From positions 1 to 64,000 of the forward strand of contig CAKZUE010000001.1 in assembly GCA_937920635.1 (NCBI GenBank): a stretch of DNA of 64,000 nt, written 5' to 3'. Positions 1 through 64,000 of the stretch are shown piece by piece; the stretch's first letter is position 1; every line of letters starts with the position of its first letter. The notes under the pieces are model-generated. The model did not search any database. It was not told where the DNA came from and worked only from the letters and a program-made list of their open reading frames with translations. Both the position numbers and the translations under genes were made by a program. This DNA comes from an uncultured Bryobacteraceae bacterium. GTDB lineage: Bacteria; Acidobacteriota; Terriglobia; Bryobacterales; Bryobacteraceae.

Positions 1-296
1 GCTCGGTGCGGCTCGGTGGTGGTGGTTGTTGGGGTGGGGGTGGGAACCGCTTGGTCGCGCCTGCGGCGCTCCCGCGCGGCTCGGTGCGGCTCGGTGCGGC
101 TCGGTGGTGCGCGACAGTGGCGGGATAAAGAAGGGGAAAACAGACTATAGTCTCTGAAATACAGGGCTTGACAACGCCCGTATCTTCGGTTAAGGTTAGA
201 GTTTCGGTCAGTTGATCTCTGGTTTATCAACTGGCCAGCCAGCCAGGTAGTCGCCCTGGCCGTTGCGCAGATCTCCTCCACTGCGCGAGAGCCGCG
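1..296. repeat. GC-rich dispersed/tandem repeat and promoter region upstream of the M23 gene
   Basis: No gene is seen here. Bases 1-115 hold short tandem copies of GCGGCTCGGT and, at 46-83, a copy of the element ACCGCTTGGTCG-CGCCTGCGGCGCTCCCGC that recurs at 1302-1397 and, inverted, at about 2623-2656. Bases 120-296 are less GC-rich and probably carry the promoter of the following peptidase gene: TTGACA at 168-173, a 17-nt spacer and a weak -10 TAAGGT at 191-196. Confidence 0.5.
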
Positions 297-1193
297 ATGA
301 ATCAGTCTTACTTTATCGTAGTCCTGGCTCATTCCCTTCACGGCCGTTTGCGGCGTTTCCAGATCGACCAGAAGGTCGTCTTCGCCGTGCTGGCGCTGGC
401 TCTGCTGGGCTGCTTCACGCTGTTCGGGATGGTGTCGAGCTACGTCCGCATGGCGTGGAAGGTTTCTAATTACAACAGCTTGCGTCAGGAAGCTGAAGTA
501 TTGCGGGCGCGGTATCAGCGGCTGTTGACGGAGGCGCAGGAAGCCAACGAAGAGGTGGCCAAGCTGTCGCTTTTCGCGGCGGAAGTCTCCATGGCATACG
601 GTTTGCACCGCCAGCCCACCTATCCGTCTGAGGTGGAGCCGGCGCTGGCCAGCGTGAAGCTGACGCCGTCGCTGTCTGAAACGCTGGATACTTACAATAA
701 ACTGCGCACTGCATCTTTGACAGCCAGCACGCGGTTATCGTCGCGCCGTTGGCTGGTGAACACAACCCCGAGCCTGTGGCCTGTCACCGGGCGCCTGCTG
801 AGCAATTTTGGCACGCGCGAAGATCCGTTCCACGGGCACATGGCGTTTCACACGGGAGTGGACATCAGCGCCGCGGTGGGCACGCCGGTGAAGGCGGCTG
901 CCGACGGGATCGTGATCGAGGCCGACTGGATGGGCAATTACGGCAAGCTGGTCGTGCTGGATCACGGCCGCGGGTTACAGACGTGGTACGCGCATCTGTC
1001 GCGGATCGACGTCATTCCAGGGCAAGAGGTACGGCTCGGACAGATCATCGGCGGCACGGGACAGACCGGGCGGGCGACGTCGCCGCATCTGCACTATGAA
1101 GTGCGCCGCGGGGGCGTTGCGGTGAACCCATACGGGTATCTGGCGCGGTCGGCGATGTCAACGCCGGATCCGGCGCGCGACTTTCCATTCTGA
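297..1193 (+). CDS. Membrane-anchored M23 family peptidase (LytM/NlpD type)
   Basis: A 298-residue protein with a short cytoplasmic N-terminus, one hydrophobic segment at about 25-48, a helical coiled-coil-like stretch at about 55-110 and a C-terminal peptidase M23 domain at about 170-280. The zinc-site motifs are visible: FHTGVDI and HLHYEV, plus the intermediate WYAHLS. Family members hydrolyse peptide cross-links in murein or act as amidase activators at the cell envelope; the retained His/Asp ligands suggest a catalytic enzyme. It stands alone, and the downstream gene is separated by repeats. The ATG is preceded by a purine-rich GCGAGAG. Confidence 0.9.
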   Translation: MNQSYFIVVLAHSLHGRLRRFQIDQKVVFAVLALALLGCFTLFGMVSSYVRMAWKVSNYNSLRQEAEVLRARYQRLLTEAQEANEEVAKLSLFAAEVSMAYGLHRQPTYPSEVEPALASVKLTPSLSETLDTYNKLRTASLTASTRLSSRRWLVNTTPSLWPVTGRLLSNFGTREDPFHGHMAFHTGVDISAAVGTPVKAAADGIVIEADWMGNYGKLVVLDHGRGLQTWYAHLSRIDVIPGQEVRLGQIIGGTGQTGRATSPHLHYEVRRGGVAVNPYGYLARSAMSTPDPARDFPF

Positions 1194-1301
1194 AGTCGAA
1201 ATCCAGGCGGTTTTGTGATCCGGGGTGCGGGCGCAGCGGCCGATCCACGCAGGGCCTTGTGTGGACGGTGGCGGGGGGATTGGCGGTTGCAGCGGTGTTG
1301 G

Positions 1302-1397
1302 ACCGCTTGGTCGCGCCTGCGGCGCTCCCGCGCGGCTCGATTCGCCTGCGGCGCTCCCGCGCGGCTCGATTCGCCTGCGGCGCTCCCGCGCGGCTCG
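1302..1397 (+). repeat. Three tandem 29-bp GC-rich repeats
   Basis: The unit CGCCTGCGGCGCTCCCGCGC... is repeated at 1314, 1343 and 1372, exactly 29 bp apart, preceded by ACCGCTTGGTCG. There are no spacers between copies, so this is a tandem repeat and not a CRISPR array. One further copy lies at 46-83 and an inverted copy at about 2623-2656, so the PD40 gene is bracketed by inverted copies. Confidence 0.8.
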
Positions 1398-1467
1398 GTG
1401 GCGGGCCGGCGGCGGGTCCTTGCGTGTTTCGTGCAACCTGTCTGGTTGGGAAAGGCATCCATCGAGT

Positions 1468-2583
1468 GTGAGGTCTTTGCTCCGAAGCCCGAGCTGCGCC
1501 GTGATCTCGGGCGCATGGAGCCGGAGGGCTTTTCTGGCGGGGCTCGGCGCTTCCCTGGCGGCACAGAATTCCGCACCCGCCCCTGAGTGGCGCAAGTATC
1601 TCGATCCGGCGACGGAGTTCGAGGTGCTGCTGCTCACCGACCCTCAGTTCGAGAGCCGCTTTCCTGCCCCGCCCGCCCTCGCCGTCGACCGGCGCAACCG
1701 GATGGTGGTTTATGCGAGCGACCGCAGCGGGCAATGGCAGCCGTGGGTGATGGATCTCACCAGCGGGCAGAGCCGGCAGCTTGGTTCGCACGCCTCGTTC
1801 GTTCCGGAGACATTGACGTTTTCCGCCAACGGGCGGGACGCCATTTTCGCCGTGGGCGGGCGGCTGGTGGCGATGACGGTGGCGAATCTGAAGACGCGAC
1901 CGTTGACGGTGCTGGAGGGGGGAGCGGAATGGGCCAGCCCCGTCGCGCCATCGCCGGACGGGACCGCTTTGTTCTATACCGAAAAGCGGGACGGCGTGTG
2001 GCGGATTCAGCGGCTGCCGGCGCGAGGCCCGGTTGTGGAAGTGGCTTCGGCAGAGGAGCCGATGCTCGCGCCTGCGCCGAATCCGCGCCGAGCGATGGTG
2101 CTGTGGCGGACGGCGGGAGGCGGGCTGGAGGTGGCGGCGTTTGACGGCTCGCTGAGGAGGAGGCTGGAGGTTCCCGCGGGGCGTGTGCTGGAGGCGCATT
2201 GGTCGCCGGACGGCCAGTCGATCCTGTACCTGCATGAGGCGGGCGGAGAGCGGCCGGGCACCGCGATTCGCGAACAGAGGCTGGATACGCGTGAGGACCG
2301 GCTGGTGGCGGCGACGAGCCAGTTCGGGCGGTTTTCGAGCAACGCCAACGGAAGCGTGTTCGCGGGCGCGAGCCGGAGCGCGGCATCGCCCTTCGTGCTG
2401 ATTCTGCTGCGCGTCAACCGGAGGGAACTGGCGCTGTGCGAACACAGGGCGTCGGATGTGTCCATGGCGGCGCCGGTATTCACGCCCGACAGCCAGAAGG
2501 TCCTGTTCGTCAGCGACCGGCTGGGCAAGCCGGCGATTTTCCTGATGAACGTGGAGAAGCTGATCGAGAAGACGGATTCGTGA
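1468..2583 (+). CDS. Exported TolB/PD40-like beta-propeller protein
   Basis: The reading frame is open from 1225, but its first 80 codons run through the 29-bp repeats and are unlikely to be translated. GTG at 1468 (or GTG at 1501) gives a twin-arginine-type leader, SRRAFLAGLGASLAAQ, then a mature domain of about 340 residues. Several WD40-like/PD40 blades are seen: VVYASDRSGQWQPWVMD, SPDGTALFYTEKRDG, WSPDGQSILYL and TPDSQKVLFVSDR. Such proteins are usually periplasmic propellers that bind partners or ligands; no enzymatic motif is visible. The start is uncertain because neither GTG has a good ribosome binding site. Confidence 0.75.
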   Translation: MRSLLRSPSCAVISGAWSRRAFLAGLGASLAAQNSAPAPEWRKYLDPATEFEVLLLTDPQFESRFPAPPALAVDRRNRMVVYASDRSGQWQPWVMDLTSGQSRQLGSHASFVPETLTFSANGRDAIFAVGGRLVAMTVANLKTRPLTVLEGGAEWASPVAPSPDGTALFYTEKRDGVWRIQRLPARGPVVEVASAEEPMLAPAPNPRRAMVLWRTAGGGLEVAAFDGSLRRRLEVPAGRVLEAHWSPDGQSILYLHEAGGERPGTAIREQRLDTREDRLVAATSQFGRFSSNANGSVFAGASRSAASPFVLILLRVNRRELALCEHRASDVSMAAPVFTPDSQKVLFVSDRLGKPAIFLMNVEKLIEKTDS

Positions 2584-2912
2584 GGGGCAGCCCCCGGCCA
2601 AGGCCGGGGGCAAACCGCGCAAGGAGCCGCGCGGGAGCGGCGCAGGCGCGACCAAGCGTAACTGGCGCGGAGCACAGGGCGGAAAATTGGTGCCAGGCGG
2701 GCCTGTCCCCACTTTTTTCCCCACTTTTTGCAGGGCGGAAAATTGGTGCCAGGCGGGCCTGTCCCTGGTTTTTTCCCCACTTTATTTATCGCAGGCGGCC
2801 CCCGGCCAAGGCCGGAGGGATCGGTGGGGATGTTCGGCGCTTTCGCTTTCGCGCCGTGCGGACGGCCTTGTGATAGATTTGAAGGGTTAGGCTCTCGCTT
2901 GAGGTAGTCCGC
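2584..2912. repeat. Intergenic repeat cluster (REP-like palindromes and paired 33-bp repeats)
   Basis: No gene is seen. The palindrome CCCCCGGCCAAGGCCGGGGG lies at 2591-2610 and a near copy at 2799-2818; a third is at 15458-15476. An inverted copy of the 29-bp-type element lies at about 2623-2656. A 33-bp repeat, GGCGGAAAATTGGTGCCAGG..., occurs at 2677-2709 and 2733-2765, each followed by a T-rich/CCCC tract. The csm operon starts right after this cluster; GAGG at 2901-2904 serves as its ribosome binding site. Confidence 0.75.
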
Positions 2913-4316
2913 GTGCAAGTTTTTTTGCAGGGCAAGTTGCTGGGGATCGAACCGTTCATCCACAGCACACGTGGCGGTTTTGCCGCGCTGGGCGGGCGGT
3001 GCCTGTACGTTTCGCTGTTGATGGAAGCGCTGCCGCGGATGCTGCTGGACCGGCTCGGGCTGGCGCGGGAGCTGCTGGGCTCGTGCGGCGGCGGGCAGTT
3101 TCTCACGGTGTTGCCGCGGGAGAGCCTGGAGGAAGCCAACGCATTTCTGGTGGATGCCACGCGGCGGCTGGCGGCCTTTTCGGGTCACCAATTGCGGCTG
3201 GCGTGGTCGAGCACGGAGAATCTGGGCGCGTGGAGCGACATCCGCAAGCGGCTGGACGCGGGCTTCCGCCGATGGCGCGGGTTGAACGCGGTGGAGCCGG
3301 CGGGCGTGTTCGAGCCGTACGACGAAGCCGGCGACGATTCCTTCTTTGAACGCCTGTTCCTGGGGCTGCCGGGCACGGCGGCTGCGGTGTGGGACGGCGA
3401 AAGCGAAGGCATGCTGCGGGCAGAGGGCGAGCCGCACTGGCTGGCCACGCACTGCGCGCAGATGCCGGGCGGCTGGCCGGCGGGCGTGGAGGAGCTGGCG
3501 GCGAGGGCGCGGGGCCGGAAGACGTGGGGGGTGCTGCGCGGCGACGCCGACCAGTTCCAGGCGCGGCTCCAGAAGGCCGAAACGGTGGAAGAGTTCATTC
3601 AGCTTTCGGTCTTTTACAAGCAGTTCTTTTTGGGCGAAGTGCAGACGCTGTGCGGGCAGCCGGAGTTTCGGGACAAGACGACGGTGCTCTACACAGGTGG
3701 CGACGAGTTCGCCATCGCCGGCAGTTGGGACGCGCTGCCGCCGTTTGCGCAGGCGATCGAGCGGGTGTTCCGGCGTTCGAGCGAAGAGCTGCTGAAGGAT
3801 TTTCCGGGCGTCGAGGGCAAGACGCTGTCGATGGGGATCGCGCTGGCGCCCGAGCCGGAGATCGAGCCGCTGGCGGTGTACCGGGAGGCGGGGCGGCAGC
3901 TTGAGGCGGCCAAGTCCCTCGGGCGCGACTCGGTGGCGGTGTTCGGAAAGGTTCTGGACTGGAAGCAGCTCTCCGAGGCGGCCGAGCTGAAGGAATTGAT
4001 GGTGCGGATGGTGGACCGGTATCATTGCTCGCCGCAGTTTCTGGGCGAGCTCGGCGCATTTTACCGCGAGACCGACCGGGTGCTGCCGGCCAGGAGCTCG
4101 CGGCGGCTGCTGGAGACGCAGCAGCGGCCGTGGCGGCTGCACCGGCGGCTGAACCGGGTGCTGGACGGGCCCGAGCGCAACCGGGAATTCGAGAAGGCCC
4201 GGCAGGCGGTGCTGGCGGCGTTTCTGACGCGCGGCCAGGCGCAGTTGAAACTGAAGCCCTCCGGGCGGGTGGCGCTGGAGTGGGCCCGGATGACGGAAGA
4301 GGCCGAACGAGCATGA
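2913..4316 (+). CDS. cas10: Cas10/Csm1-like large subunit of a type III-A effector, HD-less
   Basis: A 467-residue protein, much shorter than typical Csm1 (about 700-800). The first palm-like domain begins at the N-terminus: LLGIEPFIHS, then GGRCLYVSLLMEALP and SCGGGQFLTVLP. The second palm follows with LRGDADQF (Asp211) and YTGGDEFAIAG (GGDE at 262-265), and a helical C-terminal domain fills about 350-467. In the family this subunit scaffolds the Csm complex, and the palm pair makes cyclic oligoadenylate from ATP on target RNA binding. The N-terminal HD DNase is absent and no four-cysteine zinc finger is visible. GGDE replaces the usual GGDD, so cOA synthesis is uncertain. GTG start with GAGG 8 nt upstream; overlaps csm2 by ATGA. 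A standalone diguanylate cyclase is unlikely given the two palms and the csm neighbours. Confidence 0.9.
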   Translation: MQVFLQGKLLGIEPFIHSTRGGFAALGGRCLYVSLLMEALPRMLLDRLGLARELLGSCGGGQFLTVLPRESLEEANAFLVDATRRLAAFSGHQLRLAWSSTENLGAWSDIRKRLDAGFRRWRGLNAVEPAGVFEPYDEAGDDSFFERLFLGLPGTAAAVWDGESEGMLRAEGEPHWLATHCAQMPGGWPAGVEELAARARGRKTWGVLRGDADQFQARLQKAETVEEFIQLSVFYKQFFLGEVQTLCGQPEFRDKTTVLYTGGDEFAIAGSWDALPPFAQAIERVFRRSSEELLKDFPGVEGKTLSMGIALAPEPEIEPLAVYREAGRQLEAAKSLGRDSVAVFGKVLDWKQLSEAAELKELMVRMVDRYHCSPQFLGELGAFYRETDRVLPARSSRRLLETQQRPWRLHRRLNRVLDGPERNREFEKARQAVLAAFLTRGQAQLKLKPSGRVALEWARMTEEAERA

Positions 4317-5035
4317 ACGAACAGGAAGCAAGACAGACCCCGCAGGAAGCCGCGGAAGGCGCCGCGGCTGCTCCCGAGACCGCGACGGCTCCGCAGGCGG
4401 CGGAAGCGGCGGCGGCAGAGCCAACCGTGTCCGAGGCGACACCGCAGGCAGAAGCAGAGGCAGCCGGACAGGCGCCTGCCGAAGAGGCCAGGCCCGCGCA
4501 GGAAGCGGCGCCAGCCGCCGCCAGGCCGCCCCGGGAAGGCCGCCCTCCACGCGGTCCCAGACAGGCGCCGCCGGAGAAGGGCCAGCGCAAGGGGCCGCCG
4601 GAGCGCAATGAGCGCAACGAGCGCAGTGACCGCGGCGAGCGGAGAGGGCCGCGCGAGGCGGGACGCCCGGAGCGCCGCGGGGGGCCTGAAGGACCGGTCG
4701 AGATCGACATCGAAAAGCTGATCGGCGACAGCCTGTATCTGGACAATCAGGCGCATGCGATTGTGGCGCGGATGCGCGACATGGATTCGGGCACGCGGAG
4801 CCAGTTGCGTCGGCTGTTCAGCGCCGTGCGCCGGGCGTGCCGGACGGAAGAGGCCGAACGGCAGCACGCGTTTGTGATGCTGCGGGCGCGGCTGGCCTAC
4901 ACGATTGCGCGCCACCAGTTGCGGAGCCTGGATCCGCTGGAAAAGCTGCTGTTGCAGGTGACGCGGAAGAACGACGCCCGTGGATACGAGCGCTTCCGCG
5001 ACCTGTTTGAAGCCATTGTCGCCTACAACGAATAA
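4313..5035 (+). CDS. csm2: Csm2-like small subunit with long disordered N-terminal extension
   Basis: A 240-residue protein. Residues 1 to about 127 are a low-complexity Ala/Glu/Pro stretch followed by an Arg/Gly/Pro-rich stretch (for example RNERNERSDRGERRG). Residues about 128-240 are helical and match Csm2: IDIEKLIGD, SQLRRLFSAVRRA and a C-terminal FRDLFEAIVAYNE. Csm2 forms the small-subunit filament along the crRNA-target duplex. Typical Csm2 is about 120-160 residues, so the basic tail is an addition that may bind RNA. ATG at 4313 overlaps the cas10 stop; the ORF track's longer start inside cas10 is a shadow. Confidence 0.85.
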   Translation: MNEQEARQTPQEAAEGAAAAPETATAPQAAEAAAAEPTVSEATPQAEAEAAGQAPAEEARPAQEAAPAAARPPREGRPPRGPRQAPPEKGQRKGPPERNERNERSDRGERRGPREAGRPERRGGPEGPVEIDIEKLIGDSLYLDNQAHAIVARMRDMDSGTRSQLRRLFSAVRRACRTEEAERQHAFVMLRARLAYTIARHQLRSLDPLEKLLLQVTRKNDARGYERFRDLFEAIVAYNE

Positions 5036-5059
5036 GGACTGGAGATCGCGGAGAGAGCC

Positions 5060-5890
5060 ATGAGTTCACACACCGCTACCACCAAGCTGGGCCTGATCGG
5101 CAAGCTGCTGCTCGACGGGGAGATGATCTGCGAGACGGGGCTCCATATCGGCGCAGGCAAGGGTTCGCTGGACCTGGGAGGCGCGGACAATCCGGTGGTG
5201 AAAGACGCCTTCGGGAGGCCTTATGTGCCGGGCAGCTCGCTGCGCGGGCGCATCCGGAGCCTGCTGGAGCAGGCGGCGGGGGTGGTGGGCGCCGAGGATC
5301 TGGTCTACCTGTCGCGGCGGCGGGGCCAGGAGGTGCGGATCCATCAGAGCGACGATCCGGGCGACGAAATCTGCCTGCTGTTCGGGCGCAATCCGGGGCG
5401 GATGGAGCGCGTGTCGGGAGAAGCGCTGGAGCCGTCGGCGGCGACGCCGGCGCGGCTGACCGTGTACGATGCGCCGCTCGAGCTGGACTCGATCACGCCG
5501 CAGATGCGCGAGAACCTGGATGACGAGCTGACGGAGGTGAAGAGCGAGAACGCGATCGACCGGGTGACGGCGCAGTCGAACGCGCGCACGCTGGAGCGGG
5601 TGCCGGCGGGGGCGCGGTTCCGCGTGCGGATGGTGCTCGACATTCTCTGCCCCGAGGACCGCGAACTGGTGGAGAAGCTGCTGGAAGGGCTGCGGCTGCT
5701 GGAAGACGACGCGCTGGGCGGAGGCGGCTCGCGCGGCAGCGGGCGGGTGCGGTTCGCCAACTGGAAGGCGAGCTGGCGCAGCCGCGGCTACTACACGGGC
5801 GCGGCGGGCGAAGAGGTGCTGGTGGAGAATGCGGCCACGACCGCAGACCTCCAGGCGGCGAGCCGCGCGTTTGCGGAGAAACTGAGCTGA
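5060..5890 (+). CDS. csm3: Csm3 (Cas7-type RAMP backbone and target-RNA nuclease)
   Basis: A 276-residue RAMP protein. GLHIGAGKGSLDLGGADNPVVKD (residues 27-49) is the Csm3 signature; Asp43 aligns with the catalytic Asp that cuts target RNA every 6 nt in characterised Csm3 (family knowledge). It is followed by YVPGSSLRGRIR, the conserved RNA-binding loop, and a glycine-rich loop GGGGSRGSGRVRF near 225-240. Backbone cleavage of bound RNA therefore appears intact, unlike the missing Cas10 HD domain. It lies 24 nt after csm2 with a GGAG/GAGAG-type ribosome binding site, and is co-directional with csm4. Confidence 0.93.
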   Translation: MSSHTATTKLGLIGKLLLDGEMICETGLHIGAGKGSLDLGGADNPVVKDAFGRPYVPGSSLRGRIRSLLEQAAGVVGAEDLVYLSRRRGQEVRIHQSDDPGDEICLLFGRNPGRMERVSGEALEPSAATPARLTVYDAPLELDSITPQMRENLDDELTEVKSENAIDRVTAQSNARTLERVPAGARFRVRMVLDILCPEDRELVEKLLEGLRLLEDDALGGGGSRGSGRVRFANWKASWRSRGYYTGAAGEEVLVENAATTADLQAASRAFAEKLS

Positions 5891-5903
5891 CCGGGGCTGC
5901 CGC

Positions 5904-6923
5904 ATGAACCCTGCGCTGCTAGTCCGCATCCGGCCATCCACGCCGTGGCGCCTGGGCCCGGAGACCGGGCTGCTGTCCGAGGCTGCTGCCGTGTGGCACA
6001 GCGACGCGGTGTATTCCGCCGTGACGCTGGCGCTCGAGCAGCTCGGCTGGATGGAAGAGTGGCTGGAGGCGACGTCAGACCCGTTCCGCGAGCCGGTGGC
6101 GCGGTTCACGTCCGCGTTTCCGTGGCAGCGGAACCTGCTGTATGCGCCGCCGCCGCGCGGGCTGTGGCCGCCGGAAACAGGGGCGGCGCGGGCGCGGTGG
6201 AAGGGCGCGGAGCTGATCCCGACGCAACTGGCGGGGGCGCTGCTGCGCGGCGAGCGGTTCGATGAGCAGGCGTGGGAACTGGATGGATGGTGCGGGTGCC
6301 TGATCCCGGCCGGAAGCCGCTCGGCGACGGGGCCGTTCCGGTTTCTGCGGCGCTCGTGCGCGGCGGTGGACCGGGTGACGGGCGGCCATGCGCTGCCGTA
6401 TGTGACCGGGTGCGTGCAGTTCGCGCCGGCTTCGGGATTGTGGTGCGCAGCGCAGTTCGCCACGCAGACGGCGTATGCGGTGTGGGGGCCGCGGATCCAG
6501 GCGGCATTCCGGCTGCTGGGCGACTCCGGCGTGGGAGGGCTGCGGTCACGGGGATTCGGGCGGGCCAGAAGCGTGGAGTTTCAGGCCGGGCTGCTGGAGG
6601 ATCTGCTGTTCGGGCCGGCGGGCGCGCCGCGTCCCGGGCGGGGCTGGTGGCTGCTGTCGCTGGCGGCGCCCGCGCCCGGGGATCCGATCCGTTGGGACGA
6701 AGGCGATTATCAGATCATCCAGCGCGGCGGGCGGGTGGGAAGTCTGGCCGGGGGCGGCGCGCGCAAGCTTGTCAGCCGGATGCTGGCGGAGGGTTCGGTG
6801 GTAGTCAGTCCCCGCGCCCCGCGCGGGACCGTCACCGACGTCACGCCGGAAGGGTGCCCGCATCCGGTGGTCCGCGCCGGTTACGCCGTGGCGATTTCGA
6901 TTCCATGGCCGGGGAACGCATGA
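5904..6923 (+). CDS. csm4: Csm4 (Cas5-type RAMP, binds crRNA 5' handle)
   Basis: A 339-residue protein with the Csm4 hallmark LLGDSGVGGLRSRGFGR at about 205-221 and a C-terminal region with a second RAMP-like half (HPVVRAGYAVAISIP). The N-terminus IRPSTPWRLGPETG and 'SDAVYSAV' also fit Csm4, which normally begins with a short beta strand followed by a conserved H.SDtLfsAl-like segment. Csm4 contacts Cas10 and caps the crRNA 5' tag. It starts 13 nt after csm3 and overlaps csm5 by ATGA, indicating translational coupling. Confidence 0.88.
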   Translation: MNPALLVRIRPSTPWRLGPETGLLSEAAAVWHSDAVYSAVTLALEQLGWMEEWLEATSDPFREPVARFTSAFPWQRNLLYAPPPRGLWPPETGAARARWKGAELIPTQLAGALLRGERFDEQAWELDGWCGCLIPAGSRSATGPFRFLRRSCAAVDRVTGGHALPYVTGCVQFAPASGLWCAAQFATQTAYAVWGPRIQAAFRLLGDSGVGGLRSRGFGRARSVEFQAGLLEDLLFGPAGAPRPGRGWWLLSLAAPAPGDPIRWDEGDYQIIQRGGRVGSLAGGGARKLVSRMLAEGSVVVSPRAPRGTVTDVTPEGCPHPVVRAGYAVAISIPWPGNA

Positions 6924-8086
6924 CTCGCTACCGCCTCACCGTACTGACCCCGCTGCTGGCCGGCGATGGCCAGAAGCTGGCGCCGATCGACTACATGGTC
7001 TGGAAGGACCAGGTGAACGTGCTCGACCAAAGGCGCATTTTCCGGCTGCTGGCGCGCGGGCCGCGGCTGGAGGCGTATCTGGCTCAGTTGCGGCGGGCGG
7101 AGAAACTGGATTTCGCCTCCTGGGGCGGCTACGCGCAGAATTACGCCAGCCGGCGGATCCCGTTCGAGCACCCGTCTTCGGCTGCTTACTACGCACGCAC
7201 GTCGGCCGAGCATCTGTTCATCCCCACGTTTGCTTCGACGAGTTCGGGCGAGATCTACGTGCCGGGCAGCGCCATCAAGGGTGCGTTGCGGCGGGCCGTG
7301 GTGCTGGGGCTGGCCGGCGAAGCGGCGTGGAGGACTCTGGGAGAGGCGCTGGCAAAGAACGACCGCGCGCCGCGGCGGCCGGGCGCGCTGCTGGAGCAGA
7401 TGCTGCTGGGCGGCCCTGGTTCGGATTGGCTGCGAGGCCTGATGGTGGCCGATTCGGAGCCGCTGGCGCCGGGCGGTTGCACGCGCGTGTATCTGCTGCG
7501 CACGGCCACTCTGGTGCAGCGCACGGGACGCACCGAGGTGGGATGGAAGATGAGTCCGCGCGGGGCGGTGGAGTTCCGGCGGCCGGGCGATTCGACACCG
7601 CATTTTGCCGAGATGGCGGCGCCGGGCACGGTTTTCGAGGGCGGCGCGGGCGCGGCGTTGATCGCGAGTCAGGAAAAGGCGCGGCGGGCGCTGCGGTGGA
7701 ACGGCGACGGCTTCGATTGGGGCAAGCTGCTGGCGGCGGCCAACCAGGCGGCCGCTCAGTTGCTGGCGCTGCACCGGCGCTATGCCGAGGCCACGGGGCT
7801 GCGGGGCGTGGCGGAGTCGATGGCGCGGCTCGAGCAGAGGCTGGACCGGATCCAGGAGGAAGGCAACCGCTGCCTGCTGTGTCTGGGCTGGGGCACGGGG
7901 TTGCTGGCGAAATCAGCGAGCCTGGAGACGGGCCGGGGCCCATATCAGGAATTGCTCCGGCTGCTGCCGGTGTACCGGGAGCCGTTGCGCACGGGACTGC
8001 CCTTCCCCAAGACGCGGCAGGTGGTTTTCCTTCAGGACCAGCCGGCCACGCTGGCGGGGTGGGCCGAACTGGAGCTGGGCGGCTGA
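6920..8086 (+). CDS. csm5: Csm5 (Cas7-like RAMP at the 3' end of the effector)
   Basis: A 388-residue protein in the frame the ORF track opens at 6272. ATG at 6920 overlaps the csm4 stop and has GGGGAA 5-7 nt upstream, so I choose it over ATG 6905. MTRYRLTVLTPLLAGDG and YVPGSAIKGALRRAVV (about residues 114-128) are Csm5 motifs. In the family Csm5 binds the crRNA 3' end and recruits maturation nucleases. It is the last csm gene; neither cas6 nor csm6 follows. Confidence 0.87.
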   Translation: MTRYRLTVLTPLLAGDGQKLAPIDYMVWKDQVNVLDQRRIFRLLARGPRLEAYLAQLRRAEKLDFASWGGYAQNYASRRIPFEHPSSAAYYARTSAEHLFIPTFASTSSGEIYVPGSAIKGALRRAVVLGLAGEAAWRTLGEALAKNDRAPRRPGALLEQMLLGGPGSDWLRGLMVADSEPLAPGGCTRVYLLRTATLVQRTGRTEVGWKMSPRGAVEFRRPGDSTPHFAEMAAPGTVFEGGAGAALIASQEKARRALRWNGDGFDWGKLLAAANQAAAQLLALHRRYAEATGLRGVAESMARLEQRLDRIQEEGNRCLLCLGWGTGLLAKSASLETGRGPYQELLRLLPVYREPLRTGLPFPKTRQVVFLQDQPATLAGWAELELGG

Positions 8087-8172
8087 GGCGGCCGCCCCCG
8101 CATCGGGTGCTAAAATGAAAGCATCCGGCCGGATGGAATTCTCCGGTTTGGACCCGGATCAACCGGAGGAGC

Positions 8173-9063
8173 ATGTACAACGCGTTTTTCGGATTTCGGG
8201 AAAATCCCTTCAATTTAAGTCCTGATCCCTCGTTTCTGTACCGCAGTCCGCAGCATGAAGAGGCGCTGGCGAACCTGATTTACGGCGTGCATGGCCGCAA
8301 GGGCTTCATCGTGCTCACCGGCGAGGTGGGAACCGGCAAGACGACGCTGCTCGAGTGCCTGCGCGACGAACTGGACGCCCACGGCATCGAGTTCGCCTAT
8401 CTGTTCAACTCGCGCATCAATCCGCAACAGTTTTTCGAGATGATCGCCTACGATCTCAACCTCCAGTGCGACCGCAAGTCGAAAACGGAGGTGCTGTTCG
8501 CGCTGAACCACCTGCTGATCGAGGAGGCCAATGCCGGCCGCACCACGGTGTTGATCGTGGACGAAGCGCACAATCTCGAATGGGACGTGCTGGAAGAGAT
8601 CCGGCTGCTCACCAACTTGGAGAACCCCAAGCTTGGCAAGCTTCTCCAGATCATTCTGTCCGGGCAGCCAGAGCTGGACCGCAAGCTGGAGGCGCCCGAA
8701 TTCCGGCAACTGAAGCAGCGGATCGTGTTGCGGTGCATGCTGTCGCCGCTGACGCTGGAGGAAACGACCGAATACATCCGCACGCGGCTGACCCGGGCGG
8801 GCATGGCCGAAATGAAAGTGTTTCCGCCCGAGGTGCTGCGGGAAATCCATCTGCGCAGCCAGGGAATTCCGCGCGTCATCAATTCGCTCTGCGACAACCT
8901 GCTGCTGACCGCTTTCGCGCTGGAGACCAAGGTCACCAGCGTCGAGATGCTGGACGAGGTGTGCCTGGACATGCGGCTCTCCTGGCCCGGCATGCCCCGC
9001 CATTTCCGGGCGAAAATCACTCAGCCGCCGGAAACCGCCTGGATCCCACCTTCGGAGAGCTGA
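8173..9063 (+). CDS. ExeA/GspA-like AAA ATPase
   Basis: A 296-residue ATPase. It begins with MYNAFFGFRENPFNLSPDPSFLY, the usual N-terminus of ExeA-like proteins, then Walker A GEVGTGKTT (about 51-59), Walker B VLIVDEAHN (about 127-135), a sensor region LSGQPEL and the helical LRSQGIPRVINSLCDNLL. Family members power assembly steps of secretion or polysaccharide export machinery; this short form lacks the C-terminal peptidoglycan-binding domain of true ExeA. It lies 86 nt after csm5 with GGAGG just before ATG 8173. That gap, and the abundance of such ATPases in acidobacteria, make a CRISPR role unproven. Confidence 0.85.
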   Translation: MYNAFFGFRENPFNLSPDPSFLYRSPQHEEALANLIYGVHGRKGFIVLTGEVGTGKTTLLECLRDELDAHGIEFAYLFNSRINPQQFFEMIAYDLNLQCDRKSKTEVLFALNHLLIEEANAGRTTVLIVDEAHNLEWDVLEEIRLLTNLENPKLGKLLQIILSGQPELDRKLEAPEFRQLKQRIVLRCMLSPLTLEETTEYIRTRLTRAGMAEMKVFPPEVLREIHLRSQGIPRVINSLCDNLLLTAFALETKVTSVEMLDEVCLDMRLSWPGMPRHFRAKITQPPETAWIPPSES

Positions 9064-9200
9064 CCCGTCCCGTCCACGGCTGACGGCGCACCATTACAGG
9101 AGCCCGGCTCAGCCGGCTGCGGTTGATCCGGCGCTGGCAATGGTTCTCTTGCGAGAGCAGGACAACAGCAGCCCGCAGGCTGGGAGAGGCGGCCTGAATC

Positions 9201-9241
9201 TGGCTAAGCTGCTGCGGGCCATTCTCAATGCAGCTTAGCCA
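9201..9241. other. Perfect 12-bp inverted repeat
   Basis: TGGCTAAGCTGC at 9201-9212 and GCAGCTTAGCCA at 9230-9241 are perfect complements around a 17-nt loop, in the 268-bp space between the ATPase gene and the 3' end of the PEP-CTERM gene. No T-run follows on either strand, so a classical terminator is not supported. It could be a terminator-like hairpin for two converging genes, or a mobile-element end. Nothing else is seen in the space. Confidence 0.6.
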
Positions 9242-9331
9242 GCGGTCAAACACGGAGCATCTTGGCCCACTCACGTATTTGCAGAAGAATCGGCCATACG
9301 ACTGAACGCCGCTCGCTGAACGGTATCGCGT

Positions 9332-10054
9332 TCAACGGCGCCGCCTCCAGGCGAGATACGCCAGCCCCGCGCCAAGGAGGAGCATCGTGCGGGGCTCCGG
9401 TACCTGGGCGTAATAGACATCGTCGATACCCCACAGGTCCCGTTTATCGCTTGTCGCGCCGGTAGTGATTGAGAAACTGGTGATCGCCGCGCCAGGGTTC
9501 GAGTAGCCCCAGAAAAGCGCTCCACCCGAATAGTCGTTCTTGGTGATGCTCAGCGACTGGCTCTCACCATCGTTGAATGCCACAAGGATCGGACCCGGGA
9601 AATTATCCTGCGTGTCGGTCAGGTAGAAACCGAAGGCATAGACCGGGACCGCGAAAGTGAATGTCACTGCCCCTCCTGCCGAATCATAGGCAGGGACAAC
9701 CCGCAGGTGTTGAGAGCCACTGGCCGTGACGTTAAAGCCAAGCGGATCCGGGGAGTGCTCATTAATCGCGCAGACGCCGCCGCAAAAGCTTGAGAGCAAA
9801 TTCGTCATCGTCACGTCAACGCCCGGAGCAGCCGTGAAGTTGGCGTTGAAGCCAACAGCCAGCCCCTCGAACGTGATGGGTCCTGTGGCGCCGGTAGCAG
9901 AAACAAACGCGCTCCTCGCTGCGTCCGATAGGGGCCTGTCGTCGCCCGGACCCGCCCCATTGTCTGCTCCGTAATAGATGGTTGCACCCTGTAACGAAAT
10001 GGCTGCCAACAGCCCGACTGCCAGGCTCCTTGAACAATCGGTTAGTTTTTTCAT
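9332..10054 (-). CDS. PEP-CTERM sorting-domain protein
   Basis: A 240-residue secreted protein with an N-terminal signal peptide (MKKLTDCSRSLAVGLLAAISLQGA) and a C-terminal PEP-CTERM tripartite tail: VPEPRTMLLLGAGLAYLAWRRRR. The middle is a beta-rich domain (FEGLAVGFNANF, YAFGFYLTDTQDNFPG, SFSITTGATSDKRDLWGIDDVYY), like other PEP-CTERM proteins of unknown ligand. The tail is recognised by an exosortase (EpsH/XrtA type) encoded elsewhere. ATG is preceded by a GGAGGAGCGAG ribosome binding site on the minus strand. Confidence 0.9.
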   Translation of the reverse strand: MKKLTDCSRSLAVGLLAAISLQGATIYYGADNGAGPGDDRPLSDAARSAFVSATGATGPITFEGLAVGFNANFTAAPGVDVTMTNLLSSFCGGVCAINEHSPDPLGFNVTASGSQHLRVVPAYDSAGGAVTFTFAVPVYAFGFYLTDTQDNFPGPILVAFNDGESQSLSITKNDYSGGALFWGYSNPGAAITSFSITTGATSDKRDLWGIDDVYYAQVPEPRTMLLLGAGLAYLAWRRRR

Positions 10055-10124
10055 GGTCTCGCTCCTCCTGGGGCTGCCGGATTTAGGACATCCCTAGCGG
10101 ATTGTGGAGTCGCGTTCAGTATCC

Positions 10125-10322
10125 GTCAACCCTCGTGCGCTCCAGGACTGTTGGTACCGGGCCGCTCATAAGCTGACAAGGCGTCAGGCGCCTGCAGATT
10201 CTTCCGCACCGTCTTCCGATCCCAGCCCAGCATCCGGCTGACGGCCTGAATGCTCTTCGTTCTCGCGCATTTCCGCGATCTCCTGTGCGTCTCGTACCCT
10301 GAACCAGATCTCGGTGACTCTT
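10125..10322 (-). pseudogene. Decayed IS21-type transposase (istA) N-terminal fragment
   Basis: Reading the minus strand across frames gives IWFRVRDAQEIAEMREN, then SIQAVSRMLG, then WDRKTVRKNLQAPDALSAYERPG, ending at TGA. Together these look like the helix-turn-helix start of an IstA-like transposase (typical consensus: ..IREIARMLGvsRKTVRKyL). At least two frameshifts separate the pieces and nothing of the catalytic core is nearby, so this is a relic. The surrounding 10055-10655 space has no other recognisable gene; a degenerate copy of the 'GCCAGGCGGGCCTGTCCCC' repeat is at about 10446-10480. Confidence 0.5.
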
Positions 10323-10655
10323 CCTCCCCGAACCGGTCACCAACGTTGTCCTCTGCCCAAGGGTGGGGTCTTTTCCATCGGTACTTTCGGGTACCGGCCC
10401 TGAAACGAGAATCAGCGGCGCGCGGCGCGGAACACGCCGGGATGGAGAAATGGCGCCCAGGCGGCCCTGTCCCCCCTTTTTAGAGCGAAGCTCCTGTCCC
10501 ATAGCGACCGCAGGGAAACGCCGGGTGAGGGGGATCGGATTTTTCCGAGCCCTAAGTGGAAGCACTGAGCCATAGCCTTAGATGTAGATCTTAGACCCGA
10601 CTAGGTGAAACACCTGCGTTTCATCGCAGTTGGATCTTTCGGAAGGTGCATTGAC

Positions 10656-11018
10656 ATGAGGACAACAATTTTCGTGGTTGCCCTTGCATGTGCTGTTTCG
10701 ATGCTTACGGCTTCTGCTGCCGTTTTGCCATCGGACAGCACGGTGGCGATCCGCCCTGGTCCGCCGCCGGATCCGCTGGGTTGCGAGCCTTGGGAGAAGT
10801 GCAGCGGAAACGGGATCCGTCCCGGTCCGCCGCCGCATCCGCTGGGTTGCGACGATCACACGGTGACAGTGTGTGTGAGCGCGATCCGTCCCGGTCCGCC
10901 GCCGGATCCGTTGGGCTTCGACCCGGCGATCCGTCCCGGTCCGCCGCCGGATCCGTTGGGCTTCGACCCCGCGATCCGTCCTGGTCCGCCGCCGGATCCG
11001 CTGGGCTTTGACCCATAG
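10656..11018 (+). CDS. Secreted proline-rich tandem-repeat protein (IRPGPPPDPLG repeats)
   Basis: I do not recognise a family. The 120-residue product has a clear signal peptide (MRTTIFVVALACAVSMLTASAA) and five copies of IRPGPPPDPLG (one has H for D). The last three are contiguous 15-residue units AIRPGPPPDPLGFDP, 45 bp apart at DNA level (10884, 10929, 10974). The first two copies are followed by Cys-containing variable linkers (LGCEPWEKCSGNG, LGCDDHTVTVCVS). ATG at 10656 has GGAAGG 9 nt upstream; the track's start at 10605 would place 17 residues before the signal peptide. A strong terminator follows. It could be a surface or envelope protein or a precursor of repeated short peptides. Confidence 0.75.
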   Translation: MRTTIFVVALACAVSMLTASAAVLPSDSTVAIRPGPPPDPLGCEPWEKCSGNGIRPGPPPHPLGCDDHTVTVCVSAIRPGPPPDPLGFDPAIRPGPPPDPLGFDPAIRPGPPPDPLGFDP

Positions 11019-11122
11019 ATTCGTGCGGTTTGCCGGGAGGACGCAACAGACCGACCTGCCTAGCTGTGCCGGGATTTTCTGGGCAGCGAGGCGAAAGCGG
11101 TTTGAACAGTCAACCAGTTTTC

Positions 11123-11160
11123 AGGCCCGAAAACGGCAACGTTTTCGGGCCTTCGTTTTT
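11123..11160 (+). terminator. Rho-independent terminator
   Basis: AGGCCCGAAAAC at 11123-11134, a 6-nt loop GGCAAC, then GTTTTCGGGCCT at 11141-11152 followed by TCGTTTTT. A 12-bp perfect stem with a U-tract on the plus strand probably ends the transcript of the repeat-protein gene. Confidence 0.9.
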
Positions 11161-11292
11161 CAGCAACACACGGCTGGCCGGCTTTGAGCGAGGCTAGGGT
11201 GCATGGGGTCCGTTGCCAGCGCTGGCTGGCCAGAGCGATTTTTCCTGAGGACGCCGTGTGAGCGCTTCTTGTGGGATGAGGCACCAGGACGC

Positions 11293-11322
11293 TTGGAAGC
11301 CGGAGGCCGCGTCTGGTATATT
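11293..11322 (+). promoter_or_regulatory. Sigma-70-type promoter of tRNA-Glu
   Basis: TTGGAA at 11293-11298, an 18-nt spacer and TATATT at 11317-11322, about 10 nt before the mature tRNA 5' end at 11333. Confidence 0.6.
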
Positions 11323-11332
11323 GAGAGCAGTT

Positions 11333-11407
11333 GGCGCTATCGTCTAAGGGTTAGGACGGAGCCCTCTCAAGGCTCAAATACGGGTTCGAATCCCGTTAGC
11401 GCTACCA
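11333..11407 (+). tRNA. tRNA-Glu (anticodon CTC)
   Basis: The cloverleaf reads GGCGCTA acceptor, T8, D-arm with GTCTAAGGGTTAGGAC, anticodon stem-loop GAGCC-CTCTCAA-GGCTC with anticodon CTC, T-arm CGGGTTCGAATCCCG and 3' strand TAGCGCT-A with encoded CCA. Anticodon CTC decodes GAG. The first acceptor pair is G-U. The 264 bp between this tRNA and the arsC-like gene hold no feature I can support. Confidence 0.93.
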
Positions 11408-11671
11408 CGCCCAAGCTTTTCATTACGGCCCCCTGGTAGCGCTCCGGCAGTCAGTGGAGCATCTGAAGGGAAGGTTCAGCGGCGATTTCTGCCCATTCCG
11501 GGATCATCGGGAGCTTGAGCTGCTTCGGGGCGCGTGGCATGTCAGCCAGGAGCCTCAACGATTGCCGATGGGCTGCCTCCGGCATCTCCCAGAGCCTCCG
11601 ACCCGGAGATCCATGGCAGCGCGGCTGCGGGGGGACGGCATCGTGACTGGGCCGCCCGCGGGACGAAGAAT

Positions 11672-12238
11672 TCACCGGGTCTGCTGCCCGATCCCCGCCG
11701 TCTGCGGAGCTTCGAGGCTCTTCCGGATGGTCTGCTCATAGTATTGGCGCATCCGTTTTCGGATGTCGTCGCGGACGCGCCGGAACACGGCGAGTTTTTC
11801 GGCATCCGTCCCCTCCGCCTTGGCCGGATCCGGGAACCCTATGTGGACGCGCGTCCCGACCTTTCCTCGGAAATTGGGGCAGGTCTTGTCAGCGTCGCCG
11901 CAGACGGTGATTACGTAGTCGAACGACTGCCCCAGAAAGCCATCAACCTTCTTCGGCTTGTGTGTGGAGATGTCGATGCCCGCCTCTTTCATCACCTGGA
12001 TGGCGTAGGGGTTGACCTGGGGCGCTGGGTGGGTGCCGGCCGAATGCACCTCAAGGCGGGAATCGAAGGACCGCAGGAACCCCTCCCCCATCTGGCTTCT
12101 CGCCGAATTCCCCGTGCAGAGAACCAGGATGCGCACTTTTGCCTTCGCCGTTTTTGCCGGATCCGCAGTTCGAGCCTGCGCGGCTGCCGCGAAAAACGCG
12201 ACGAAAAGCAAATAATGTTTCAATTTTGTGACAATCAT
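11672..12238 (-). CDS. Exported LMW-phosphatase-fold arsenate reductase-like protein
   Basis: A 188-residue protein of the thioredoxin-coupled ArsC (LMW-PTP fold) family, with an added N-terminal hydrophobic signal (KLKHYLLFVAFFAAAAQA). The P-loop is CTGNSARS with nucleophile Cys41; Cys113 and Cys120 in VCGDADKTC match the Cys82/Cys89 redox relay of plasmid pI258 ArsC at identical spacing. The conserved second P-loop cysteine is Ala46. The C-terminal FPDP and FRRVRDDI segments are typical. It may reduce arsenate or another oxyanion in the periplasm, where the electron donor is unclear. It is monocistronic; no arsR, arsB or acr3 is nearby. Confidence 0.8.
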   Translation of the reverse strand: MIVTKLKHYLLFVAFFAAAAQARTADPAKTAKAKVRILVLCTGNSARSQMGEGFLRSFDSRLEVHSAGTHPAPQVNPYAIQVMKEAGIDISTHKPKKVDGFLGQSFDYVITVCGDADKTCPNFRGKVGTRVHIGFPDPAKAEGTDAEKLAVFRRVRDDIRKRMRQYYEQTIRKSLEAPQTAGIGQQTR

Positions 12239-12799
12239 GGCCGATGTCCGCCCCTATAGATGATCAGGATGGAGTCGCGGATGCAACCGGATGAAGCCAC
12301 GGAGCAGCCCCGGAAAGCTCGCCCGCGTTTCCGATTTGCGGGCGGCCTGCCATGCTGGTCTGGCGCGTCCACGGCTTGCACGCGGTTCGGCAACTCTCCT
12401 TCTTTGCGGCCGCGCGCCTGGCTCTTGCGTTGTCGCCTTAGGCGCTCAGAAATACGCGGTGATCTGAGACGGCGCGCCGGGGCCGGCCGGAGCCGGAAAT
12501 CCTGCGCGGAATTCACGGCTTCGACCGTGACTGTGCCGGCATCGGATCCGCTTCAGGGCAGGAAACGGCCCGCTGGTTTCCTCCTCTAAATTGCGATAAT
12601 GGGCCATCCGGACACACATCCTGAATCGGGCTTTTCTCGGGAATTTTCCCAATCCGCATGCCGCGCTGCCTGCTTTTTGCGCCCATGGGGGATGGTCCGC
12701 CGCCGAGGTCTTTCCCGCTGCCCCATTCAGTCGCCCTGCTCCGCACCATGCCGAGATGGCGGCCTGTTGCTGCGGCGCCATCCGTCCGATACTGCTGAT
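12239..12799. other. Intergenic region without recognisable gene
   Basis: These 560 bp between the divergent ends of the arsC-like gene and the next gene contain short ORFs on both strands (such as 12260-12589 and 12446-12826), but their products are Arg/Pro/Ala-rich with no domain or ribosome binding site. I see no RNA gene or clear repeat. Confidence 0.5.
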
Positions 12800-13835
12800 A
12801 TGGGCCTCGCTACGGCAAGTCTCCATGCGTATGCGCCCGGTCTGGCGGCCGAATCCGCCGCCGGGCGGCTGCGGGCGCTAGTGTGCGGCAGCGGCGGCTG
12901 GGTGGAGGACGCCGCGGCGGAAGACCGGGTGATCGCCGTGCTGGAGTCCGGCGCCTGTCCGTGGCTCTCCGTCTATGACACGGGACTGCTGGAGCCGGAC
13001 TCCTCTGCCGCGGAGCTCTCCCGCGCGCTGGATCGTCCCGTCGTGGCAGTCGTGGTCGAGGACAGCGACCGCTATTCCATCACGCTGTTCGCCTCCGGCA
13101 AACGCGTGGATCGCATCACTGCGGGCGTCTCGCGGCTCAAAGGCTCAGGGCATCCGGAGAAGTGGGTCTCCGTGCTGCCCCATGTTTCGGACGTTCGCCG
13201 AGGAAGCGCTGCGGCGCGCCGCTGCGGCGCTGGGCCTGCCCTTTGCGCGGACGGCCGCCGTTGCCGAGGAAGCCGTCCGGGCGCCATCGGCGGCGGCGCG
13301 GCTTTGCTTCCGCCGCGCGGCGGCGGTTCATGAGCCCGCCGGAGCGCCCGTTCTCGTCTGCGGCTCGATTCAGGCGCTTCCGGCAGCGGCGGGGCGGCCG
13401 CTCAACTGCCTGATTGTCCCGGTTGCCAACCGCGGAGCGGAAACGCGCGGCGTGCGCCTCCACCTCAGCGGGCCGGCCCTGGAACAGGGGCTGATCGCGC
13501 CGGAAGCCATCCAAGCCTTCCGGATTGTCCGGAATCCCGACGGCACGGCCGGCGGTCCGGCATCCAGCTCTGCTCTCGTTGAGGGCGCGCACGGTTTCCT
13601 GGCCGAGATGCCGGATGTCGAGCTGCCGTACCAGCCTGACCCGCGCACGCTGGGCAACCAGTTGAGGGCAAGGAAAACCATGGATGACTTCCTGAGCCGC
13701 ACCGCACACTTCTCGATCCAGGGGCGGGCTGTCCAGCCTGGAGAGGCGCCTTTGCACATACGGATTGAGTGCCTGAAAGCGGCCTGTGATCCGTTGACCG
13801 TGGAATTGCCCGTTCGCATCGCCCCAGCGGGTTGA
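12800..13835 (+). pseudogene. Unknown protein, interrupted by a frameshift
   Basis: I do not recognise the family. The first part (ATG 12800, MGLATASLHAYAPGL... to VSVLPH) is in one frame; around 13180 at a CCCC run the coherent sequence moves to the next frame and continues MFRTFAEEALRRAAAALGLPFARTAAVAEEA... to the stop at 13835. Joined, the product is about 344 residues with no signal peptide or obvious motif. Part two contains 'LPYQPDPRTLGNQLRARKTMDDFLSRTAHF'. One base too many or too few in the C-run explains the break. Either a recent pseudogene or an assembly error; two coupled genes are less likely. Confidence 0.55.
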
Positions 13836-14000
13836 CGGCTCCGGCAATTCCGCGGCGCCGGGCGGGCTTGTGCGTCCGTCGGCCGTACGGGCCGTGTTCC
13901 CATCCATGGCGTGGTTCCCGGACGGGAACCGGCCGGGACGCCTGGAATTGGAGAGGCATTTTGCCACGACAATTGCATCTAGCTGGACGGAGAAATAGCA

Positions 14001-14029
14001 TTGTATTTCTACTCATAGAATTGTAGAAT
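14001..14029 (+). promoter_or_regulatory. Promoter placing +1 at the start codon (leaderless)
   Basis: TTGTAT at 14001-14006, a 17-nt spacer and TAGAAT at 14024-14029. The expected start of transcription, about 7 nt downstream, coincides with ATG 14036 and there is no ribosome binding site, so the mRNA is probably leaderless. The 200-bp upstream space is AT-rich relative to the window. Confidence 0.6.
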
Positions 14030-14035
14030 TCTGTC

Positions 14036-15412
14036 ATGAGATTCCGGCTGTCCGTCGTGCTATTTGCCATGCTGGGCGGCGTTTGGCTGCTGTGGGTCAG
14101 CCGCGAGCCGCCGAAGCCGCGGACGGCCATCCGGGAAACATCTCAGACACAGGCCGGGAGTGTGCCCCGCTCATTCCGGGACGCGCTGCTCGAAGAAGCC
14201 AGGACGCTGGCGCCCGATGTGGCGGAGCGGATCCGGCAGGAGGTGAAGGCCGGCGGACGGGACCCGCAACGGCGGGCGCTGCTGATGGCGTGGCTGTGGC
14301 ATCAGGGCGGTCCAGGGTCTGTCTTGCAGCGGGCGGAGCACCTGGTGTGGCTCATCGCGCACGAGCCTGCGTCGGAGTTTCTGGATTGGCCTCCGGCGTG
14401 GTTCTCGCCCGGAGAGTTGGGCCCTGTCCGCATGGAGGAGATTCTGGCGGCGTGGCGGAGCGCGGTTCGGGAGCATCCCGATGATCCGCGCCCCGCGTGG
14501 CTGGCGGCGAAATGGTTTGAGCGCCATGAGGAGCGGTATTTCGTCGAGTTTCTAAAGGCTTCGCTGGAAGCGGATCCCGGTTTCGGCCCGGCGGTGGGAG
14601 CGCTGGCCGAATGGTGCGTGCGTCAGCTCGCCTTGCAAAGCCCCGCCGCCAGCGAGGCGCGGAAACTGCTGGAGACGTCGTTGAATCCGGAAATCCAGAT
14701 TCAGGCGGCGCAGCGGTTCCACCAGCTCGCCGAGGAGGCCGAGGACAGTCATCCCCAGCGGAACGTGTGGCGCCAAGAGGCCCGGCGATGCTATGCGCGC
14801 GCCCGCAGGATCGAGCCGAATCTGCGGGAAGAAGATGTCTTCTCGAGAGCCGGCCGGGGCGCAAACGCATCATTGGCGGGCGCGCCATATGCTTCCCCGG
14901 AAGTCCAGGTCATGCTCAACAGGGGCCGCCGGCAGATGATCCGCCTGCCTGTGGAGGCGTTTCCCGATTTGCCTCAAGCCGTTGCCGCGGCGCTGAAACG
15001 GATGGGGTGCGCGATTCCGCAGGCTTTCGAGAGTCCCATGCGGCGGCGCGCCCATAACGTCATTCGGGGGCGATTTTTCAGGGCGGAACGCGATAGCTGG
15101 GCGGTGCTGTGCTCGGTGAGGGATACGGTTCGGCTGCTGGTGTTCCGCGACGAATCGGATGAAAATCCCGAGACTTTGCAAGGCGGCCTGGAGAGTGCGT
15201 GTATGCAGACGACCGGCGCGGATTCCGCGGGATTTTCCTGGGCGATCACGGTGGCGGACGAGGCCCTGATCCGGCGCTACAACAGCGCCTTGAAAGGGCC
15301 GCCGTTGCCGCCGCTGGAGCATGAAGGGATCGAATCGCACTTCCTGGGAAAAGCCTCGGTCATTCTGTACTGGCACAACGGGCGGTGGTTGAGGCTGCAA
15401 GGGGCGGATTGA
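14036..15412 (+). CDS. Membrane-anchored helical-repeat protein of unknown function
   Basis: A 458-residue protein with one N-terminal membrane segment (LSVVLFAMLGGVWLLWVS). Residues about 60-280 are helical and resemble TPR/Sel1-like hairpins (ALLMAWLWHQGG, PAWLAAKWFERHEERYFVEFLKASLEADP, ARRCYARARRIEP). A C-terminal mixed domain (about 300-458) contains ERDSWAVLCSVRDTVRLLVF and ends VILYWHNGRWLRLQGAD. I cannot name the family. Probably periplasmic-facing. It is monocistronic with its own promoter. Confidence 0.6.
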   Translation: MRFRLSVVLFAMLGGVWLLWVSREPPKPRTAIRETSQTQAGSVPRSFRDALLEEARTLAPDVAERIRQEVKAGGRDPQRRALLMAWLWHQGGPGSVLQRAEHLVWLIAHEPASEFLDWPPAWFSPGELGPVRMEEILAAWRSAVREHPDDPRPAWLAAKWFERHEERYFVEFLKASLEADPGFGPAVGALAEWCVRQLALQSPAASEARKLLETSLNPEIQIQAAQRFHQLAEEAEDSHPQRNVWRQEARRCYARARRIEPNLREEDVFSRAGRGANASLAGAPYASPEVQVMLNRGRRQMIRLPVEAFPDLPQAVAAALKRMGCAIPQAFESPMRRRAHNVIRGRFFRAERDSWAVLCSVRDTVRLLVFRDESDENPETLQGGLESACMQTTGADSAGFSWAITVADEALIRRYNSALKGPPLPPLEHEGIESHFLGKASVILYWHNGRWLRLQGAD

Positions 15413-15457
15413 GCGAGAAGTCGCAGGAAAGCGGCTGAAGCTCGCGGGACAGGACAG

Positions 15458-15476
15458 CCCCCGGCCAAGGCCGGGG
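15458..15476. repeat. REP-like palindrome CCCCCGGCC-AA-GGCCGGGG
   Basis: Third copy of the palindrome also found at 2591-2610 and 2799-2818. Like the first copy, it sits just after a stop codon (46 nt here), which suggests a REP-type element that may also stabilise or end transcripts. Confidence 0.7.
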
Positions 15477-15603
15477 ACAACACGGGCGGGTTGCAGGGCA
15501 GCCCCGAATCACGAGAGCTCGCGCGGCAACAGCGTGCGCGACGGCGCGGGCGGTATAGTAGAAGCAGGCCGGCCCGCTGCCGGCTCTTTCTTTCCACTGA
15601 CCC

Positions 15604-16440
15604 ATGCACGATTTCAGCCTGCTCTGGCTGCGCGCCGCCGCCCTGCTCTACACGGCAGCGTTTTTCCATCCCGTGCTGATGCTGCTGCGCCGCATGGACC
15701 GGCCTGCCGGACTGTCGGCCGCCTCGTTCCGCGCCGCCGCGGTTCTGCATTTCGTGGCGGTGGTCGAACACAGCGCCGCGCTCGGGCAGCTTGCGGCCAA
15801 CAATTTCTTCGAGACCGCCTCGCTGTGCGCGCTGATTCTGGCCTGGGCCTACCTGTTCATCGACTGGCGCTATCGCTTCGACGGGCTGTGCGTCTTCTTT
15901 TACCCGCTGGTGGCGGTGCTGGCGTGGATCGCCGCGGCGGGGGTTCCCTCGCCATCGTGGGAACAGCAGAACTTGCGCGGGGCGCTGCTGGCGGGCCACA
16001 TTTTTCTGGTTCTGCTCGGGATCAGCGGGCTGCTGGTCTCGGCCACCGGCGCCGCGTTTTATCTGATGCAGGAGAGACGGCTGAAGCGGCGGCATGAACA
16101 GTCGAGCTGGCTGGCGCGGTTGACGCCGGCGAAGCTGCCGCCGCTGGAGACGCTGGACGGGCTGATCACGCGGGCGATGAACTTCGGTTTCATCGCGCTG
16201 ACGCTATCGGTGGCGGTGGCCACGGTGTGGGCTTCCATCACCTTTGGCACGCGGTGGATCGGCCAGCCGGCCATTCTGATTTCGCTGGCGACGTGGGGCT
16301 TCTATCTGCTGATGGTGGTTCTGCGCACGTGGGCCGGCTGGCGGGGCCGCCGGGCGGCGCTGTTGTCGCTGGCGGTGCTGGGTTTCGCCGCCCTGACCTG
16401 GGCCGCGCACATCGGCCTGCGGCCGCTGCTGGAACACTGA
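15604..16440 (+). CDS. hemX: HemX/CcsA-like cytochrome c assembly family membrane protein
   Basis: A 278-residue integral membrane protein with about eight hydrophobic segments and the CcsA-family pattern: VVEHSAALGQLAANNFFETASLCA, WAYLFIDWRYRF, HIFLVLLGISGLLVSATGAAFYLMQERRLKRR and a C-terminal FGTRWIGQPAILISLATW. Position directly before hemA (9-nt gap) is the classic hemX context, where the protein is thought to influence glutamyl-tRNA reductase level or heme handling. A role in cytochrome c maturation is the alternative. Confidence 0.8.
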   Translation: MHDFSLLWLRAAALLYTAAFFHPVLMLLRRMDRPAGLSAASFRAAAVLHFVAVVEHSAALGQLAANNFFETASLCALILAWAYLFIDWRYRFDGLCVFFYPLVAVLAWIAAAGVPSPSWEQQNLRGALLAGHIFLVLLGISGLLVSATGAAFYLMQERRLKRRHEQSSWLARLTPAKLPPLETLDGLITRAMNFGFIALTLSVAVATVWASITFGTRWIGQPAILISLATWGFYLLMVVLRTWAGWRGRRAALLSLAVLGFAALTWAAHIGLRPLLEH

Positions 16441-16449
16441 GCCGGGGCC

Positions 16450-17721
16450 ATGCTGAATCTGCTGCTCACCGGACTGAACCACAAGACGGCGCCGGTGGAA
16501 GTGCGCGAGCGGCTGGCGGTGAGCGCCGGTCAGCTACCCGCAGCGCTCGACGCGCTGCGCGCCTGCCCGGGCGTGGACGAGGTGATGCTGCTGTCGACGT
16601 GCAACCGCGTGGAGGTGCTGGCGCACAGCGGCTCGGACAGGCCGCTGGAGGAGCGGCCATTGGTGGAAGCGCTGTCGCGCCTGCGCGGCCTCGACGCGGC
16701 CGAGTTGCTGCCGCACTTTTACACTCATCGCGGCGAAGAGGCGCTGCGGCATCTGTTCCGGGTGGCGTCGAGCCTCGACTCGATGGTGCTCGGAGAGCCG
16801 CAGATCCTGGGCCAGCTCAAGGACGCCTACGCCGCTGCCAGGCAGCACGGCGCCTTGCAGGCTGCGCTGGAACCGGTGCTGGCGCGCGCCTTCGCCGTGG
16901 CCAAGCGCGTGCGCAATGAGACGGCGATCGGGCGCAACGCCGTCAGCGTTTCGTACGCCGCCGTGGACCTGGCGAGGCAGATCTTCGGGGATCTGCGCCC
17001 GCGCCAGGCGCTGCTGATCGGCGCGGGCAAGATGGCCGAGCTGGCGGCGAAGCACCTGCGGCGCGCGGGCTGCGGCCGCATCCACGTCACCAACCGCACG
17101 CGCGCGCGGGCCGAGCAGATGGCGGCGCTGGTGGAGGGCGCGGTGATCGATTACGAGACGTTCCGCGCGCGGCTCCACGAGATGGACATCGTGCTGGCTT
17201 CCTCGGGCGCGCCGGAGCACATCCTGCGCAAGGACGATCTGCGGGAGGTGCTGAAGAAACGGCAGAACCGGCCCGTGTTCCTGATCGACATCGCCGTGCC
17301 GCGCAACATCGACCCGGCGGTGGACGAGCTGGAAAACGCCTATCTCTACGATATCGACGACCTGGGCCGCGAGGTGGAAGCCAACCGGCAGGCGAGGCAG
17401 CGCGAGGCGGAGGAAGCCGGGCAGATCATCGAGGAAGAGGTGCAACGGCTGATGGAGCGCTTCCGCACGCGCGAGGTGGCGCCGGTGATCGTGAGCCTGC
17501 AACAGCGGCTGGATGAGCTGGCGCACGAGGAGATGGAGCGCTGGCGCGGCAAGCTGGGCGTGGACGGCGAGCGCGCCGAGGCGCTGGAGGCGTACACGCG
17601 ATCGCTGCTGAACAAGCTGGCGCATGGGCCGATCGTCGAGATCCGCCGTTCGGCCGCGCTGCCCGAAGGCGACCGCATTCTGGCCGTGATCCGGCGCATG
17701 TTCCGGCTGGAGGAATCATGA
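16450..17721 (+). CDS. hemA: Glutamyl-tRNA reductase
   Basis: A 423-residue enzyme that reduces glutamyl-tRNA(Glu) to glutamate-1-semialdehyde with NADPH, the first step of C5-pathway tetrapyrrole synthesis. Seen: GLNHKTAPVEVRE start, catalytic Cys in MLLSTCNRVEVL, substrate-site LDSMVLGEPQILGQ, nucleotide site LLIGAGKMAELAAKHL, RPVFLIDIAVPRNIDP and a C-terminal dimerisation helix region. Length is normal. The stop overlaps the next start by ATGA, so hemA and hemCD are coupled. Confidence 0.97.
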   Translation: MLNLLLTGLNHKTAPVEVRERLAVSAGQLPAALDALRACPGVDEVMLLSTCNRVEVLAHSGSDRPLEERPLVEALSRLRGLDAAELLPHFYTHRGEEALRHLFRVASSLDSMVLGEPQILGQLKDAYAAARQHGALQAALEPVLARAFAVAKRVRNETAIGRNAVSVSYAAVDLARQIFGDLRPRQALLIGAGKMAELAAKHLRRAGCGRIHVTNRTRARAEQMAALVEGAVIDYETFRARLHEMDIVLASSGAPEHILRKDDLREVLKKRQNRPVFLIDIAVPRNIDPAVDELENAYLYDIDDLGREVEANRQARQREAEEAGQIIEEEVQRLMERFRTREVAPVIVSLQQRLDELAHEEMERWRGKLGVDGERAEALEAYTRSLLNKLAHGPIVEIRRSAALPEGDRILAVIRRMFRLEES

Positions 17722-19373
17722 AGCTGCGCATCGGCAGCCGCGGCTCGCAACTGGCGCTGTGGCAGGCGCGGCGCATCGCGGCGCGGCTGACGGAACTGGG
17801 CGTCGAGACGGAGATCGAGATCATCCGCACCACGGGCGACAGGATCACCGGCGTGCCGCTGGCGCGGGTGGGATCGAAGGGGCTTTTCACGAAGGAGATC
17901 GAAGAGGCGCTGCTTGCCCGGCGCATCGATCTGGCCGTGCATTCGCTCAAGGACCTTCCCGTGGAGCTGCCCGCGGGGCTGGCGCTGGCAGCCGTGCCGG
18001 AGCGCGAGTCGCCGTTTGACGCCGTCGTCGGAAAAAGGCTGGACGAGCTCGCGCCGGGCGCACGGGTGGGCACTTCGAGCCTGCGGCGCGCGGCGCAATT
18101 GCGGCGGCTCCGGCCGGACGTGCGGATCGAAGACATCCGCGGCAATCTCGACACGCGGCTGCGCAAGCTCGACGAGGGCGGCTATGACGCGATTCTGCTG
18201 GCCTCGGCGGGATTGCGGCGGCTGGGCTGGGCGGCGCGCATCGCCGAGATTCTCGAGCCGGAGCGGATGTGCCCGGCGGTAGGACAGGGCGCGCTGGCGG
18301 TGGAGACGCGTCCGGCGCCGGATCCCGCTTTTGAGATCTGCGCACGGCTTGATGATCCGGCCGCGCGCACGGCCGTGGAAGCCGAGCGGGCGCTGCTGGC
18401 CGCTCTTGGGGGCGGCTGCCAGGTGCCGCTGGGCGCGTATGCGGAACTACTGGAAGACCGCCTGGTGCTGCGAGCGGTAGCGGCCGATCCGGACAGCGGC
18501 GAGACGTTTTCGTGCGTGGAATCCGGCCCGCCAGAGCAGCCGCAGGAGCTCGGCCGCCGCGCCGCGCGGAAGCTGCTGGAAAGCGGCGCGCGAAGAATCG
18601 TCGCCGCCGTGAATTCGCAGGCGCTGCCGCTGGCAGGCCAGACGGTGGTGGTGACGCGGGCGCGGAAGCAGGCCGGGGCCTTGTCGTCAAGGCTCCGGGC
18701 GCTGGGCGCGGAGGTGATCGAGCTGCCGCTGATCGAGTTCCAGCCACTGGAGTTCAAGGCGCCCGACTGGACCGCTTACGACTGGGCGGTGTTCACCTCG
18801 GCCAACGGCGTGGAGTTCTTTTTCGAGCGTGTCGAGCCGCGCCCGGGGCCGCGGATTTGCGCCATCGGCCCGGCCACGGCTGCGGCGCTGCGGGAACGCG
18901 GGCTGGCGCCGGATCTGATCCCGCAGGAGTACGTGGCGGAAAGCGTCGTGGACGCGTTGCGCGCGGCGGGCGCCGCGGGCAAGCGCATTCTGCTGGCGCG
19001 GGCCGAGGAAGCGCGCGACGTGATCCCGGAGGAACTGGCGAAGATGGGCGCGGCGGTGGACGTACTGGCTGTCTACCGGACCGCGGCGCCGGAGGGGATC
19101 GAACAAAAGGCGCAAGAAGTGTTTAAAACAATCCGGCTGGATTGGGTGACGTTGACCAGTTCCTCCACCGTGCGCCATCTCCTGCGCGCCGTTCCGAAAG
19201 AGCTGCTCGCCGGCGTGCGGCTGGCCTCCATCGGCCCGGTGACGTCGCAGACGGCCCGGGCGGCAGGGCTCGAGATCGCCGTGGAAGCCGCCGAATACAC
19301 GGTGGAAGGGCTGGCGCGGGCGATCGCTGACCTGGTACGGAACAGCCGGCAAGACGGCATCGGCTCTGAGTAA
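17718..19373 (+). CDS. hemCD: Fused hydroxymethylbilane synthase / uroporphyrinogen-III synthase
   Basis: A 551-residue fusion. Residues 1 to about 305 are HemC: MKLRIGSRGSQLALWQA, VHSLKDLPVELP, GTSSLRRAAQL, RGNLDTRL and the cofactor-attachment loop GGGCQVPLGAYA with Cys234 for dipyrromethane. Residues about 310-551 are HemD: TVVVTRARKQAGALSSRL, FTSANGVEFF, YRTAAPEG, VTLTSSSTVRHLL and IGPVTSQTARAAG. It polymerises porphobilinogen to hydroxymethylbilane and closes it to uroporphyrinogen III. The two domains act consecutively, so fusion may channel an unstable intermediate. Last gene of the hemX-hemA-hemCD operon. Confidence 0.96.
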   Translation: MKLRIGSRGSQLALWQARRIAARLTELGVETEIEIIRTTGDRITGVPLARVGSKGLFTKEIEEALLARRIDLAVHSLKDLPVELPAGLALAAVPERESPFDAVVGKRLDELAPGARVGTSSLRRAAQLRRLRPDVRIEDIRGNLDTRLRKLDEGGYDAILLASAGLRRLGWAARIAEILEPERMCPAVGQGALAVETRPAPDPAFEICARLDDPAARTAVEAERALLAALGGGCQVPLGAYAELLEDRLVLRAVAADPDSGETFSCVESGPPEQPQELGRRAARKLLESGARRIVAAVNSQALPLAGQTVVVTRARKQAGALSSRLRALGAEVIELPLIEFQPLEFKAPDWTAYDWAVFTSANGVEFFFERVEPRPGPRICAIGPATAAALRERGLAPDLIPQEYVAESVVDALRAAGAAGKRILLARAEEARDVIPEELAKMGAAVDVLAVYRTAAPEGIEQKAQEVFKTIRLDWVTLTSSSTVRHLLRAVPKELLAGVRLASIGPVTSQTARAAGLEIAVEAAEYTVEGLARAIADLVRNSRQDGIGSE

Positions 19374-19769
19374 CCGCCCGTCCGCCACAGGTTCGCCCTT
19401 CGAGGACCTCCCGTCATCCCCTTGTCCGCCCCCGGTTCCAGAAACGCTCCCTGCCCGTGGGTGGAATCTGTGTTCAGCGGGCGACCCGAAATACGGACCA
19501 GCTCCTGAATCGCGCCCGCCGGGCGCGCCGCCCGTAGCGCCCGTAATGCGGCCGAACGAATATCCCGGCACGGTGGCAGGCGATGCCGGGGCATTTCATT
19601 ACGAAACTCCATACGCCGTTTTGCACGAGGCGTGTTGAATGCATGCCGGGCCCGGCAAAAACTGGAGTCCGGACACCTGGCCACATTCCGGGCGCTCGCT
19701 TCTCCGAACCTGTCTGTGGCAGGCACCTTTTTTTCTCTGCGTGTTCTTTCCTCCGATATATTGGGAAGA
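19374..19769. other. Intergenic region with degenerate repeats
   Basis: About 400 bp without a recognisable gene. It contains the palindrome TGCCGGGCCCGGCA at about 19642-19655 and a T-rich repeat tail GGCAGGCACCTTTTTTTCTC near 19717-19736, related in layout to the repeats at 2677-2790, 10446-10480 and 36510-36660. The ORFs on the track here overlap these repeats and are not credible. Confidence 0.5.
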
Positions 19770-19798
19770 TTGATCTCACCGCTTTTGATTGATACTAT
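19770..19798 (+). promoter_or_regulatory. Promoter of the S41 peptidase gene, probably leaderless
   Basis: TTGATC at 19770-19775, a 17-nt spacer and TACTAT at 19793-19798. The expected +1 falls on ATG 19805 and no ribosome binding site precedes it. Confidence 0.55.
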
Positions 19799-19804
19799 GC
19801 TCCT

Positions 19805-21118
19805 ATGTTGTCTCGATTTGTTCTGTTGCCATTTGTTTGTAGTTTATTTGTCATTCCAATCGGGGCCCAAAGTCTGAATGAAGTGCGCGCTCAAGGCAAA
19901 GATATGCTGCGTGCGGTCAGAAAACGGGTGGAAAAGAATTATTGGGACATGTCGTACGGCGGCATTGATCTCCATGCGGCCTTTGCGAAGGCCGAAGCGG
20001 CGATGGATCAGGCGCAATCCGCAGGGCACACCTTCGGGATCATTGCCCAGGCGCTTGCGGCGCTGAACGATTCCCATACGTTTTTCATCCCGCCGCCGCG
20101 GGTCGCCCGCGTGCAATACGGCTGGCGCATGGAGATGATCGGCGAGCGCTGCTTCATCACGGGGGTCAAGCCGGGCAGCGACGCGGAATCCAAGGGGGTG
20201 CGTCCGGGCGACGAGGTCCTGGCCATTGAGGGATACCGGCCCACCCGAGACAATTTCTGGCGGATGAAGCTGATGTATTACGCATTGCAGCCCCGCGAAA
20301 CGCTCCGGCTGGCCCTGCGCAAGCCGGAGGGTCTGGAAGGAGTGGTCGAGCTGGCCTCTGAGATACGCACGGGGAAAAAGGTGATCGACCTAGCCGGCGA
20401 GCACGCGGTGGAAGAGTATTACGAGATGCTCCGCGAGGAAATGAACGAAGCGGCGTTGGACCCGCATGCAGTAGTCGAAGCGGGCAAGGATCACGAATTG
20501 TTGATTTACCGGATGCCCGCCTTCGATCTTTCCGCCGAGGAAGTCGATGCGCACTTCGGGAAGTTGCGGCGGTACAAGGCTGTCATTCTCGATCTGCGCG
20601 GCAATTCTGGCGGCGGCGTTTCCGTGCTGGAGCGCACCGCCGCTTATCTGCTCGGCAAAGGGGTTGTGCTGGCGGAACGGCAAGGCCGGAAAAAAGAAAA
20701 ACCAATCCAGTCGGCTGGTCCTGTTGACACACCCATCCATGCCCGGCTGGCCATCCTGGTCGACAGTGCAACGGCGTCGGCGGGCGAGATTCTGGCGCGC
20801 GCGATCCAAATCGAGAAGCGCGGCATCATCGTTGGAGACCGGACGTCAGGCTCGGTCCGCCAAAGCCGTCAGTTTAGCGAACAAATCGGCTTTGACAGAG
20901 TCATTTATTTCGGCGTAAGCGTCACCAACGCCGATCTCGTGATGAAGGATGGGCTCTCGATCGAGGGCCGGGGAGTGAGCCCTGATGTGTTGGTGCTGCC
21001 GACGGCGGCGGACCTGGCTGCGGGGAGAGATCCCGCGCTGGCCAAGGCCGCCGGGATCCTCGGCGTCGCCCTCGATCCCGAGAAGGCCGGGGGATTATTT
21101 CCCAGGAAGTGGCGCTGA
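19805..21118 (+). CDS. Secreted S41 family peptidase with PDZ domain
   Basis: A 437-residue protein with a signal peptide (MLSRFVLLPFVCSLFVIPIGA), an N-terminal helical cap (about 25-105), a PDZ domain (about 110-190; GVRPGDEVLAIEGYRPT) and an S41 catalytic core: VILDLRGNSGGGVS, then VDSATASAGEILARAI carrying the nucleophilic Ser. The usual downstream TfGK(G)..Q lysine motif reads DRTSGSVRQS, so the general-base Lys of C-terminal processing peptidases is not evident; a tricorn-like mechanism or altered activity is possible. It likely cleaves proteins in the periplasm. It stands alone. Confidence 0.85.
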   Translation: MLSRFVLLPFVCSLFVIPIGAQSLNEVRAQGKDMLRAVRKRVEKNYWDMSYGGIDLHAAFAKAEAAMDQAQSAGHTFGIIAQALAALNDSHTFFIPPPRVARVQYGWRMEMIGERCFITGVKPGSDAESKGVRPGDEVLAIEGYRPTRDNFWRMKLMYYALQPRETLRLALRKPEGLEGVVELASEIRTGKKVIDLAGEHAVEEYYEMLREEMNEAALDPHAVVEAGKDHELLIYRMPAFDLSAEEVDAHFGKLRRYKAVILDLRGNSGGGVSVLERTAAYLLGKGVVLAERQGRKKEKPIQSAGPVDTPIHARLAILVDSATASAGEILARAIQIEKRGIIVGDRTSGSVRQSRQFSEQIGFDRVIYFGVSVTNADLVMKDGLSIEGRGVSPDVLVLPTAADLAAGRDPALAKAAGILGVALDPEKAGGLFPRKWR

Positions 21119-21299
21119 TCCTGCCGGGCCATTCACTTCGCGGGCGGGAGCAAGCACGGCGCGGCAGGAGTCTGAGACTCGCCCCCGTCAGCCGCTTCTG
21201 GAAGCTGGGGCTCGAGCATCGGTTGCCTCCGGCGCGCTCCCGCCTGATGCGTGGAGACAGGCGCGCCTCTGCTGCCGTTGCCCGTGGTAGTCTCGCGGC

Positions 21300-22547
21300 A
21301 TGAGAACCGCAATCGTATTTCTCGCAGCGCTGGCTGCGCTGTTTGCCCAGAATTTCGCTGACATCCGGCCAAGCCCGCAGCAGATTGGATGGCAGGAGCT
21401 CGAGATCGGCGTGTTGGTGCATTTCGGCCCCAATACGTTCATGGACCGCGAATGGGGCGACGGGACGGCTGACCCGGCGGTGTTCGATCCAAACCAGCTT
21501 GACGCGGAGCAATGGGTGCGCGCGGCGAAGGCGGCAGGCGCAAGGTATCTCATCCTGGTGGCCAAGCACCATGACGGCTTCTGCCTCTGGCCGTCGCGGC
21601 ACACCGATTACAGCGTGAAGCGCAGCCCGTGGAAGCAGGGCAAGGGTGACGTGGTGGGCGAAGTGGAGCAGGCGTGCCGCAGGCACGGGCTGGCATTTGG
21701 CATTTATCTCTCGCCGTGGGACCGGCACGATCCGCGGTATGCGGACAACCGGAAATACGACGACTACTATGCAGCCCAGATGACGGAGCTGGCCACGCGG
21801 TACGGACCGCTGGTGGAGTTCTGGCTGGACGGCGCGGGCAGCGAGGGCCACGTCTATGACTTCGTGCGCTATGTGCGCACCATGCGAACGTATCAGCCCA
21901 ACGCGCTATTGTTTGCGAGCCTCGATTTCATGCCCTATGGCGACATCCGCTGGGTGGGCAACGAGAGCGGCTCCGCGCCGGAAGAAAACTGGAACGTGGT
22001 GGACAACTACGGCATCCTGCGCTGGCGTCCGGCGGAGGCGGACACGCCGCTGCGGCGCGGCCACTGGTTCTGGCACCCCAATTCGGAAAAGCGCCTGAAA
22101 TCGCTGGAGGAGTTGATGGAGATCTACCACAAGACGGTCGGGCGCGGGGCGCAGCTCGTGCTCGGCATTGCGCCCGACAACCGCGGGCTGCTGCCGGAGG
22201 CGGACGTGAAGCGGCTGGAAGAGTTCGGCGCGGAAGTGAGGCGCCTCTACGGAACCCCGCTGCCTCCCAGCGGACGGAGCGGGGATGTTGTCCATTTTTC
22301 CACGCCCCGCCGTCTGGACCGCGTGGTGTTGCAGGAGGATCTGGCCCATGGCCAGATGGTGCGGCGGTTCCGGGTCGAGGCGAGAGTGGCGGACCAATGG
22401 GTGGAAGTCTCGCGCGGAACCACCATCGGGCACAAGCGCATTCTGGTGTTCGAGCCAGTGACCGCCACCGGGGTGCGCGTGGCGGTGGAAGCGGCCATGG
22501 GAGCGGTGCATCTGAAACCGCTGGCTGTTTACCACGGAGGGCGGTGA
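21300..22547 (+). CDS. Alpha-L-fucosidase (GH29)
   Basis: A 415-residue secreted glycosidase with a signal peptide (MRTAIVFLAALAALFAQ). GH29 features: GVLVHFGPNTFMDREWGDG, RYLILVAKHHDGFCLWPSRHTDYSV, GIYLSPWDRH and the nucleophile region PLVEFWLDGAGSEG. It ends in a small beta domain after about residue 330 (VVLQEDLAHGQMVRRFRVEARV), typical of the C-terminal beta-sandwich. It hydrolyses terminal alpha-L-fucose from glycans. No sugar transporter is directly attached. Confidence 0.92.
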   Translation: MRTAIVFLAALAALFAQNFADIRPSPQQIGWQELEIGVLVHFGPNTFMDREWGDGTADPAVFDPNQLDAEQWVRAAKAAGARYLILVAKHHDGFCLWPSRHTDYSVKRSPWKQGKGDVVGEVEQACRRHGLAFGIYLSPWDRHDPRYADNRKYDDYYAAQMTELATRYGPLVEFWLDGAGSEGHVYDFVRYVRTMRTYQPNALLFASLDFMPYGDIRWVGNESGSAPEENWNVVDNYGILRWRPAEADTPLRRGHWFWHPNSEKRLKSLEELMEIYHKTVGRGAQLVLGIAPDNRGLLPEADVKRLEEFGAEVRRLYGTPLPPSGRSGDVVHFSTPRRLDRVVLQEDLAHGQMVRRFRVEARVADQWVEVSRGTTIGHKRILVFEPVTATGVRVAVEAAMGAVHLKPLAVYHGGR

Positions 22548-22581
22548 TCGGCAGTCCTGCTGCTGCGTGGGAAGCCCCGGT

Positions 22582-22776
22582 TCAACGCAGCGCCCGAAGG
22601 CGCTCGGCTGCCGCGCGGGTGATCCGAACGACAGCACCGCGGCGGCGCCCTGGCGGGAAAGACAGTTTCGCGGTGACGTCCTCAAACTGTTTCCAGTCTC
22701 TCGTGCGGCAGGCGCCGTCGTGCAGCGGCTTGCCGTAGTGGCCGAAACAGACCAGCCAGCCGCGCCCGATGCGCAT
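22582..22776 (-). CDS. Possible small unknown protein
   Basis: A 64-residue ORF (MRIGRGWLVCFGHYGKPLHDGA... ending AAERLRALR) in the otherwise gene-free 270-bp space between the fucosidase and acyl-CoA synthetase genes. Third codon positions are strongly G/C, as in genuine genes here, and the product is less Arg/Pro-biased than most shadow ORFs. No ribosome binding site or family is recognised. Confidence 0.3.
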   Translation of the reverse strand: MRIGRGWLVCFGHYGKPLHDGACRTRDWKQFEDVTAKLSFPPGRRRGAVVRITRAAAERLRALR

Positions 22777-22817
22777 GGCCGGAGGAGAACGATTGCGAGA
22801 CGGAGCGCGCATTGTAG

Positions 22818-24452
22818 ATGATATCCAAGATGACCTTTCTGGATTGCACGTGGGAAGACTTCACGGCGCGTTTCGCGGCACGGCAGACGCTGCATGGCGT
22901 GATCGACCACTGGGCGGCGCGGACGCCGGGCGCCCTGGCGGTGATCAACGCGGCGAGGGACACTTCGATGACCTACGCCGAGCTGCGCGGCCGGTCGCTG
23001 GCGGTGGCGCGGGCGCTGGTGCGGCTGGGATTCCGCAAGGGCGATTTTCTGGCCACTTCCCTGCCCCTGAGCGACGATCACATCGTGCTGGAGTACGGCT
23101 GTTTCCGCGCGGGCGTCATCCACGTGCCGCTGGATTTGAGGCTGTCGCGCGAGGAGCTGCTCAGAAGCCTGCGGATGGTGCGCCCGCGCGGCTATGCCAC
23201 GGCTGTGCCGCACGACGCCGCCGGGGACGTGGAAGGGCTCGATCACATCTGGGATGCTGCCTCGCTGCACGAATTCATCGCCAATGCGCCTGAGCGGACC
23301 GGCGGCGCGGAGCTGCCCGATGTCGGCCCGCAAGACGGCGCGCAGGTGATCTTCACCACCGGCTCGACGGGGCGGCCGAAAGCCGCTCTGCTCACGCATC
23401 TGGGCATCACCGTGCAGAACTACTGCCTGGGGACGGCCTTCGAGTTTCCGGAATCGCGGATTCTGGTGAACCTTCCGCCTTCACATGTGGGTTGCCAGAG
23501 CGAGCTGCTCATGACGACATTTTTCTGGGGCAGCACGGCGGTGACGCTGGAGATCTTCGATCCGGGCAAAAGCCTGGAGGCGATTGAGAGGCACCGGATC
23601 CAGCTTGTGGGGCAGATTCCGGCGATGTTCCACATGATGTGGCGCCGTTCAGACTATGAGAACCGGGACCTGAAGTCGATCCAGGCTGCGGTGTACGGCG
23701 GCCAGAGCGTGCCACGTCCGTTTCTGGAAAAGCTCCGTACCATGGCGCCGCGCATCGGGACGGGGCTCGGACTGACGGAGACGTCCGGCTTCTGCACCTA
23801 CACGCCGCTGTCAGCGGAAGTGGATCCGGTGGCGGCCAGCCTGGGCCATGCAGCGCCGATTTATCCGATGTCGATCCGCGAGCCGATGCGTCCGGACGGA
23901 AGCGCGGGCGGCGAGTTGCCCGCGGGCGAGATTGGCCATGTCTGTTTCCGCGGACCGCAGACGTTTGCCGGCTACGTCTACGACGAAGAGGCGACGCGGC
24001 GGACGATCTCTTCCGACGGCTGGCTGTACACGGGCGACATGGGCAACGTGGACGCCGCAGGGCTGCACTTCAACGGGCGCGCCAAGTGGGTGATCAAGCC
24101 GGCGGGTTTCCTGGTGTTCCCGGGCGATGTGGAAGAGCACATCTGCGCGCTGTCGGAGAAGGTGGCCACCTGCGGCGTGGTAGGCGTGCCGCATCCGATC
24201 TGGGTGGAGGCGATCGTGGCCTTTGTGGAGAAGCGCCCGGGAGTGGAGCTGACCGAGGCGGAGTTGCGGAAGCATGCGCGGTCGCTCACTTCATACAAGC
24301 GCCCGCTGCATTATGTGATCGTCGAGCCGGGGCAGATGCCGCTGAACCGCGTGGCCAAGGTGGACACGCTGCGGCTGCGGGAGCTGGCGGAGATCGAAGT
24401 CGAGCAGTTGCAAAGCCGCGGGCGGTGGCTGTCGGAGACGCTGGAAGACTGA
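22818..24452 (+). CDS. AMP-binding acyl-CoA synthetase/ligase
   Basis: A 544-residue member of the ANL adenylating family. Motifs: VIFTTGSTGRPKAALLTH (P-loop-like A3), GLTETSGFCTYTP (A5), SDGWLYTGDMG (A7), FNGRAKWVIKPAGFLVFPGDVE (A8 hinge) and C-terminal LNRVAKVDTLRL with the A10 catalytic Lys. It activates a carboxylate, probably fatty or aromatic, to an acyl-AMP and then a CoA thioester; the substrate cannot be read from sequence. The start ATG at 22818 lacks a strong ribosome binding site; an in-frame ATG 4 codons later is an alternative. Confidence 0.85.
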   Translation: MISKMTFLDCTWEDFTARFAARQTLHGVIDHWAARTPGALAVINAARDTSMTYAELRGRSLAVARALVRLGFRKGDFLATSLPLSDDHIVLEYGCFRAGVIHVPLDLRLSREELLRSLRMVRPRGYATAVPHDAAGDVEGLDHIWDAASLHEFIANAPERTGGAELPDVGPQDGAQVIFTTGSTGRPKAALLTHLGITVQNYCLGTAFEFPESRILVNLPPSHVGCQSELLMTTFFWGSTAVTLEIFDPGKSLEAIERHRIQLVGQIPAMFHMMWRRSDYENRDLKSIQAAVYGGQSVPRPFLEKLRTMAPRIGTGLGLTETSGFCTYTPLSAEVDPVAASLGHAAPIYPMSIREPMRPDGSAGGELPAGEIGHVCFRGPQTFAGYVYDEEATRRTISSDGWLYTGDMGNVDAAGLHFNGRAKWVIKPAGFLVFPGDVEEHICALSEKVATCGVVGVPHPIWVEAIVAFVEKRPGVELTEAELRKHARSLTSYKRPLHYVIVEPGQMPLNRVAKVDTLRLRELAEIEVEQLQSRGRWLSETLED

Positions 24453-24457
24453 AAGAA

Positions 24458-24492
24458 GGCGCCCCGCCCGGCGTTGCCGCCAGCAGGGCGCC
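24458..24492 (-). terminator. Possible terminator of the leftward TonB receptor gene
   Basis: GGCGCCC at 24458-24464 pairs with GGGCGCC at 24486-24492 around a long loop; on the minus strand it is followed by TTCTTTC. It lies between two converging genes. Confidence 0.35.
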
Positions 24493-24508
24493 ACAGGGTT
24501 TCTGGGGG

Positions 24509-27500
24509 TCAGTAGTACAGCTTGAGCGCGAACTGGATCTGGCGCGCAGGAAAGGCCGAGGTCACGGTTCCGAAGGCGGTGGAGCTGACGTTGCTGTTGG
24601 GCGAGCCGAGATTGGTCACGTTCAGCAGGTTGAAGAACTCGCTGCGGAACTCCACACGGGCGCCCTCGCGCGGCAGAGCGAACGATTTGTACAGGCCGAA
24701 ATCGCTCTGGTAGTAAGGCTCCATGCGGCCGATGTTGCGGCCCGCGTTGCCGAAGGGGCGGGTGACTTCGACAGGGATGATCACATTGGAGCGGAGGAAC
24801 CAGTTGTTGGGGTTGTAGGTTGCATCCTGCACCGGTCCGATCACGTCCGGCCTGTAGCTGCAACTGGAACACACCTGCTGTGCGGCGACAGGATTGTAGA
24901 CGAGGTTGACCGGGAATCCGCTGCGGGCGGTGTTGATGAGCGTGGCGCGCCATCCGCCGAGCAGCCCCTGGGCGAGGGCGTTCCAGGAGGCGCCCCAGCG
25001 GCGGCCCCGGCCGAAGGGCAGCTCGTAGATCAGCGAAGTGACGTTGTTGTGGGTGACGTCGTAGCTGGAAAGGCCCCGTTCAGCCCGGAGTCCGTAGAAA
25101 TTGACGCGCGAATTATCGCCGTTATAGGTCTCCAGGTGGCCCGGCGCGTTGTCAATTGTTTTGGACCACGTATAGGAGTTCAGCAGGTAAAATCCGCCGG
25201 CGAATTTCTTTTCGAGTTTCGCCTGCAAGCCGTGATAAAACGTGTTGCCTCCGGCGAAGGCGATCTGAATGAAGCTGAAGTCGCGATACGGGCGGCGCAG
25301 GTCGAGCGACAGGTTCTGTCCGGGCTGGTTGGGCTGGGCCTGGTTGAAATCAGCCAAAATGAGCTGTTTTGCGCCGCGGTTGCCGACATAGCCGACATCC
25401 AGCAGGAGATCCCGGGCAAGCTCGCGCTGAATGGTGAGATGCCAGGTCTGCACGTAGGGCACAGGAGTGTCGGCGGGGATGTAATTCACGCGCGTGGTGC
25501 GGGTGTTGTAGAGGCGCGGATCGATGAAGCCTTCGGGGAAGCCGTCTTGCGTGCGCTGGAAGCAGGTGAGGAAGTCCCTGCCGGGCGAGCACAGAGGGAG
25601 AGGGCTGCTGCCGCCAGCCGCAGGGGCGACCTGGTTGCGCTGCACGGCGAAAACGAACGGCCCGGTGAAGCCGAGGATGTTCTCGCCGCCCATGCGGTTG
25701 AAGTGGACGAAGCTGACGCCATAAGCCGAGCGCACGACGGTCTTCGCATTCAGCGTGTAAGCCAGCCCGATGCGGGGGCCCCAGTTGTTGCGGTCGGGGC
25801 GGATGGTGGAGCGGTCGCGGAGCGAGCCGTCCCTGGCGAAGACCAGGCTGGCGTTGACGGGATCGAAGTTGCCCAGCCTGTTGTTGGCTTCCCACTGGGG
25901 GGTGGAGAATTCGTACCGCACGCCGAGGTTGAGCGTCAGCCGGCGCGAGGCTTTCCAATCGTCCTGAATGTAGAGAAAGTGCATGCGCTGGCGGTAGTCG
26001 AGAACCGCAAAATTGCTCATGCCGTACTGGCTCTGCGCGCCGAGCAGGAAGTCCGCCAGATTGGCGACCGGGTTGAATGTCGAGGAGAGGCCCGGCGCGG
26101 CGCTGAAGCGGCCGTTGTAGGCGGACTGGCCGTAGACAGGGGCGAGGTCGTTGATTTCGGTGTCGATCCGCTGGTATTCATAGCCCGCCTTGATGGTATG
26201 GGCGCCCGACAGCCGCGAGTAGTTCACGCGGGGATTCCACACCGTGGGCCACTGGAACTGCGGGTTGCTGGACTGGCGTCCGAAGCCGGTGAAGCCCGTG
26301 ACGCCCTGGCTGTTCAGCCCGCCGCCCACGCGAGGATCCTTGCTGATGCCCCGGATGCCGTACGTGTCCTCGATGTGGGGCTCGCGGTAATTGACGGGGT
26401 TCTTGCCGGCTTCGGTCTTCGTCCAGCCGAGGCGGATCTCCAGCAACGAGGCGGCATCGAGCGTGAGCGTGCCGCCGGCGGCCAGAGAGTAGTTCCTCAC
26501 ATAGACATGACCGTTCGAATTGCCGCCGGAGGGTCCGGGGATCGAAGGCGGCTCAAAAGCGTTCAGTTCGCGCCAACTGTAGCGGGCGAACGAGGTGAAG
26601 CGGGAGCTCCAGAACTGATCCAGCTTCAGGTTCCATTTGTTGTCCGGAGTGTCGAACACGCCGAGCGTCTCGAAGTTGTTGCCCACGCCCAAAGGGCCGC
26701 TGCCCGCCCGGTTGGGCGCGGGCAGGTCCGAGAGCACCTTGCGGGCGAACGGGGTCTGAAGCGCGGCGGGCACGCGTCCGTCCGGGTAGGGAACGCCATC
26801 GTAGGGATTGCGCAGCGCGACGCCCGGAAATTCGCCGCGGCGCATGGCCGGGTCGGGGATGCTGGCGTAAAACAGCTCGCTTTGCTTGCGGCGGAGCCCC
26901 TCGTAATCGGCGTAATAGAACAACCGGTTTTTCAGAACCGGCCCTCCGCCGGCGACGCCGAACTGGTTCTGTTTCATGTCCGGCTTTTCGCCAGTGACGG
27001 GCTTGAAGAATCCAGTCGCGTTGAGCGCTTTGTTTCGCAGAAAATTCCATGCCGTCACATGGATATCGTTGGTTCCGCTGCGGTAGGCGGCGATGATGGC
27101 GGCGCCGCCCGCGCGGCCGTATTCGGCCGAAAAATTGTTGGTGACCACGCGGAATTCACCCACCGCATCCGGCGAAAGCTGCACAACCTGATTGGAAAAG
27201 CCCTGGTTCGAGGTGCCGTAGGCGTTGTTGTCCACGCCGTCGAGCATGAAGTTGTTGTAGGAGCTCCGCAGCCCGTTCACATGATAGCTGGCGTCGCGCG
27301 CGCCCCCGATGCTGGTGCCACGCAGCGCCTGCACGGTGCCGGGAGTCAGCAGCGTCAGATCGGCGTATGCGCGCCCGTTCAGCGGCAAATCGACAGCCTG
27401 CCGGCTGCCGATCACGGTGCCCCGCGCGGACGTGTCCGTTTCAACGACGGAGACCGTGTCACTGACGGTTACGACCTCTTCGACGTTGCCAAGGTCAAGC

Positions 27501-27823
27501 CGCAGGTCCGCTCTTTGCCGCGTGCCGACGGTGACGGTGAAGGGTTCGGAAACCGCCTTCTTGAAGCCCGGCGCTGTGGCTGAGATCGTGTATCGGCCGG
27601 GCCGGACGTTAAAAAACTCGAAAGCGCCGCTTGAGTTGGCCGCGGTTGTGGCGGTGACGTTCGTCTGCTCCGACCGCAGCTCCACACGCGCGCCGGACAC
27701 GACCGCGCCGGAAGGATCGGTGATCGTTCCCAACACGGTGGACGTCTCAAATTGCGCCGGCAGCGGCGACCACGCCGCGCTGCTGAGCAGCAGGAACAGA
27801 ACAGGCATCGCTCTGCGAACCAT
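24509..27823 (-). CDS. TonB-dependent receptor with carboxypeptidase-regulatory domain (Oar-like)
   Basis: A 1104-residue outer-membrane receptor. Signal peptide (VLFLLLSSAAWSPLPA), then a carboxypeptidase-regulatory-like beta domain (TSTVLGTITDPSGAVVSGARVELRS, about 25-110), plug (DLPLNGRAYADLTLLTPG, NNFMLDGVDNN, FRVVTNNFSAEYGRAGGAAI) and a beta barrel ending in QIQFALKLYY. Such receptors import polymers or complexes across the outer membrane, powered by TonB; the ligand is unknown. GGGAGG precedes the ATG by 10 nt. Divergent from the OYE-fusion gene with 158 bp between. Confidence 0.93.
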   Translation of the reverse strand: MVRRAMPVLFLLLSSAAWSPLPAQFETSTVLGTITDPSGAVVSGARVELRSEQTNVTATTAANSSGAFEFFNVRPGRYTISATAPGFKKAVSEPFTVTVGTRQRADLRLDLGNVEEVVTVSDTVSVVETDTSARGTVIGSRQAVDLPLNGRAYADLTLLTPGTVQALRGTSIGGARDASYHVNGLRSSYNNFMLDGVDNNAYGTSNQGFSNQVVQLSPDAVGEFRVVTNNFSAEYGRAGGAAIIAAYRSGTNDIHVTAWNFLRNKALNATGFFKPVTGEKPDMKQNQFGVAGGGPVLKNRLFYYADYEGLRRKQSELFYASIPDPAMRRGEFPGVALRNPYDGVPYPDGRVPAALQTPFARKVLSDLPAPNRAGSGPLGVGNNFETLGVFDTPDNKWNLKLDQFWSSRFTSFARYSWRELNAFEPPSIPGPSGGNSNGHVYVRNYSLAAGGTLTLDAASLLEIRLGWTKTEAGKNPVNYREPHIEDTYGIRGISKDPRVGGGLNSQGVTGFTGFGRQSSNPQFQWPTVWNPRVNYSRLSGAHTIKAGYEYQRIDTEINDLAPVYGQSAYNGRFSAAPGLSSTFNPVANLADFLLGAQSQYGMSNFAVLDYRQRMHFLYIQDDWKASRRLTLNLGVRYEFSTPQWEANNRLGNFDPVNASLVFARDGSLRDRSTIRPDRNNWGPRIGLAYTLNAKTVVRSAYGVSFVHFNRMGGENILGFTGPFVFAVQRNQVAPAAGGSSPLPLCSPGRDFLTCFQRTQDGFPEGFIDPRLYNTRTTRVNYIPADTPVPYVQTWHLTIQRELARDLLLDVGYVGNRGAKQLILADFNQAQPNQPGQNLSLDLRRPYRDFSFIQIAFAGGNTFYHGLQAKLEKKFAGGFYLLNSYTWSKTIDNAPGHLETYNGDNSRVNFYGLRAERGLSSYDVTHNNVTSLIYELPFGRGRRWGASWNALAQGLLGGWRATLINTARSGFPVNLVYNPVAAQQVCSSCSYRPDVIGPVQDATYNPNNWFLRSNVIIPVEVTRPFGNAGRNIGRMEPYYQSDFGLYKSFALPREGARVEFRSEFFNLLNVTNLGSPNSNVSSTAFGTVTSAFPARQIQFALKLYY

Positions 27824-27981
27824 GGATCAGGTACCTCCCACTGGAATTGAGATGCAGAATGGCAGGGCTACCCAGTGATGCTATGCGGGCCATACCAACA
27901 TCCGGTTTCAGTGCGGTAAATATCGCGTGAAGGCAGAAGACTGCCTGGAGAAGGGAGCATACGGCGGGCCGCGCATAAACG

Positions 27982-30651
27982 ATGCGCGTGTCTGATATCG
28001 TGATGGCAGAGATGTGGACGCACCGGCCGTTTCACTACCATTCGCCCGAAGAGCTCGCGCAGGACATTGAGCGGCTCGGGCTGGACATTCCCATCACCAC
28101 GGATCTCTCGCCGCTCTGCGAGCCGCTGGATTGCGGCCGTTTCCGGCTTCCGAACCGGTTTGTGGTGCTTCCGATGGAGGGATGCGACGGCACGGGCGAC
28201 GGCGCGCCGGATGAGCTGACATACAGGCGTTACCGGCGGTTTGCCGCGGGCGGCGCGGGACTGCTGTGGGTGGAGGCCTGCGCGGTGGTGCAGGAAGGGC
28301 GCGCGAATCCACGGCAGTTGTGGATCCACGCTGGCAACATGGCCGCGTTTGCGCGAATGCTGGATGAGGCGCGGCGGGCGGCGGCCGAGACGATGGGCGC
28401 GTCCCACCGCCCGGTGTTCGTGCTTCAGTTGACGCATTCAGGACGGTATTCGAAGCCCGGAAAGAAGCCGGCGCCGATCATCGCCCATCACTCCAAATTC
28501 CTCGATCCAGTGATGGGGTTGCCGCCCGATTATCCGCTGATCACGGATGAGGAACTGGAGCGGCTCGAAGATGTGTATGTGGAGGCGGCGCGGTGCGCGC
28601 TGGAAGCGGGCTTTGACGCCGTCGACGTGAAGGCGTGCCACCGCTATCTGGTGAGCGAGCTGCATGCTTCGTTCACGCGCGAGAACTCGCGGTATGGCGG
28701 AGCGGAGTTCGACAACCGCACGCGGTTCTTCCGCAACGTGGTTTTGAAGATCCGCGACCGGGTGCCGGGCATCGCCGTGACGACGCGCATGAACGCCTAC
28801 GACGCCATGCCGCACCCGTACGGCTGGGGCATGGCGGCCGACGGCAGCGACCGCCCGGATCTGACAGAGCCGCTGCGGCTGGTGGGATGGCTCGCCGGGC
28901 AGGGGGCGCCTCTGGTCAACATCACCATCGGCAATCCGTATTTCAACCCGTATGTGAACCGTCCGTTCGACCTGCCGATCGCAGGCGCGCCGCTGCCGCC
29001 GGAGCATCCGCTGGAGGGCGTGGCGCGGTTCCTGCACATCGTGCGCGAGGTGCAGCAGGCGCATCCGCAACTGCCCGTGGTGGGCGGCGGGTATTCCTGG
29101 CTGCGGCAGTTTCTGCCTCATGTGGCGGCGGCGGCGGTGAGGCGGGGTTGGGTGTCTCTGGCGGGCGGCGGGCGGATGGCGTTTGCATATCCGGATTTTC
29201 CGCGCGAGGTGCTCGCCGGGCGCCCGCTGGATCCCGAAAAGGTGTGCGTGGCGTGCTCGGCGTGCACGCAGATCATGCGCGACGGAGGGCGGTCGGGCTG
29301 CGTGCCGCGCGATGCGGCGATCTACGAGCCGATTTACAAGGCGGGGCGCGCCGAGGCGCTGGATACGATCCGGAAAGAGGCGGGATTCTGCCGGCAGTGC
29401 AACGATCCGACGTGCGTGCCGAAGTGCCCGGCGGGCGTGAACGTGCCGAAGTTCATTCAGGCGATCGTGGACGGCCGCTACCGAGACGCCTATGAAACAA
29501 TTCGCGAGGCGAATGTTCTGGCCGCGGTGTGCGGTTATGTCTGCCCGTCGGAGACGCTGTGCGAGTCCGGCTGCATCAACGAGCGCTATTCCGAGCCGGT
29601 GCCGATCCGGCATCTGCAACGGTGGGTGTCGCGCATGGCGCTGGAAGAGGGATGGAGCCGCGAGGCGCGTCCGCGCCCTGAGCCGACGGGGTTCCGCGTG
29701 GCCGTGGTGGGCGCGGGCGCGGCAGGCGTGGCGGCGGCGGTGACCCTGGCTGCCCAGGGCCACGCGGTCACGCTGCTCGACAGGAAACCCGCGCCGGGAG
29801 GCGTGGCCCGCGAGACGATCCCGCTGGACCGCCTGCCGGATGACATTTTGCGGCGCGAGCTGGAGGACGCGCTGGTGGCTTCCGGCGCGGTGGAGCGGCG
29901 GCAGTTCGAACTGGGAACGTCAGGGACGCTGGATGATCTGTTTGCGGAGAGGTTCGACGCGGTGCTGGTGGCGGCGGGGCTGACGAAGTCGATTCCGCTG
30001 CCGGGCGCGGCGCGGCCTCAGGCTGGCGTCTCAGGGGCGCTTGAGTTTCTGCGGCGCGTCAAGCACGAGGGCGCGCGCGTGGCGGGGGCGGTGGCGGTGC
30101 TCGGAGGAGGCAATACGGCGATCGATGCGGCGCTGTCGGCGCTGCGCGCCGGGGCGCAGGACGTGTATCTCGTGTACCGCCGGTCGTTCGCGGAGATGCC
30201 GGCGTGGCCGGAGGAGCGCGACGCGGCGGTGCGCGCCGGGGTGCATTTCCTGGTTCTGACACAACCGCTCGATTATGTTTCAGACGAGGCGGGGCGGCTG
30301 GCCGGATTGAAAGTGGCGCGGACACGGCTGGGCGCGCCGGACGGGAGCGGGCGGCGCCGGCCGGAGGTGATCGCGGGCACCGAACATGTGCTGCCGTGCG
30401 AGACGGCGGTGGAGGCGATCGGGCAATCGGTGGACGAAGCGATCCTGGCGGCGCTGCCGGGCGTGGAGTTCACGAAGCGCGGAACGGTGGCCACGCGCCC
30501 CGGGTCGCTGGAGACGAGCCGCGCCCGCGTCTGGGCGGCAGGCGATCTGGTCAACGGCGGCGCCACGGTGGTGCAGGCGGTGGCGGAGGGCATGCGCGCG
30601 GCGCGGGAGATCGACGCGGCGCTGACAGCAGCGGCGGCCGCCCGCGCCTGA
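27982..30651 (+). CDS. Old Yellow Enzyme / GltD-like fusion oxidoreductase
   Basis: An 889-residue fusion. Residues about 35-400 form an Old Yellow Enzyme TIM barrel (RFRLPNRFVVLPMEG, FVLQLTHSGRYSKP, VDVKACHRYLVSELHASFTRENSRYGG). A Cys cluster (VCVACSACTQIMRDGGRSGC) follows at about 425-445. Residues about 465-560 are a GltD/DPD-type Fe-S N-domain (CRQCNDPTCVPKCPAGVNVP...CGYVCPSETLCESGC), then a two-dinucleotide flavoprotein domain (VAVVGAGAAGVAAAVTLAA; AVLGGGNTAIDAALSAL). This parallels 2,4-dienoyl-CoA reductase and trimethylamine dehydrogenase, with an extra GltD module, so NAD(P)H electrons may pass through FAD and Fe-S to FMN. Substrate unknown. Several in-frame starts exist (27982, 28006, 28012). 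Confidence 0.85.
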   Translation: MRVSDIVMAEMWTHRPFHYHSPEELAQDIERLGLDIPITTDLSPLCEPLDCGRFRLPNRFVVLPMEGCDGTGDGAPDELTYRRYRRFAAGGAGLLWVEACAVVQEGRANPRQLWIHAGNMAAFARMLDEARRAAAETMGASHRPVFVLQLTHSGRYSKPGKKPAPIIAHHSKFLDPVMGLPPDYPLITDEELERLEDVYVEAARCALEAGFDAVDVKACHRYLVSELHASFTRENSRYGGAEFDNRTRFFRNVVLKIRDRVPGIAVTTRMNAYDAMPHPYGWGMAADGSDRPDLTEPLRLVGWLAGQGAPLVNITIGNPYFNPYVNRPFDLPIAGAPLPPEHPLEGVARFLHIVREVQQAHPQLPVVGGGYSWLRQFLPHVAAAAVRRGWVSLAGGGRMAFAYPDFPREVLAGRPLDPEKVCVACSACTQIMRDGGRSGCVPRDAAIYEPIYKAGRAEALDTIRKEAGFCRQCNDPTCVPKCPAGVNVPKFIQAIVDGRYRDAYETIREANVLAAVCGYVCPSETLCESGCINERYSEPVPIRHLQRWVSRMALEEGWSREARPRPEPTGFRVAVVGAGAAGVAAAVTLAAQGHAVTLLDRKPAPGGVARETIPLDRLPDDILRRELEDALVASGAVERRQFELGTSGTLDDLFAERFDAVLVAAGLTKSIPLPGAARPQAGVSGALEFLRRVKHEGARVAGAVAVLGGGNTAIDAALSALRAGAQDVYLVYRRSFAEMPAWPEERDAAVRAGVHFLVLTQPLDYVSDEAGRLAGLKVARTRLGAPDGSGRRRPEVIAGTEHVLPCETAVEAIGQSVDEAILAALPGVEFTKRGTVATRPGSLETSRARVWAAGDLVNGGATVVQAVAEGMRAAREIDAALTAAAAARA

Positions 30652-30732
30652 GCAGGTGGCGGCGGGCACAGGCCTGCCGCCATGCTTCTGCCGCGGAAGA
30701 GATTCCGAGCCGGACGGGGGCGGATCCAGACA

Positions 30733-31563
30733 TCAGGACCGGGTCTCGTGGAGGAACGGGCGCAGATGATGCGCCGCCTGCCGCACCGCCGATTCCTCAT
30801 CGGGGTGCTGGAGGCACTCCACCGACACGAAGCCCGAATAGCCGAGCGCGTGGAGCACGCGGATGAATTCTCCGAAGTTCTGGTTGCCGAGGCCGGGGGC
30901 CATGCGGTTGTTGTCGGAGAGCTGAACCCATCCGACGGCTGGATGAGCGCGGATCAAGGCCGCCAGCACCGACCGCTCTTCCAGCAGAGCGTGGTAGGCG
31001 TCGAAGACCAGCAGCGGTTTCCATCCTTCGAACCTCTTGCGCAGGGCGAGCCCATCGGCTACGGTGTGGAGCCAGTTGCAGACGAAGCGGGACTGCGGCT
31101 CGATCGCGATGGCCACTCCGGCTTCCGAAGCATGCGCCAACGCTTCCTGAAGGCTCTCCACGGCAGCCGCGGCGGCTCTCTCGCGGCTTTCGTCCGCGGG
31201 CAGGCTGCCGCGCAACGTGCCAATGTTGACGACCCGCGCGCCGACGGCGGCGGCAAAATCAATGACGCGATTCAGGGCTGCAACCGCGCGGGCGCGCGCC
31301 GATGCGGCCAGCGCGCAAAGCTGATGACCCTCCTCTTTGCGGAGCTGCCCGGTGCTGACGGCAGGAAGGTCAAGGCCAGCGTCTTTGGCCAGGCGCAGGA
31401 TCTGGCATGGATCGAGATGGCTGGGGTCGCGCACCATCAACTCCGCGGCCTCGTAGCCGCTGGACGCGAGCAGAGCAAAGGCCTGCCCGAGAGGGCGGCG
31501 CAGCGCCAGCATGGCGCGGTCCTCGCATTCGGGAGTAGCCACGGTGTAGCAGAGCCGGATCAT
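30733..31563 (-). CDS. Sugar phosphate isomerase/epimerase family TIM-barrel protein
   Basis: A 276-residue AP-endonuclease-2-like TIM barrel. Visible strands and metal ligands: VAIAIEPQSRF (Glu), LLVFDAYHALLEE, VGWVQLSDNNRMAPG (His replaced by Ser in the usual V.H..D) and FVSVECLQH (Glu). Cytoplasmic, without a signal peptide. It probably isomerises or epimerises a sugar acid or polyol. ATGA overlap with the racemase-family gene upstream in the same leftward operon. Confidence 0.82.
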   Translation of the reverse strand: MIRLCYTVATPECEDRAMLALRRPLGQAFALLASSGYEAAELMVRDPSHLDPCQILRLAKDAGLDLPAVSTGQLRKEEGHQLCALAASARARAVAALNRVIDFAAAVGARVVNIGTLRGSLPADESRERAAAAAVESLQEALAHASEAGVAIAIEPQSRFVCNWLHTVADGLALRKRFEGWKPLLVFDAYHALLEERSVLAALIRAHPAVGWVQLSDNNRMAPGLGNQNFGEFIRVLHALGYSGFVSVECLQHPDEESAVRQAAHHLRPFLHETRS

Positions 31564-32225
31564 GGTTCGAGAATACCCCGGAGGGCGCGGTGGCTGGTTT
31601 CGAGGCTGGAGAAGACGGGCACGCCGAGGCGGCTTTGCAGCGTTTCGCGCAGATGGGCCATGGAGACCTGCGCCAGCACGAGGACTTCGGCGCCGGCTGA
31701 CAGCAGCGCCTGCGCCCGGGCGGCGAGCGCTTCATCGTGGGCTGCGGAATCGCCAGCGAGCAGGGCCTCGAGGGCTTGCTCGCACAGCTCCGTGCGGAGA
31801 TGGATGACGCGTTCCGCCTGCCGGGCGGCTTCCCGCAGAACCGCGCGCGTGGGTTGGAGGGTTGGAGGAAAGGTGGCCAACACGCCGATTTCAGTCCCTG
31901 CGCGGACGGCAGCCTCGGCCATGGGCGCGTCGATTTTCACCAGCGGGAGGCCCGAGGCGGCGGAAAGCCTGCGGATGAGATCGACGCTGGCGGCAGAACA
32001 TGTGACGAGGGCGGCCTCGGCGCAGTAGCGGCTGCGGGCGCGCAGGATGAGAGAGAGCAGCCCGCTTTCCGCGGCCTGTGCATCGCCCTGCCGGAAGGAG
32101 CGCATGACGCCGTCGTCGAGCAGGTTGGTGACCTCCCATTCCGGCTCGGCTTGCCCGCAGTAGCGCATGAGGGGCGCGATGGCGGCGGGCGAGGCGTGGA
32201 TGAAGGAGACCCGATGCAGCGCCAC
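31560..32225 (-). CDS. Asp/Glu/hydantoin racemase family protein
   Basis: A 221-residue protein. Two conserved active-site cysteine regions are expected in the family: the first is seen in AALVTCSAASVDLI (Cys); the second position reads EVLVLAQVSMAHL with Ala/Gln, so a two-base racemase mechanism is doubtful and a maleate isomerase-like or inactive form is possible. It lies between the MFS fusion and the isomerase gene and is coupled to both (3-nt gap and ATGA overlap), pointing to a shared catabolic pathway. Confidence 0.8.
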   Translation of the reverse strand: MALHRVSFIHASPAAIAPLMRYCGQAEPEWEVTNLLDDGVMRSFRQGDAQAAESGLLSLILRARSRYCAEAALVTCSAASVDLIRRLSAASGLPLVKIDAPMAEAAVRAGTEIGVLATFPPTLQPTRAVLREAARQAERVIHLRTELCEQALEALLAGDSAAHDEALAARAQALLSAGAEVLVLAQVSMAHLRETLQSRLGVPVFSSLETSHRALRGILEP

Positions 32226-32228
32226 CGC

Positions 32229-33923
32229 TCACTCCAGCCCCAGCACGACGGCCGGGTTGGCCGCCGTCATCCGTTCCAGCTCGGAAGCGGAAAAGCCCTG
32301 ATGCATCATCTGTTCGAGGAAATACGCGAATCCCTCGACGGGGTGCAGGTTTTCAGGCTGGCCGAGGTCGGTGGCCAGCACGGAGGACCCGACGCCGACG
32401 GCGCGGATGTCAGCGGCCAGGCCCGCCCAGTCGCGGTGAAAGCCCGCGCGGCAAAAACAGCGTTCGAAATACAGGCCGGGGCCGGATAATTTCCGCTGCC
32501 ATTCCGGCGGCATGGCGATGAAATTGATTTCCGGGTGGGTGATGAGAATGGCGCGCACGCCTTCCAGGCGCGCTGCTGCAACAACGGCGGCGGTCTCTTC
32601 AGCGGAAAGATGCCCGGTGCCGAGCACGGCGCCGGAGCGGGCGATGCGCCGGATGATTTCGATGACCGCGGGCAGGAGCGCGCCGTCCTGGTCCAGCGCG
32701 CGCATCCCTGTGCCGGGATGGCCGGCGATCATCCAGAAGGGGCCGGCGAATCCGTGGCTCCTGGTGATCCACCCGATCAGCCACACGAACAGCGCCCCCA
32801 TGAACGACCCGATGCAGCCCATCACACCCGCCACCAGTCCTACCCGCCCCGGGGCGATGTCCTGATTGAATGCCAGAAACAGCGCGCCCCAGCAGGCCCG
32901 GCCCAGATTCAGAAGGAAGATGCTGGCGATGGCGAATCCGACGCCCGGCGCGAATGGCACCAGGGCGATCGACAGCATCACCAGGGCCGAAACCCACATC
33001 ATCCGCACCCGCGCCCGCGCCACGCTCCAGCCACGAGAGATCAGCCACGACACGGCCGCCCCGCCGCCAATGAAGCCAATGTCGAGGCCGGCGTAGACGA
33101 GAAACAGATACCCGCTCAAAGTGCCGCTCACCTTCAATCCCCACTCCTGCACGAAGTAGGTGGGCATCCAGGCGGAACTGATGTGAATGATGGGAATCGT
33201 GAAGGCCGCGCCCGCCGTGCAGGCCCAGAACTTCCGGTTGCGCAGGAGCACGCCGAGGCGGTCGGCTTCGACAGGGGCGGCCGCCGGAGGGGCGCCGCGC
33301 AGGATCGCCGGACCGGGCCGGAACCAGGCGAGCCACGCTGCGGTCCAGACCAGGCCCAGAAGGCCGAGCACGACGAATCCGAAGCGCCAGCCGAAGCGGT
33401 TGGCGAGGAAGATCATCAGCACGGGCGCCAGAATCGCGCCGATGCTGGCTCCGATCATCATGAGCCCGTTGGCGAAAGTCCGCTCCCGCGGCGGCATCGC
33501 GCGGGCGATGATGCGCGCCGCGCCGGTCTGGCCGGCCGTCTCGAAGGCGCCCAACAGCAGGCGGCAGGCGAACAACTGGCCGAATCCTCGCGCCGCTCCC
33601 GCCAGAATCTGCGGGCAGGACCAGAGCGCGACAAACAGGCCGTACGTGATGCGGATGTTGTAGCGGTCCAGAATCCATCCGATGGGAATGTGCATGGGCG
33701 CGTATGCGTAGAAGAACGCGGACAGCAGCCGCCCCAGGCGCTCGTTGTCCAGGCGCAGCTCGCCGGCCACGATCGGGGCCACCACGCTGAGGGCCTGACG
33801 GTCGAGGTAGCTGAGCGCGGTGGCCAGCAGCAGGAATCCGCACAGCTTCCATTGCCAGGCGGTCAGGCGGATGGCTCCCCCCGCCGGGGAGGAGTGCGCC
33901 GCGCTGGAAACGGGGGTGTGCAA
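32229..33923 (-). CDS. MFS transporter fused to the C-terminal half of an amidohydrolase-like protein
   Basis: A 564-residue chimera. Residues 1 to about 396 are an ExuT/ACS-type MFS permease (ALSYLDRQALSVVAPIV start of TM1, RLLLGAFETAGQTGAARIIA, GFAGPFWMIAG at TM12). From about 397 the frame continues into a soluble metal-dependent hydrolase C-terminal half: GTGMRALDQDG, AVLGTGHLSAEETAAVV, RAILITHPEINF, SSVLATDLGQPENLHPVEG and NPAVVLGLE. The N-terminal metal-binding half of that hydrolase (HxH) is missing, suggesting a deletion joined two adjacent genes. TTG start near GGCGGAAG; alternative starts exist. First gene of the operon divergent from gntR. Confidence 0.8.
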   Translation of the reverse strand: MHTPVSSAAHSSPAGGAIRLTAWQWKLCGFLLLATALSYLDRQALSVVAPIVAGELRLDNERLGRLLSAFFYAYAPMHIPIGWILDRYNIRITYGLFVALWSCPQILAGAARGFGQLFACRLLLGAFETAGQTGAARIIARAMPPRERTFANGLMMIGASIGAILAPVLMIFLANRFGWRFGFVVLGLLGLVWTAAWLAWFRPGPAILRGAPPAAAPVEADRLGVLLRNRKFWACTAGAAFTIPIIHISSAWMPTYFVQEWGLKVSGTLSGYLFLVYAGLDIGFIGGGAAVSWLISRGWSVARARVRMMWVSALVMLSIALVPFAPGVGFAIASIFLLNLGRACWGALFLAFNQDIAPGRVGLVAGVMGCIGSFMGALFVWLIGWITRSHGFAGPFWMIAGHPGTGMRALDQDGALLPAVIEIIRRIARSGAVLGTGHLSAEETAAVVAAARLEGVRAILITHPEINFIAMPPEWQRKLSGPGLYFERCFCRAGFHRDWAGLAADIRAVGVGSSVLATDLGQPENLHPVEGFAYFLEQMMHQGFSASELERMTAANPAVVLGLE

Positions 33924-33952
33924 GGATCGCTTCCGCCTTGTGCCTTATTGTG

Positions 33953-33967
33953 GATATCAAATATATC
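33953..33967. promoter_or_regulatory. Candidate GntR operator GATAT-CAAAT-ATATC
   Basis: A perfect 5-bp inverted repeat with 5-nt spacer in the 107-bp AT-richer gap between the divergent MFS-fusion gene and gntR gene. GntR/FCD regulators usually bind short inverted repeats in such divergent gaps, so this is the best operator candidate seen. Confidence 0.45.
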
Positions 33968-34017
33968 AGTAGAATGTCAAGTGTGGAATGGCGGTTTTCT
34001 CGGGCGCCGGCCTGTAC

Positions 34018-34023
34018 TATAAT
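34018..34023 (+). promoter_or_regulatory. -10 box TATAAT directly before the gntR start
   Basis: A perfect TATAAT 7 nt before ATG 34031; the -35 (TTTTCT at 33995-34000) is weak, as expected for a regulated promoter. The spacing implies a leaderless transcript and supports ATG 34031 over the upstream starts. Confidence 0.5.
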
Positions 34024-34030
34024 GCCGGGC

Positions 34031-34774
34031 ATGAGACGCAAAACCGCCCGCCGGGCGGCGCACGCCCCGTCCGGCCGGACCGAGCCCGCCTCCGGCAGCC
34101 GGAAGCTTTCGGCCATGGACCGCGCCTACCGCGCCATCAAGGCCGACATCCTGGCCAACGTGCTCCGCCCGGGCGACGCCGTCCCCGTCGAGAGATACGT
34201 TCGCGATTTGCGGCTGAGCCGCACGCCGGTGCGCGAGGCGACCCTGCGTCTTCAGCGGGAGGGGCTCATCGACATCCGCCCCCGGCTGGGCACCTTCGTC
34301 TCCTACCTCGACCTGCGGCAGATCCGCGACATGTACCGGGTGCGCCGGCTGCTGGAAGGCGAAGCCGCGCGGGAAGCGGCTGCACGGGCGCCGGAGGAGG
34401 CGCTGCGGACCTTGCGGGACCAGCTTGCCGCGTTCCGCGAAACGGGGGAAATCGATACGCGCGGCATGTCGGAGACCGGAAAGCGGGTGCATCTGCTGAT
34501 ATGGGAGCACTGTGGAAACGAGGTCCTGCGCTCCATGATTCTCTCCATGCAGGATCATTTCACGCGCTTCCGCAGCCTGTCGATCCAGCTTCCGGAGAAG
34601 ATCCTCTCCTCGCACCACGAGCATCTGGCGATCCTCGACAGCCTCCTCGCCAGGGACGGCGAGCGGGCTGCCGCGCTGATCCACCAGCACTTCGATCACG
34701 CCTCGCAATTCCTGCTCGACAGCCTCCTGCATGGCTCGCCGGCTGAGGGGCCGCGCGTGACCGTGACGTTCTGA
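34031..34774 (+). CDS. GntR family regulator (FCD effector domain)
   Basis: A 247-residue regulator from ATG 34031; the track's start at 33938 would read through the promoter. N-terminal winged helix at about 25-95 (MDRAYRAIKADILANVLRPGDAV, VRDLRLSRTPVREATLRLQREGLI, RLGTFVS) and an FCD ligand domain (MYRVRRLLEGEAAREAA, VHLLIWEHCGNEVLRSMI, HEHLAILDSLLARDGERAAALIHQHF). Ligand-site residues of the metal-binding FCD group are partly visible (His in HEHL and HQHF). It likely represses the divergent MFS-racemase-isomerase operon in response to a sugar acid or similar carboxylate. Confidence 0.9.
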   Translation: MRRKTARRAAHAPSGRTEPASGSRKLSAMDRAYRAIKADILANVLRPGDAVPVERYVRDLRLSRTPVREATLRLQREGLIDIRPRLGTFVSYLDLRQIRDMYRVRRLLEGEAAREAAARAPEEALRTLRDQLAAFRETGEIDTRGMSETGKRVHLLIWEHCGNEVLRSMILSMQDHFTRFRSLSIQLPEKILSSHHEHLAILDSLLARDGERAAALIHQHFDHASQFLLDSLLHGSPAEGPRVTVTF

Positions 34775-34823
34775 GTCGAACGCTGTTGACCAGCGTCAGG
34801 TATATCTGTAGCATATAATCACC

Positions 34824-36105
34824 ATGCTAAAGATGATCCTCCTGCTGTCGGCGGGCGCTGCGCCGGCGCCGGCCCAGCCCGCCTCCGCCCCGCCCGACCA
34901 GATCCACCTGGCCTGGACGCGCGACGCGTCGACCACGATGACGGTTGTGTGGCGGACGCTGGATGAGTCGGTTCCCTCCGCCGTTGAATTCCGCAGGCGG
35001 GGCGGGACCCGGTGGCGCCGCGCCACGGGCGGCCTCCGTCCCAGCGGAACGGAGGGGCGGCTGCACGAAGTCCTGTTGTCGGGGCTTGAACCAGCCACGA
35101 GATACGAATACCGGGTGGCTGGCCCCGGCGGTTCCTGGAGCGACGTCCACGCTTTTCTGACGGCGCCCCGCCTCGGTCAGCCATTTGAGGCGGTTTTCGT
35201 GGCCGATACGGGGCTCGACGGCAGGCTGGATGGCCTCTCCACCGGGACCCGGGAGGTGGTGGAGGAGGTGGCGAAACTCGATCCGACCGTGATTCTGTGG
35301 GGCGGCGACGGGGCCTACTACAACACAGACAAGCGGTTCGGCACGCTGGATCGAACCATTGACTTCTGGTTCAACATGGTGATGCCGTTTGCCGCCAAAG
35401 CGGCGCTGATGCCCACCTATGGCAACCACGAGATCTTTCTCAACGAAGGATACCTGTTCTGGGCGGACCGCTTCCCAACACCGGATGGCCTGGACAACCG
35501 CCGCTACTATTCCTTCGACGTGGGCGACGTCCACTTCGTCTCGATTCTGGCAGCGGACTCGGAAAGAGGGGAGCTTCCGGCGACTGTGATCCGCTGGATC
35601 GACGCCGACCTGGCGCGCGCGGAAAGCCGGCAGGAAGTGGCTGGTTCCTTATCTGCATGTCGCGCCGTTTTCAGACGGCTCCAATCACCCATCCAACCTG
35701 GATTACCGCAGGCAATTGGGGCCTCTTTTTGAAAAGCATGGCGTGAGGCTGGTGGTCAGCTGCCAGGACCAGTCCTACGAGAGGACGTTTCCGTTGAAAG
35801 GTGTTCCGGACAGGATGGAAATTACCAGCACGGCGAAGGAGTGCTATGGCGGCAGCGACGGCACGGTCTGTCTGAAAGTGGGACCGGGCGGCAAGCTGAG
35901 CAATATCAACAAGCGCTTCGCCGATTTCAAGACCCATCCGCCGCCGCCTCACACGGCGTTCCGCGACAACACGGCCCATCATTTCGCGAGGCTTCAGTTC
36001 ACAGCGGACAGCGTCCGCGTCCGGATCATTGCCGTGTTGCGCGGCAGGCAGACCTGGGTGCAGGACGAGTTTCGGTACACGCTGGGCGCCTGCCCCGCGC
36101 AGTGA
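34824..36105 (+). pseudogene. Purple acid phosphatase-like metallophosphoesterase, frameshifted
   Basis: The N-terminal part has a short signal peptide, a fibronectin-like domain (IHLAWTRDASTTMTVVWRT, LSGLEPATRYEYRV) and phosphoesterase motifs FVADTG, LWGGDGAYYN and PTYGNHEIF. Near 35640 the coding frame shifts: AESRQ is continued in the next frame by KWLVPYLHVAPFSDGSNHPSNLDYRRQLG and on to the stop at 36105. The later metal motif that normally reads GHDH is CQDQ here (LVVSCQDQSYERT), so even the repaired protein would lack a conserved metal ligand pair. Decay is likelier than a simple assembly error. Confidence 0.7.
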
Positions 36106-36677
36106 CGCAGCGCCAAAGAGGGCGCGGGCGATCTGCAATGGCGGTGGCTGCGCCGCGCGCGAAGGCCGCGCCAGCGGCCGGAGTAAGCTACCATGAACCT
36201 CCAGGACATCAGCAGGGATGAAAATCGCCGCGCCTTGCTGCGGCTTCAGAGCCGCGCCCGGGGGCCGCGCCACCGCGATTCAGTGCCGCGAACGAAGGCG
36301 GCGTCAGCCGCCGACAGTGAGCGGTCACCCCCATGGCCTTCGCTGACCGGGCGATTTTCGAGGCAGCGGTCCGCGCACACCGCCACGCACGCCACGTCCG
36401 GTCTCGGTGGAACCGCTCGCTCCCGCGGCCTGCGACCGCTTCGCTCGCGGCACAGAACATGGCCGCAGCCAGCTGCCACCCCGCTCCTACGATGGTTGGT
36501 TGCAGGACAAAAAAGGGGAATTGTGTTCCTGTCCCCTTTTTCACGCGAAGGCCGCGCCGTGCGGCCGCTCCAGCCGCGGGGCCTGCCGGGGCTTTCCCCA
36601 ACCTTCGTGAAAAACCGGGGCCAGGCGGGCCTGACCCCGGTTTTAACCCCGGTTTTACCCCGGTTCTTGATGGCAGG
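36106..36677. repeat. Intergenic repeat-rich region
   Basis: About 570 bp without a gene. A hairpin-like pair, AAAAAAGGGGAA... and CCTGTCCCCTTTTT, spans about 36509-36541. Copies of GGGGCCAGGCGGGCCTGACCCC with three CCCCGGTTTT-type repeats span 36615-36664. GC-rich blocks such as CCGCTCGCTCCCGCGGCCTGCG at about 36413-36434 resemble the 29-bp-element family. These match the layout of the repeat clusters at 2584-2912 and 10440-10490. Confidence 0.55.
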
Positions 36678-39600
36678 CTACCAGAGCAGCTTGGCTGCGA
36701 GCTGGATGTTGCGGGTTCCGCTGCCGCCGTTGATCACCCCCACATTGCCGCTGGCAATGCTGGTGTCGGGGCTGCCGAGGTTGAAGTGGTTGAATGCGCT
36801 GAACGCTTCCGCCCGAAGCTGGAAGTTGAAGCGCTGATCGCGGCCGAAGTAGGTGTTCTTCATCAAGGCCAGGTCCGTGATGTTGGTTCCCGGCGCCCGC
36901 ACGTCTGGCAGGGTGCGGGAAACGTTGCCGATGGTGAAGGCGGGCGGCTGAGAGAACACGGTGTGATCGAACCACCGGGCCATCTTCTGGTCGGTGGAGT
37001 GCCCGCTGTGGTCGATCCTGGCGCTGGCGCCGTTGTTGTTGGCACGCTGGCTGGTGGTGAAGATGTTGGTGTTGTTGGTGACTCCGGAAATGATGAGAGG
37101 CAGACCGGTCTGGAAGGTGGAAATGCCGCTGACCTGCCAGCCTTTCACCATCGTGTCCAGCCATCCGGGCAGGCTCCTGAGCAGCGCCCGGTTGCGTCCG
37201 AAGGGCAATTCATAGACGTAGCTGAGCACCGCCCGCTGGGAGATGTCGAACGAGGAGAGCGAGCGCTCGTTTTTCCAGTTGTAGATGTCGACGTGGGTTC
37301 CGGCGATGGGACCGAGGAAGTTCACCGCTGAAGAGGCGTCGTCGATCGCCTTGGCGCCGGTGAAAGAGAACAGCAGCGTGAGGCCGTTTCGGAAACGCTT
37401 GTCGACGCGAATGGTCATGGCGTGGTAGATGGAGTACGCGTTCGGCGTGCGGAAGGAATGCACGCTGGAGTACTGCGGGAAGGGGCGCAACAGCTGGGCG
37501 CGGGAGACCTTGGGCTGCGCCAGGCCGCCGACCGTGTAAGGGGTTTTCCGGTAGAACGGATTGTCGACCAGTTCCTGCAAGGCCGTGCCGAAGGCCATGA
37601 AGGAAGCTGGGAGCTGGTTGTACTGACGGACGGCTTCCCCATCCACCAGCCCGATGGAGTGGTTGCCCAAATAGCCGATTTCCACCACCATGTCGCCGGG
37701 GAACGAACGCTGGATGTTCAGGTTCCACTGCTGGACATAGGGGCTGCGGCAGGCATCGAAAAAGGAAGAAGCGTCCAGACCGAGATTGGTGCGCGCGCCC
37801 AGCGAGTTCCCGGTCGGAAGGTTGTAGCCATCCGGAAACGGATTCCGCAGGTACGTGTAAATCGTCCTCATGCCGTCAAAGGTGAAATAGGGATTGGAGG
37901 TGCTGCCGAACCCGTCCATGCCGGCCGAGCCGGTCGAGCCGGCGGCCTGAAGCGCCGATGGAGCGAACGCAATGCCGTAGCCCGCGCGCAGCACCATGTT
38001 GGGCGCGAAATTGTAGGCGAGGCCGAAGCGGGGGCCCCAGTTGTTCCTGTCTGTCGGGGTCTGCCTGCGGTTCTGGGGCGTGACAAATTTCATTTGCCCC
38101 CGCAAGTCTGCGCAGTTGAGGCAGGCCGAAGCCGGAATGTCGCCCTGCAACGGCGACGGCGCGTCTATGTCGAAGAACGAATATTGGTTGAAGCGCTCCG
38201 TGCGCGGCAGGTCGACATCGTAACGGAGGCCGATGTTGAGCGTCAGCCGGCGGGCGACTTTCCAGTCGTCCTGGATGTAGCCGGCCTAATACTTGCTGGT
38301 GGAGGCGGCCGACGGTTCATGCGTCATGTTTCCGCTGGCGGCCAGTCCGAGCAGGAAGGAAGCCAGTCCAACGCCCTGGACGCTGCTGATCGTATTGATT
38401 TCGCGCTGCGTCCATTCTCGCCGGAAGTTGTAGTTGCCGGACGGGCGTCCGTACTGGGAGTAATTGAGGATCAGCACGCGGAATTCGCCGCCCCACTTGA
38501 AATTGTGCCGGCTGGTGAACTTGCTGACGCTTCCCGTCAGGGAATGGTTCATGGGATGGTTGGCCATGCGGGTATAGCCGGGCTGGCCGAGGCGTGTGAT
38601 CGACAGATTGCTGCTGACATCGGCGCCGGGGAACTCCAGCCCGCGCATGGCGGCGATCTGCGCGTACTGCTGGCTGAAGCCGAGCTTGACCAGATCGATG
38701 CCGTCGGAGAAAGGCACGCGCCGGTACGCGTAGCGGCTGAAGGCGTAGCGCATGTTGGCCACCATGCTGCTGCCGAGCGTGTAGGTGTGGTCCATGGAGA
38801 CCTGGACCCGGCGGTCGCGCCAGGGTCCGTCGCCAATGGAGGAGCCCAGGGTTCCGAAACCGTTGAACGGGGCGCCGCTTCCGCCGCCCTGCGACACGCG
38901 CAACCACATGCGCCAGCGGTCGGTCCAGTTGTGGTCCCAGCGCGTGTTCTGATTCCATCCATCGGTCTTCGAGGGACCGCTGTTGATGAAGTTGTCCTGC
39001 TGCGTGTAAGGGTTCCGTGGAGTGAAGTTGGGCTTCGGCCAGTAGGCAGCGAGGTTTCTTGCCACAGGATCGATGCGGTTTCTGAGGAATGGTGTTGTTG
39101 GGGAATGGGTCGCGGATCCACTGGGCGGGGCTGCTGGGATTCTGCCTCACGGTGACTGGATCGTAGATGGTGATGAGCGAGGAGCCGGAGCTGTTCCTGA
39201 GGTTGGAAAAGTCGCCCTGGAGCCACTCCGGCAGCGGCACGGTGGCATTCACGTTGGAGATGCCGCGGTTGAGGGTGCCTTCGTAATCCGTGAAGAAGAA
39301 GGATCGGTTGCGGCCATCCATGAGCTTCCGGATGACGATGGGACCGCCGACGGTGAAGCCGAACTGGTGGATCTTGTTGCCGGCCCGCTTGCGGCCCTGG
39401 CGGTTGTTGATGAACCCGTTGGCGTTGAGGACAGGGTTGCGCAGGAACTCGTATGCAGATCCGTGGATCTCGTTGGTCCCGGACTTGGTCACCACGTTGA
39501 TGACGCCGCCTCCAAAACGGCCGTATTCGGCCGCGAGGGCGTTCACCTGAACGGAGAACTCCTGGACCGTGTCCACCTGCGGGGTGTAGATGCGGCTGTT

Positions 39601-40190
39601 GATGCCGACGTTGTTTTCCGGAGCGATGTTGGTGGCGCCGTCGATCTGAATCTCGCTGAACGAGTTCCGGCTGCCGCCCATGCCGGGCGTCGCGCCGCCT
39701 CCGGTCGGGTTGACCGCTGGGGTGAGGCCCCCAAAGCAAACACGTTCCGCCCCAGCAGCGGCAGCTCAAGGATCCGTTTGGTGTCGACGACCTGGCCAAC
39801 GGCGGATGTATTGACATCCACCACCGGCGGAGCCGCTTCGACCCGGACCTCCTGGGTGACAGCGCCCACCGAGAGCGTCAGGTCCACGGAGCGGTTTTGC
39901 CCGACGTCCAGCCGCACGTTCTCCTGGCGAAGCGTCTGGAAACCGGCCTTTTCGACGGTGATCGAATAGAGTCCAGGAAGCAGGAACGGCTGAACGCACC
40001 TGCCGCTGACGTCCGTGGTGACGACACGCGACACTCCAGTCGCCACATTTGTGACCGTTACCTTCGCCTCCGGCACGACCGCATCCCAGGGATCCCCGAT
40101 GATGCCCTGAAGCGTAGCCGTTGGCGTTTGCGCCCACAGGCAACAGAGTGCCAGTGCGAGCGCAAGCCCAAACCTCAATAACCTTTGCAT
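36678..40190 (-). pseudogene. TonB-dependent receptor (Oar-like) with three disruptions
   Basis: Reassembled across frames this is a full receptor of about 1170 residues: signal peptide (LLRFGLALALALCCLWAQ), carboxypeptidase-regulatory domain, plug (QIDGATN, INSRIYTPQVDTVQEFSVQVNALAAEYGRFGGGVINVVT) and barrel ending NIQLAAKLLW. Lesions: a base lost in a G-run (CCCCC at 39728-39732) after NVFALG; an extra base at about 39079-39081 after NNTIPQ; and an in-frame TAG at 38286-38288 between SKY and AGYIQDDW. Two are homopolymer slips, which could be sequencing error, but the TAG is a substitution. ATG 40190 has GGGAGG 10 nt upstream. Confidence 0.8.
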
Positions 40191-40435
40191 CTGGTGAAGA
40201 CCTCCCTTCGTCGGAGCAACAGGGTTGACTTTCCTGGGCCTGACCGCGGCATGGCCGGACACGTGGACCCCTTGCGGCCGCGCGACTGGCTGATGGCGAG
40301 TGCTCATGACCCCGTTGCCTGCATCATTACGAATCCATGGCGCCGCGCGAGGCAAGGGATTACACGATGTTTCACGGTGTATTCATTTCGATTCAGCCAG
40401 TTATGCGCCGTGACAGGAGCGTGAATCACGTTCTC

Positions 40436-40465
40436 TTGACGGGCTGGACCAGAAGCTGGTATACT
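40436..40465 (+). promoter_or_regulatory. Promoter of the DNA-binding-like regulator gene
   Basis: TTGACG at 40436-40441, an 18-nt spacer and TATACT at 40460-40465. The AT-rich TGATATATTAAACAGTATATAA at 40468-40489 just before the ATG is partly palindromic and may be an operator. No ribosome binding site is visible. Confidence 0.55.
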
Positions 40466-40489
40466 CGTGATATATTAAACAGTATATAA

Positions 40490-41800
40490 ATGAGCCAGCC
40501 AGGCCCGAACGCGCCGATCCAGATTCCGGACGCCGGCCGCCGGATTGCCTGCCCGGAGAGGGCCATTCGCGCTGAGCTCGACCGGATCCTCCACAGCCCG
40601 GCATTCTCGGGAAGCCGCCGCTCGCAGCATTTCCTGCAATACGTGGTCGAAAAGACTCTGGAGTCCCAGATGACCGCCCTGAAGGAGCGGAACCTCGCCA
40701 TTGATCTCTTCGGCCGTCCGCCTTCGGCAAATCTCTCCGAGGACACCATCGTCCGGGTCAGCGCCCGCGAGGTGCGCCGCCGTCTCCAGCAGTTTTACGC
40801 TTCGGCCGAGGGCGCGCGGGCGCAGGTGCAGATCCGTCTGCCCGCGGGGACGTATGTGCCGGAATTCCTGCCCCCGGAGACCCCGCAGGGGCATCGGCAT
40901 CGGCCGGATGCGTGCAGCACCGGACTGGCGGCGGCCAGCGCTCAGGGCAGCCGCCTTCCTGCCTGCGGTGTCTGGGCGGCCGTTTTTCTGGCGATTGCCG
41001 GCGCCCTGGCTTTGGCCTCTCGTCTCACACCGGATGGCGGAACGGAGGCAGCGCTGGCGGAGTGGTTCTGGCAACCGCTGCTGAGTCCGCACAGCAAGGT
41101 TCTGATCGGCTTGCCCCACCCGATCGTCTACCAGCCCTCGGCCCGCGCATTGAGGGAAAGCGCCAGGCGGCAGCCTCCGCAGGAGATCCCTTTGCAGCGC
41201 CCGCTGGCGCTGCGCCCGGAGGAGCTCTCAGGGGCGGATTTCTTCCCCGTGGACGATCAATACGCCGTTTTGGGCGATCTGTTCGCGGTTTCCCACCTTC
41301 ACGCCATGCTGTCGCTCCGAAATAGGGCCGTGCGCATGAGGGTCTCCAGCCGGATGGAGCCGGGCGATCTGAAAGAGTCACCTTCCATCCAGATCGGCGC
41401 CTATTCCAATCCATGGACGCTGGAACTGGGCCGGACGCTTCGATTCCGATTCGGCTACATGCCAGACGGCCGCCCGTGCATCGCGGACTCCAGCAAACCC
41501 GGGCGGCACTGGGCCCTGCCCATGCTCAGCCGTCACATGCCCGCCGACCAGGACTACATTCTTGTGTCCCGGCTCCTGTCCAGCCCCTGGGGCCAGCCCG
41601 CGGTTCTGGTGGCCGGACTGGACCAGTTTGGAACCGGCGCCGGAGGGCAGTTGCTTTCCGATCCGCGGCGGCTCGGCGTAGTGCTTCATTCAATCGGCAC
41701 CGCTGACTGGCGGCGGGCCAACCTCCAGATGGTTTTGCAGATCCGGGTGGTCGGCAGCACCGCTTCCGCGCCGCAGCTGGTCGCCTGGCACGTATGGTGA
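40490..41800 (+). CDS. Membrane-anchored regulator-like protein of an acidobacterial family
   Basis: A 436-residue protein. Residues about 20-130 match a domain common in acidobacteria: RAELDRILHSPAFSGSRRSQHFLQYVVEKTLESQMTALKERNLAIDLFGRPP, then DTIVRVSAREVRRRLQQFYASAEG and IRLPAGTYVPEF. This is usually the cytoplasmic, putatively DNA-binding part. A transmembrane helix follows at about 162-182 (VWAAVFLAIAGALALAS), and then a periplasmic domain (about 190-436) of unknown fold. It is divergent from the receptor pseudogene, suggesting it once controlled that uptake locus. Confidence 0.65.
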   Translation: MSQPGPNAPIQIPDAGRRIACPERAIRAELDRILHSPAFSGSRRSQHFLQYVVEKTLESQMTALKERNLAIDLFGRPPSANLSEDTIVRVSAREVRRRLQQFYASAEGARAQVQIRLPAGTYVPEFLPPETPQGHRHRPDACSTGLAAASAQGSRLPACGVWAAVFLAIAGALALASRLTPDGGTEAALAEWFWQPLLSPHSKVLIGLPHPIVYQPSARALRESARRQPPQEIPLQRPLALRPEELSGADFFPVDDQYAVLGDLFAVSHLHAMLSLRNRAVRMRVSSRMEPGDLKESPSIQIGAYSNPWTLELGRTLRFRFGYMPDGRPCIADSSKPGRHWALPMLSRHMPADQDYILVSRLLSSPWGQPAVLVAGLDQFGTGAGGQLLSDPRRLGVVLHSIGTADWRRANLQMVLQIRVVGSTASAPQLVAWHVW

Positions 41801-41815
41801 CAAGGGGGCCGCGTT

Positions 41816-42113
41816 GTGCTCAGGCGCAGCGAGGCGCGGGCGCGCCGGGTGGACCTGCTGGTGCGCGATCCGGCCCATGCGCGGCGCGAGAAGCTGTGGG
41901 CGGCGCGTCTGGCTGCTCGAGGAGCGGCTGTGCGCGGCGGAAGAGGCGCTGGCTGAAGCGCTGCAACCGCCGCCGGAGGATGACCCTGAGCAGCCGCCCA
42001 TCCCGCCGGCGGAGCTGTGGCGGCTGCGGTGCGAGGTGGTCACTGCCTGGGCGGATGTCCGGCACGCGAAGGCGCAGGCCGAGGCGCTCGACCGCGAACT
42101 GGTGCGCTGGTGA
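41816..42113 (+). pseudogene. Small unknown helical protein, probably frameshifted
   Basis: GTG 41816 reads VLRRSEARARRVDLLVRDPAHARREKLWAAR; near 41905, in a GGCGGCGCG run, the coherent sequence moves to the other frame and continues VWLLEERLCAAEEALAEALQPPPEDDPEQPPIPPAELWRLRCEVVTAWADVRHAKAQAEALDRELVRW. Joined, it is about 98 residues of coiled-coil-like helix with a proline linker. No family recognised. Its TGA overlaps the next start (GTGA), implying coupling. Confidence 0.4.
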
Positions 42114-42379
42114 CGCGGATTCCTCTTTATGACGCGGCCGGACATCTGCTGACGCACGTGCCAGCGGAGTGGGCGGAAGCGCACGCCGGTCTTCTGCGGC
42201 TGGTGAGAACCCGCCGGACCCGCGGCGTTGTGCGCGCCTACCTGCGAAGCGACGACAGCGGGCTTGTCCAGTGGCTCGAAGCAACCGGGCGGCGCTCGGG
42301 CTTCGAATGCGCATTCGAGCAGAAGCTGCCCTGCGGGCGGCGGACCTGGGCGCTGCGCGGCGTGCGCGGTTCGGGGTAG
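42110..42379 (+). CDS. Small unknown protein coupled to the upstream helical ORF
   Basis: An 89-residue product from GTG 42110: VTRIPLYDAAGHLLTHVPAEWAEAHAGLL..., then VRAYLRSDDSGLVQWLEATGRRSGFECAFEQKLPCGRRTWALRG. Two cysteines near the C-terminus; no signal peptide or membrane segment. The family is unknown to me. Start chosen because it overlaps the previous stop. Confidence 0.45.
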   Translation: MTRIPLYDAAGHLLTHVPAEWAEAHAGLLRLVRTRRTRGVVRAYLRSDDSGLVQWLEATGRRSGFECAFEQKLPCGRRTWALRGVRGSG

Positions 42380-42483
42380 GGCAGTGGCTCACAGGATGAT
42401 CCCGCAGAGAGAGGGACGGCTGGCGGAAGTCACCAAAATCGTCCACGAAATCGCCTGGTAACTCGCGCTGGCTTGACTGTAAA

Positions 42484-42559
42484 TGGAGCCGGCGGCGAGA
42501 GTTGAACTCGCGACCCCCTGATTACAAGTCAGGTGCTCTGCCAACTGAGCTACACCGGC
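42484..42559 (-). tRNA. tRNA-Thr (anticodon TGT)
   Basis: On the minus strand: GCCGGTG acceptor, TAGCTCAGTTGGCAGAGCA D-arm, CTGACTTGTAATCAG anticodon arm with TGT, GGGTC variable loop, GCGAGTTCAACTCTCGC T-arm, CGCCGGC acceptor and encoded TCCA 3' end. TGT decodes ACA. Confidence 0.95.
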
Positions 42560-42666
42560 TCTTGCTTCCAATGTAGCAAAGGGCGGTGGAGATTCAAGCG
42601 GTGTGATGTGTTATTGCGGTCACCGGCGGCGGGGGTCGAGCATCTGATCGGAGTAAGGGGCCAGTT

Positions 42667-42819
42667 GTGCAAGAAATCTCTGATCTGCTGCCATGGCCGT
42701 TGATGCTGGCCGTGATGGGGCTGGGCGTGACGCTGGTGCTGGTCGCCTGCCTGCCGACGGCGTGGGTGGAGCGGCTGCTGCGCTACCTGCGGGAGCGGTT
42801 CGGCGAGCCCGCTTCGTGA
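42667..42819 (+). CDS. Small single-pass membrane protein (not in ORF track)
   Basis: A 50-residue ORF from GTG 42667 with AAGGGG 6 nt upstream: VQEISDLLPWPLMLAVMGLGVTLVLVACLPTAWVERLLRYLRERFGEPAS. One transmembrane helix (about 11-32) is followed by an amphipathic basic tail. Family unknown. It ends 64 bp before the sulfatase start and may share its transcript. Confidence 0.55.
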   Translation: MQEISDLLPWPLMLAVMGLGVTLVLVACLPTAWVERLLRYLRERFGEPAS

Positions 42820-42882
42820 CCGCCCGCGGAATCTGATATCGTGGCTGGCGCGGCGGGACTTGTTCCCGCGGGAGCCGGTCTT

Positions 42883-44745
42883 ATGAGTCACTCCTTCAGC
42901 CGCCGCGCTTTCGCGGCCGCGCCCTTCATTCCTCTCATCCGTGGTTCGCAACAGCTGAGGCCCAATATTCTGTGGATCACCGCCGAAGACATGGGCCCGC
43001 ATCTGGGCGCCTGCGGCGACGGCTATGCGGTAACGCCGAACCTGGACCGCCTGGCTGCGCGCGGCAGTCTCTACATGAACGCCTGGTCGAATGCGCCGGT
43101 ATGCGCGCCGGCGCGCACGGCGATCATCAGCGGCATGGATCCGTGCGCGCTGGGAGCGCATCATATGCGCTCGCACGTGCCGATGCCCTCCGGAATTCAG
43201 ATGTTCCCCGCCTACCTGCGCGAGGCGGGCTACTATTGCACGAACAACGTGAAGGAGGACTACAACCTCTTCAAGCCGGACGGCACCTGGGACGAATCCT
43301 CCAACCAGGCGCACTACCGCAAGCGCGCCAAAGGGCAGCCGTTTTTCGCCGTGTTCAACCACACGATCACGCACGAGAGCCAGATCCGGCGCCGCCCGCA
43401 CACGCTGGTGCACGACCCGGCGCGCGCGCGTGTGCCCGCCTATCATCCCGACACGCCCGAGGTGCGGCAGGACTGGGCGCAATATTACGACAACATCACC
43501 ACGATGGACACACAGGCGGGGCGTCTGCTGGCGGAGCTCGAGAAAGAGGGGCTGCTCGACGACACGGTCGTGTTCTTTTACGGCGATCACGGCTCCGGCA
43601 TGCCGCGCAGCAAGCGCTGGCCGTACAACTCGGGGCTGAATGTGTGCGTGATTGCGTCGATTCCGGAGAAGTACCGGCATCTGGCGGCGGCGGGCTACCG
43701 GCAGGGCGCCAAGAGCGGGAGGCTGATCGAATTCGTCGACCTGGCGCCGACGGTGCTGAGCCTGGCGGGCCTCGAGCCGCTGAAACATTTTCATGGAGAG
43801 GCGTTTCTGGGGCCGTTCGCCCGCCCGCCGAAGCGCTATCTGCACGGATTCCGCGGGCGGATGGACGAGCGGCTGGACAGCGTGCGGTCGGTTCGCGACG
43901 ACCGCTACGTCTACGTGCGCAACTACATGCCGCACAAGATTTACGGCCAGTATCTGGCGTATATGTGGGAGACGCCAACGACTCGAGTGTGGGAACGGCT
44001 CTACAAAGAGGGCAAGCTGAACGCCGCACAGCGGAAGTTCTGGGAGCCGAAGCCGCCCGAGGAGCTGTTCGATTTGCAGAGCGATCCCGATGAAGTGAAC
44101 AATCTGGCAGGCTCGCCCGCACACCGCAAGACGCTGGAACGGATGCGCGCCGAGCACCGCCGCTATGAGCTCGCCATCCGGGATGCGGGGATGCTGGCGG
44201 AGAGCGAGATGCAGGCACGCTCGCGCGGAGAGTCGCCCTATGACATGGCGAAGGATCCGCAACGCTTCGACGGAGCGCGGCTGCTGGAGGCGGCGCAACT
44301 GGCTTCAGGGCTGGATCCGCGGGCCACGGCGCGCCTGGCGAAGATGCTCGGGGACGCCGACAGCGGCGTGCGGTACTGGGGCGCGATGGGGCTGCTGATG
44401 CGCGGAGAGAAGGCGGTGGCGGCGCACATGGAACCATTGAAACAGGCGCTCCAGGACCGCTCGGCGGCGGTGCGGATCGCCGCGGGCGAGGCGCTGGGAC
44501 GGTTTGGAGGCGGGCAGGAGCTCGATGCAGCAATGGAGGCGTTGCTGCCGCTCTGCCATCCGGTGGAAAGCGGCGCTTACGCGGCAGTGGAGGCGCTGAA
44601 CGCGGTGGAGGCGATCGGCGAGAAGGCCAAGCCGTGGATCGGAAAGATCCTGGCGATGCCGGACGAAGACCCGAATGCGCCGGAACGCGCGCGTTCGGAA
44701 TACATCCGCAGGATGCGGGAACTGCTGAAGAAGCGGATGGCCTGA
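42883..44745 (+). CDS. Exported sulfatase with C-terminal helical-repeat extension
   Basis: A 620-residue protein from ATG 42883 (GGAG 8 nt upstream), with a Tat-type leader SFSRRAFAAAPFIPL. Sulfatase features: RPNILWITAEDMGPHLGAC with metal Asp, NAPVCAPARTAIISG carrying the formylglycine Cys (about residue 74, C-x-P/A-x-R type), FYGDHGSGMPRSKRWPYNSG and LVEFVDLAPTVLSLAGL. A HEAT-like helical tail (about 470-620; RLAKMLGDADSGVRYWGAMGLLMRG) follows. It would hydrolyse sulfate esters, probably on glycans, if a formylglycine-generating enzyme is present elsewhere. Confidence 0.9.
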   Translation: MSHSFSRRAFAAAPFIPLIRGSQQLRPNILWITAEDMGPHLGACGDGYAVTPNLDRLAARGSLYMNAWSNAPVCAPARTAIISGMDPCALGAHHMRSHVPMPSGIQMFPAYLREAGYYCTNNVKEDYNLFKPDGTWDESSNQAHYRKRAKGQPFFAVFNHTITHESQIRRRPHTLVHDPARARVPAYHPDTPEVRQDWAQYYDNITTMDTQAGRLLAELEKEGLLDDTVVFFYGDHGSGMPRSKRWPYNSGLNVCVIASIPEKYRHLAAAGYRQGAKSGRLIEFVDLAPTVLSLAGLEPLKHFHGEAFLGPFARPPKRYLHGFRGRMDERLDSVRSVRDDRYVYVRNYMPHKIYGQYLAYMWETPTTRVWERLYKEGKLNAAQRKFWEPKPPEELFDLQSDPDEVNNLAGSPAHRKTLERMRAEHRRYELAIRDAGMLAESEMQARSRGESPYDMAKDPQRFDGARLLEAAQLASGLDPRATARLAKMLGDADSGVRYWGAMGLLMRGEKAVAAHMEPLKQALQDRSAAVRIAAGEALGRFGGGQELDAAMEALLPLCHPVESGAYAAVEALNAVEAIGEKAKPWIGKILAMPDEDPNAPERARSEYIRRMRELLKKRMA

Positions 44746-44753
44746 AACCCGCT

Positions 44754-44945
44754 TCAGCGCTTGCGGGTCAGCTTTCCGGAGCGGAACTCTTCGACGAAGC
44801 GCTCGGGATCGTCGATCTCATGCTCGATGCGCAGCGTGCCGTCGATCAGGTACAGCACCGCGAACGGGATTCCGATGACGGTCAGGCACATCAGCCAGAA
44901 GCGGAACCAACTGCCCATGAACTCGTAGCGGATAATCTTCGACAT
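44754..44945 (-). CDS. Small membrane protein
   Basis: A 63-residue protein, MSKIIRYEFMGSWFRFWLMCLTVIGIPFAVLYLIDGTLRIEHEIDDPERFVEEFRSGKL. One transmembrane segment (about 14-34) and an acidic tail. ATG 44945 has GAGGAG 9 nt upstream and is better supported than the ATGA-overlapping start at 44963. Last gene of the leftward operon; resembles small proteins paired with transport or envelope functions, but I cannot name it. Confidence 0.6.
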   Translation of the reverse strand: MSKIIRYEFMGSWFRFWLMCLTVIGIPFAVLYLIDGTLRIEHEIDDPERFVEEFRSGKLTRKR

Positions 44946-44959
44946 ACTGCGGCTCCTCG

Positions 44960-46366
44960 TCATTCAGGCATGCGGCGGGCAGTCCACAGGATCGCATTCC
45001 GGACGAGCGTCTGGAACCCCGGATAGCGGAGGGTTTCCGCCTCGTGCCCGAGCTGAATGTACACGCTGCGGGCTTTCGGATGCGGGCCAGTATAGACCAC
45101 TGGGCGGTCGTTGTCGGGGTGATGGGTCTCCATCAGCACCTGAATGCGCGGCGAGTGCCACATGTTACGGTAGGCCTCGTCGCGCAGGGCAAGGGGAGGC
45201 ACGCCGCGGAGCACGGGGTGGCGCTCGGCGCCTTTTGCCGCGGTCACAACCATGTCCACATGGTCCTTCCAGAGCGATTTCTTCCGTTCTCCCGTGTCCT
45301 GGGTGAAGAACTTGCCGCCGATGACTTCTTCGTACCACCAGGGCCACGACGTGTAATTCACAATGGCGTGGTGAGTGGAGACAACTCCGCCGCCATTTTC
45401 GACGAATTCTTTGAGATTCGCCTGTTCCTTTTCGCCAATCGATTCCCACATATCATGAAACACGACGACATCGTACCGGCCTGCCAGCTTCCGGCCGAAG
45501 GCCTCGGCGGGCGAGCCGGCGTGGTCCCAGGCGATGCGCGGATCGTCGAAGAGGGAAAAGAAGGCCGAAGGGAAGGAGTGCCCGCCGGTGACGACAAGAG
45601 CGCGGACGGGCGCAAGTTTCGGAGGCGCGTCCGGGGAAACATCGCCGGTGGCAGCCCATTCCAGCAGGCGCGCTAGCAGGGTGAGGAAGCCGGGCTGGGC
45701 CATGGCGGAGAGGTCGTGGCCCAGAGGAGTATGAGCGATGCGGCCTTGGCCGAAGCTTGCCGTCCACGCCATCGGCTCGTCCTTGCCGGTGCCCTGCAAG
45801 GCGGGATCGCTCCAGGCGCGGGCGATGACGGTGACGCCGGGCTCGAGATCGAGCTTGTGATACAGCTCGTCATTGGCAAGAAATGTCTCCGGCAATCCGC
45901 GGGCGGCAGGGTGCTCGCGTTCGACGTATTTCACGGGAAAAGGATGGCGGAGCGAGTGGCCGATATTCTCCACTTTCCAGGACGCGCCGACGAGTTGCCG
46001 GAAGGCGGGCCACGGCTCGGCGTTCTGCTCCCAGCGCATGTCCGGGCGGCGGGTCTGGCCGTGGGCGGCGCCGTAGGTAACGCCATGGAACGAGACGAAG
46101 CCCCTGCCGGAGGCGACGAACTCCTCCACGGCCTGTTCGGCCTCGCGCGGCAGGCGCGGGCCGTTGTAATGCCACAGGATGACGTCGTAGCCCGCGAGCG
46201 CGGCGCGGTTGAGCGCGCGCGGCTCTTCGATGGCGCGGATGTCGAAGCGGCCTGTCCTGCCGAGCTCGGCGCGGAGGAAGGGCGCCGACTCGCGCCAGTC
46301 GTGGTAGGGCAGGTCGGTCTGGCCGGTGACCAGGAGTACGCGAATCAGGACGGTTGCAAGGAGCAT
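44960..46366 (-). CDS. Tandem ThuA-domain protein
   Basis: From ATG 46366 (the track start at 46426 lies within the preceding gene), 468 residues holding two ThuA (class I amidotransferase-like) domains: first about 5-230 (RVLLVTGQTDLPYHDWRES, GYDVILWHYNG, GRGFVSFHG), second about 245-465 (RALVVTGGHSFPSAFFSLF, RYDVVVFHDMWE, GGGVVSTHHAIVNYTSWPWWYEEVIGGKF, VYIQLGHEAETLRYPG). ThuA domains occur in trehalose or disaccharide 3-keto-sugar pathways; catalysis is unproven. Tandem fusion is unusual compared with the usual single-domain length of about 240. Operon with the two upstream isomerase genes supports sugar metabolism. Confidence 0.85.
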   Translation of the reverse strand: MLLATVLIRVLLVTGQTDLPYHDWRESAPFLRAELGRTGRFDIRAIEEPRALNRAALAGYDVILWHYNGPRLPREAEQAVEEFVASGRGFVSFHGVTYGAAHGQTRRPDMRWEQNAEPWPAFRQLVGASWKVENIGHSLRHPFPVKYVEREHPAARGLPETFLANDELYHKLDLEPGVTVIARAWSDPALQGTGKDEPMAWTASFGQGRIAHTPLGHDLSAMAQPGFLTLLARLLEWAATGDVSPDAPPKLAPVRALVVTGGHSFPSAFFSLFDDPRIAWDHAGSPAEAFGRKLAGRYDVVVFHDMWESIGEKEQANLKEFVENGGGVVSTHHAIVNYTSWPWWYEEVIGGKFFTQDTGERKKSLWKDHVDMVVTAAKGAERHPVLRGVPPLALRDEAYRNMWHSPRIQVLMETHHPDNDRPVVYTGPHPKARSVYIQLGHEAETLRYPGFQTLVRNAILWTARRMPE

Positions 46367-47208
46367 AGGAGGTCTCTCATCCAGGCGAGGCTCTTTTCGA
46401 TCATGGGGCCGCCGGCGCCTTCGCACTCCAGGCTGAGCACGCCGTCATAGCCGGAATCCAAGAGCATTTTCACGCACTGGCGGATGTTATCGGCGTTGAC
46501 GCCTTCGCCGATGGCGCAATGGCTGACGGCGATGCCGGTGAGCTCGCCGCGGGCGGCAGCCGCCAGTGAAGGACTCACGTCCTTGATGTGGACATGGCTG
46601 ACGCGAGGAAGGAAGCGTGCCAGAAACGCCACGGGATCCTGTCCGGCGATGTAGGTGTTGCCGGTGTCCATGTTCATGCGGAGGAACGGGGAATCGCAGA
46701 AATCGAGCATTTCGGCCATGAAATCCGGCTTGGTGGTGAACCAGCCGTGAGGCTCGATGTTGATGATGATGCCGTAGGCTTCCGCCACCGGAACGATGTG
46801 GCGGTAAATGCGGCGCATGTGATCGAGCGCCTCGCGCTCGGTCATGCCCGGAGGGGCATGGCGGTCGTCGGTGGTGTCGACGCAGGGGATGCCGGCGAGC
46901 TTCGCCCAGCGGAGCGTGTGCAGGACATATTCGACGCCCAGCGTCGAGCCTTCCGGTTTTGAAAGAGGAAATGCGGCGTCGATCTGTGAAAACCGGACGC
47001 CGTATTCATCCATCTTTCTGCGCAGCAGCAGCGGATCTTCCCAGAGCGCAACGTGAGGCTGGTAGCCGAGGCCGTGGATCCAGCTCACGCCGTCGATGGC
47101 GCCGCATTCGATGCGCGAAACCTGGTTGCGCTGCGCCCAGACAAGGCAGTCTTCGAAGCTCCAGTAGCTGGAGTTGAAGGCATCGGTATGGAAGCCGATT
47201 TCGATCAT
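46345..47208 (-). CDS. Sugar phosphate isomerase/epimerase family protein
   Basis: A 287-residue TIM-barrel protein. Metal-ligand regions: GIIINIEPHGWF (Glu), LRMNMDTGNTYIAGQDP (Asp), RVSHVHIKDVSPSL (His) and VLSLECEGAG (Glu). Cytoplasmic, without a signal. Full ligand set, so probably active as an isomerase or epimerase on a keto-sugar. Its 3' end overlaps the ThuA gene start by about 20 nt, and it lies 55 nt after the next isomerase gene of the same operon. Confidence 0.88.
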   Translation of the reverse strand: MIEIGFHTDAFNSSYWSFEDCLVWAQRNQVSRIECGAIDGVSWIHGLGYQPHVALWEDPLLLRRKMDEYGVRFSQIDAAFPLSKPEGSTLGVEYVLHTLRWAKLAGIPCVDTTDDRHAPPGMTEREALDHMRRIYRHIVPVAEAYGIIINIEPHGWFTTKPDFMAEMLDFCDSPFLRMNMDTGNTYIAGQDPVAFLARFLPRVSHVHIKDVSPSLAAAARGELTGIAVSHCAIGEGVNADNIRQCVKMLLDSGYDGVLSLECEGAGGPMIEKSLAWMRDLLCSLQPS

Positions 47209-47262
47209 GGCGAGCCGATCTTATCAAAGCCGGGCCGGAAGAAAAAACCGGCGCGCGGCGGC

Positions 47263-48177
47263 TCAGCCGAAGGCGTCGCGCAGCAGGCGGAACGACTTCT
47301 CGACCGCCGCGCGCGGCTCTTCCCTGCCCTCCATTTCGAGGCTGACCCAGCCCTGGAAGCCCGCTTCGCGCAGGATGCCGGCGATGCGCCTGTAGTCGAG
47401 GTCGAGGGTGTACCATTCGCCGCCACCGTAGTAGGTCTTGGCCTGCACGATGGTGGCGTGGGGGGCGAGCTTGCGGATCCCTTCATAGGGGTCGCCGGGG
47501 TAGTTGCCGGTATCGAGATTGACGCCGAGCCAAGGGGAGTTCACCGCCCTGTGGATGCGCAGGAGGGTGTCGACGCTGGTGGTGAGGCCCCAATGATTCT
47601 CCAGAGCCAGCATGACGCCGAGGCGCTCGCAGACCGGGATCAACTGCTCGATGGCGGACACGCACCAGCCGATGGCGTCTTCATCGGTGTAGCCGGGCAA
47701 GGGCGGCTCCTGCCCCTTGACCTTCATCAGCGCGTCAAAGGACGGAATGGTTTTCCAGCGGCCGGAATTGAGCCGGACGCAGGGGATGCCCATGCGGGCG
47801 GCGAGTTCCAGGCAGCGGCGGGTGTGTTCGATGTGGCGGCGGCGCTCGTCGGCGGCGGGGAAGACGAAGTCCTGATGGATGGAGAGCATGGGCAGGCTGA
47901 GCCCGTGGAGGAAGGCGAGGCGCTTGAGAGCGTTGACGTAGGAGGGCGACTCGTCGCGCATCTGGCGGTGGAGGATCTCGACGCCCTCGAAGCCGAGCGC
48001 GGCGGCGTGGTCGATGACGTCTTCGATGGGAAAACGGGGGCCGCGGAAGTGCCAGTAGGAATAGGTGGAGACGGCAAGGCGGATTTTTCGGGCGGGCTTC
48101 GTTTGCGCGGCAGGGTATAAGGAAGGGGCGGCGAGCAGAGGCGCGGCAACGACAAGGGAGCGTCTGGAGAGCGGCAT
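47263..48177 (-). CDS. Exported sugar phosphate isomerase/epimerase family protein
   Basis: From ATG 48177, 304 residues with a twin-arginine-type leader ([25 protein letters not shown]). TIM-barrel metal motifs: [13 protein letters not shown] (Glu), [14 protein letters not shown] (Asp), [13 protein letters not shown] and [13 protein letters not shown] (Glu). The track's longer start at 48444 overlaps the neighbouring gene. Exported members of this family are common in Bryobacterales and may process sugars in the periplasm alongside sulfatase and ThuA products. Confidence 0.87.
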
Positions 48178-48197
48178 GGCACTCCCATGATATGCGC

Positions 48198-49382
48198 TCA
48201 AACGAGGCGCAGGATGCAGCCCGCGTCGGTGGCCGCCCAAAGGGCGCCTGGGGCGGGCGAGGCCAGGAATGCCGCATGGCCCTCGGCGCGGTAGTCCACG
48301 GCCATTTCGGCCCACTTTTCGAGATCGGCCGAATACAGCACGCGCAGCTTGCCCGGCACCGGCGTGGAGCGCAGCCCGCCGGCGGTCTGAATGGCGGCGA
48401 GCATCGCGCCGCCGCCGGGCAGCAGGACCGCGTCGTGCACCCACAAATCCCGGCGGCGGAAGATGGGGCGGCTGGCGCCGGTGAGGAAATCGAGCGAAAA
48501 CACCTCGCTGGGAAAGGGAAAATTCTCCGAATAATGATAAATGGCCAGTCCTCGGTTGCCGGCCGCGCGCAAACGGGAAACGCGCCCGAAAGCCGAGGTG
48601 ACGGAGACTTTCCAGGAGGCCCCGCCGTCGCGGGTTTCGGCGGCGAGAGTGGTGATGGGAAGGAGCTTGCGGCGGGAGGCGCGCTCGGGAAGCATCCAGC
48701 CGGGGAAGCGTTCCTCTTCATGCAGCCGGGGATCGGAAAAGCCTGCAATCAGGCCGTGGCGCGAGTCGATGAAGGCCATGGACGTCCAGACGGTGTTTCC
48801 GTCCTTCAGCTGCACCGCCTGCGATTCGGGCACGGGTTTCCAGGTGGCGCCGCCGTCGGCCGTGGAGTGGAACGTGTTGCCGGAGCCGAAGGCCCAGCCG
48901 CGGGAGGGGGTCAGGAAAAACACCTGATGGGGCCTGTTGCGGCGGGGTGTCTTTGGCGGCTGGATTTTATTCCAAGAATAACCGGATTCCTTCGAAATCC
49001 AGAGAGATTTTTCGCCGACGGCCCAGATATGGTTGTCATCCAGGGCGAAAAGAGAGAGGGGTTTTTCCGCGAGCGGAACCTCTTTCCAGGAGGCGCCCGA
49101 GTCTCGTGACACCAACGCGGCGAAGCGGGCGCGGGATTCGGATTCGAGCCACAGCGCGGCGACGGCGCGCTCAGCGGAAGGGGAGCAGAATCCGGCCAGA
49201 AATGCGGACCACCTGTCGTCATCCTGCAGGTAGTGCAATTTCCAGCGGCGGCCGGCGAGCGGGCCGGAATCGCGCGAAGCGGGGGAGGGCTCTTCCGCCG
49301 GGACCGGCTGGAGGCGGGGCGGCGCCTGGAAGGCGGCGGCGGGCGCCGCCAGGCACAGCGGGAGGAAGCGGCGGCGCAGCAT
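48198..49382 (-). CDS. YCF48/BNR-like beta-propeller protein
   Basis: A 394-residue secreted protein, leader [26 protein letters not shown]48 repeats with Asp-box-like turns: [53 protein letters not shown]. The blades suggest a six- or seven-bladed propeller. Relatives include the photosystem II assembly factor YCF48 and sialidase-like proteins, but no sialidase catalytic Arg triad is evident. Operon member between a GAF-domain gene and the isomerase genes. Confidence 0.8.
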
Positions 49383-49384
49383 GG

Positions 49385-50008
49385 TCAGGCGCCGGAGGAG
49401 TCCGAAAGAGCCTCGCCGGAACGCACGATCTGGCCGCCGGACCAGACGAGCTCGGCGTGATTGGCCTGTTCGATGAGCGCCGGCGACATGCGGGCGACGA
49501 CGAGCAGGCAGCCGACCTGTTCGCCGACGGTGGTGAGCAGCTCCATCTCCGCGCCCGAATGGCGGTGGGGCAGGCGGTGCTGGACGTTGATGACGCCGAC
49601 AACGCGGTTCCGGGCGATGACGGGGGCGGAGAGGAACGCTTCGTAAGAGTCCTCCGGCAGATCGCTGAAAGTCTTGAAGCGCGGATCCTTGTAAGCCTCG
49701 GCGCTGATGGCGAGGAGCCTGCGTTCGCGGGCGACCCAGCCGGTGAGCCCTTCGCCGATGCGCATGCGGACTTTGCCGATGTGGGCGGGATGGGGGCGGA
49801 GGCTCGAGCAGAGGACGAGGTCATCGCCATCGATGAGGTAAATGAAGCAGGCGTCGCAGCCGGTGAATTCCTGCACGAGTTTCACGATGGCGTGAAGCGT
49901 TTCGGCGAGGCTGAGCTCGCGCACCATGAGGCGGCTGATGCGCTGATAGACAGCGAGCTGGTGTTCCAGCCTGTGAAGGCGGTCTTCCAGATCTCGGGCG
50001 CGGGTCAC
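49385..50008 (-). CDS. GAF-domain sensory protein
   Basis: From GTG 50008, 207 residues: an N-terminal coiled coil (ARDLEDRLHRLEHQLAVYQRISRLMVRELSL) and a single GAF domain (about 35-175; FTGCDACFIYLIDGDDLVLCSS, RIGEGLTGWVARERRLLAI, SFLSAPVIARNRVVGVINVQHR), then a tail of about 30 residues. No output domain, so it may act with partners or bind a small molecule or nucleotide. First gene of the leftward operon, divergent from bactofilin. Confidence 0.8.
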   Translation of the reverse strand: MTRARDLEDRLHRLEHQLAVYQRISRLMVRELSLAETLHAIVKLVQEFTGCDACFIYLIDGDDLVLCSSLRPHPAHIGKVRMRIGEGLTGWVARERRLLAISAEAYKDPRFKTFSDLPEDSYEAFLSAPVIARNRVVGVINVQHRLPHRHSGAEMELLTTVGEQVGCLLVVARMSPALIEQANHAELVWSGGQIVRSGEALSDSSGA

Positions 50009-50156
50009 ACTGTCATTATCCCATCCTGCGGGTGGCGGCCTGTCCAGCCGGCCGGAGATTGCATTGGGGCGGGCGCGGCCACTACCATAGAGAGCAAACC
50101 GGCTGCGCCCTGCCGCGGTCAAGGACCGCATCCGGAGTCAGGAGAGCAGAAACACA

Positions 50157-50780
50157 ATGTGGTACCGAAGCAAGCGAGAAGACGACGCTGCGGCGAAGCA
50201 GACCGGCGGCGCTCCAGAAGCAGAACCCAAAGAGGCATTTCCGATGGCTACACAGCCCACCCGCACGGCGGATTTCGGCACGGTGCGCTCCGGCGCGCTG
50301 ATTGGCAAGAGCCTGACGATCACCGGGGAGATCCGCGGCGACGAGGACCTGGTGATCGACGGCAAGCTGGAAGGCGACGTGGACCTGCCCCAGCACCGGC
50401 TGACGATCGGTCCCTCGGGCGTGCTGCAGGGCAAGATACGGGCGCGGGAGATTGTGGTGTACGGCACCGTGCAGGGCAACCTGCACGCCAGCGAGCGCGT
50501 GGAGATCAAGAAGCACGCCAAAGTGATCGGCGATTTGAAGGCGCAGCGGCCGGTGATCGAAGACGAAGCCTACTTCAAGGGCAACGTGGAAACGGTGCGC
50601 GCCGAAACGGCGAAGGCAGCTGAAGCGCCGAAGGCGGCCGCGGCGGCGGCTGCGGCGCAGTCAGCGACGGCCGCGGCGCAGTCAGCGGCGGCGGGCGCGT
50701 CCGGGCAGGCGGCCTCATCGACAACGGCGTCCGGAGGCGCGGGCGGCACAGGCGCCCGTCAGGAGAACCGGAAGGGATGA
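50157..50780 (+). CDS. Bactofilin
   Basis: A 207-residue polymer-forming cytoskeletal protein. The bactofilin beta-helix spans about 38-145 with repeated hydrophobic rungs: ALIGKSLTITGEIRGDEDLVIDGKLEGDV, LTIGPSGVLQGKIRAREIVVYGTVQGNL, VEIKKHAKVIGDLKAQRPVIEDEAYFKGNV. It is flanked by a charged N-terminus and a long Ala-rich C-terminal tail. Bactofilins assemble without nucleotide on membranes and organise cell-shape or motility factors. The stop overlaps the methyltransferase start (ATGA). Confidence 0.93.
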   Translation: MWYRSKREDDAAAKQTGGAPEAEPKEAFPMATQPTRTADFGTVRSGALIGKSLTITGEIRGDEDLVIDGKLEGDVDLPQHRLTIGPSGVLQGKIRAREIVVYGTVQGNLHASERVEIKKHAKVIGDLKAQRPVIEDEAYFKGNVETVRAETAKAAEAPKAAAAAAAAQSATAAAQSAAAGASGQAASSTTASGGAGGTGARQENRKG

Positions 50781-51388
50781 ACGCCAGACCGCTGTCCAAA
50801 GCGCCGGCCCACAAGGCGGGCGGCGGCGAGGCGGCGGCCAGGCGCTCTTACGCGCTCGAGCAGATTACGGAATATCTGCGCGGTTTCGAACTCGGCCAGG
50901 TGGTCGATCTCGGCGGGGCCTGCCAGAATAATGTCGATTACGCCACCGGCATGGGCCACCGGCTGTATGCGGAGGACGTGCTGCTGACGCTCGGCGGGTG
51001 GCAGGGGGCGACGGAGGCGCAGGAAAGCGCACCCACGCTTCCCTCCGGATGCCTGGAATTCCCGCGCGGCTCCGTTCACGCGGCGCTGTGCTGGGACCGT
51101 CTCCAGTTCCTGGCCGAACCGGCGTCGGCGGCGCTGTTGGAGAGGCTGCACCGGATCCTTGCGCCCGGCGGCCTGCTGCTCGCGCTGTTTTACAGTGAAC
51201 AGGGCGCGCGGGCGCCGCTGGCCTGCCGCGTGACGGGTCCGGCAGAACTGCAAATTCATCCTGTGGGCGGCGTGCGGCCCTGCCGGGGCTACAGCACACG
51301 AGCCATCGAGAAAATGTTTCAGCAATTCGACTCCCTGAAGTTCTATCTCACGCGGGAGAACCTGCAGGAAGTGATCGTGCGGCGTTGA
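50777..51388 (+). CDS. SAM-dependent methyltransferase-like protein
   Basis: A 203-residue protein with a class I methyltransferase layout: QVVDLGGACQNNVDYATGMGHRLYAED (motif I and acidic loop), SVHAALCWDRLQFLAEPASAALLERLHRILAPGGLLLALFY (motifs IV-V of Methyltransf_11 type) and YSTRAIEKMFQQF. Motif I reads DLGGAC rather than DxGxGxG, so cofactor binding may be altered. It sits between bactofilin and the AI-2E transporter with coupled start (ATGA) and a stop directly followed by the next ATG. Confidence 0.7.
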   Translation: MNARPLSKAPAHKAGGGEAAARRSYALEQITEYLRGFELGQVVDLGGACQNNVDYATGMGHRLYAEDVLLTLGGWQGATEAQESAPTLPSGCLEFPRGSVHAALCWDRLQFLAEPASAALLERLHRILAPGGLLLALFYSEQGARAPLACRVTGPAELQIHPVGGVRPCRGYSTRAIEKMFQQFDSLKFYLTRENLQEVIVRR

Positions 51389-52540
51389 ATGAAGGCAAGC
51401 GCGGCAACAGACCGGCCGGCCAGGATCGCCAGCGTGCTGGCGGTGCTGCTGTTGACTACGCTGACGCTGTATGTGGGCCGCGTCTTCTTCATCACATTTC
51501 TGACTGCGGTTCTGCTGGCGTTTTTGCTGGAGCCGCTGGTGCGGGGACTGATGCGGCTGCGGGCGCCGCGGGGGCTGGCCAGTTTTCTCGCGTGTTCGCT
51601 GATGCTGGCCGTGCTTTACCTGCTGGGGCTGGGGCTCTGGCTTCAGGTGCAGGGGCTGTGGGAGGACCTGCCCAATTACAGCCGCCGCGTCTCGGAGCTG
51701 GTGGACGCCGCCGTGCAGCAGATCGAAGAGGTGGAAACCAGGGCGAGGGAGGTCATTGTGCCGAAGCGGCTGCGGGAGACCCCGCCGGCCGCCGAGGCCG
51801 CGCCGCCCAAGGTGGCGAAAACACGGAAGCGGCCGCCTGCCGAGCCGGCGCCGGCGCCGCCGGCGGTGCAGGAGGTGCGGATCAAGCAGGAGGAGGGCCA
51901 GCTGGTCAACGCCATTTACCGGCGCTTGTCCGCTTACACCGACGCGCTGCTGATGGCGTCGTTCGTGCCGTTTCTCGTCTATTTCATGCTGAGCTGGAGC
52001 GACCACATCCTGCGGACGATCCTGAGCGCACTGCCGGGCGAGGGCGAGCGCGACAGCCTGTTGCAGGCGGTGAACGGCATCGCGGCGGTGGCGCGCGCGT
52101 ATCTGGTGGGCAATTTCATCCTCGGCGTTCTGCTGTCGGTGGCCAGCGCCAGTTTCTTCTGGTTCGTCAAACTGCCGTACTGGCAGGTGGTGGGGCCGCT
52201 GAGCGGCTTTCTCAGCCTGGTCCCTTACCTGGGGCTGCCGCTGGCGCTGATCCCGCCCATCGTGGCGGCGCTGCCGGTATACACGGCGCTGCCGGCGTAT
52301 CTGATCATCGGCTCGACGACGGCCGTATTCCACTTGATCGCCTTGAACCTGCTCTATCCGAAGCTGGTGGGCGCGAGGGTGCACCTGAATCCGCTGGTGG
52401 TGACGGTGGCGCTGATGGTGTGGTACCTGCTATGGGGAGCGGCGGGGCTGTTTCTGGCGATTCCCATCACGGCGGGGCTGAAAGCGGCTTTCGACAGCGT
52501 TCCCTCCCTGCGTCCCTACGGCCGCATCCTGGGCAACTGA
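51389..52540 (+). CDS. AI-2E family (PerM-type) transporter
   Basis: A 383-residue membrane protein with about eight helices: VLAVLLLTTLTLYVGRVFFITFLTAVLLAFLLEPLV start, LPGEGERDSLLQAVNGIAAVARAYLVGNFILGVL, YLGLPLALIPPIVAALPVY and GLFLAIPITAGLKAAFD end. An unusual soluble linker rich in Pro/Ala/Lys (about 130-175) is inserted after the amphipathic cytoplasmic helix. Family roles include autoinducer export and Na+/H+ antiport; the substrate is not predictable. Confidence 0.9.
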   Translation: MKASAATDRPARIASVLAVLLLTTLTLYVGRVFFITFLTAVLLAFLLEPLVRGLMRLRAPRGLASFLACSLMLAVLYLLGLGLWLQVQGLWEDLPNYSRRVSELVDAAVQQIEEVETRAREVIVPKRLRETPPAAEAAPPKVAKTRKRPPAEPAPAPPAVQEVRIKQEEGQLVNAIYRRLSAYTDALLMASFVPFLVYFMLSWSDHILRTILSALPGEGERDSLLQAVNGIAAVARAYLVGNFILGVLLSVASASFFWFVKLPYWQVVGPLSGFLSLVPYLGLPLALIPPIVAALPVYTALPAYLIIGSTTAVFHLIALNLLYPKLVGARVHLNPLVVTVALMVWYLLWGAAGLFLAIPITAGLKAAFDSVPSLRPYGRILGN

Positions 52541-52636
52541 GCCGCGCCGCCTGATAGGCTGGATAGAAACAGGCGAAGGCCGGACAACGGGCCGGTCTGC
52601 GACGCAGTTCTGAATCATTCCACGGCAAGTGAGACC

Positions 52637-55600
52637 ATGCGAATCGTGTCTGAAGACAACAACCCCACTCTGTCGCGGGAGGCGGCCGAGAGGGACCTGA
52701 TCCGCTACATCAACCTGAAGCTGGTGGCGCTGGGCCAACCCGCGGCCGAAGACGCCGCCGGCGAGCCGTTCATCGAACTGGCGCGGCCGCTTCTCGAGAA
52801 CTACCATGTGCGCGACCAGATGCTGGAGGGGCTGTACTGCCCGGCGGACCAGCGCATCCACGAGTTTCTGGATAGCTACCTGGCCGGCTGTTGCCCGAAA
52901 GGCGCGCCGAAGCTTCCCGCGCACACCTTTGTGCTGGACAGGGCCGGGCTGGCGCGCGTGATGAGCCTGCCACGGAAGAGCGACCACTTCTCCTCTCCGT
53001 ACCTGGACTCCTACCGCGTGGCGCAGGGCGTGCTTCACAATCCGCGGAGCGACCGGCGTACGACGCAGGGCATCTTCCATGTGACCGAGGGCGGGTTCCC
53101 CGTTCCCGGGGACAAGATCACGGCGCCAAAACAGACGTTCGCGGCGCTGCTGGAACGCGCGTTGCAGCCGCCGCGGGAGGTGTTGCGTCTGCCTTTCACG
53201 GCGGGGCAGGCGCGGGAGGCGCACGTGTGGGTGTCGCTGCTGCTGCGGCCGGCGGTCCTGCCGGAGGCGCCCGGGATCAAAAGGCAGAGCATGGAGATCC
53301 GCTTCTTTGCGCCCGGCAGCCTGGTCAGCAACCTGGATTTTGTCGAAGGGATTTTCGGCAACGCGGGAGATCCTTTCCTGCCCGAAAACGACGCCGCGTT
53401 CGACTGCGAGCACTGGACGGGGCACACGGGTTGCATTATTCTGGCCCCGCATCTGGTGGGAGTTCCCAAGAAAGAGCTGGGGCTTCCGCGATGGGAGGAT
53501 GCCACCGAAAGACAGCGCCGGGACGGCATGTGCTGGCGGGACCCGGCCGAGCCGTACAACAACGGCGGAGCGTTCAAGATCACCTGCCGCGACGCCCGCG
53601 GCGTGATGGTCACGATCATCGCCGACAGCTATTACGGCTACTGCAAGAAGGAGATCAAGACGCAGATCAGCTTTTCGGCGAATCTGACGGGGCTGGCCGA
53701 GGAAGAGCATGCGGGCGGCGCCATTGCCTTCCCCGCCTACATTCTCGGCCAGGATTTCCTGGCCGACCGGACGGTGCCGCTGAAGCGCGCCACGTTTGAG
53801 GAAGCCATGCGCCTGCTGGGAGACGGCGTGGAGGTGAAGCCGGAGCGCTACGCTGTGGACCGCGCGCACGCAGACGTGTTTTACGTGCCCGAGGACAGCG
53901 TGTTCGACGTGTCCGCCGGCGAAGTCCGCTGGCGGCATGAAGGCGCCGAGCACCGGCTGCGGCTGCGCAAGGGGGATGCCTACGTGCTGCCGTCGGGCTA
54001 CCGGCTGCGGCTGGAGAAGCAGCTCAGCGGATCGATGTGGCGGCTGGTGGGCACGCGCGCCGACGGCACCTTCATCCACAAGCCCTGCACGGTGTCGGGC
54101 GCGGGCAAGAGCGAAATCTCGAAATCGCTCGGGGGCACGCTGCTGAAAGGGCCGGTGTTTGTCCGCGATTATCACGCCGACCTGGACGAAGTGGAAAAGA
54201 TCCTGGCGATGGACTTTTCCCACATTTACCGGACGCCGCAGCCGCCCGCGCGGGCGCGCCGGCCCATTCTGAGCGTGGAGCGGAGCCTGGGCTCGGTGAT
54301 CAAACTGCTGACGCCGTCTTCGGAATACACGGATGAATACAACGCCTGGCTGCGCAGCCTGCCGCAGACGGTGAGGCAGCTTGTTTTTACGGTGAAGCGG
54401 TATTACCGGCCGGAATGGGGCGCGCGATGGCGGGAACATTTCACGGTGGACAGCGTGAACGGACAACTGGGCCACGAGCTGAAATACGACAACCAGAAGC
54501 TGGTGGCGAATTATCTGCGGGTGGGCTTCGACGAGGAGGGATCGTGGCGGATTTTCAAGCTGCGCACGGACTTTTTCCCGGCCGATAAAATTCAGACCGA
54601 GGACGATATCAGCGTTTCGGTCACGCTGCCGCGGGAGGCGTTCGGCGGACTCGATCCGCGGGAGCTGCACCCGTCGGTGAAGGTGACGGAAAACTGCGAG
54701 AGGCTGCTGTTCCAGCGGCCGGATGACGCCATCGAGCCGGGGGCCGATCCGCAGGCGGAAGCCGACATCGCCACGCCGGGCGTGTTTTTGTCGAATTTCG
54801 AGCCGCTGAACCGGCAGCAGGTGCAGCGGATCGTGGATCATGTCGTGCGGTTCGATCTTTTCACAGAGCCGATGAGGCGGCTGCTGGAAGGCTTCGTGCG
54901 CAGCGAGGGGCCGAAGTACGCGGTGTGCTCGGCCCATCCGCGGATCGTGGACGGCAAGCCGAGCAAGAACCCGCGCTACCAGCAGCCGCGGCCCGATCTA
55001 TCGAACCCGCGGGAAGCGCATCTGGCAGAAGTCTGCGCGCGGCTGGACCGGGGGCTGCCGCAGGGCGTGAAGGTGGACTTCGTCGTGAATTCGGTCCTGC
55101 CCGGACGCAGAGCGAATCCGCCCCAGCCCGAATCCGGCGTGCCGCCGCTGGCCGTGTACGGGCCGATTCATTACCAGGAACTGCCGGAGCTGTTCATGGA
55201 TTTCATCAGCAGCCTGACCGGGCGGTCGCCGTCGACGACGGGGTTCGGCAGCGAGGGCGCGCTGACGAAAGGGCCTTTCAACGCGATGCCTCCGATAGTG
55301 GATGTGAACAATGCGCTGGTATCGGCCATCCTCACCGGTTATGAGGGGTACAGCAGCGTGGCCGGATATGTCGGGCCGCGGTTCCGGGTGGATCACGACC
55401 TCAGCATGCTGGTTCCGGAGCTGTGGTGCCGGATGAAGGTGGTGGAGCGGGAGCCGCGGTATCTGATCGAAAACGGCTTCCTGGAGCGGATCGAAGATTT
55501 TGAATTCGAAGGCCGCATGGTGCTGGCCAGCCGGCTTGGATACAGAATTACGAGGGCATTTGCGGAGCGTTTTCTGGGCCGGATTTTTGAAAATCCGGAC

Positions 55601-56104
55601 GCCGTTTTTCCCGAGAGCTGGCTGCGGCCGGAGACGCAGGATCCGCGGATGTTCGCGCAGGGCGTGGAAGCGATCGTGGAGTCGCAGCGCCGGGTGGCGC
55701 TTCTGTATTTCGAGGACGGCACCGTGGATCTGGCCTGCCCTCCGGTGCGGGCGCTGCTGCACATCATGGCGCACGGGCACTACGAAGGGCGGACGGCGGC
55801 GGATCCGTCCATCCGGGCGATGTTCACACGCGAGGCGCTGACCGCCAGCGATTGGTACCAGCGGCGCCTGCGGGCCAGGCAGGCGCGCGACGCGGCGCTG
55901 TGGCGGAGGCACGTGGCCAGGCTGGAATCAGCTCTGGCTGAGGCGGACGCGGAGCGCCTGTATCAGCGCCTGCCGCTGCGGAAGAAGCTGGAGGCGGCGC
56001 GCGCCAGGCTGTCGGCGGTGGAATCGCCGGCTTATGCAGGCAGCCTGGCGGGAACCATCGGCCTGGATCCGGCGTGCCTGGGCGAGGAGCAGGCGGCGGG
56101 GTAG
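52637..56104 (+). CDS. Probable PPi-type phosphoenolpyruvate carboxykinase
   Basis: An 1155-residue cytosolic protein with no signal. Its size matches PPi-PEPCK (about 1100-1200 residues; found in Entamoeba and some bacteria), which interconverts oxaloacetate + PPi and PEP + Pi + CO2. Segments resembling that family: FFAPGSLVSNLDFVEGIFGNAGDP, HTGCIILAPHLVG, YNNGGAFKITCRDARGVMVTIIADSYYGYCKKEIKTQISFSANL and a P-loop-like VSGAGKSEISKSLGG (about 486-500). I identify it from memory of such segments and the length, not from a search. ATG 52637 follows AAGTGAGACC. It could place PPi in gluconeogenesis or anaplerosis. Confidence 0.65.
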   Translation: MRIVSEDNNPTLSREAAERDLIRYINLKLVALGQPAAEDAAGEPFIELARPLLENYHVRDQMLEGLYCPADQRIHEFLDSYLAGCCPKGAPKLPAHTFVLDRAGLARVMSLPRKSDHFSSPYLDSYRVAQGVLHNPRSDRRTTQGIFHVTEGGFPVPGDKITAPKQTFAALLERALQPPREVLRLPFTAGQAREAHVWVSLLLRPAVLPEAPGIKRQSMEIRFFAPGSLVSNLDFVEGIFGNAGDPFLPENDAAFDCEHWTGHTGCIILAPHLVGVPKKELGLPRWEDATERQRRDGMCWRDPAEPYNNGGAFKITCRDARGVMVTIIADSYYGYCKKEIKTQISFSANLTGLAEEEHAGGAIAFPAYILGQDFLADRTVPLKRATFEEAMRLLGDGVEVKPERYAVDRAHADVFYVPEDSVFDVSAGEVRWRHEGAEHRLRLRKGDAYVLPSGYRLRLEKQLSGSMWRLVGTRADGTFIHKPCTVSGAGKSEISKSLGGTLLKGPVFVRDYHADLDEVEKILAMDFSHIYRTPQPPARARRPILSVERSLGSVIKLLTPSSEYTDEYNAWLRSLPQTVRQLVFTVKRYYRPEWGARWREHFTVDSVNGQLGHELKYDNQKLVANYLRVGFDEEGSWRIFKLRTDFFPADKIQTEDDISVSVTLPREAFGGLDPRELHPSVKVTENCERLLFQRPDDAIEPGADPQAEADIATPGVFLSNFEPLNRQQVQRIVDHVVRFDLFTEPMRRLLEGFVRSEGPKYAVCSAHPRIVDGKPSKNPRYQQPRPDLSNPREAHLAEVCARLDRGLPQGVKVDFVVNSVLPGRRANPPQPESGVPPLAVYGPIHYQELPELFMDFISSLTGRSPSTTGFGSEGALTKGPFNAMPPIVDVNNALVSAILTGYEGYSSVAGYVGPRFRVDHDLSMLVPELWCRMKVVEREPRYLIENGFLERIEDFEFEGRMVLASRLGYRITRAFAERFLGRIFENPDAVFPESWLRPETQDPRMFAQGVEAIVESQRRVALLYFEDGTVDLACPPVRALLHIMAHGHYEGRTAADPSIRAMFTREALTASDWYQRRLRARQARDAALWRRHVARLESALAEADAERLYQRLPLRKKLEAARARLSAVESPAYAGSLAGTIGLDPACLGEEQAAG

Positions 56105-56137
56105 AAGGCCGCAACCCGGCGCTGCGCGCCTGCTAGG

Positions 56138-56872
56138 ATGAACGGCATGAAGCGACGCGCGATTCTTGCCGGCGGCGGCGCCACGCTGGCCGCTGCCGTG
56201 ATGCTGCTGGCCCAACGGCCCGCCGCGGATCCTCTGATCGAAGGCTACCGGCTGGTGGAAGTGGCCTCCGTGGCCGACGCCATGGAGCAACTGTACGGAA
56301 AGCGGGCGCACATGTCGCACCGGATGCGCCCGGTGTTCCCGTGCAAGTTCGCCGGACCGGCGGTGACGGTGCTGCTGGAAAAGGCCGAGCACCAGGAGGG
56401 CAGCAAGGCTTCCCAGGGGATGCTGGATGCCATCGACGCGGCGCCCGCAGGCTCGGTTTATGTGCTCGTTTTGCCGGAGGGCGAAGACATCGCGGGCATC
56501 GGCGGACTGATGGCGACGGCGATGCGCTACCGGAGCCTGGCGGGAGCGGTGATCGACGCAGGAGTGCGGGACGTGCCGCAGATCCGGCGCATTCAGTTCC
56601 CGGTCTTCAGCACGGGCATCGTGCCGTCCACTTCGATCAACCATTACCGGTTCAAGGCGGCCAACGTGCCGGTGATGTGCGCCGGCGTGGAGGTGAGGCC
56701 GGGCGACATCGTCACCGCCGACGAGGACGGCGTGGCGGTGGTGCCGAAGGAAAAGGCCGCGGAAGTGCTCAAAAAGGCGCAGGAGCTGGATGATACGGAG
56801 CACCGGATGTACCCGTTTATCGAGAAATTCCGGAGCATCCGCGAGGCGGTGGAGAAATTCGGCCGGATCTGA
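56138..56872 (+). CDS. Exported RraA-like protein
   Basis: A 244-residue protein with a Tat-type leader (MKRRAILAGGGATLAAAVMLLAQ) before an RraA/HMG aldolase-like domain: SVADAMEQLYG, GPAVTVLLEKAEHQEGSKA, GLMATAMRYRSLAGAVIDAGVRDVPQIRRIQFPVFSTG and VRPGDIVTADEDGVAVVPKEKAAEVLKKA. The R-D aldolase motif (DAGVRDVPQI) is present, so lyase activity on a 4-hydroxy-2-oxoacid is possible. The RNase E regulator role of RraA would not suit an exported protein. Start 56138 or 56147. Confidence 0.85.
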   Translation: MNGMKRRAILAGGGATLAAAVMLLAQRPAADPLIEGYRLVEVASVADAMEQLYGKRAHMSHRMRPVFPCKFAGPAVTVLLEKAEHQEGSKASQGMLDAIDAAPAGSVYVLVLPEGEDIAGIGGLMATAMRYRSLAGAVIDAGVRDVPQIRRIQFPVFSTGIVPSTSINHYRFKAANVPVMCAGVEVRPGDIVTADEDGVAVVPKEKAAEVLKKAQELDDTEHRMYPFIEKFRSIREAVEKFGRI

Positions 56873-56898
56873 GGCCGGACGGCGGGCGGCCGCGACGC

Positions 56899-57762
56899 TT
56901 ACGCGGCAGCTTCTTCTTCAGCCGGGGGCTGCTGGCCGATGCGGGCGACCTGAACCTTTTTAGCCACGCCGAGCCAGGAGAGCAACTGGATCTGGAGCCA
57001 GGTCAGGTCCAGCTCTTTCCACGTGAGGCCGTGACGGGCGGAGGCGGGATGAGCATGGTGGTTGTTGTGCCAGCCTTCGCCAAAGGTCAGCAGGGCGACC
57101 CACCAGTTGTTGCGCGAATCGTCGCGCGTCTGGAAACGGCGCTTGCCCCAGAGATGCGTGGCGGAGTTCACCAGCCAGGTGGCGTGGAGTCCGGCCACGA
57201 CGCGGACGAAAACGCCCCACAGCAGCATGGAAAGACCGCCGAAGCCCAGCAGGACGAGCCCCATAATGACGAGGGGCACGTAGTGATAGGTGTTGAGCCA
57301 GCGGTAGAAGGGATCGCGGCCGAGATCGGGCGCGTACTTGCTCATCATTTCGGTGGCGTTATGTTTGGATTCGCCGAACAGGATCCAGCCCATGTGCGCC
57401 CACCAGGGCCCGTCCTTGGGGCTGTGCGGATCGCCGGGCTGGTCGGAACGCTGATGATGGAGGCGGTGGGTGGCGACCCAGAAAATCGGCCCGCCCTCCA
57501 ACGTCAGCGTGCCGCAGATGGCGAAGAAATACTCGAGTGGTTTGGGCACGCGGTAGGAGCGATGGGTGAGCAGGCGATGGTAGCCCATGCCGATGCCCCA
57601 GCCGACGCAGATCCAGTACAGGACGGCTGCGATGGCCACCGACTTCCAGTCGAAGTAGAAGAAGGCGGCGATGGCGCCGACGTGGAAAATTAGGAGGGCG
57701 ATGGTGGTGACCCAGTTGATGTTGTCCAGGCGGTAAGGGGAAGCAGTCTTGGTGTTTTGCAC
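56899..57762 (-). CDS. Acyl-CoA/fatty acid desaturase (delta-9 type)
   Basis: GTG 57762 gives 287 residues; the track's start at 57864 lies upstream of a likely -10 TATACT (minus strand, 57817-57812). Three histidine boxes for the di-iron centre are present: HRLLTHRSY, HRLHHQRSD and HNNHHAHPASARHG, with four membrane spans and the typical 'DLTWLQIQLLSWLG' end. It inserts a cis double bond in acyl chains, probably for membrane fluidity. It is monocistronic. Confidence 0.9.
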   Translation of the reverse strand: MQNTKTASPYRLDNINWVTTIALLIFHVGAIAAFFYFDWKSVAIAAVLYWICVGWGIGMGYHRLLTHRSYRVPKPLEYFFAICGTLTLEGGPIFWVATHRLHHQRSDQPGDPHSPKDGPWWAHMGWILFGESKHNATEMMSKYAPDLGRDPFYRWLNTYHYVPLVIMGLVLLGFGGLSMLLWGVFVRVVAGLHATWLVNSATHLWGKRRFQTRDDSRNNWWVALLTFGEGWHNNHHAHPASARHGLTWKELDLTWLQIQLLSWLGVAKKVQVARIGQQPPAEEEAAA

Positions 57763-57871
57763 GGATCTCTCTGTTGAGGGCAGTAGCCCGTCTCTGACTT
57801 GATCAGCAGACAGTATAACAGGGCTCTGTTCAGTTGGACGACCCAGGGGAGCGGCGGGATTCAATCCCGGC

Positions 57872-58756
57872 TCAAATTGTTTCGCGCCTTCCGCCGGTCC
57901 AGCGCCGCCACCAGGGCAGCCTCGGCGGCGGGCGGAATCCTTCGAGATCCAGCGGAAGCCCTTCGACGGCGCAGCGGGGGTGGTCGATCACGAGACGGCG
58001 GGCATACGCCTCGCCGTACTGCCGGACCAGCCACTGGAAGGCGAGATCCAGACGGGGAGGGCGGTGGCGGAGGTCGTGCGCATCGGAGGCGACGAAGTGC
58101 GCGAGTCCAGCCTCGAGGAGCCGGATGGAGAACCGGCGGGCGGCGCCGCCAAAATCGCCCAGAAGGCTGCCGGCGGTGACCTGCATATAGCGCCCCTCGG
58201 ACACCCACCGCTCGATCAGGTCGAAGCGCTGCCGCAAGAGGGAGTTGCGTTCCGGATGGGTGAGGATGATGCGCAGCCCGGCATCCTCCAGCCGTCGCCA
58301 CAGCGCGCCGGTGTTGGAGAAAACCGTGAGTTCGGACAACTCCATCAGGAGCCAGCAGCGGCCATTAATCGCGAAATCGGCGGGCGAACGGAGGGCCTGT
58401 TCTACGTTAGTGAAGGTGAGGTGAAAATCGCAGCCCCGAATCAGGTGCAACCCCGAGGGCGCCCGTGCGCGGAGGGCGTCCAGCAGCTGCTCGGCGCGTG
58501 CACGGTCGTAGGCGAACGCCGGGCTGGCATGCGGGCTGGCGACGAGCATGGCGGTCCCATGGCGGCGGGCGCATTCCATCATGGCCGCAGCCTGCTCCAG
58601 CGTGGCCGGGCCGTCATCCACGCCGGGGAGGATGTGGGAATGGATATCGACAAATTCCAGGCCGCGTTGCCCTGGACTGGAGACGCCGGAAACCGCCCCG
58701 TGCGACACGGACAAATTGTCCCATGTGAAGCAGGGGTGGGACAAATTGTCCTTCAT
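57872..58756 (-). CDS. CpsB/YwqE-type PHP-domain tyrosine phosphatase
   Basis: A PHP-fold metal-dependent phosphatase of about 280-294 residues. Motifs: VDIHSHILPGVDDGP, MLVASPHASPAFAYD, IRGCDFHLTF, IILTHPERN and HFVASDAHDLRHRPPRL. Family members dephosphorylate tyrosine kinases that control capsule or exopolysaccharide export. Start ambiguous: ATG 58756, or GTG 58708 just after two palindromes at 58709-58751, which would then be upstream operator sites. I favour GTG 58708 on that ground, but the ribosome binding site is poor for both. Confidence 0.88.
   Translation of the reverse strand: MKDNLSHPCFTWDNLSVSHGAVSGVSSPGQRGLEFVDIHSHILPGVDDGPATLEQAAAMMECARRHGTAMLVASPHASPAFAYDRARAEQLLDALRARAPSGLHLIRGCDFHLTFTNVEQALRSPADFAINGRCWLLMELSELTVFSNTGALWRRLEDAGLRIILTHPERNSLLRQRFDLIERWVSEGRYMQVTAGSLLGDFGGAARRFSIRLLEAGLAHFVASDAHDLRHRPPRLDLAFQWLVRQYGEAYARRLVIDHPRCAVEGLPLDLEGFRPPPRLPWWRRWTGGRRETI
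58709..58751. promoter_or_regulatory. Two identical 13-bp palindromes 30 bp apart
   Basis: GGACAAATTGTCC occurs at 58709-58721 and 58739-58751. Each is a near-perfect dyad and they lie on the same DNA face (30 bp, about three helical turns). This is typical of paired operator sites for a dimeric repressor at the 5' end of the PHP phosphatase gene or its promoter; the regulator is unknown. Confidence 0.55.
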
Positions 58757-58843
58757 GCGTCCGGAAACGGGCTTGCAGCCGGAATTGGAGTCCTGCGAAA
58801 ATAGGGCAACCGCGGGGCTTGGGAAAGGGAGGAGAGGTTGATC

Positions 58844-61276
58844 ATGGGATGGACTTGTATTTGCAGGCTCCTCCGTGTAGTGAGGAGTCCGGGCGAGGCG
58901 ATGCATCCCAAGTCACGCATCTTTGAATGGCTGGTGGTCGGCACGGCGATCGTCTGGCTGGCGGTTCACGCGTATCTCGACGCGGACAGCGGCACGCTGC
59001 TGTATGTGACCTATCTGGTGTGCACGGCTGCGGCGGCGATCGGACGCTTCGACCTGCCGGCCGCCTCCGCAAATATTCCGATCGGGTTCATTTTTGTCCT
59101 GGCGAGCCTGCCCGAGCTGCCGCTGAAGGAGACGCTGGCGATCGGCATCACGGGCGCCGGGATTCACGCGATCCGGGAGAGAGAGCCGCGCTCGCACTGG
59201 CTGAACACGATCTTCGAGATGTCGGTTTGGGTGCTCGGAATCGCCGCCGCCGACGCCGCTTATCGAAGGATCCTGGAGGCGGCGCCTGGCGCCGCCTCGT
59301 TCGGCGCCTTGCCGCTGGCGGCCATCGTTCTGTTTCTGGTCACGGCGTTTCCTCTGGCGGCAGCCAGGGCTTTGCAGGAACGCGAGCCACTGAGGAGGGT
59401 CTGGAAGAACCGCTTCCTCTGGTCCCTGCCTTACTACATGGCGGGCGCCGCCATCGCGGGGCTGCTGACAACGCTGCCCAAGATTTCCTGGTGGTACTCG
59501 GGACTGATTCTGCTGCCGGTAGCCCTGCTGGTTTTCTACGCCTACCGGCTGCAACTGGAGTCACTGGCGAGGGAGCGGCAGCACGCCGAGGAGCTTGCCT
59601 CGATGCAGCTCAATATGGTGGAGGCTCTGGCGCTGGCCGTGGAGTCGAAGGACGTGACGCCGGTCGGCGATCTGCACCGGATGGTGTCTTTCGCGTCCGG
59701 GCTGGGCGAAGCCATGGGTTTGAGCGACGAGCAGATCCGCGCGCTGCGCGTCGCCGCGGTATTGCACGATATCGGGCAGGTGGCGGTGCCGGATCACATC
59801 ATCATGAAGCCAGGCCGGCTCACTCCGGATGAATACCAGCGCCTGAAGATCCATCCCGAGATTGGAGCGCAAATCATCCAGCAGGCGGGCTTCCCGCGGC
59901 TGGTGAGCACCATTGTGCATGCGCACCACGAGCGATGGGACGGCACGGGGTATCCAGCAGGGCTGAAGGGCGCGCAGATCCCGGTGGAGGCGCGCGTGCT
60001 GGCGGCCGTGGACATGCTGCTGGCGCTCAGCACCGACCGGCACTACCGCCGGGCAATCCCGCTGGACGAAGCCATGGAGATCGTCGCCCGGGAAGCGGGC
60101 AAGGGACTGGATCCCGTCGTGGTGAGCCGGCTGCGGCAGGTCTACCGGGAACTGGACCGGCAGGCGGGTTCGATGAGAGCGGGCCGCTCTTCTCTGGCTG
60201 TGGGCGGCGCCGAGACAGTTCCGGCCGGCATGGAGCTGCCGACGTTCCTGCGGGCCATCGCCGAGGCGCGGCGGGAAGAGCAGATGGTGCTCGAGTTCAC
60301 GCAGATCCTGGGCTCGTCGCTGGATCTGGACGAAACGCTGAACGAGCTGTCCCGCCGGCTGCACAACCGCCTGGAATTCGAGACGATGGTTCTGTTCCTC
60401 CGGCAGGGGGACCGGCTGGAGGCGGCCTTCGTGGAAGGGCAGCACTTCTCGCTGTTCCATAACCTGTCGTTGCAGATGATGTCCGGCATCACGGGCCATG
60501 TGGCGGCGACGCTGCGCCCCGTGCTCAACGCGCCGCCCACGGAAGATCCGATCTCGCACCGCAACCCGGTTGCGGCCAGCAGTCTGAAGTCGGCGATGAT
60601 CATTCCTCTGGACGGCCCCAATGGACTGGTGGGAACCCTCAACCTGTATTCCACCCGGCACCTGGCATTCAGCTCCGCGCAATTGAGCCTGCTTACGAGC
60701 ATCGCCTCGAAGCTGGCGGTCACCGTGGAGAACTCGGCGAAGTTCCAGCAGGCGGAGACGCGCGCGTCGGTGGACTTTCTCACCGGGCTGCCCAACGCGG
60801 GGGCGCTGTTCCTCCACCTGCAAAACGAGCTGGCCCGCTGCGCACGCACGGAGACCGGACTCGGGCTGCTCGTTTTCGACCTGGATGGATTCAAGGGCGT
60901 CAACGATCAATACGGCCACCTGACCGGCAACCGGCTTCTGCAACTGGTAGCGCAGGGTCTGCGGGAGAATTGCCGCGAATACGACTTTGTGGCCCGCATG
61001 GGCGGCGACGAATTTGTGATGGTGCTGCCCGGCGTCACCACCGAAGCCGTGGCCCACCGGTTGCAGCGGATGCGCGCATACGTCGAACGCGTCGGCGTGG
61101 AACTCTGCGGCGCGTTGTGCGTCTCGGTGAGCGGCGGCTCGGCGTTTTTCCCAACCGACGGGCGCACCGCCGAAGAGCTGCTGGCGAAGGCCGACAGGCA
61201 TATGTACGACGAAAAATACGTGCGGAAACAGGCCCGCAACGAGACTCCGCCAACCGCGCGGGAAGCTACGGCCTGA
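58844..61276 (+). CDS. Membrane HD-GYP / GAF / GGDEF signalling protein
   Basis: An 810-residue protein (ATG 58844, GGAGAGG 6 nt upstream): an N-terminal membrane block of about 6-8 helices (about 20-235), an HD-GYP domain at about 265-425 (LHDIGQVAVPDHII, HAHHERWDGTGYP), a GAF domain (about 470-625) and a GGDEF domain (about 640-800) with ARMGGDEFVMVLPG. HDIGQ replaces the usual HDIGK, while the GYP loop is intact, so phosphodiesterase activity is possible; the cyclase signature is intact. Such dual proteins may switch between c-di-GMP synthesis and breakdown in response to the membrane or GAF input. It sits next to the exopolysaccharide-type phosphatase. Confidence 0.93.
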   Translation: MGWTCICRLLRVVRSPGEAMHPKSRIFEWLVVGTAIVWLAVHAYLDADSGTLLYVTYLVCTAAAAIGRFDLPAASANIPIGFIFVLASLPELPLKETLAIGITGAGIHAIREREPRSHWLNTIFEMSVWVLGIAAADAAYRRILEAAPGAASFGALPLAAIVLFLVTAFPLAAARALQEREPLRRVWKNRFLWSLPYYMAGAAIAGLLTTLPKISWWYSGLILLPVALLVFYAYRLQLESLARERQHAEELASMQLNMVEALALAVESKDVTPVGDLHRMVSFASGLGEAMGLSDEQIRALRVAAVLHDIGQVAVPDHIIMKPGRLTPDEYQRLKIHPEIGAQIIQQAGFPRLVSTIVHAHHERWDGTGYPAGLKGAQIPVEARVLAAVDMLLALSTDRHYRRAIPLDEAMEIVAREAGKGLDPVVVSRLRQVYRELDRQAGSMRAGRSSLAVGGAETVPAGMELPTFLRAIAEARREEQMVLEFTQILGSSLDLDETLNELSRRLHNRLEFETMVLFLRQGDRLEAAFVEGQHFSLFHNLSLQMMSGITGHVAATLRPVLNAPPTEDPISHRNPVAASSLKSAMIIPLDGPNGLVGTLNLYSTRHLAFSSAQLSLLTSIASKLAVTVENSAKFQQAETRASVDFLTGLPNAGALFLHLQNELARCARTETGLGLLVFDLDGFKGVNDQYGHLTGNRLLQLVAQGLRENCREYDFVARMGGDEFVMVLPGVTTEAVAHRLQRMRAYVERVGVELCGALCVSVSGGSAFFPTDGRTAEELLAKADRHMYDEKYVRKQARNETPPTAREATA

Positions 61277-61281
61277 GGCCG

Positions 61282-61791
61282 TCAGCGGGTGTGTGGCTCG
61301 GCCGAGGTGACCACGGCGCCGTCGGCGTCGTGGATGCGCAGTTCAAAGCCGCGGCGGGATTCCAACGCCTCGACGGGCACGGGAAACGAGGCTGCCACCG
61401 TGCGGTCGGCGGTCTCGCCCCCGCGGAGGCGCTCCCGGAACATCAGCACCGGAGTGTGGCGCGGACCGGCCAGGGGATAGTAGCGGAGCGCGCGGTCCAG
61501 ATCCGTCTGCGCCGTCACCAGCCCCTCCTCTCTGTTTCCACTGGCGCCGATCAGCGCAGCCTCCACCTCCTTCACCTGGAACAGCACGCGGGAAGGGTTG
61601 TGAATGCGCAGATCGAAAACCGCCAGCGAAGACTCGGGCCCGGTGGCGATGGTGCGCACTTTCAGCCAGCGCACTTCCAGGCGCGCCTGCGAGCCGAGGC
61701 TCAGCCAGTAGCCGATGCCCGCGATGGCGGCCACGATGGCCAGCCCCGCGGCGCTCCAAATCAGCAGGCCGGGAATCTGCGTCCTGCGCAT
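61282..61791 (-). CDS. LEA-like membrane-anchored protein
   Basis: A 169-residue protein with an N-terminal membrane anchor (LLIWSAAGLAIVAAIAGIGYWLSL) and a beta-sandwich-like domain with an LEA/WHy-type phrase, VFDLRIHNPSRVLFQVKEVEAALIG, and MFRERLRGGETADRTV. Such proteins are often extracytoplasmic and linked to stress; function unknown. It is 3 nt from the following isomerase gene in the same direction. Confidence 0.6.
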   Translation of the reverse strand: MRRTQIPGLLIWSAAGLAIVAAIAGIGYWLSLGSQARLEVRWLKVRTIATGPESSLAVFDLRIHNPSRVLFQVKEVEAALIGASGNREEGLVTAQTDLDRALRYYPLAGPRHTPVLMFRERLRGGETADRTVAASFPVPVEALESRRGFELRIHDADGAVVTSAEPHTR

Positions 61792-61794
61792 CTG

Positions 61795-62718
61795 TCAGGC
61801 TCCGGCGACCAGCTTCAGGATCTCCTTCATGCACAGGTGAGCTTTCTCGATCAGCGTACCGTCGAAGATGTGCGTCTCCAGCCCGATGCGGCCCGGGTAG
61901 CCGTCTTTGGCGAGCGCCTCGAAAATCTCTTTCCACGGCACCAGGACCGGGCCCACCACAAGGCCCCGCGCCTTCATCTGCACGTTGCCGAGCCGCTCGA
62001 GCGGAAGCTGCCGGTAGCCATCGGGCCAGGGCTGTTCCTGGAAGCCGAGCGCGTTGACCGGGTCCCAGTTGATGCCGAGTCCCGCATCGGGCACAAGTTC
62101 GCAGATGCGGCGCAGCTCGGCCGCGGTGGCCACGTTGCAGGAAGCCTCGTTTTCCACCAGCAGCTTCATGCCGCGCCGCCGCGCCTCGGCCGCCATCGGG
62201 GCCAGGATCTCCGCCACCCCCGGCAGCAGGGCGGCCGGGTCGGCCACGCGCGTGAAAGTGAAAACGCGGACCAGCGGCACCTCGAAGATTTCCGCCGCGC
62301 GCAACGCCCTGGCCAGCTCGTCATGGCGGCGGTCGAAGCGGGCCTGTTCGCGCGCCTCGCGCTGCTGCTTCTGCTCGGGAGTCTCGTTGCGGCGGCGCGC
62401 CGGTTCCGTGCCCGGCAGCGTGAACTTCAGCATTGGCGTGTTGAGAAAGGAGACGCGGAGGCCGGCGTCCTTCAGCTCCCGGGCGGCCTTGAGCAGGACG
62501 GGCTCGTCGAGCTGGGCATACGTGCCGCCTCCACCGGGCACGCCTCGCAGTTCCACCCACCGCACGCCGTACTGCTTGCAGAACGCGATGGCGTCTTCCG
62601 GCGAGCGGGCGATCTCATCGGTGAGCAGGCTGATGCGGTCCAGCGTGATGCGCGGCTCCGCCGCCGCCAGCGGCGAGACCAGCGCCGCGCCCAGCAGCGT
62701 TCTCCGGTCCAGAATCAT
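61795..62718 (-). CDS. Exported sugar phosphate isomerase/epimerase family protein
   Basis: A 307-residue protein with a Tat-like leader (MILDRRTLLGAALVSPLAAA). TIM-barrel ligands: MKLLVENEASCNV (Glu), LGINWDPVNALG (Asp), GNVQMKARG and GRIGLETHIFDG (Glu). A helical insertion (about 110-140; EQKQQREAREQARFDRRHDELARAL) is characteristic of this subgroup. The His position of the metal set is replaced (VQMK), so catalysis may differ from classic members. Likely coupled to the LEA-like gene downstream. Confidence 0.85.
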   Translation of the reverse strand: MILDRRTLLGAALVSPLAAAEPRITLDRISLLTDEIARSPEDAIAFCKQYGVRWVELRGVPGGGGTYAQLDEPVLLKAARELKDAGLRVSFLNTPMLKFTLPGTEPARRRNETPEQKQQREAREQARFDRRHDELARALRAAEIFEVPLVRVFTFTRVADPAALLPGVAEILAPMAAEARRRGMKLLVENEASCNVATAAELRRICELVPDAGLGINWDPVNALGFQEQPWPDGYRQLPLERLGNVQMKARGLVVGPVLVPWKEIFEALAKDGYPGRIGLETHIFDGTLIEKAHLCMKEILKLVAGA

Positions 62719-62745
62719 GCCAAGAGTGTATCAAGGCGCAGGCGG

Positions 62746-63132
62746 TCAGGAGCGGCGGGACGGTGCCGGCGCGGCGGCAAGAAAGAGCGCGCCGCTCATC
62801 AGGGGCGGCAGAGAGAGAAGGATGGCCGTGCCCAGGCTTCGGACGGAGGGTTCGTTGCCCGTGCCGGACCAGTAGGCGCAAAACACGACCATCGCCAGCA
62901 CAAGCAGCATGGCGCCGCCGGCAGCCGCGTTCCTCCAGGCGTACAGGGAAATGCCGATGAAAACCAGCCCGGGCAGCGTCTGCAACAGCACGTCGGCGAA
63001 CTCGGCGTACTCGGCCACGCCGGACGCAAATCCGAACCACGCCCAGAAGACACCCCAGGCAAGAGACAAGATCCGCGCCACCATCCGCTCCCATTCCTGC
63101 AATCCGTACCAGTTCAGGTGCAATTGCTTCAT
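62746..63132 (-). CDS. Small integral membrane protein, unknown
   Basis: A 128-residue protein with four hydrophobic segments (ARILSLAWGVFWAWFGFASG; FADVLLQTLPGLVFIGISLYAW; GAMLLVLAMVVFCAYW; LGTAILLSLPPLMSGALFLAAA). The pattern resembles DUF-type four-helix membrane proteins. ATG 63132 has CGAAGGCTCCTCCA upstream, a moderate ribosome binding site. The family is not named. Confidence 0.6.
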   Translation of the reverse strand: MKQLHLNWYGLQEWERMVARILSLAWGVFWAWFGFASGVAEYAEFADVLLQTLPGLVFIGISLYAWRNAAAGGAMLLVLAMVVFCAYWSGTGNEPSVRSLGTAILLSLPPLMSGALFLAAAPAPSRRS

Positions 63133-63202
63133 TGGAGGAGCCTTCGGGCATGATACGGCTGTTCACTCCTTTTGGCAAGCAAAGAAACGGCGAAATGCGG
63201 GA

Positions 63203-64000
63203 TCAGCGGGATTCCAGGATCCGTTCCAGTATGGCGGGGAGCTCGTAGACGGCGCGGTTGTGGAACCGCCGCGCGGCGTCGCGCATCGGGCCGATGAGTC
63301 CGCCATCCAGCAACGAAGCGACGGCACGGCCCACATGGCGGTAGCTGTTCAGAGCCATGCCAGCGCCCTGTTCGACCAGCCACTCCGCGTTGTACCGCTC
63401 CTGGGGCAGCGTCCAGGCATTGCGGACGGTGATCACGGGCAGGCCGCAGTGCAGGGCTTCCGAGATGGAGCCGGGGCCGGGCTTGCCGATGAAGAAGTCC
63501 GAGATCCGCATCCAGTACGGGACCTCGCTGGTGAAGCCCAGAACATGTTTCCGAATTCGTGTTTTTTGCCGTTCGAGCTTCCGCCGCAGGCTGTCGTTCC
63601 TGCCGGCGATCAGAATGAGCTGCGCCTGGACGCCGGCGCGGCTGATGCTGTCCAGCACGGTCTCCATGGCGCCGGAGCCATAGCCGCCGAACAGCACGAG
63701 TCCGGTGGGCAGGCGGGGGTCGAGGCCGATCTTCTCCCTCTCGGCCTCGACCTGGATTTCGGCCGGCTCGTAGAAGCGCGGATGGAGAATCATGCCGGAG
63801 GCGAGAAACACGCGCTCCGGCGGATGTCCCATCTCCAGCGCCTGCTGGCGGGCTTTCTCCGTGCCGCAGATAAAGTATTGCGGCTGGCGCTCGATCCAGA
63901 AGGCGGGCGGATAATCGGCGAGATCGGTGAGAATCGTGACGTAGGGCGCTCCCGGCTTGACCGCCTGCCAGGCGTCAAACAGCGCCCGGTTGAAGTTGGG
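63203..64000 (-). CDS. MGDG-synthase-type glycosyltransferase, 5' part beyond window
   Basis: The frame is open to the window edge (codon at 64000) and gives the last 265 residues. Seen: PYVTILTDLADYPPAFW, QYFICGTEKARQQAL, VLFGGYGSGAMETVLDSI and the UDP-sugar binding site FFIGKPGPGSISEALHCGLPVIT, followed by NAEWLVEQGAGMAL. These fit GT28-like processive or MGDG/DGDG-type diacylglycerol glucosyl/galactosyltransferases that build glycolipids. The start lies outside the window, so the listed end is partial. Confidence 0.85.
   Translation of the reverse strand, partial: PNFNRALFDAWQAVKPGAPYVTILTDLADYPPAFWIERQPQYFICGTEKARQQALEMGHPPERVFLASGMILHPRFYEPAEIQVEAEREKIGLDPRLPTGLVLFGGYGSGAMETVLDSISRAGVQAQLILIAGRNDSLRRKLERQKTRIRKHVLGFTSEVPYWMRISDFFIGKPGPGSISEALHCGLPVITVRNAWTLPQERYNAEWLVEQGAGMALNSYRHVGRAVASLLDGGLIGPMRDAARRFHNRAVYELPAILERILESR

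Follow-up and report, generated by a model that had tools for sequence, protein, structure and literature searches.

A candidate secreted protein of repeated proline-rich 11-residue units, and a second gene carrying the same motif, in a genus of uncultured Bryobacteraceae

Comparison of five genomes of a genus of uncultured Bryobacteraceae (Acidobacteriota) revealed what, judged from sequence, is a real, genus-restricted orphan gene, whose product joins a signal peptide to tandem copies of an 11-residue motif, IRPGPPPDPLG, and further revealed the same motif in a second, unlinked small gene in every one of these genomes. We give about an even chance to the reading that the repeat gene encodes a genus-specific, disordered, secreted protein of the "beads on a string" kind that displays a short linear ligand many times over and is under translational control. 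Under this proposal, a Sec-exported, intrinsically disordered chain would consist almost wholly of (A/E/G)IRP-(G/I)(P/R)-PPDPLG copies, with each 11-mer acting as a functional bead, namely a short linear ligand that binds some partner in the envelope or outside the cell. The number of beads (5-10), and hence avidity or dose, would be set by tandem duplication, the second, unlinked small secreted protein would show the same ligand once or twice, and a hairpin covering the ribosome binding site would gate the output of the repeat gene at translation. Lineage-restricted short secreted proteins are seldom interpretable; here two unrelated genes keep one 11-mer, which one of the two has multiplied, and most other sequence drifts. 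The second locus and the leader make the gene more informative than the initial annotation of this DNA could show.

The repeat gene and its orthologues

The repeat gene lies in the window, the whole 64,000-nucleotide stretch of DNA analysed here, and its parts are collected in Table 1. The open reading frame of 120 residues bore out the initial annotation in its signal peptide, of 20-21 residues by inspection (MRTTIFVVALACAVSMLTASA before AV), in its five IRPGPPP(D/H)PLG units, in its Cys-bearing early linkers, each of which has a Cys pair, and in its own ribosome binding site and terminator, the latter about 105 bp 3' of the stop codon. Two of its finer claims held in part: the five units are near-identical with the exception of unit 2, which reads PPPHPLG, and the last three, described as a perfect 45-bp tandem, keep an exact period while their DNA copies match at 94% (45 bp x 3.0, score 242, Tandem Repeats Finder) with differences that are all synonymous. 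AlphaFold2 predicted a helix at residues 2-21 only, with a mean pLDDT of 48.9 and no fold past the signal helix. The repeat protein had no Pfam, NCBIfam or PDB-sequence match at E<=10, and no anchor domain was recognised in it. Rfam gave two matches near the gene, Ms_IGR-7 (antisense to the repeats) and SdsR (at the terminator), both far below the gathering score.

Table 1. Features of the repeat gene, its neighbourhood and the second locus (window positions unless a contig is named)
Feature	Position	Strand	Remarks
Secreted repeat-protein gene, 120 aa, ATG to TAG	10656-11018	+	From ORF, translation and orthologues
Signal peptide	10656-10718	+	Likely cleavage between TASA and AV, read by eye; MRTT start kept in 5/5 genomes
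Motif unit 1, IRPGPPPDPLG	10749-10781	+	
Linker CEPWEKCSGNG	10782-10814	+	Two Cys; this species only
Motif unit 2, IRPGPPPHPLG	10815-10847	+	
Linker CDDHTVTVCVSA	10848-10883	+	Two Cys; this species only
Motif unit 3	10884-10916	+	Followed by FDPA
Motif unit 4	10929-10961	+	Followed by FDPA
Motif unit 5	10974-11006	+	Followed by FDP and stop codon
Shine-Dalgarno sequence GGAAGG	10641-10646	+	9 nt 5' of ATG; invariant in five genomes
5' leader hairpin, outer stem over Shine-Dalgarno sequence	10577-10652	+	Conserved and covarying in five genomes
Intrinsic terminator	11123-11152	+	13-pair hairpin and T run; similar hairpins by eye in other genomes
Type III-A CRISPR genes (Cas10/Csm1, Csm3-like RAMP, Csm4, further RAMP)	2883-8083	+	
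AAA_22 (ExeA-like) ATPase gene	8173-9063		Adjoins CRISPR genes; gene order kept in genus
PEP-CTERM protein gene	9332-10054	-	Between ATPase and repeat gene
Locus 2 ORF	L061:4504-4788	-	
Locus 2 ORF	L062:4857-5114	+	
Locus 2 ORF	L024:4925-5215	-	
Locus 2 ORF	L023:6099-6353	-	
Locus 2 ORF	L104	-	
Third ORF, behind locus 2	L061:~3935-4505	-	Matching stretch in L062, L024, L023 and L104

A syntenic orthologue was present in 5/5 genomes of the genus, each time behind the csm genes and the AAA ATPase and with the MRTT start and signal peptide conserved, and a tRNA-Glu gene follows in four of them. The exception is G001 (contig L019), whose counterpart of this tRNA-Glu(CTC) is degenerate and is not called by ARAGORN. 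The neighbours of the gene further include a PEP-CTERM protein, an LMWPc protein and an ORF without a Pfam match; a search of the corresponding regions in the four remaining genomes found no match to the PEP-CTERM gene.

Unit number varied among the orthologues, as the initial annotation had suggested checking, with 5 units in this genome, 6 in G001, 10 in G002, at least 8 in G003 and 7 in G004, where the counts for G001 and G002 take in a degenerate first unit and that for G003 is a lower bound set by an assembly gap. The mature chains span about 95-155 residues of motif and short linkers. The repeat period is 15 residues, broken to 22 and 23 in this species. The ATPases of G003 and this genome share 94.6% identity, yet the G003 array consists of plain units, at least 8 of them, and lacks Cys linkers, and this pair shows that the repeat array changes faster than its surroundings. 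The linkers comprised FDPA, FDRE, FDRAE and the two Cys types, such that both change and the insertion of a Cys pair are tolerated between units.

With the degenerate first units of G001 and G002 excluded, codon changes between units within a gene amounted to 13 synonymous and 1 non-synonymous across the five genomes, against opportunities per unit of about 30 synonymous and 69 non-synonymous. The sole non-synonymous change is the D>H of the Cys-linked unit 2 in this genome, and outside this genome the count was 9 synonymous versus 0. The likeness of units within a gene may come partly from recent duplication rather than selection, as the units of G003 are nearly identical in DNA; recent duplication would not, on these counts, explain why units that have gathered synonymous changes show none in amino acids. 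Taken together, presence in all five congeners, synteny, synonymous-only divergence of the tandem units and the conserved leader and terminators give good support, at the level of sequence, to the initial view of a genuine expressed gene.

The same motif at a second locus

Pattern searches of the five genomes located one further recurrent site, an ORF of 64-74 residues with a signal peptide (locus 2), in 5/5 genomes, on another contig or far off in the chromosome and behind a gene for a coiled-coil protein. In each genome IRPG(P/R)PPDPL(G/R) directly follows the signal peptide and forms the main conserved part of the ORF, and in three species a second copy, (K/R)PGPPPDPL, is present. The alignment of locus 2 revealed that I-R-P-G-x-P-P-D-P-L is invariant and most other positions are not, with third-position changes throughout. 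Conservation of the FD that follows the motif is seen in the tandem gene and not at locus 2, so the unit may differ between the two. Because all five genomes have the same motif in an unlinked ORF, the conserved unit is the 11-mer and not the array or a long polymer, and the motif itself may thus work as an extracellular peptide shared by two small genes. The natural tool with which to look for a partner is a single synthetic peptide.

Directly behind locus 2 lies a further ORF that starts near FCQALSLCLA in 5/5 genomes, with its first 30 bases almost invariant and a terminator at its end. This would be a third short secreted protein, perhaps also under RNA constraint. A reading of this stretch as non-coding RNA was set aside in view of the shared open frame and its signal-peptide-like start, as was an Rfam ylbH match near the locus 2 terminator (33 versus 50 bits).

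Homologues, whose complete absence the initial annotation had taken as grounds against the gene, were found in this genus only. Outside it, no motif in a coding setting was found among 237 genomes of the family, about 85,000 GTDB species, phages, plasmids and viral contigs, using narrow search patterns that diverged relatives could escape. The phages and plasmids were searched by tblastn and the viral contigs by pattern, and among 396 sampled genomes of the phylum a search for tandem PDPLG gave no further convincing case. In the roughly 85,000 species the strict pattern had only two matches elsewhere, neither in a plausible secreted ORF, and a chance motif behind a signal peptide in five of five genomes is for this reason not credible. 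These two matches, which are mycobacterial, and the out-of-genus matches within the family were rejected for a wrong frame, the lack of an open frame or the lack of a signal peptide. The string IRPGPPPDPLG was not found in a literature search.

A leader hairpin over the ribosome binding site

A hairpin is predicted in the approximately 75 nt before the ATG, with the Shine-Dalgarno region paired in its outer stem. Against shuffled sequences, the fold z-score lay between -2.1 and -2.8 in four genomes and was -0.6 in G003. Across the five sequences 91.7% of pair cells were standard, and sliding the partners by one column let pairing fall to about half. Seven pairs were changed on both sides, a number that 52 of 500 shuffles reached and that is not striking alone; the covariation score was 0.312 versus a shuffled mean of 0.211, with 0 of 500 shuffles as high, bearing in mind that these five sequences also served to derive the structure, which biases the comparison in its favour, and that five are few for covariation. 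A covariance model of the leader (R1) recovered it once per genome of the genus, always before the repeat gene, with no convincing leader elsewhere in the 237 family genomes, and no match in Rfam 15 overlapped it up to E=10. The leader probably controls translation of the repeat gene, and is a candidate for testing how this gene gets switched on. Temperature sensing is possible, with no particular support; the predicted opening of the Shine-Dalgarno sequence rises only gradually with temperature.

Competing explanations and known systems

A disordered string of ligands is favoured because the second gene makes do with single motifs and the linkers vary, some bearing Cys. Multivalent display and peptide release nevertheless predict nearly the same sequence pattern, and as the main rival we tentatively entertain a multi-copy peptide precursor, in which extracellular cleavage and trimming of the exported chain would yield free IRPxxPPDPLG(FD) peptides serving as a signal or as a bacteriocin-like agent. 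The repeat gene has what generally marks a multi-copy secreted precursor (a signal peptide and tandem near-identical units in variable number), the protein ends at the end of a unit, the same 11-mer comes directly after the signal peptide of the second gene, and apidaecin precursors have the same layout (PMC11549390). However, the linkers have no protease site in common, either across species or between the two loci, and no dedicated protease, transporter or modifying enzyme was seen beside the gene, where processing or modifying enzymes had been proposed as a check. The initial idea of a precursor of identical peptides is accordingly the less probable of the two. Doubtful in our estimation is a bacterial counterpart of the multi-copy peptide hormone precursors, in which these Acidobacteriota would secrete unmodified IRPxxPPDPLG from two unlinked genes, one of them a 5-10-copy amplifier with a leader covering its ribosome binding site, as a genus-specific signalling or inhibitory peptide.

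The other initial reading, a repetitive surface polymer, is disfavoured. As a structural or matrix protein, the chain would serve the envelope as a rod or spacer rich in proline, in keeping with its proline-rich, predicted disordered and repetitive sequence and its freely changing copy number, but the mature part is short and lacks a recognised anchor domain, in this species the period of 15 residues lengthens to 22-23, and an unlinked small secreted protein has the motif just once or twice, which together render this account unlikely.

Ribosome arrest, in which the motif (GIRPGP, PPPDP) would stall ribosomes to regulate a neighbouring gene in the manner of SecM or RAPP peptides, appears highly improbable. 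The arrest stretch of SecM is GIRAGP, and polyproline stall motifs include PPD. These are locally similar to the repeat units, and a signal peptide is present as in SecM, but a terminator and then tRNA-Glu lie downstream rather than a regulated coding gene, the positions after IRP vary (GP, IP, IR, GR), no copy contains RAPP or RAGP, and a single stall would have no use for 5-10 copies. A DNA tandem repeat open by chance, as short arrays can be in a GC-rich genome, is barely conceivable, contradicted as it is by in-frame orthologues in all five congeners with conserved start and signal peptide and by the synonymous-only variation of the tandem units.

Among known systems, comparison is offered by ActA and TccP/EspFu, which are disordered proline-rich proteins whose tandem units each bind a partner and vary in number between strains. 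The repeat protein resembles them in its predicted disordered, proline-rich units and variable copy number; those proteins act on animal cells. SecM and RAPP-type arrest peptides (PMC10987492, PMC10951233) are likewise exported small proteins with an Arg-x-Gly-Pro-like stretch, and differ in having a regulated coding gene, one for localisation machinery, directly downstream, no such multiplicity of copies and critical residues that here vary. Plant CLE precursors, including multi-CLE proteins, are secreted and contain a proline-rich peptide of 12-13 residues, sometimes in several copies (PMC5570945). Their precursor layout is similar, and PDPL is common to the repeat unit and CLV3 RTVPSGPDPLHH, but the likeness is of four residues only, there is no evidence of a plant host, and we claim no homology. 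Both this likeness and that to SecM (GIR-GP) are too short to carry weight.

A RiPP with several cores would have a modifying enzyme encoded next to its precursor, and none was seen beside the repeat gene. The apidaecin-type insect proline-rich antimicrobial peptides are made as pre-pro-polyproteins (PMC11549390), and resemble the repeat protein in having a leader for secretion and then many near-identical proline-rich units, variable in number and set apart by short spacers, with some local likeness in sequence (RPPDPL and PPPHPL here versus PRPPHPRL). They differ in that the repeat protein is bacterial, with no homology shown, and in unit net charge, which is -1 to +1 here versus +3 to +6 (the type II mark being +3 or more, and apidaecin giving +3 by the same count). 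The type II C-terminal PRPPHPRL is absent from units that read RP(G/I)(P/R)PP(D/H)PLG without a conserved C-terminal RL, as is a conserved protease spacer such as RREAEPEAEP from all five linker types. Should a peptide nonetheless be released, this would be a multi-copy secreted peptide of bacteria, arranged in a way familiar chiefly from insects, fungi and plants.
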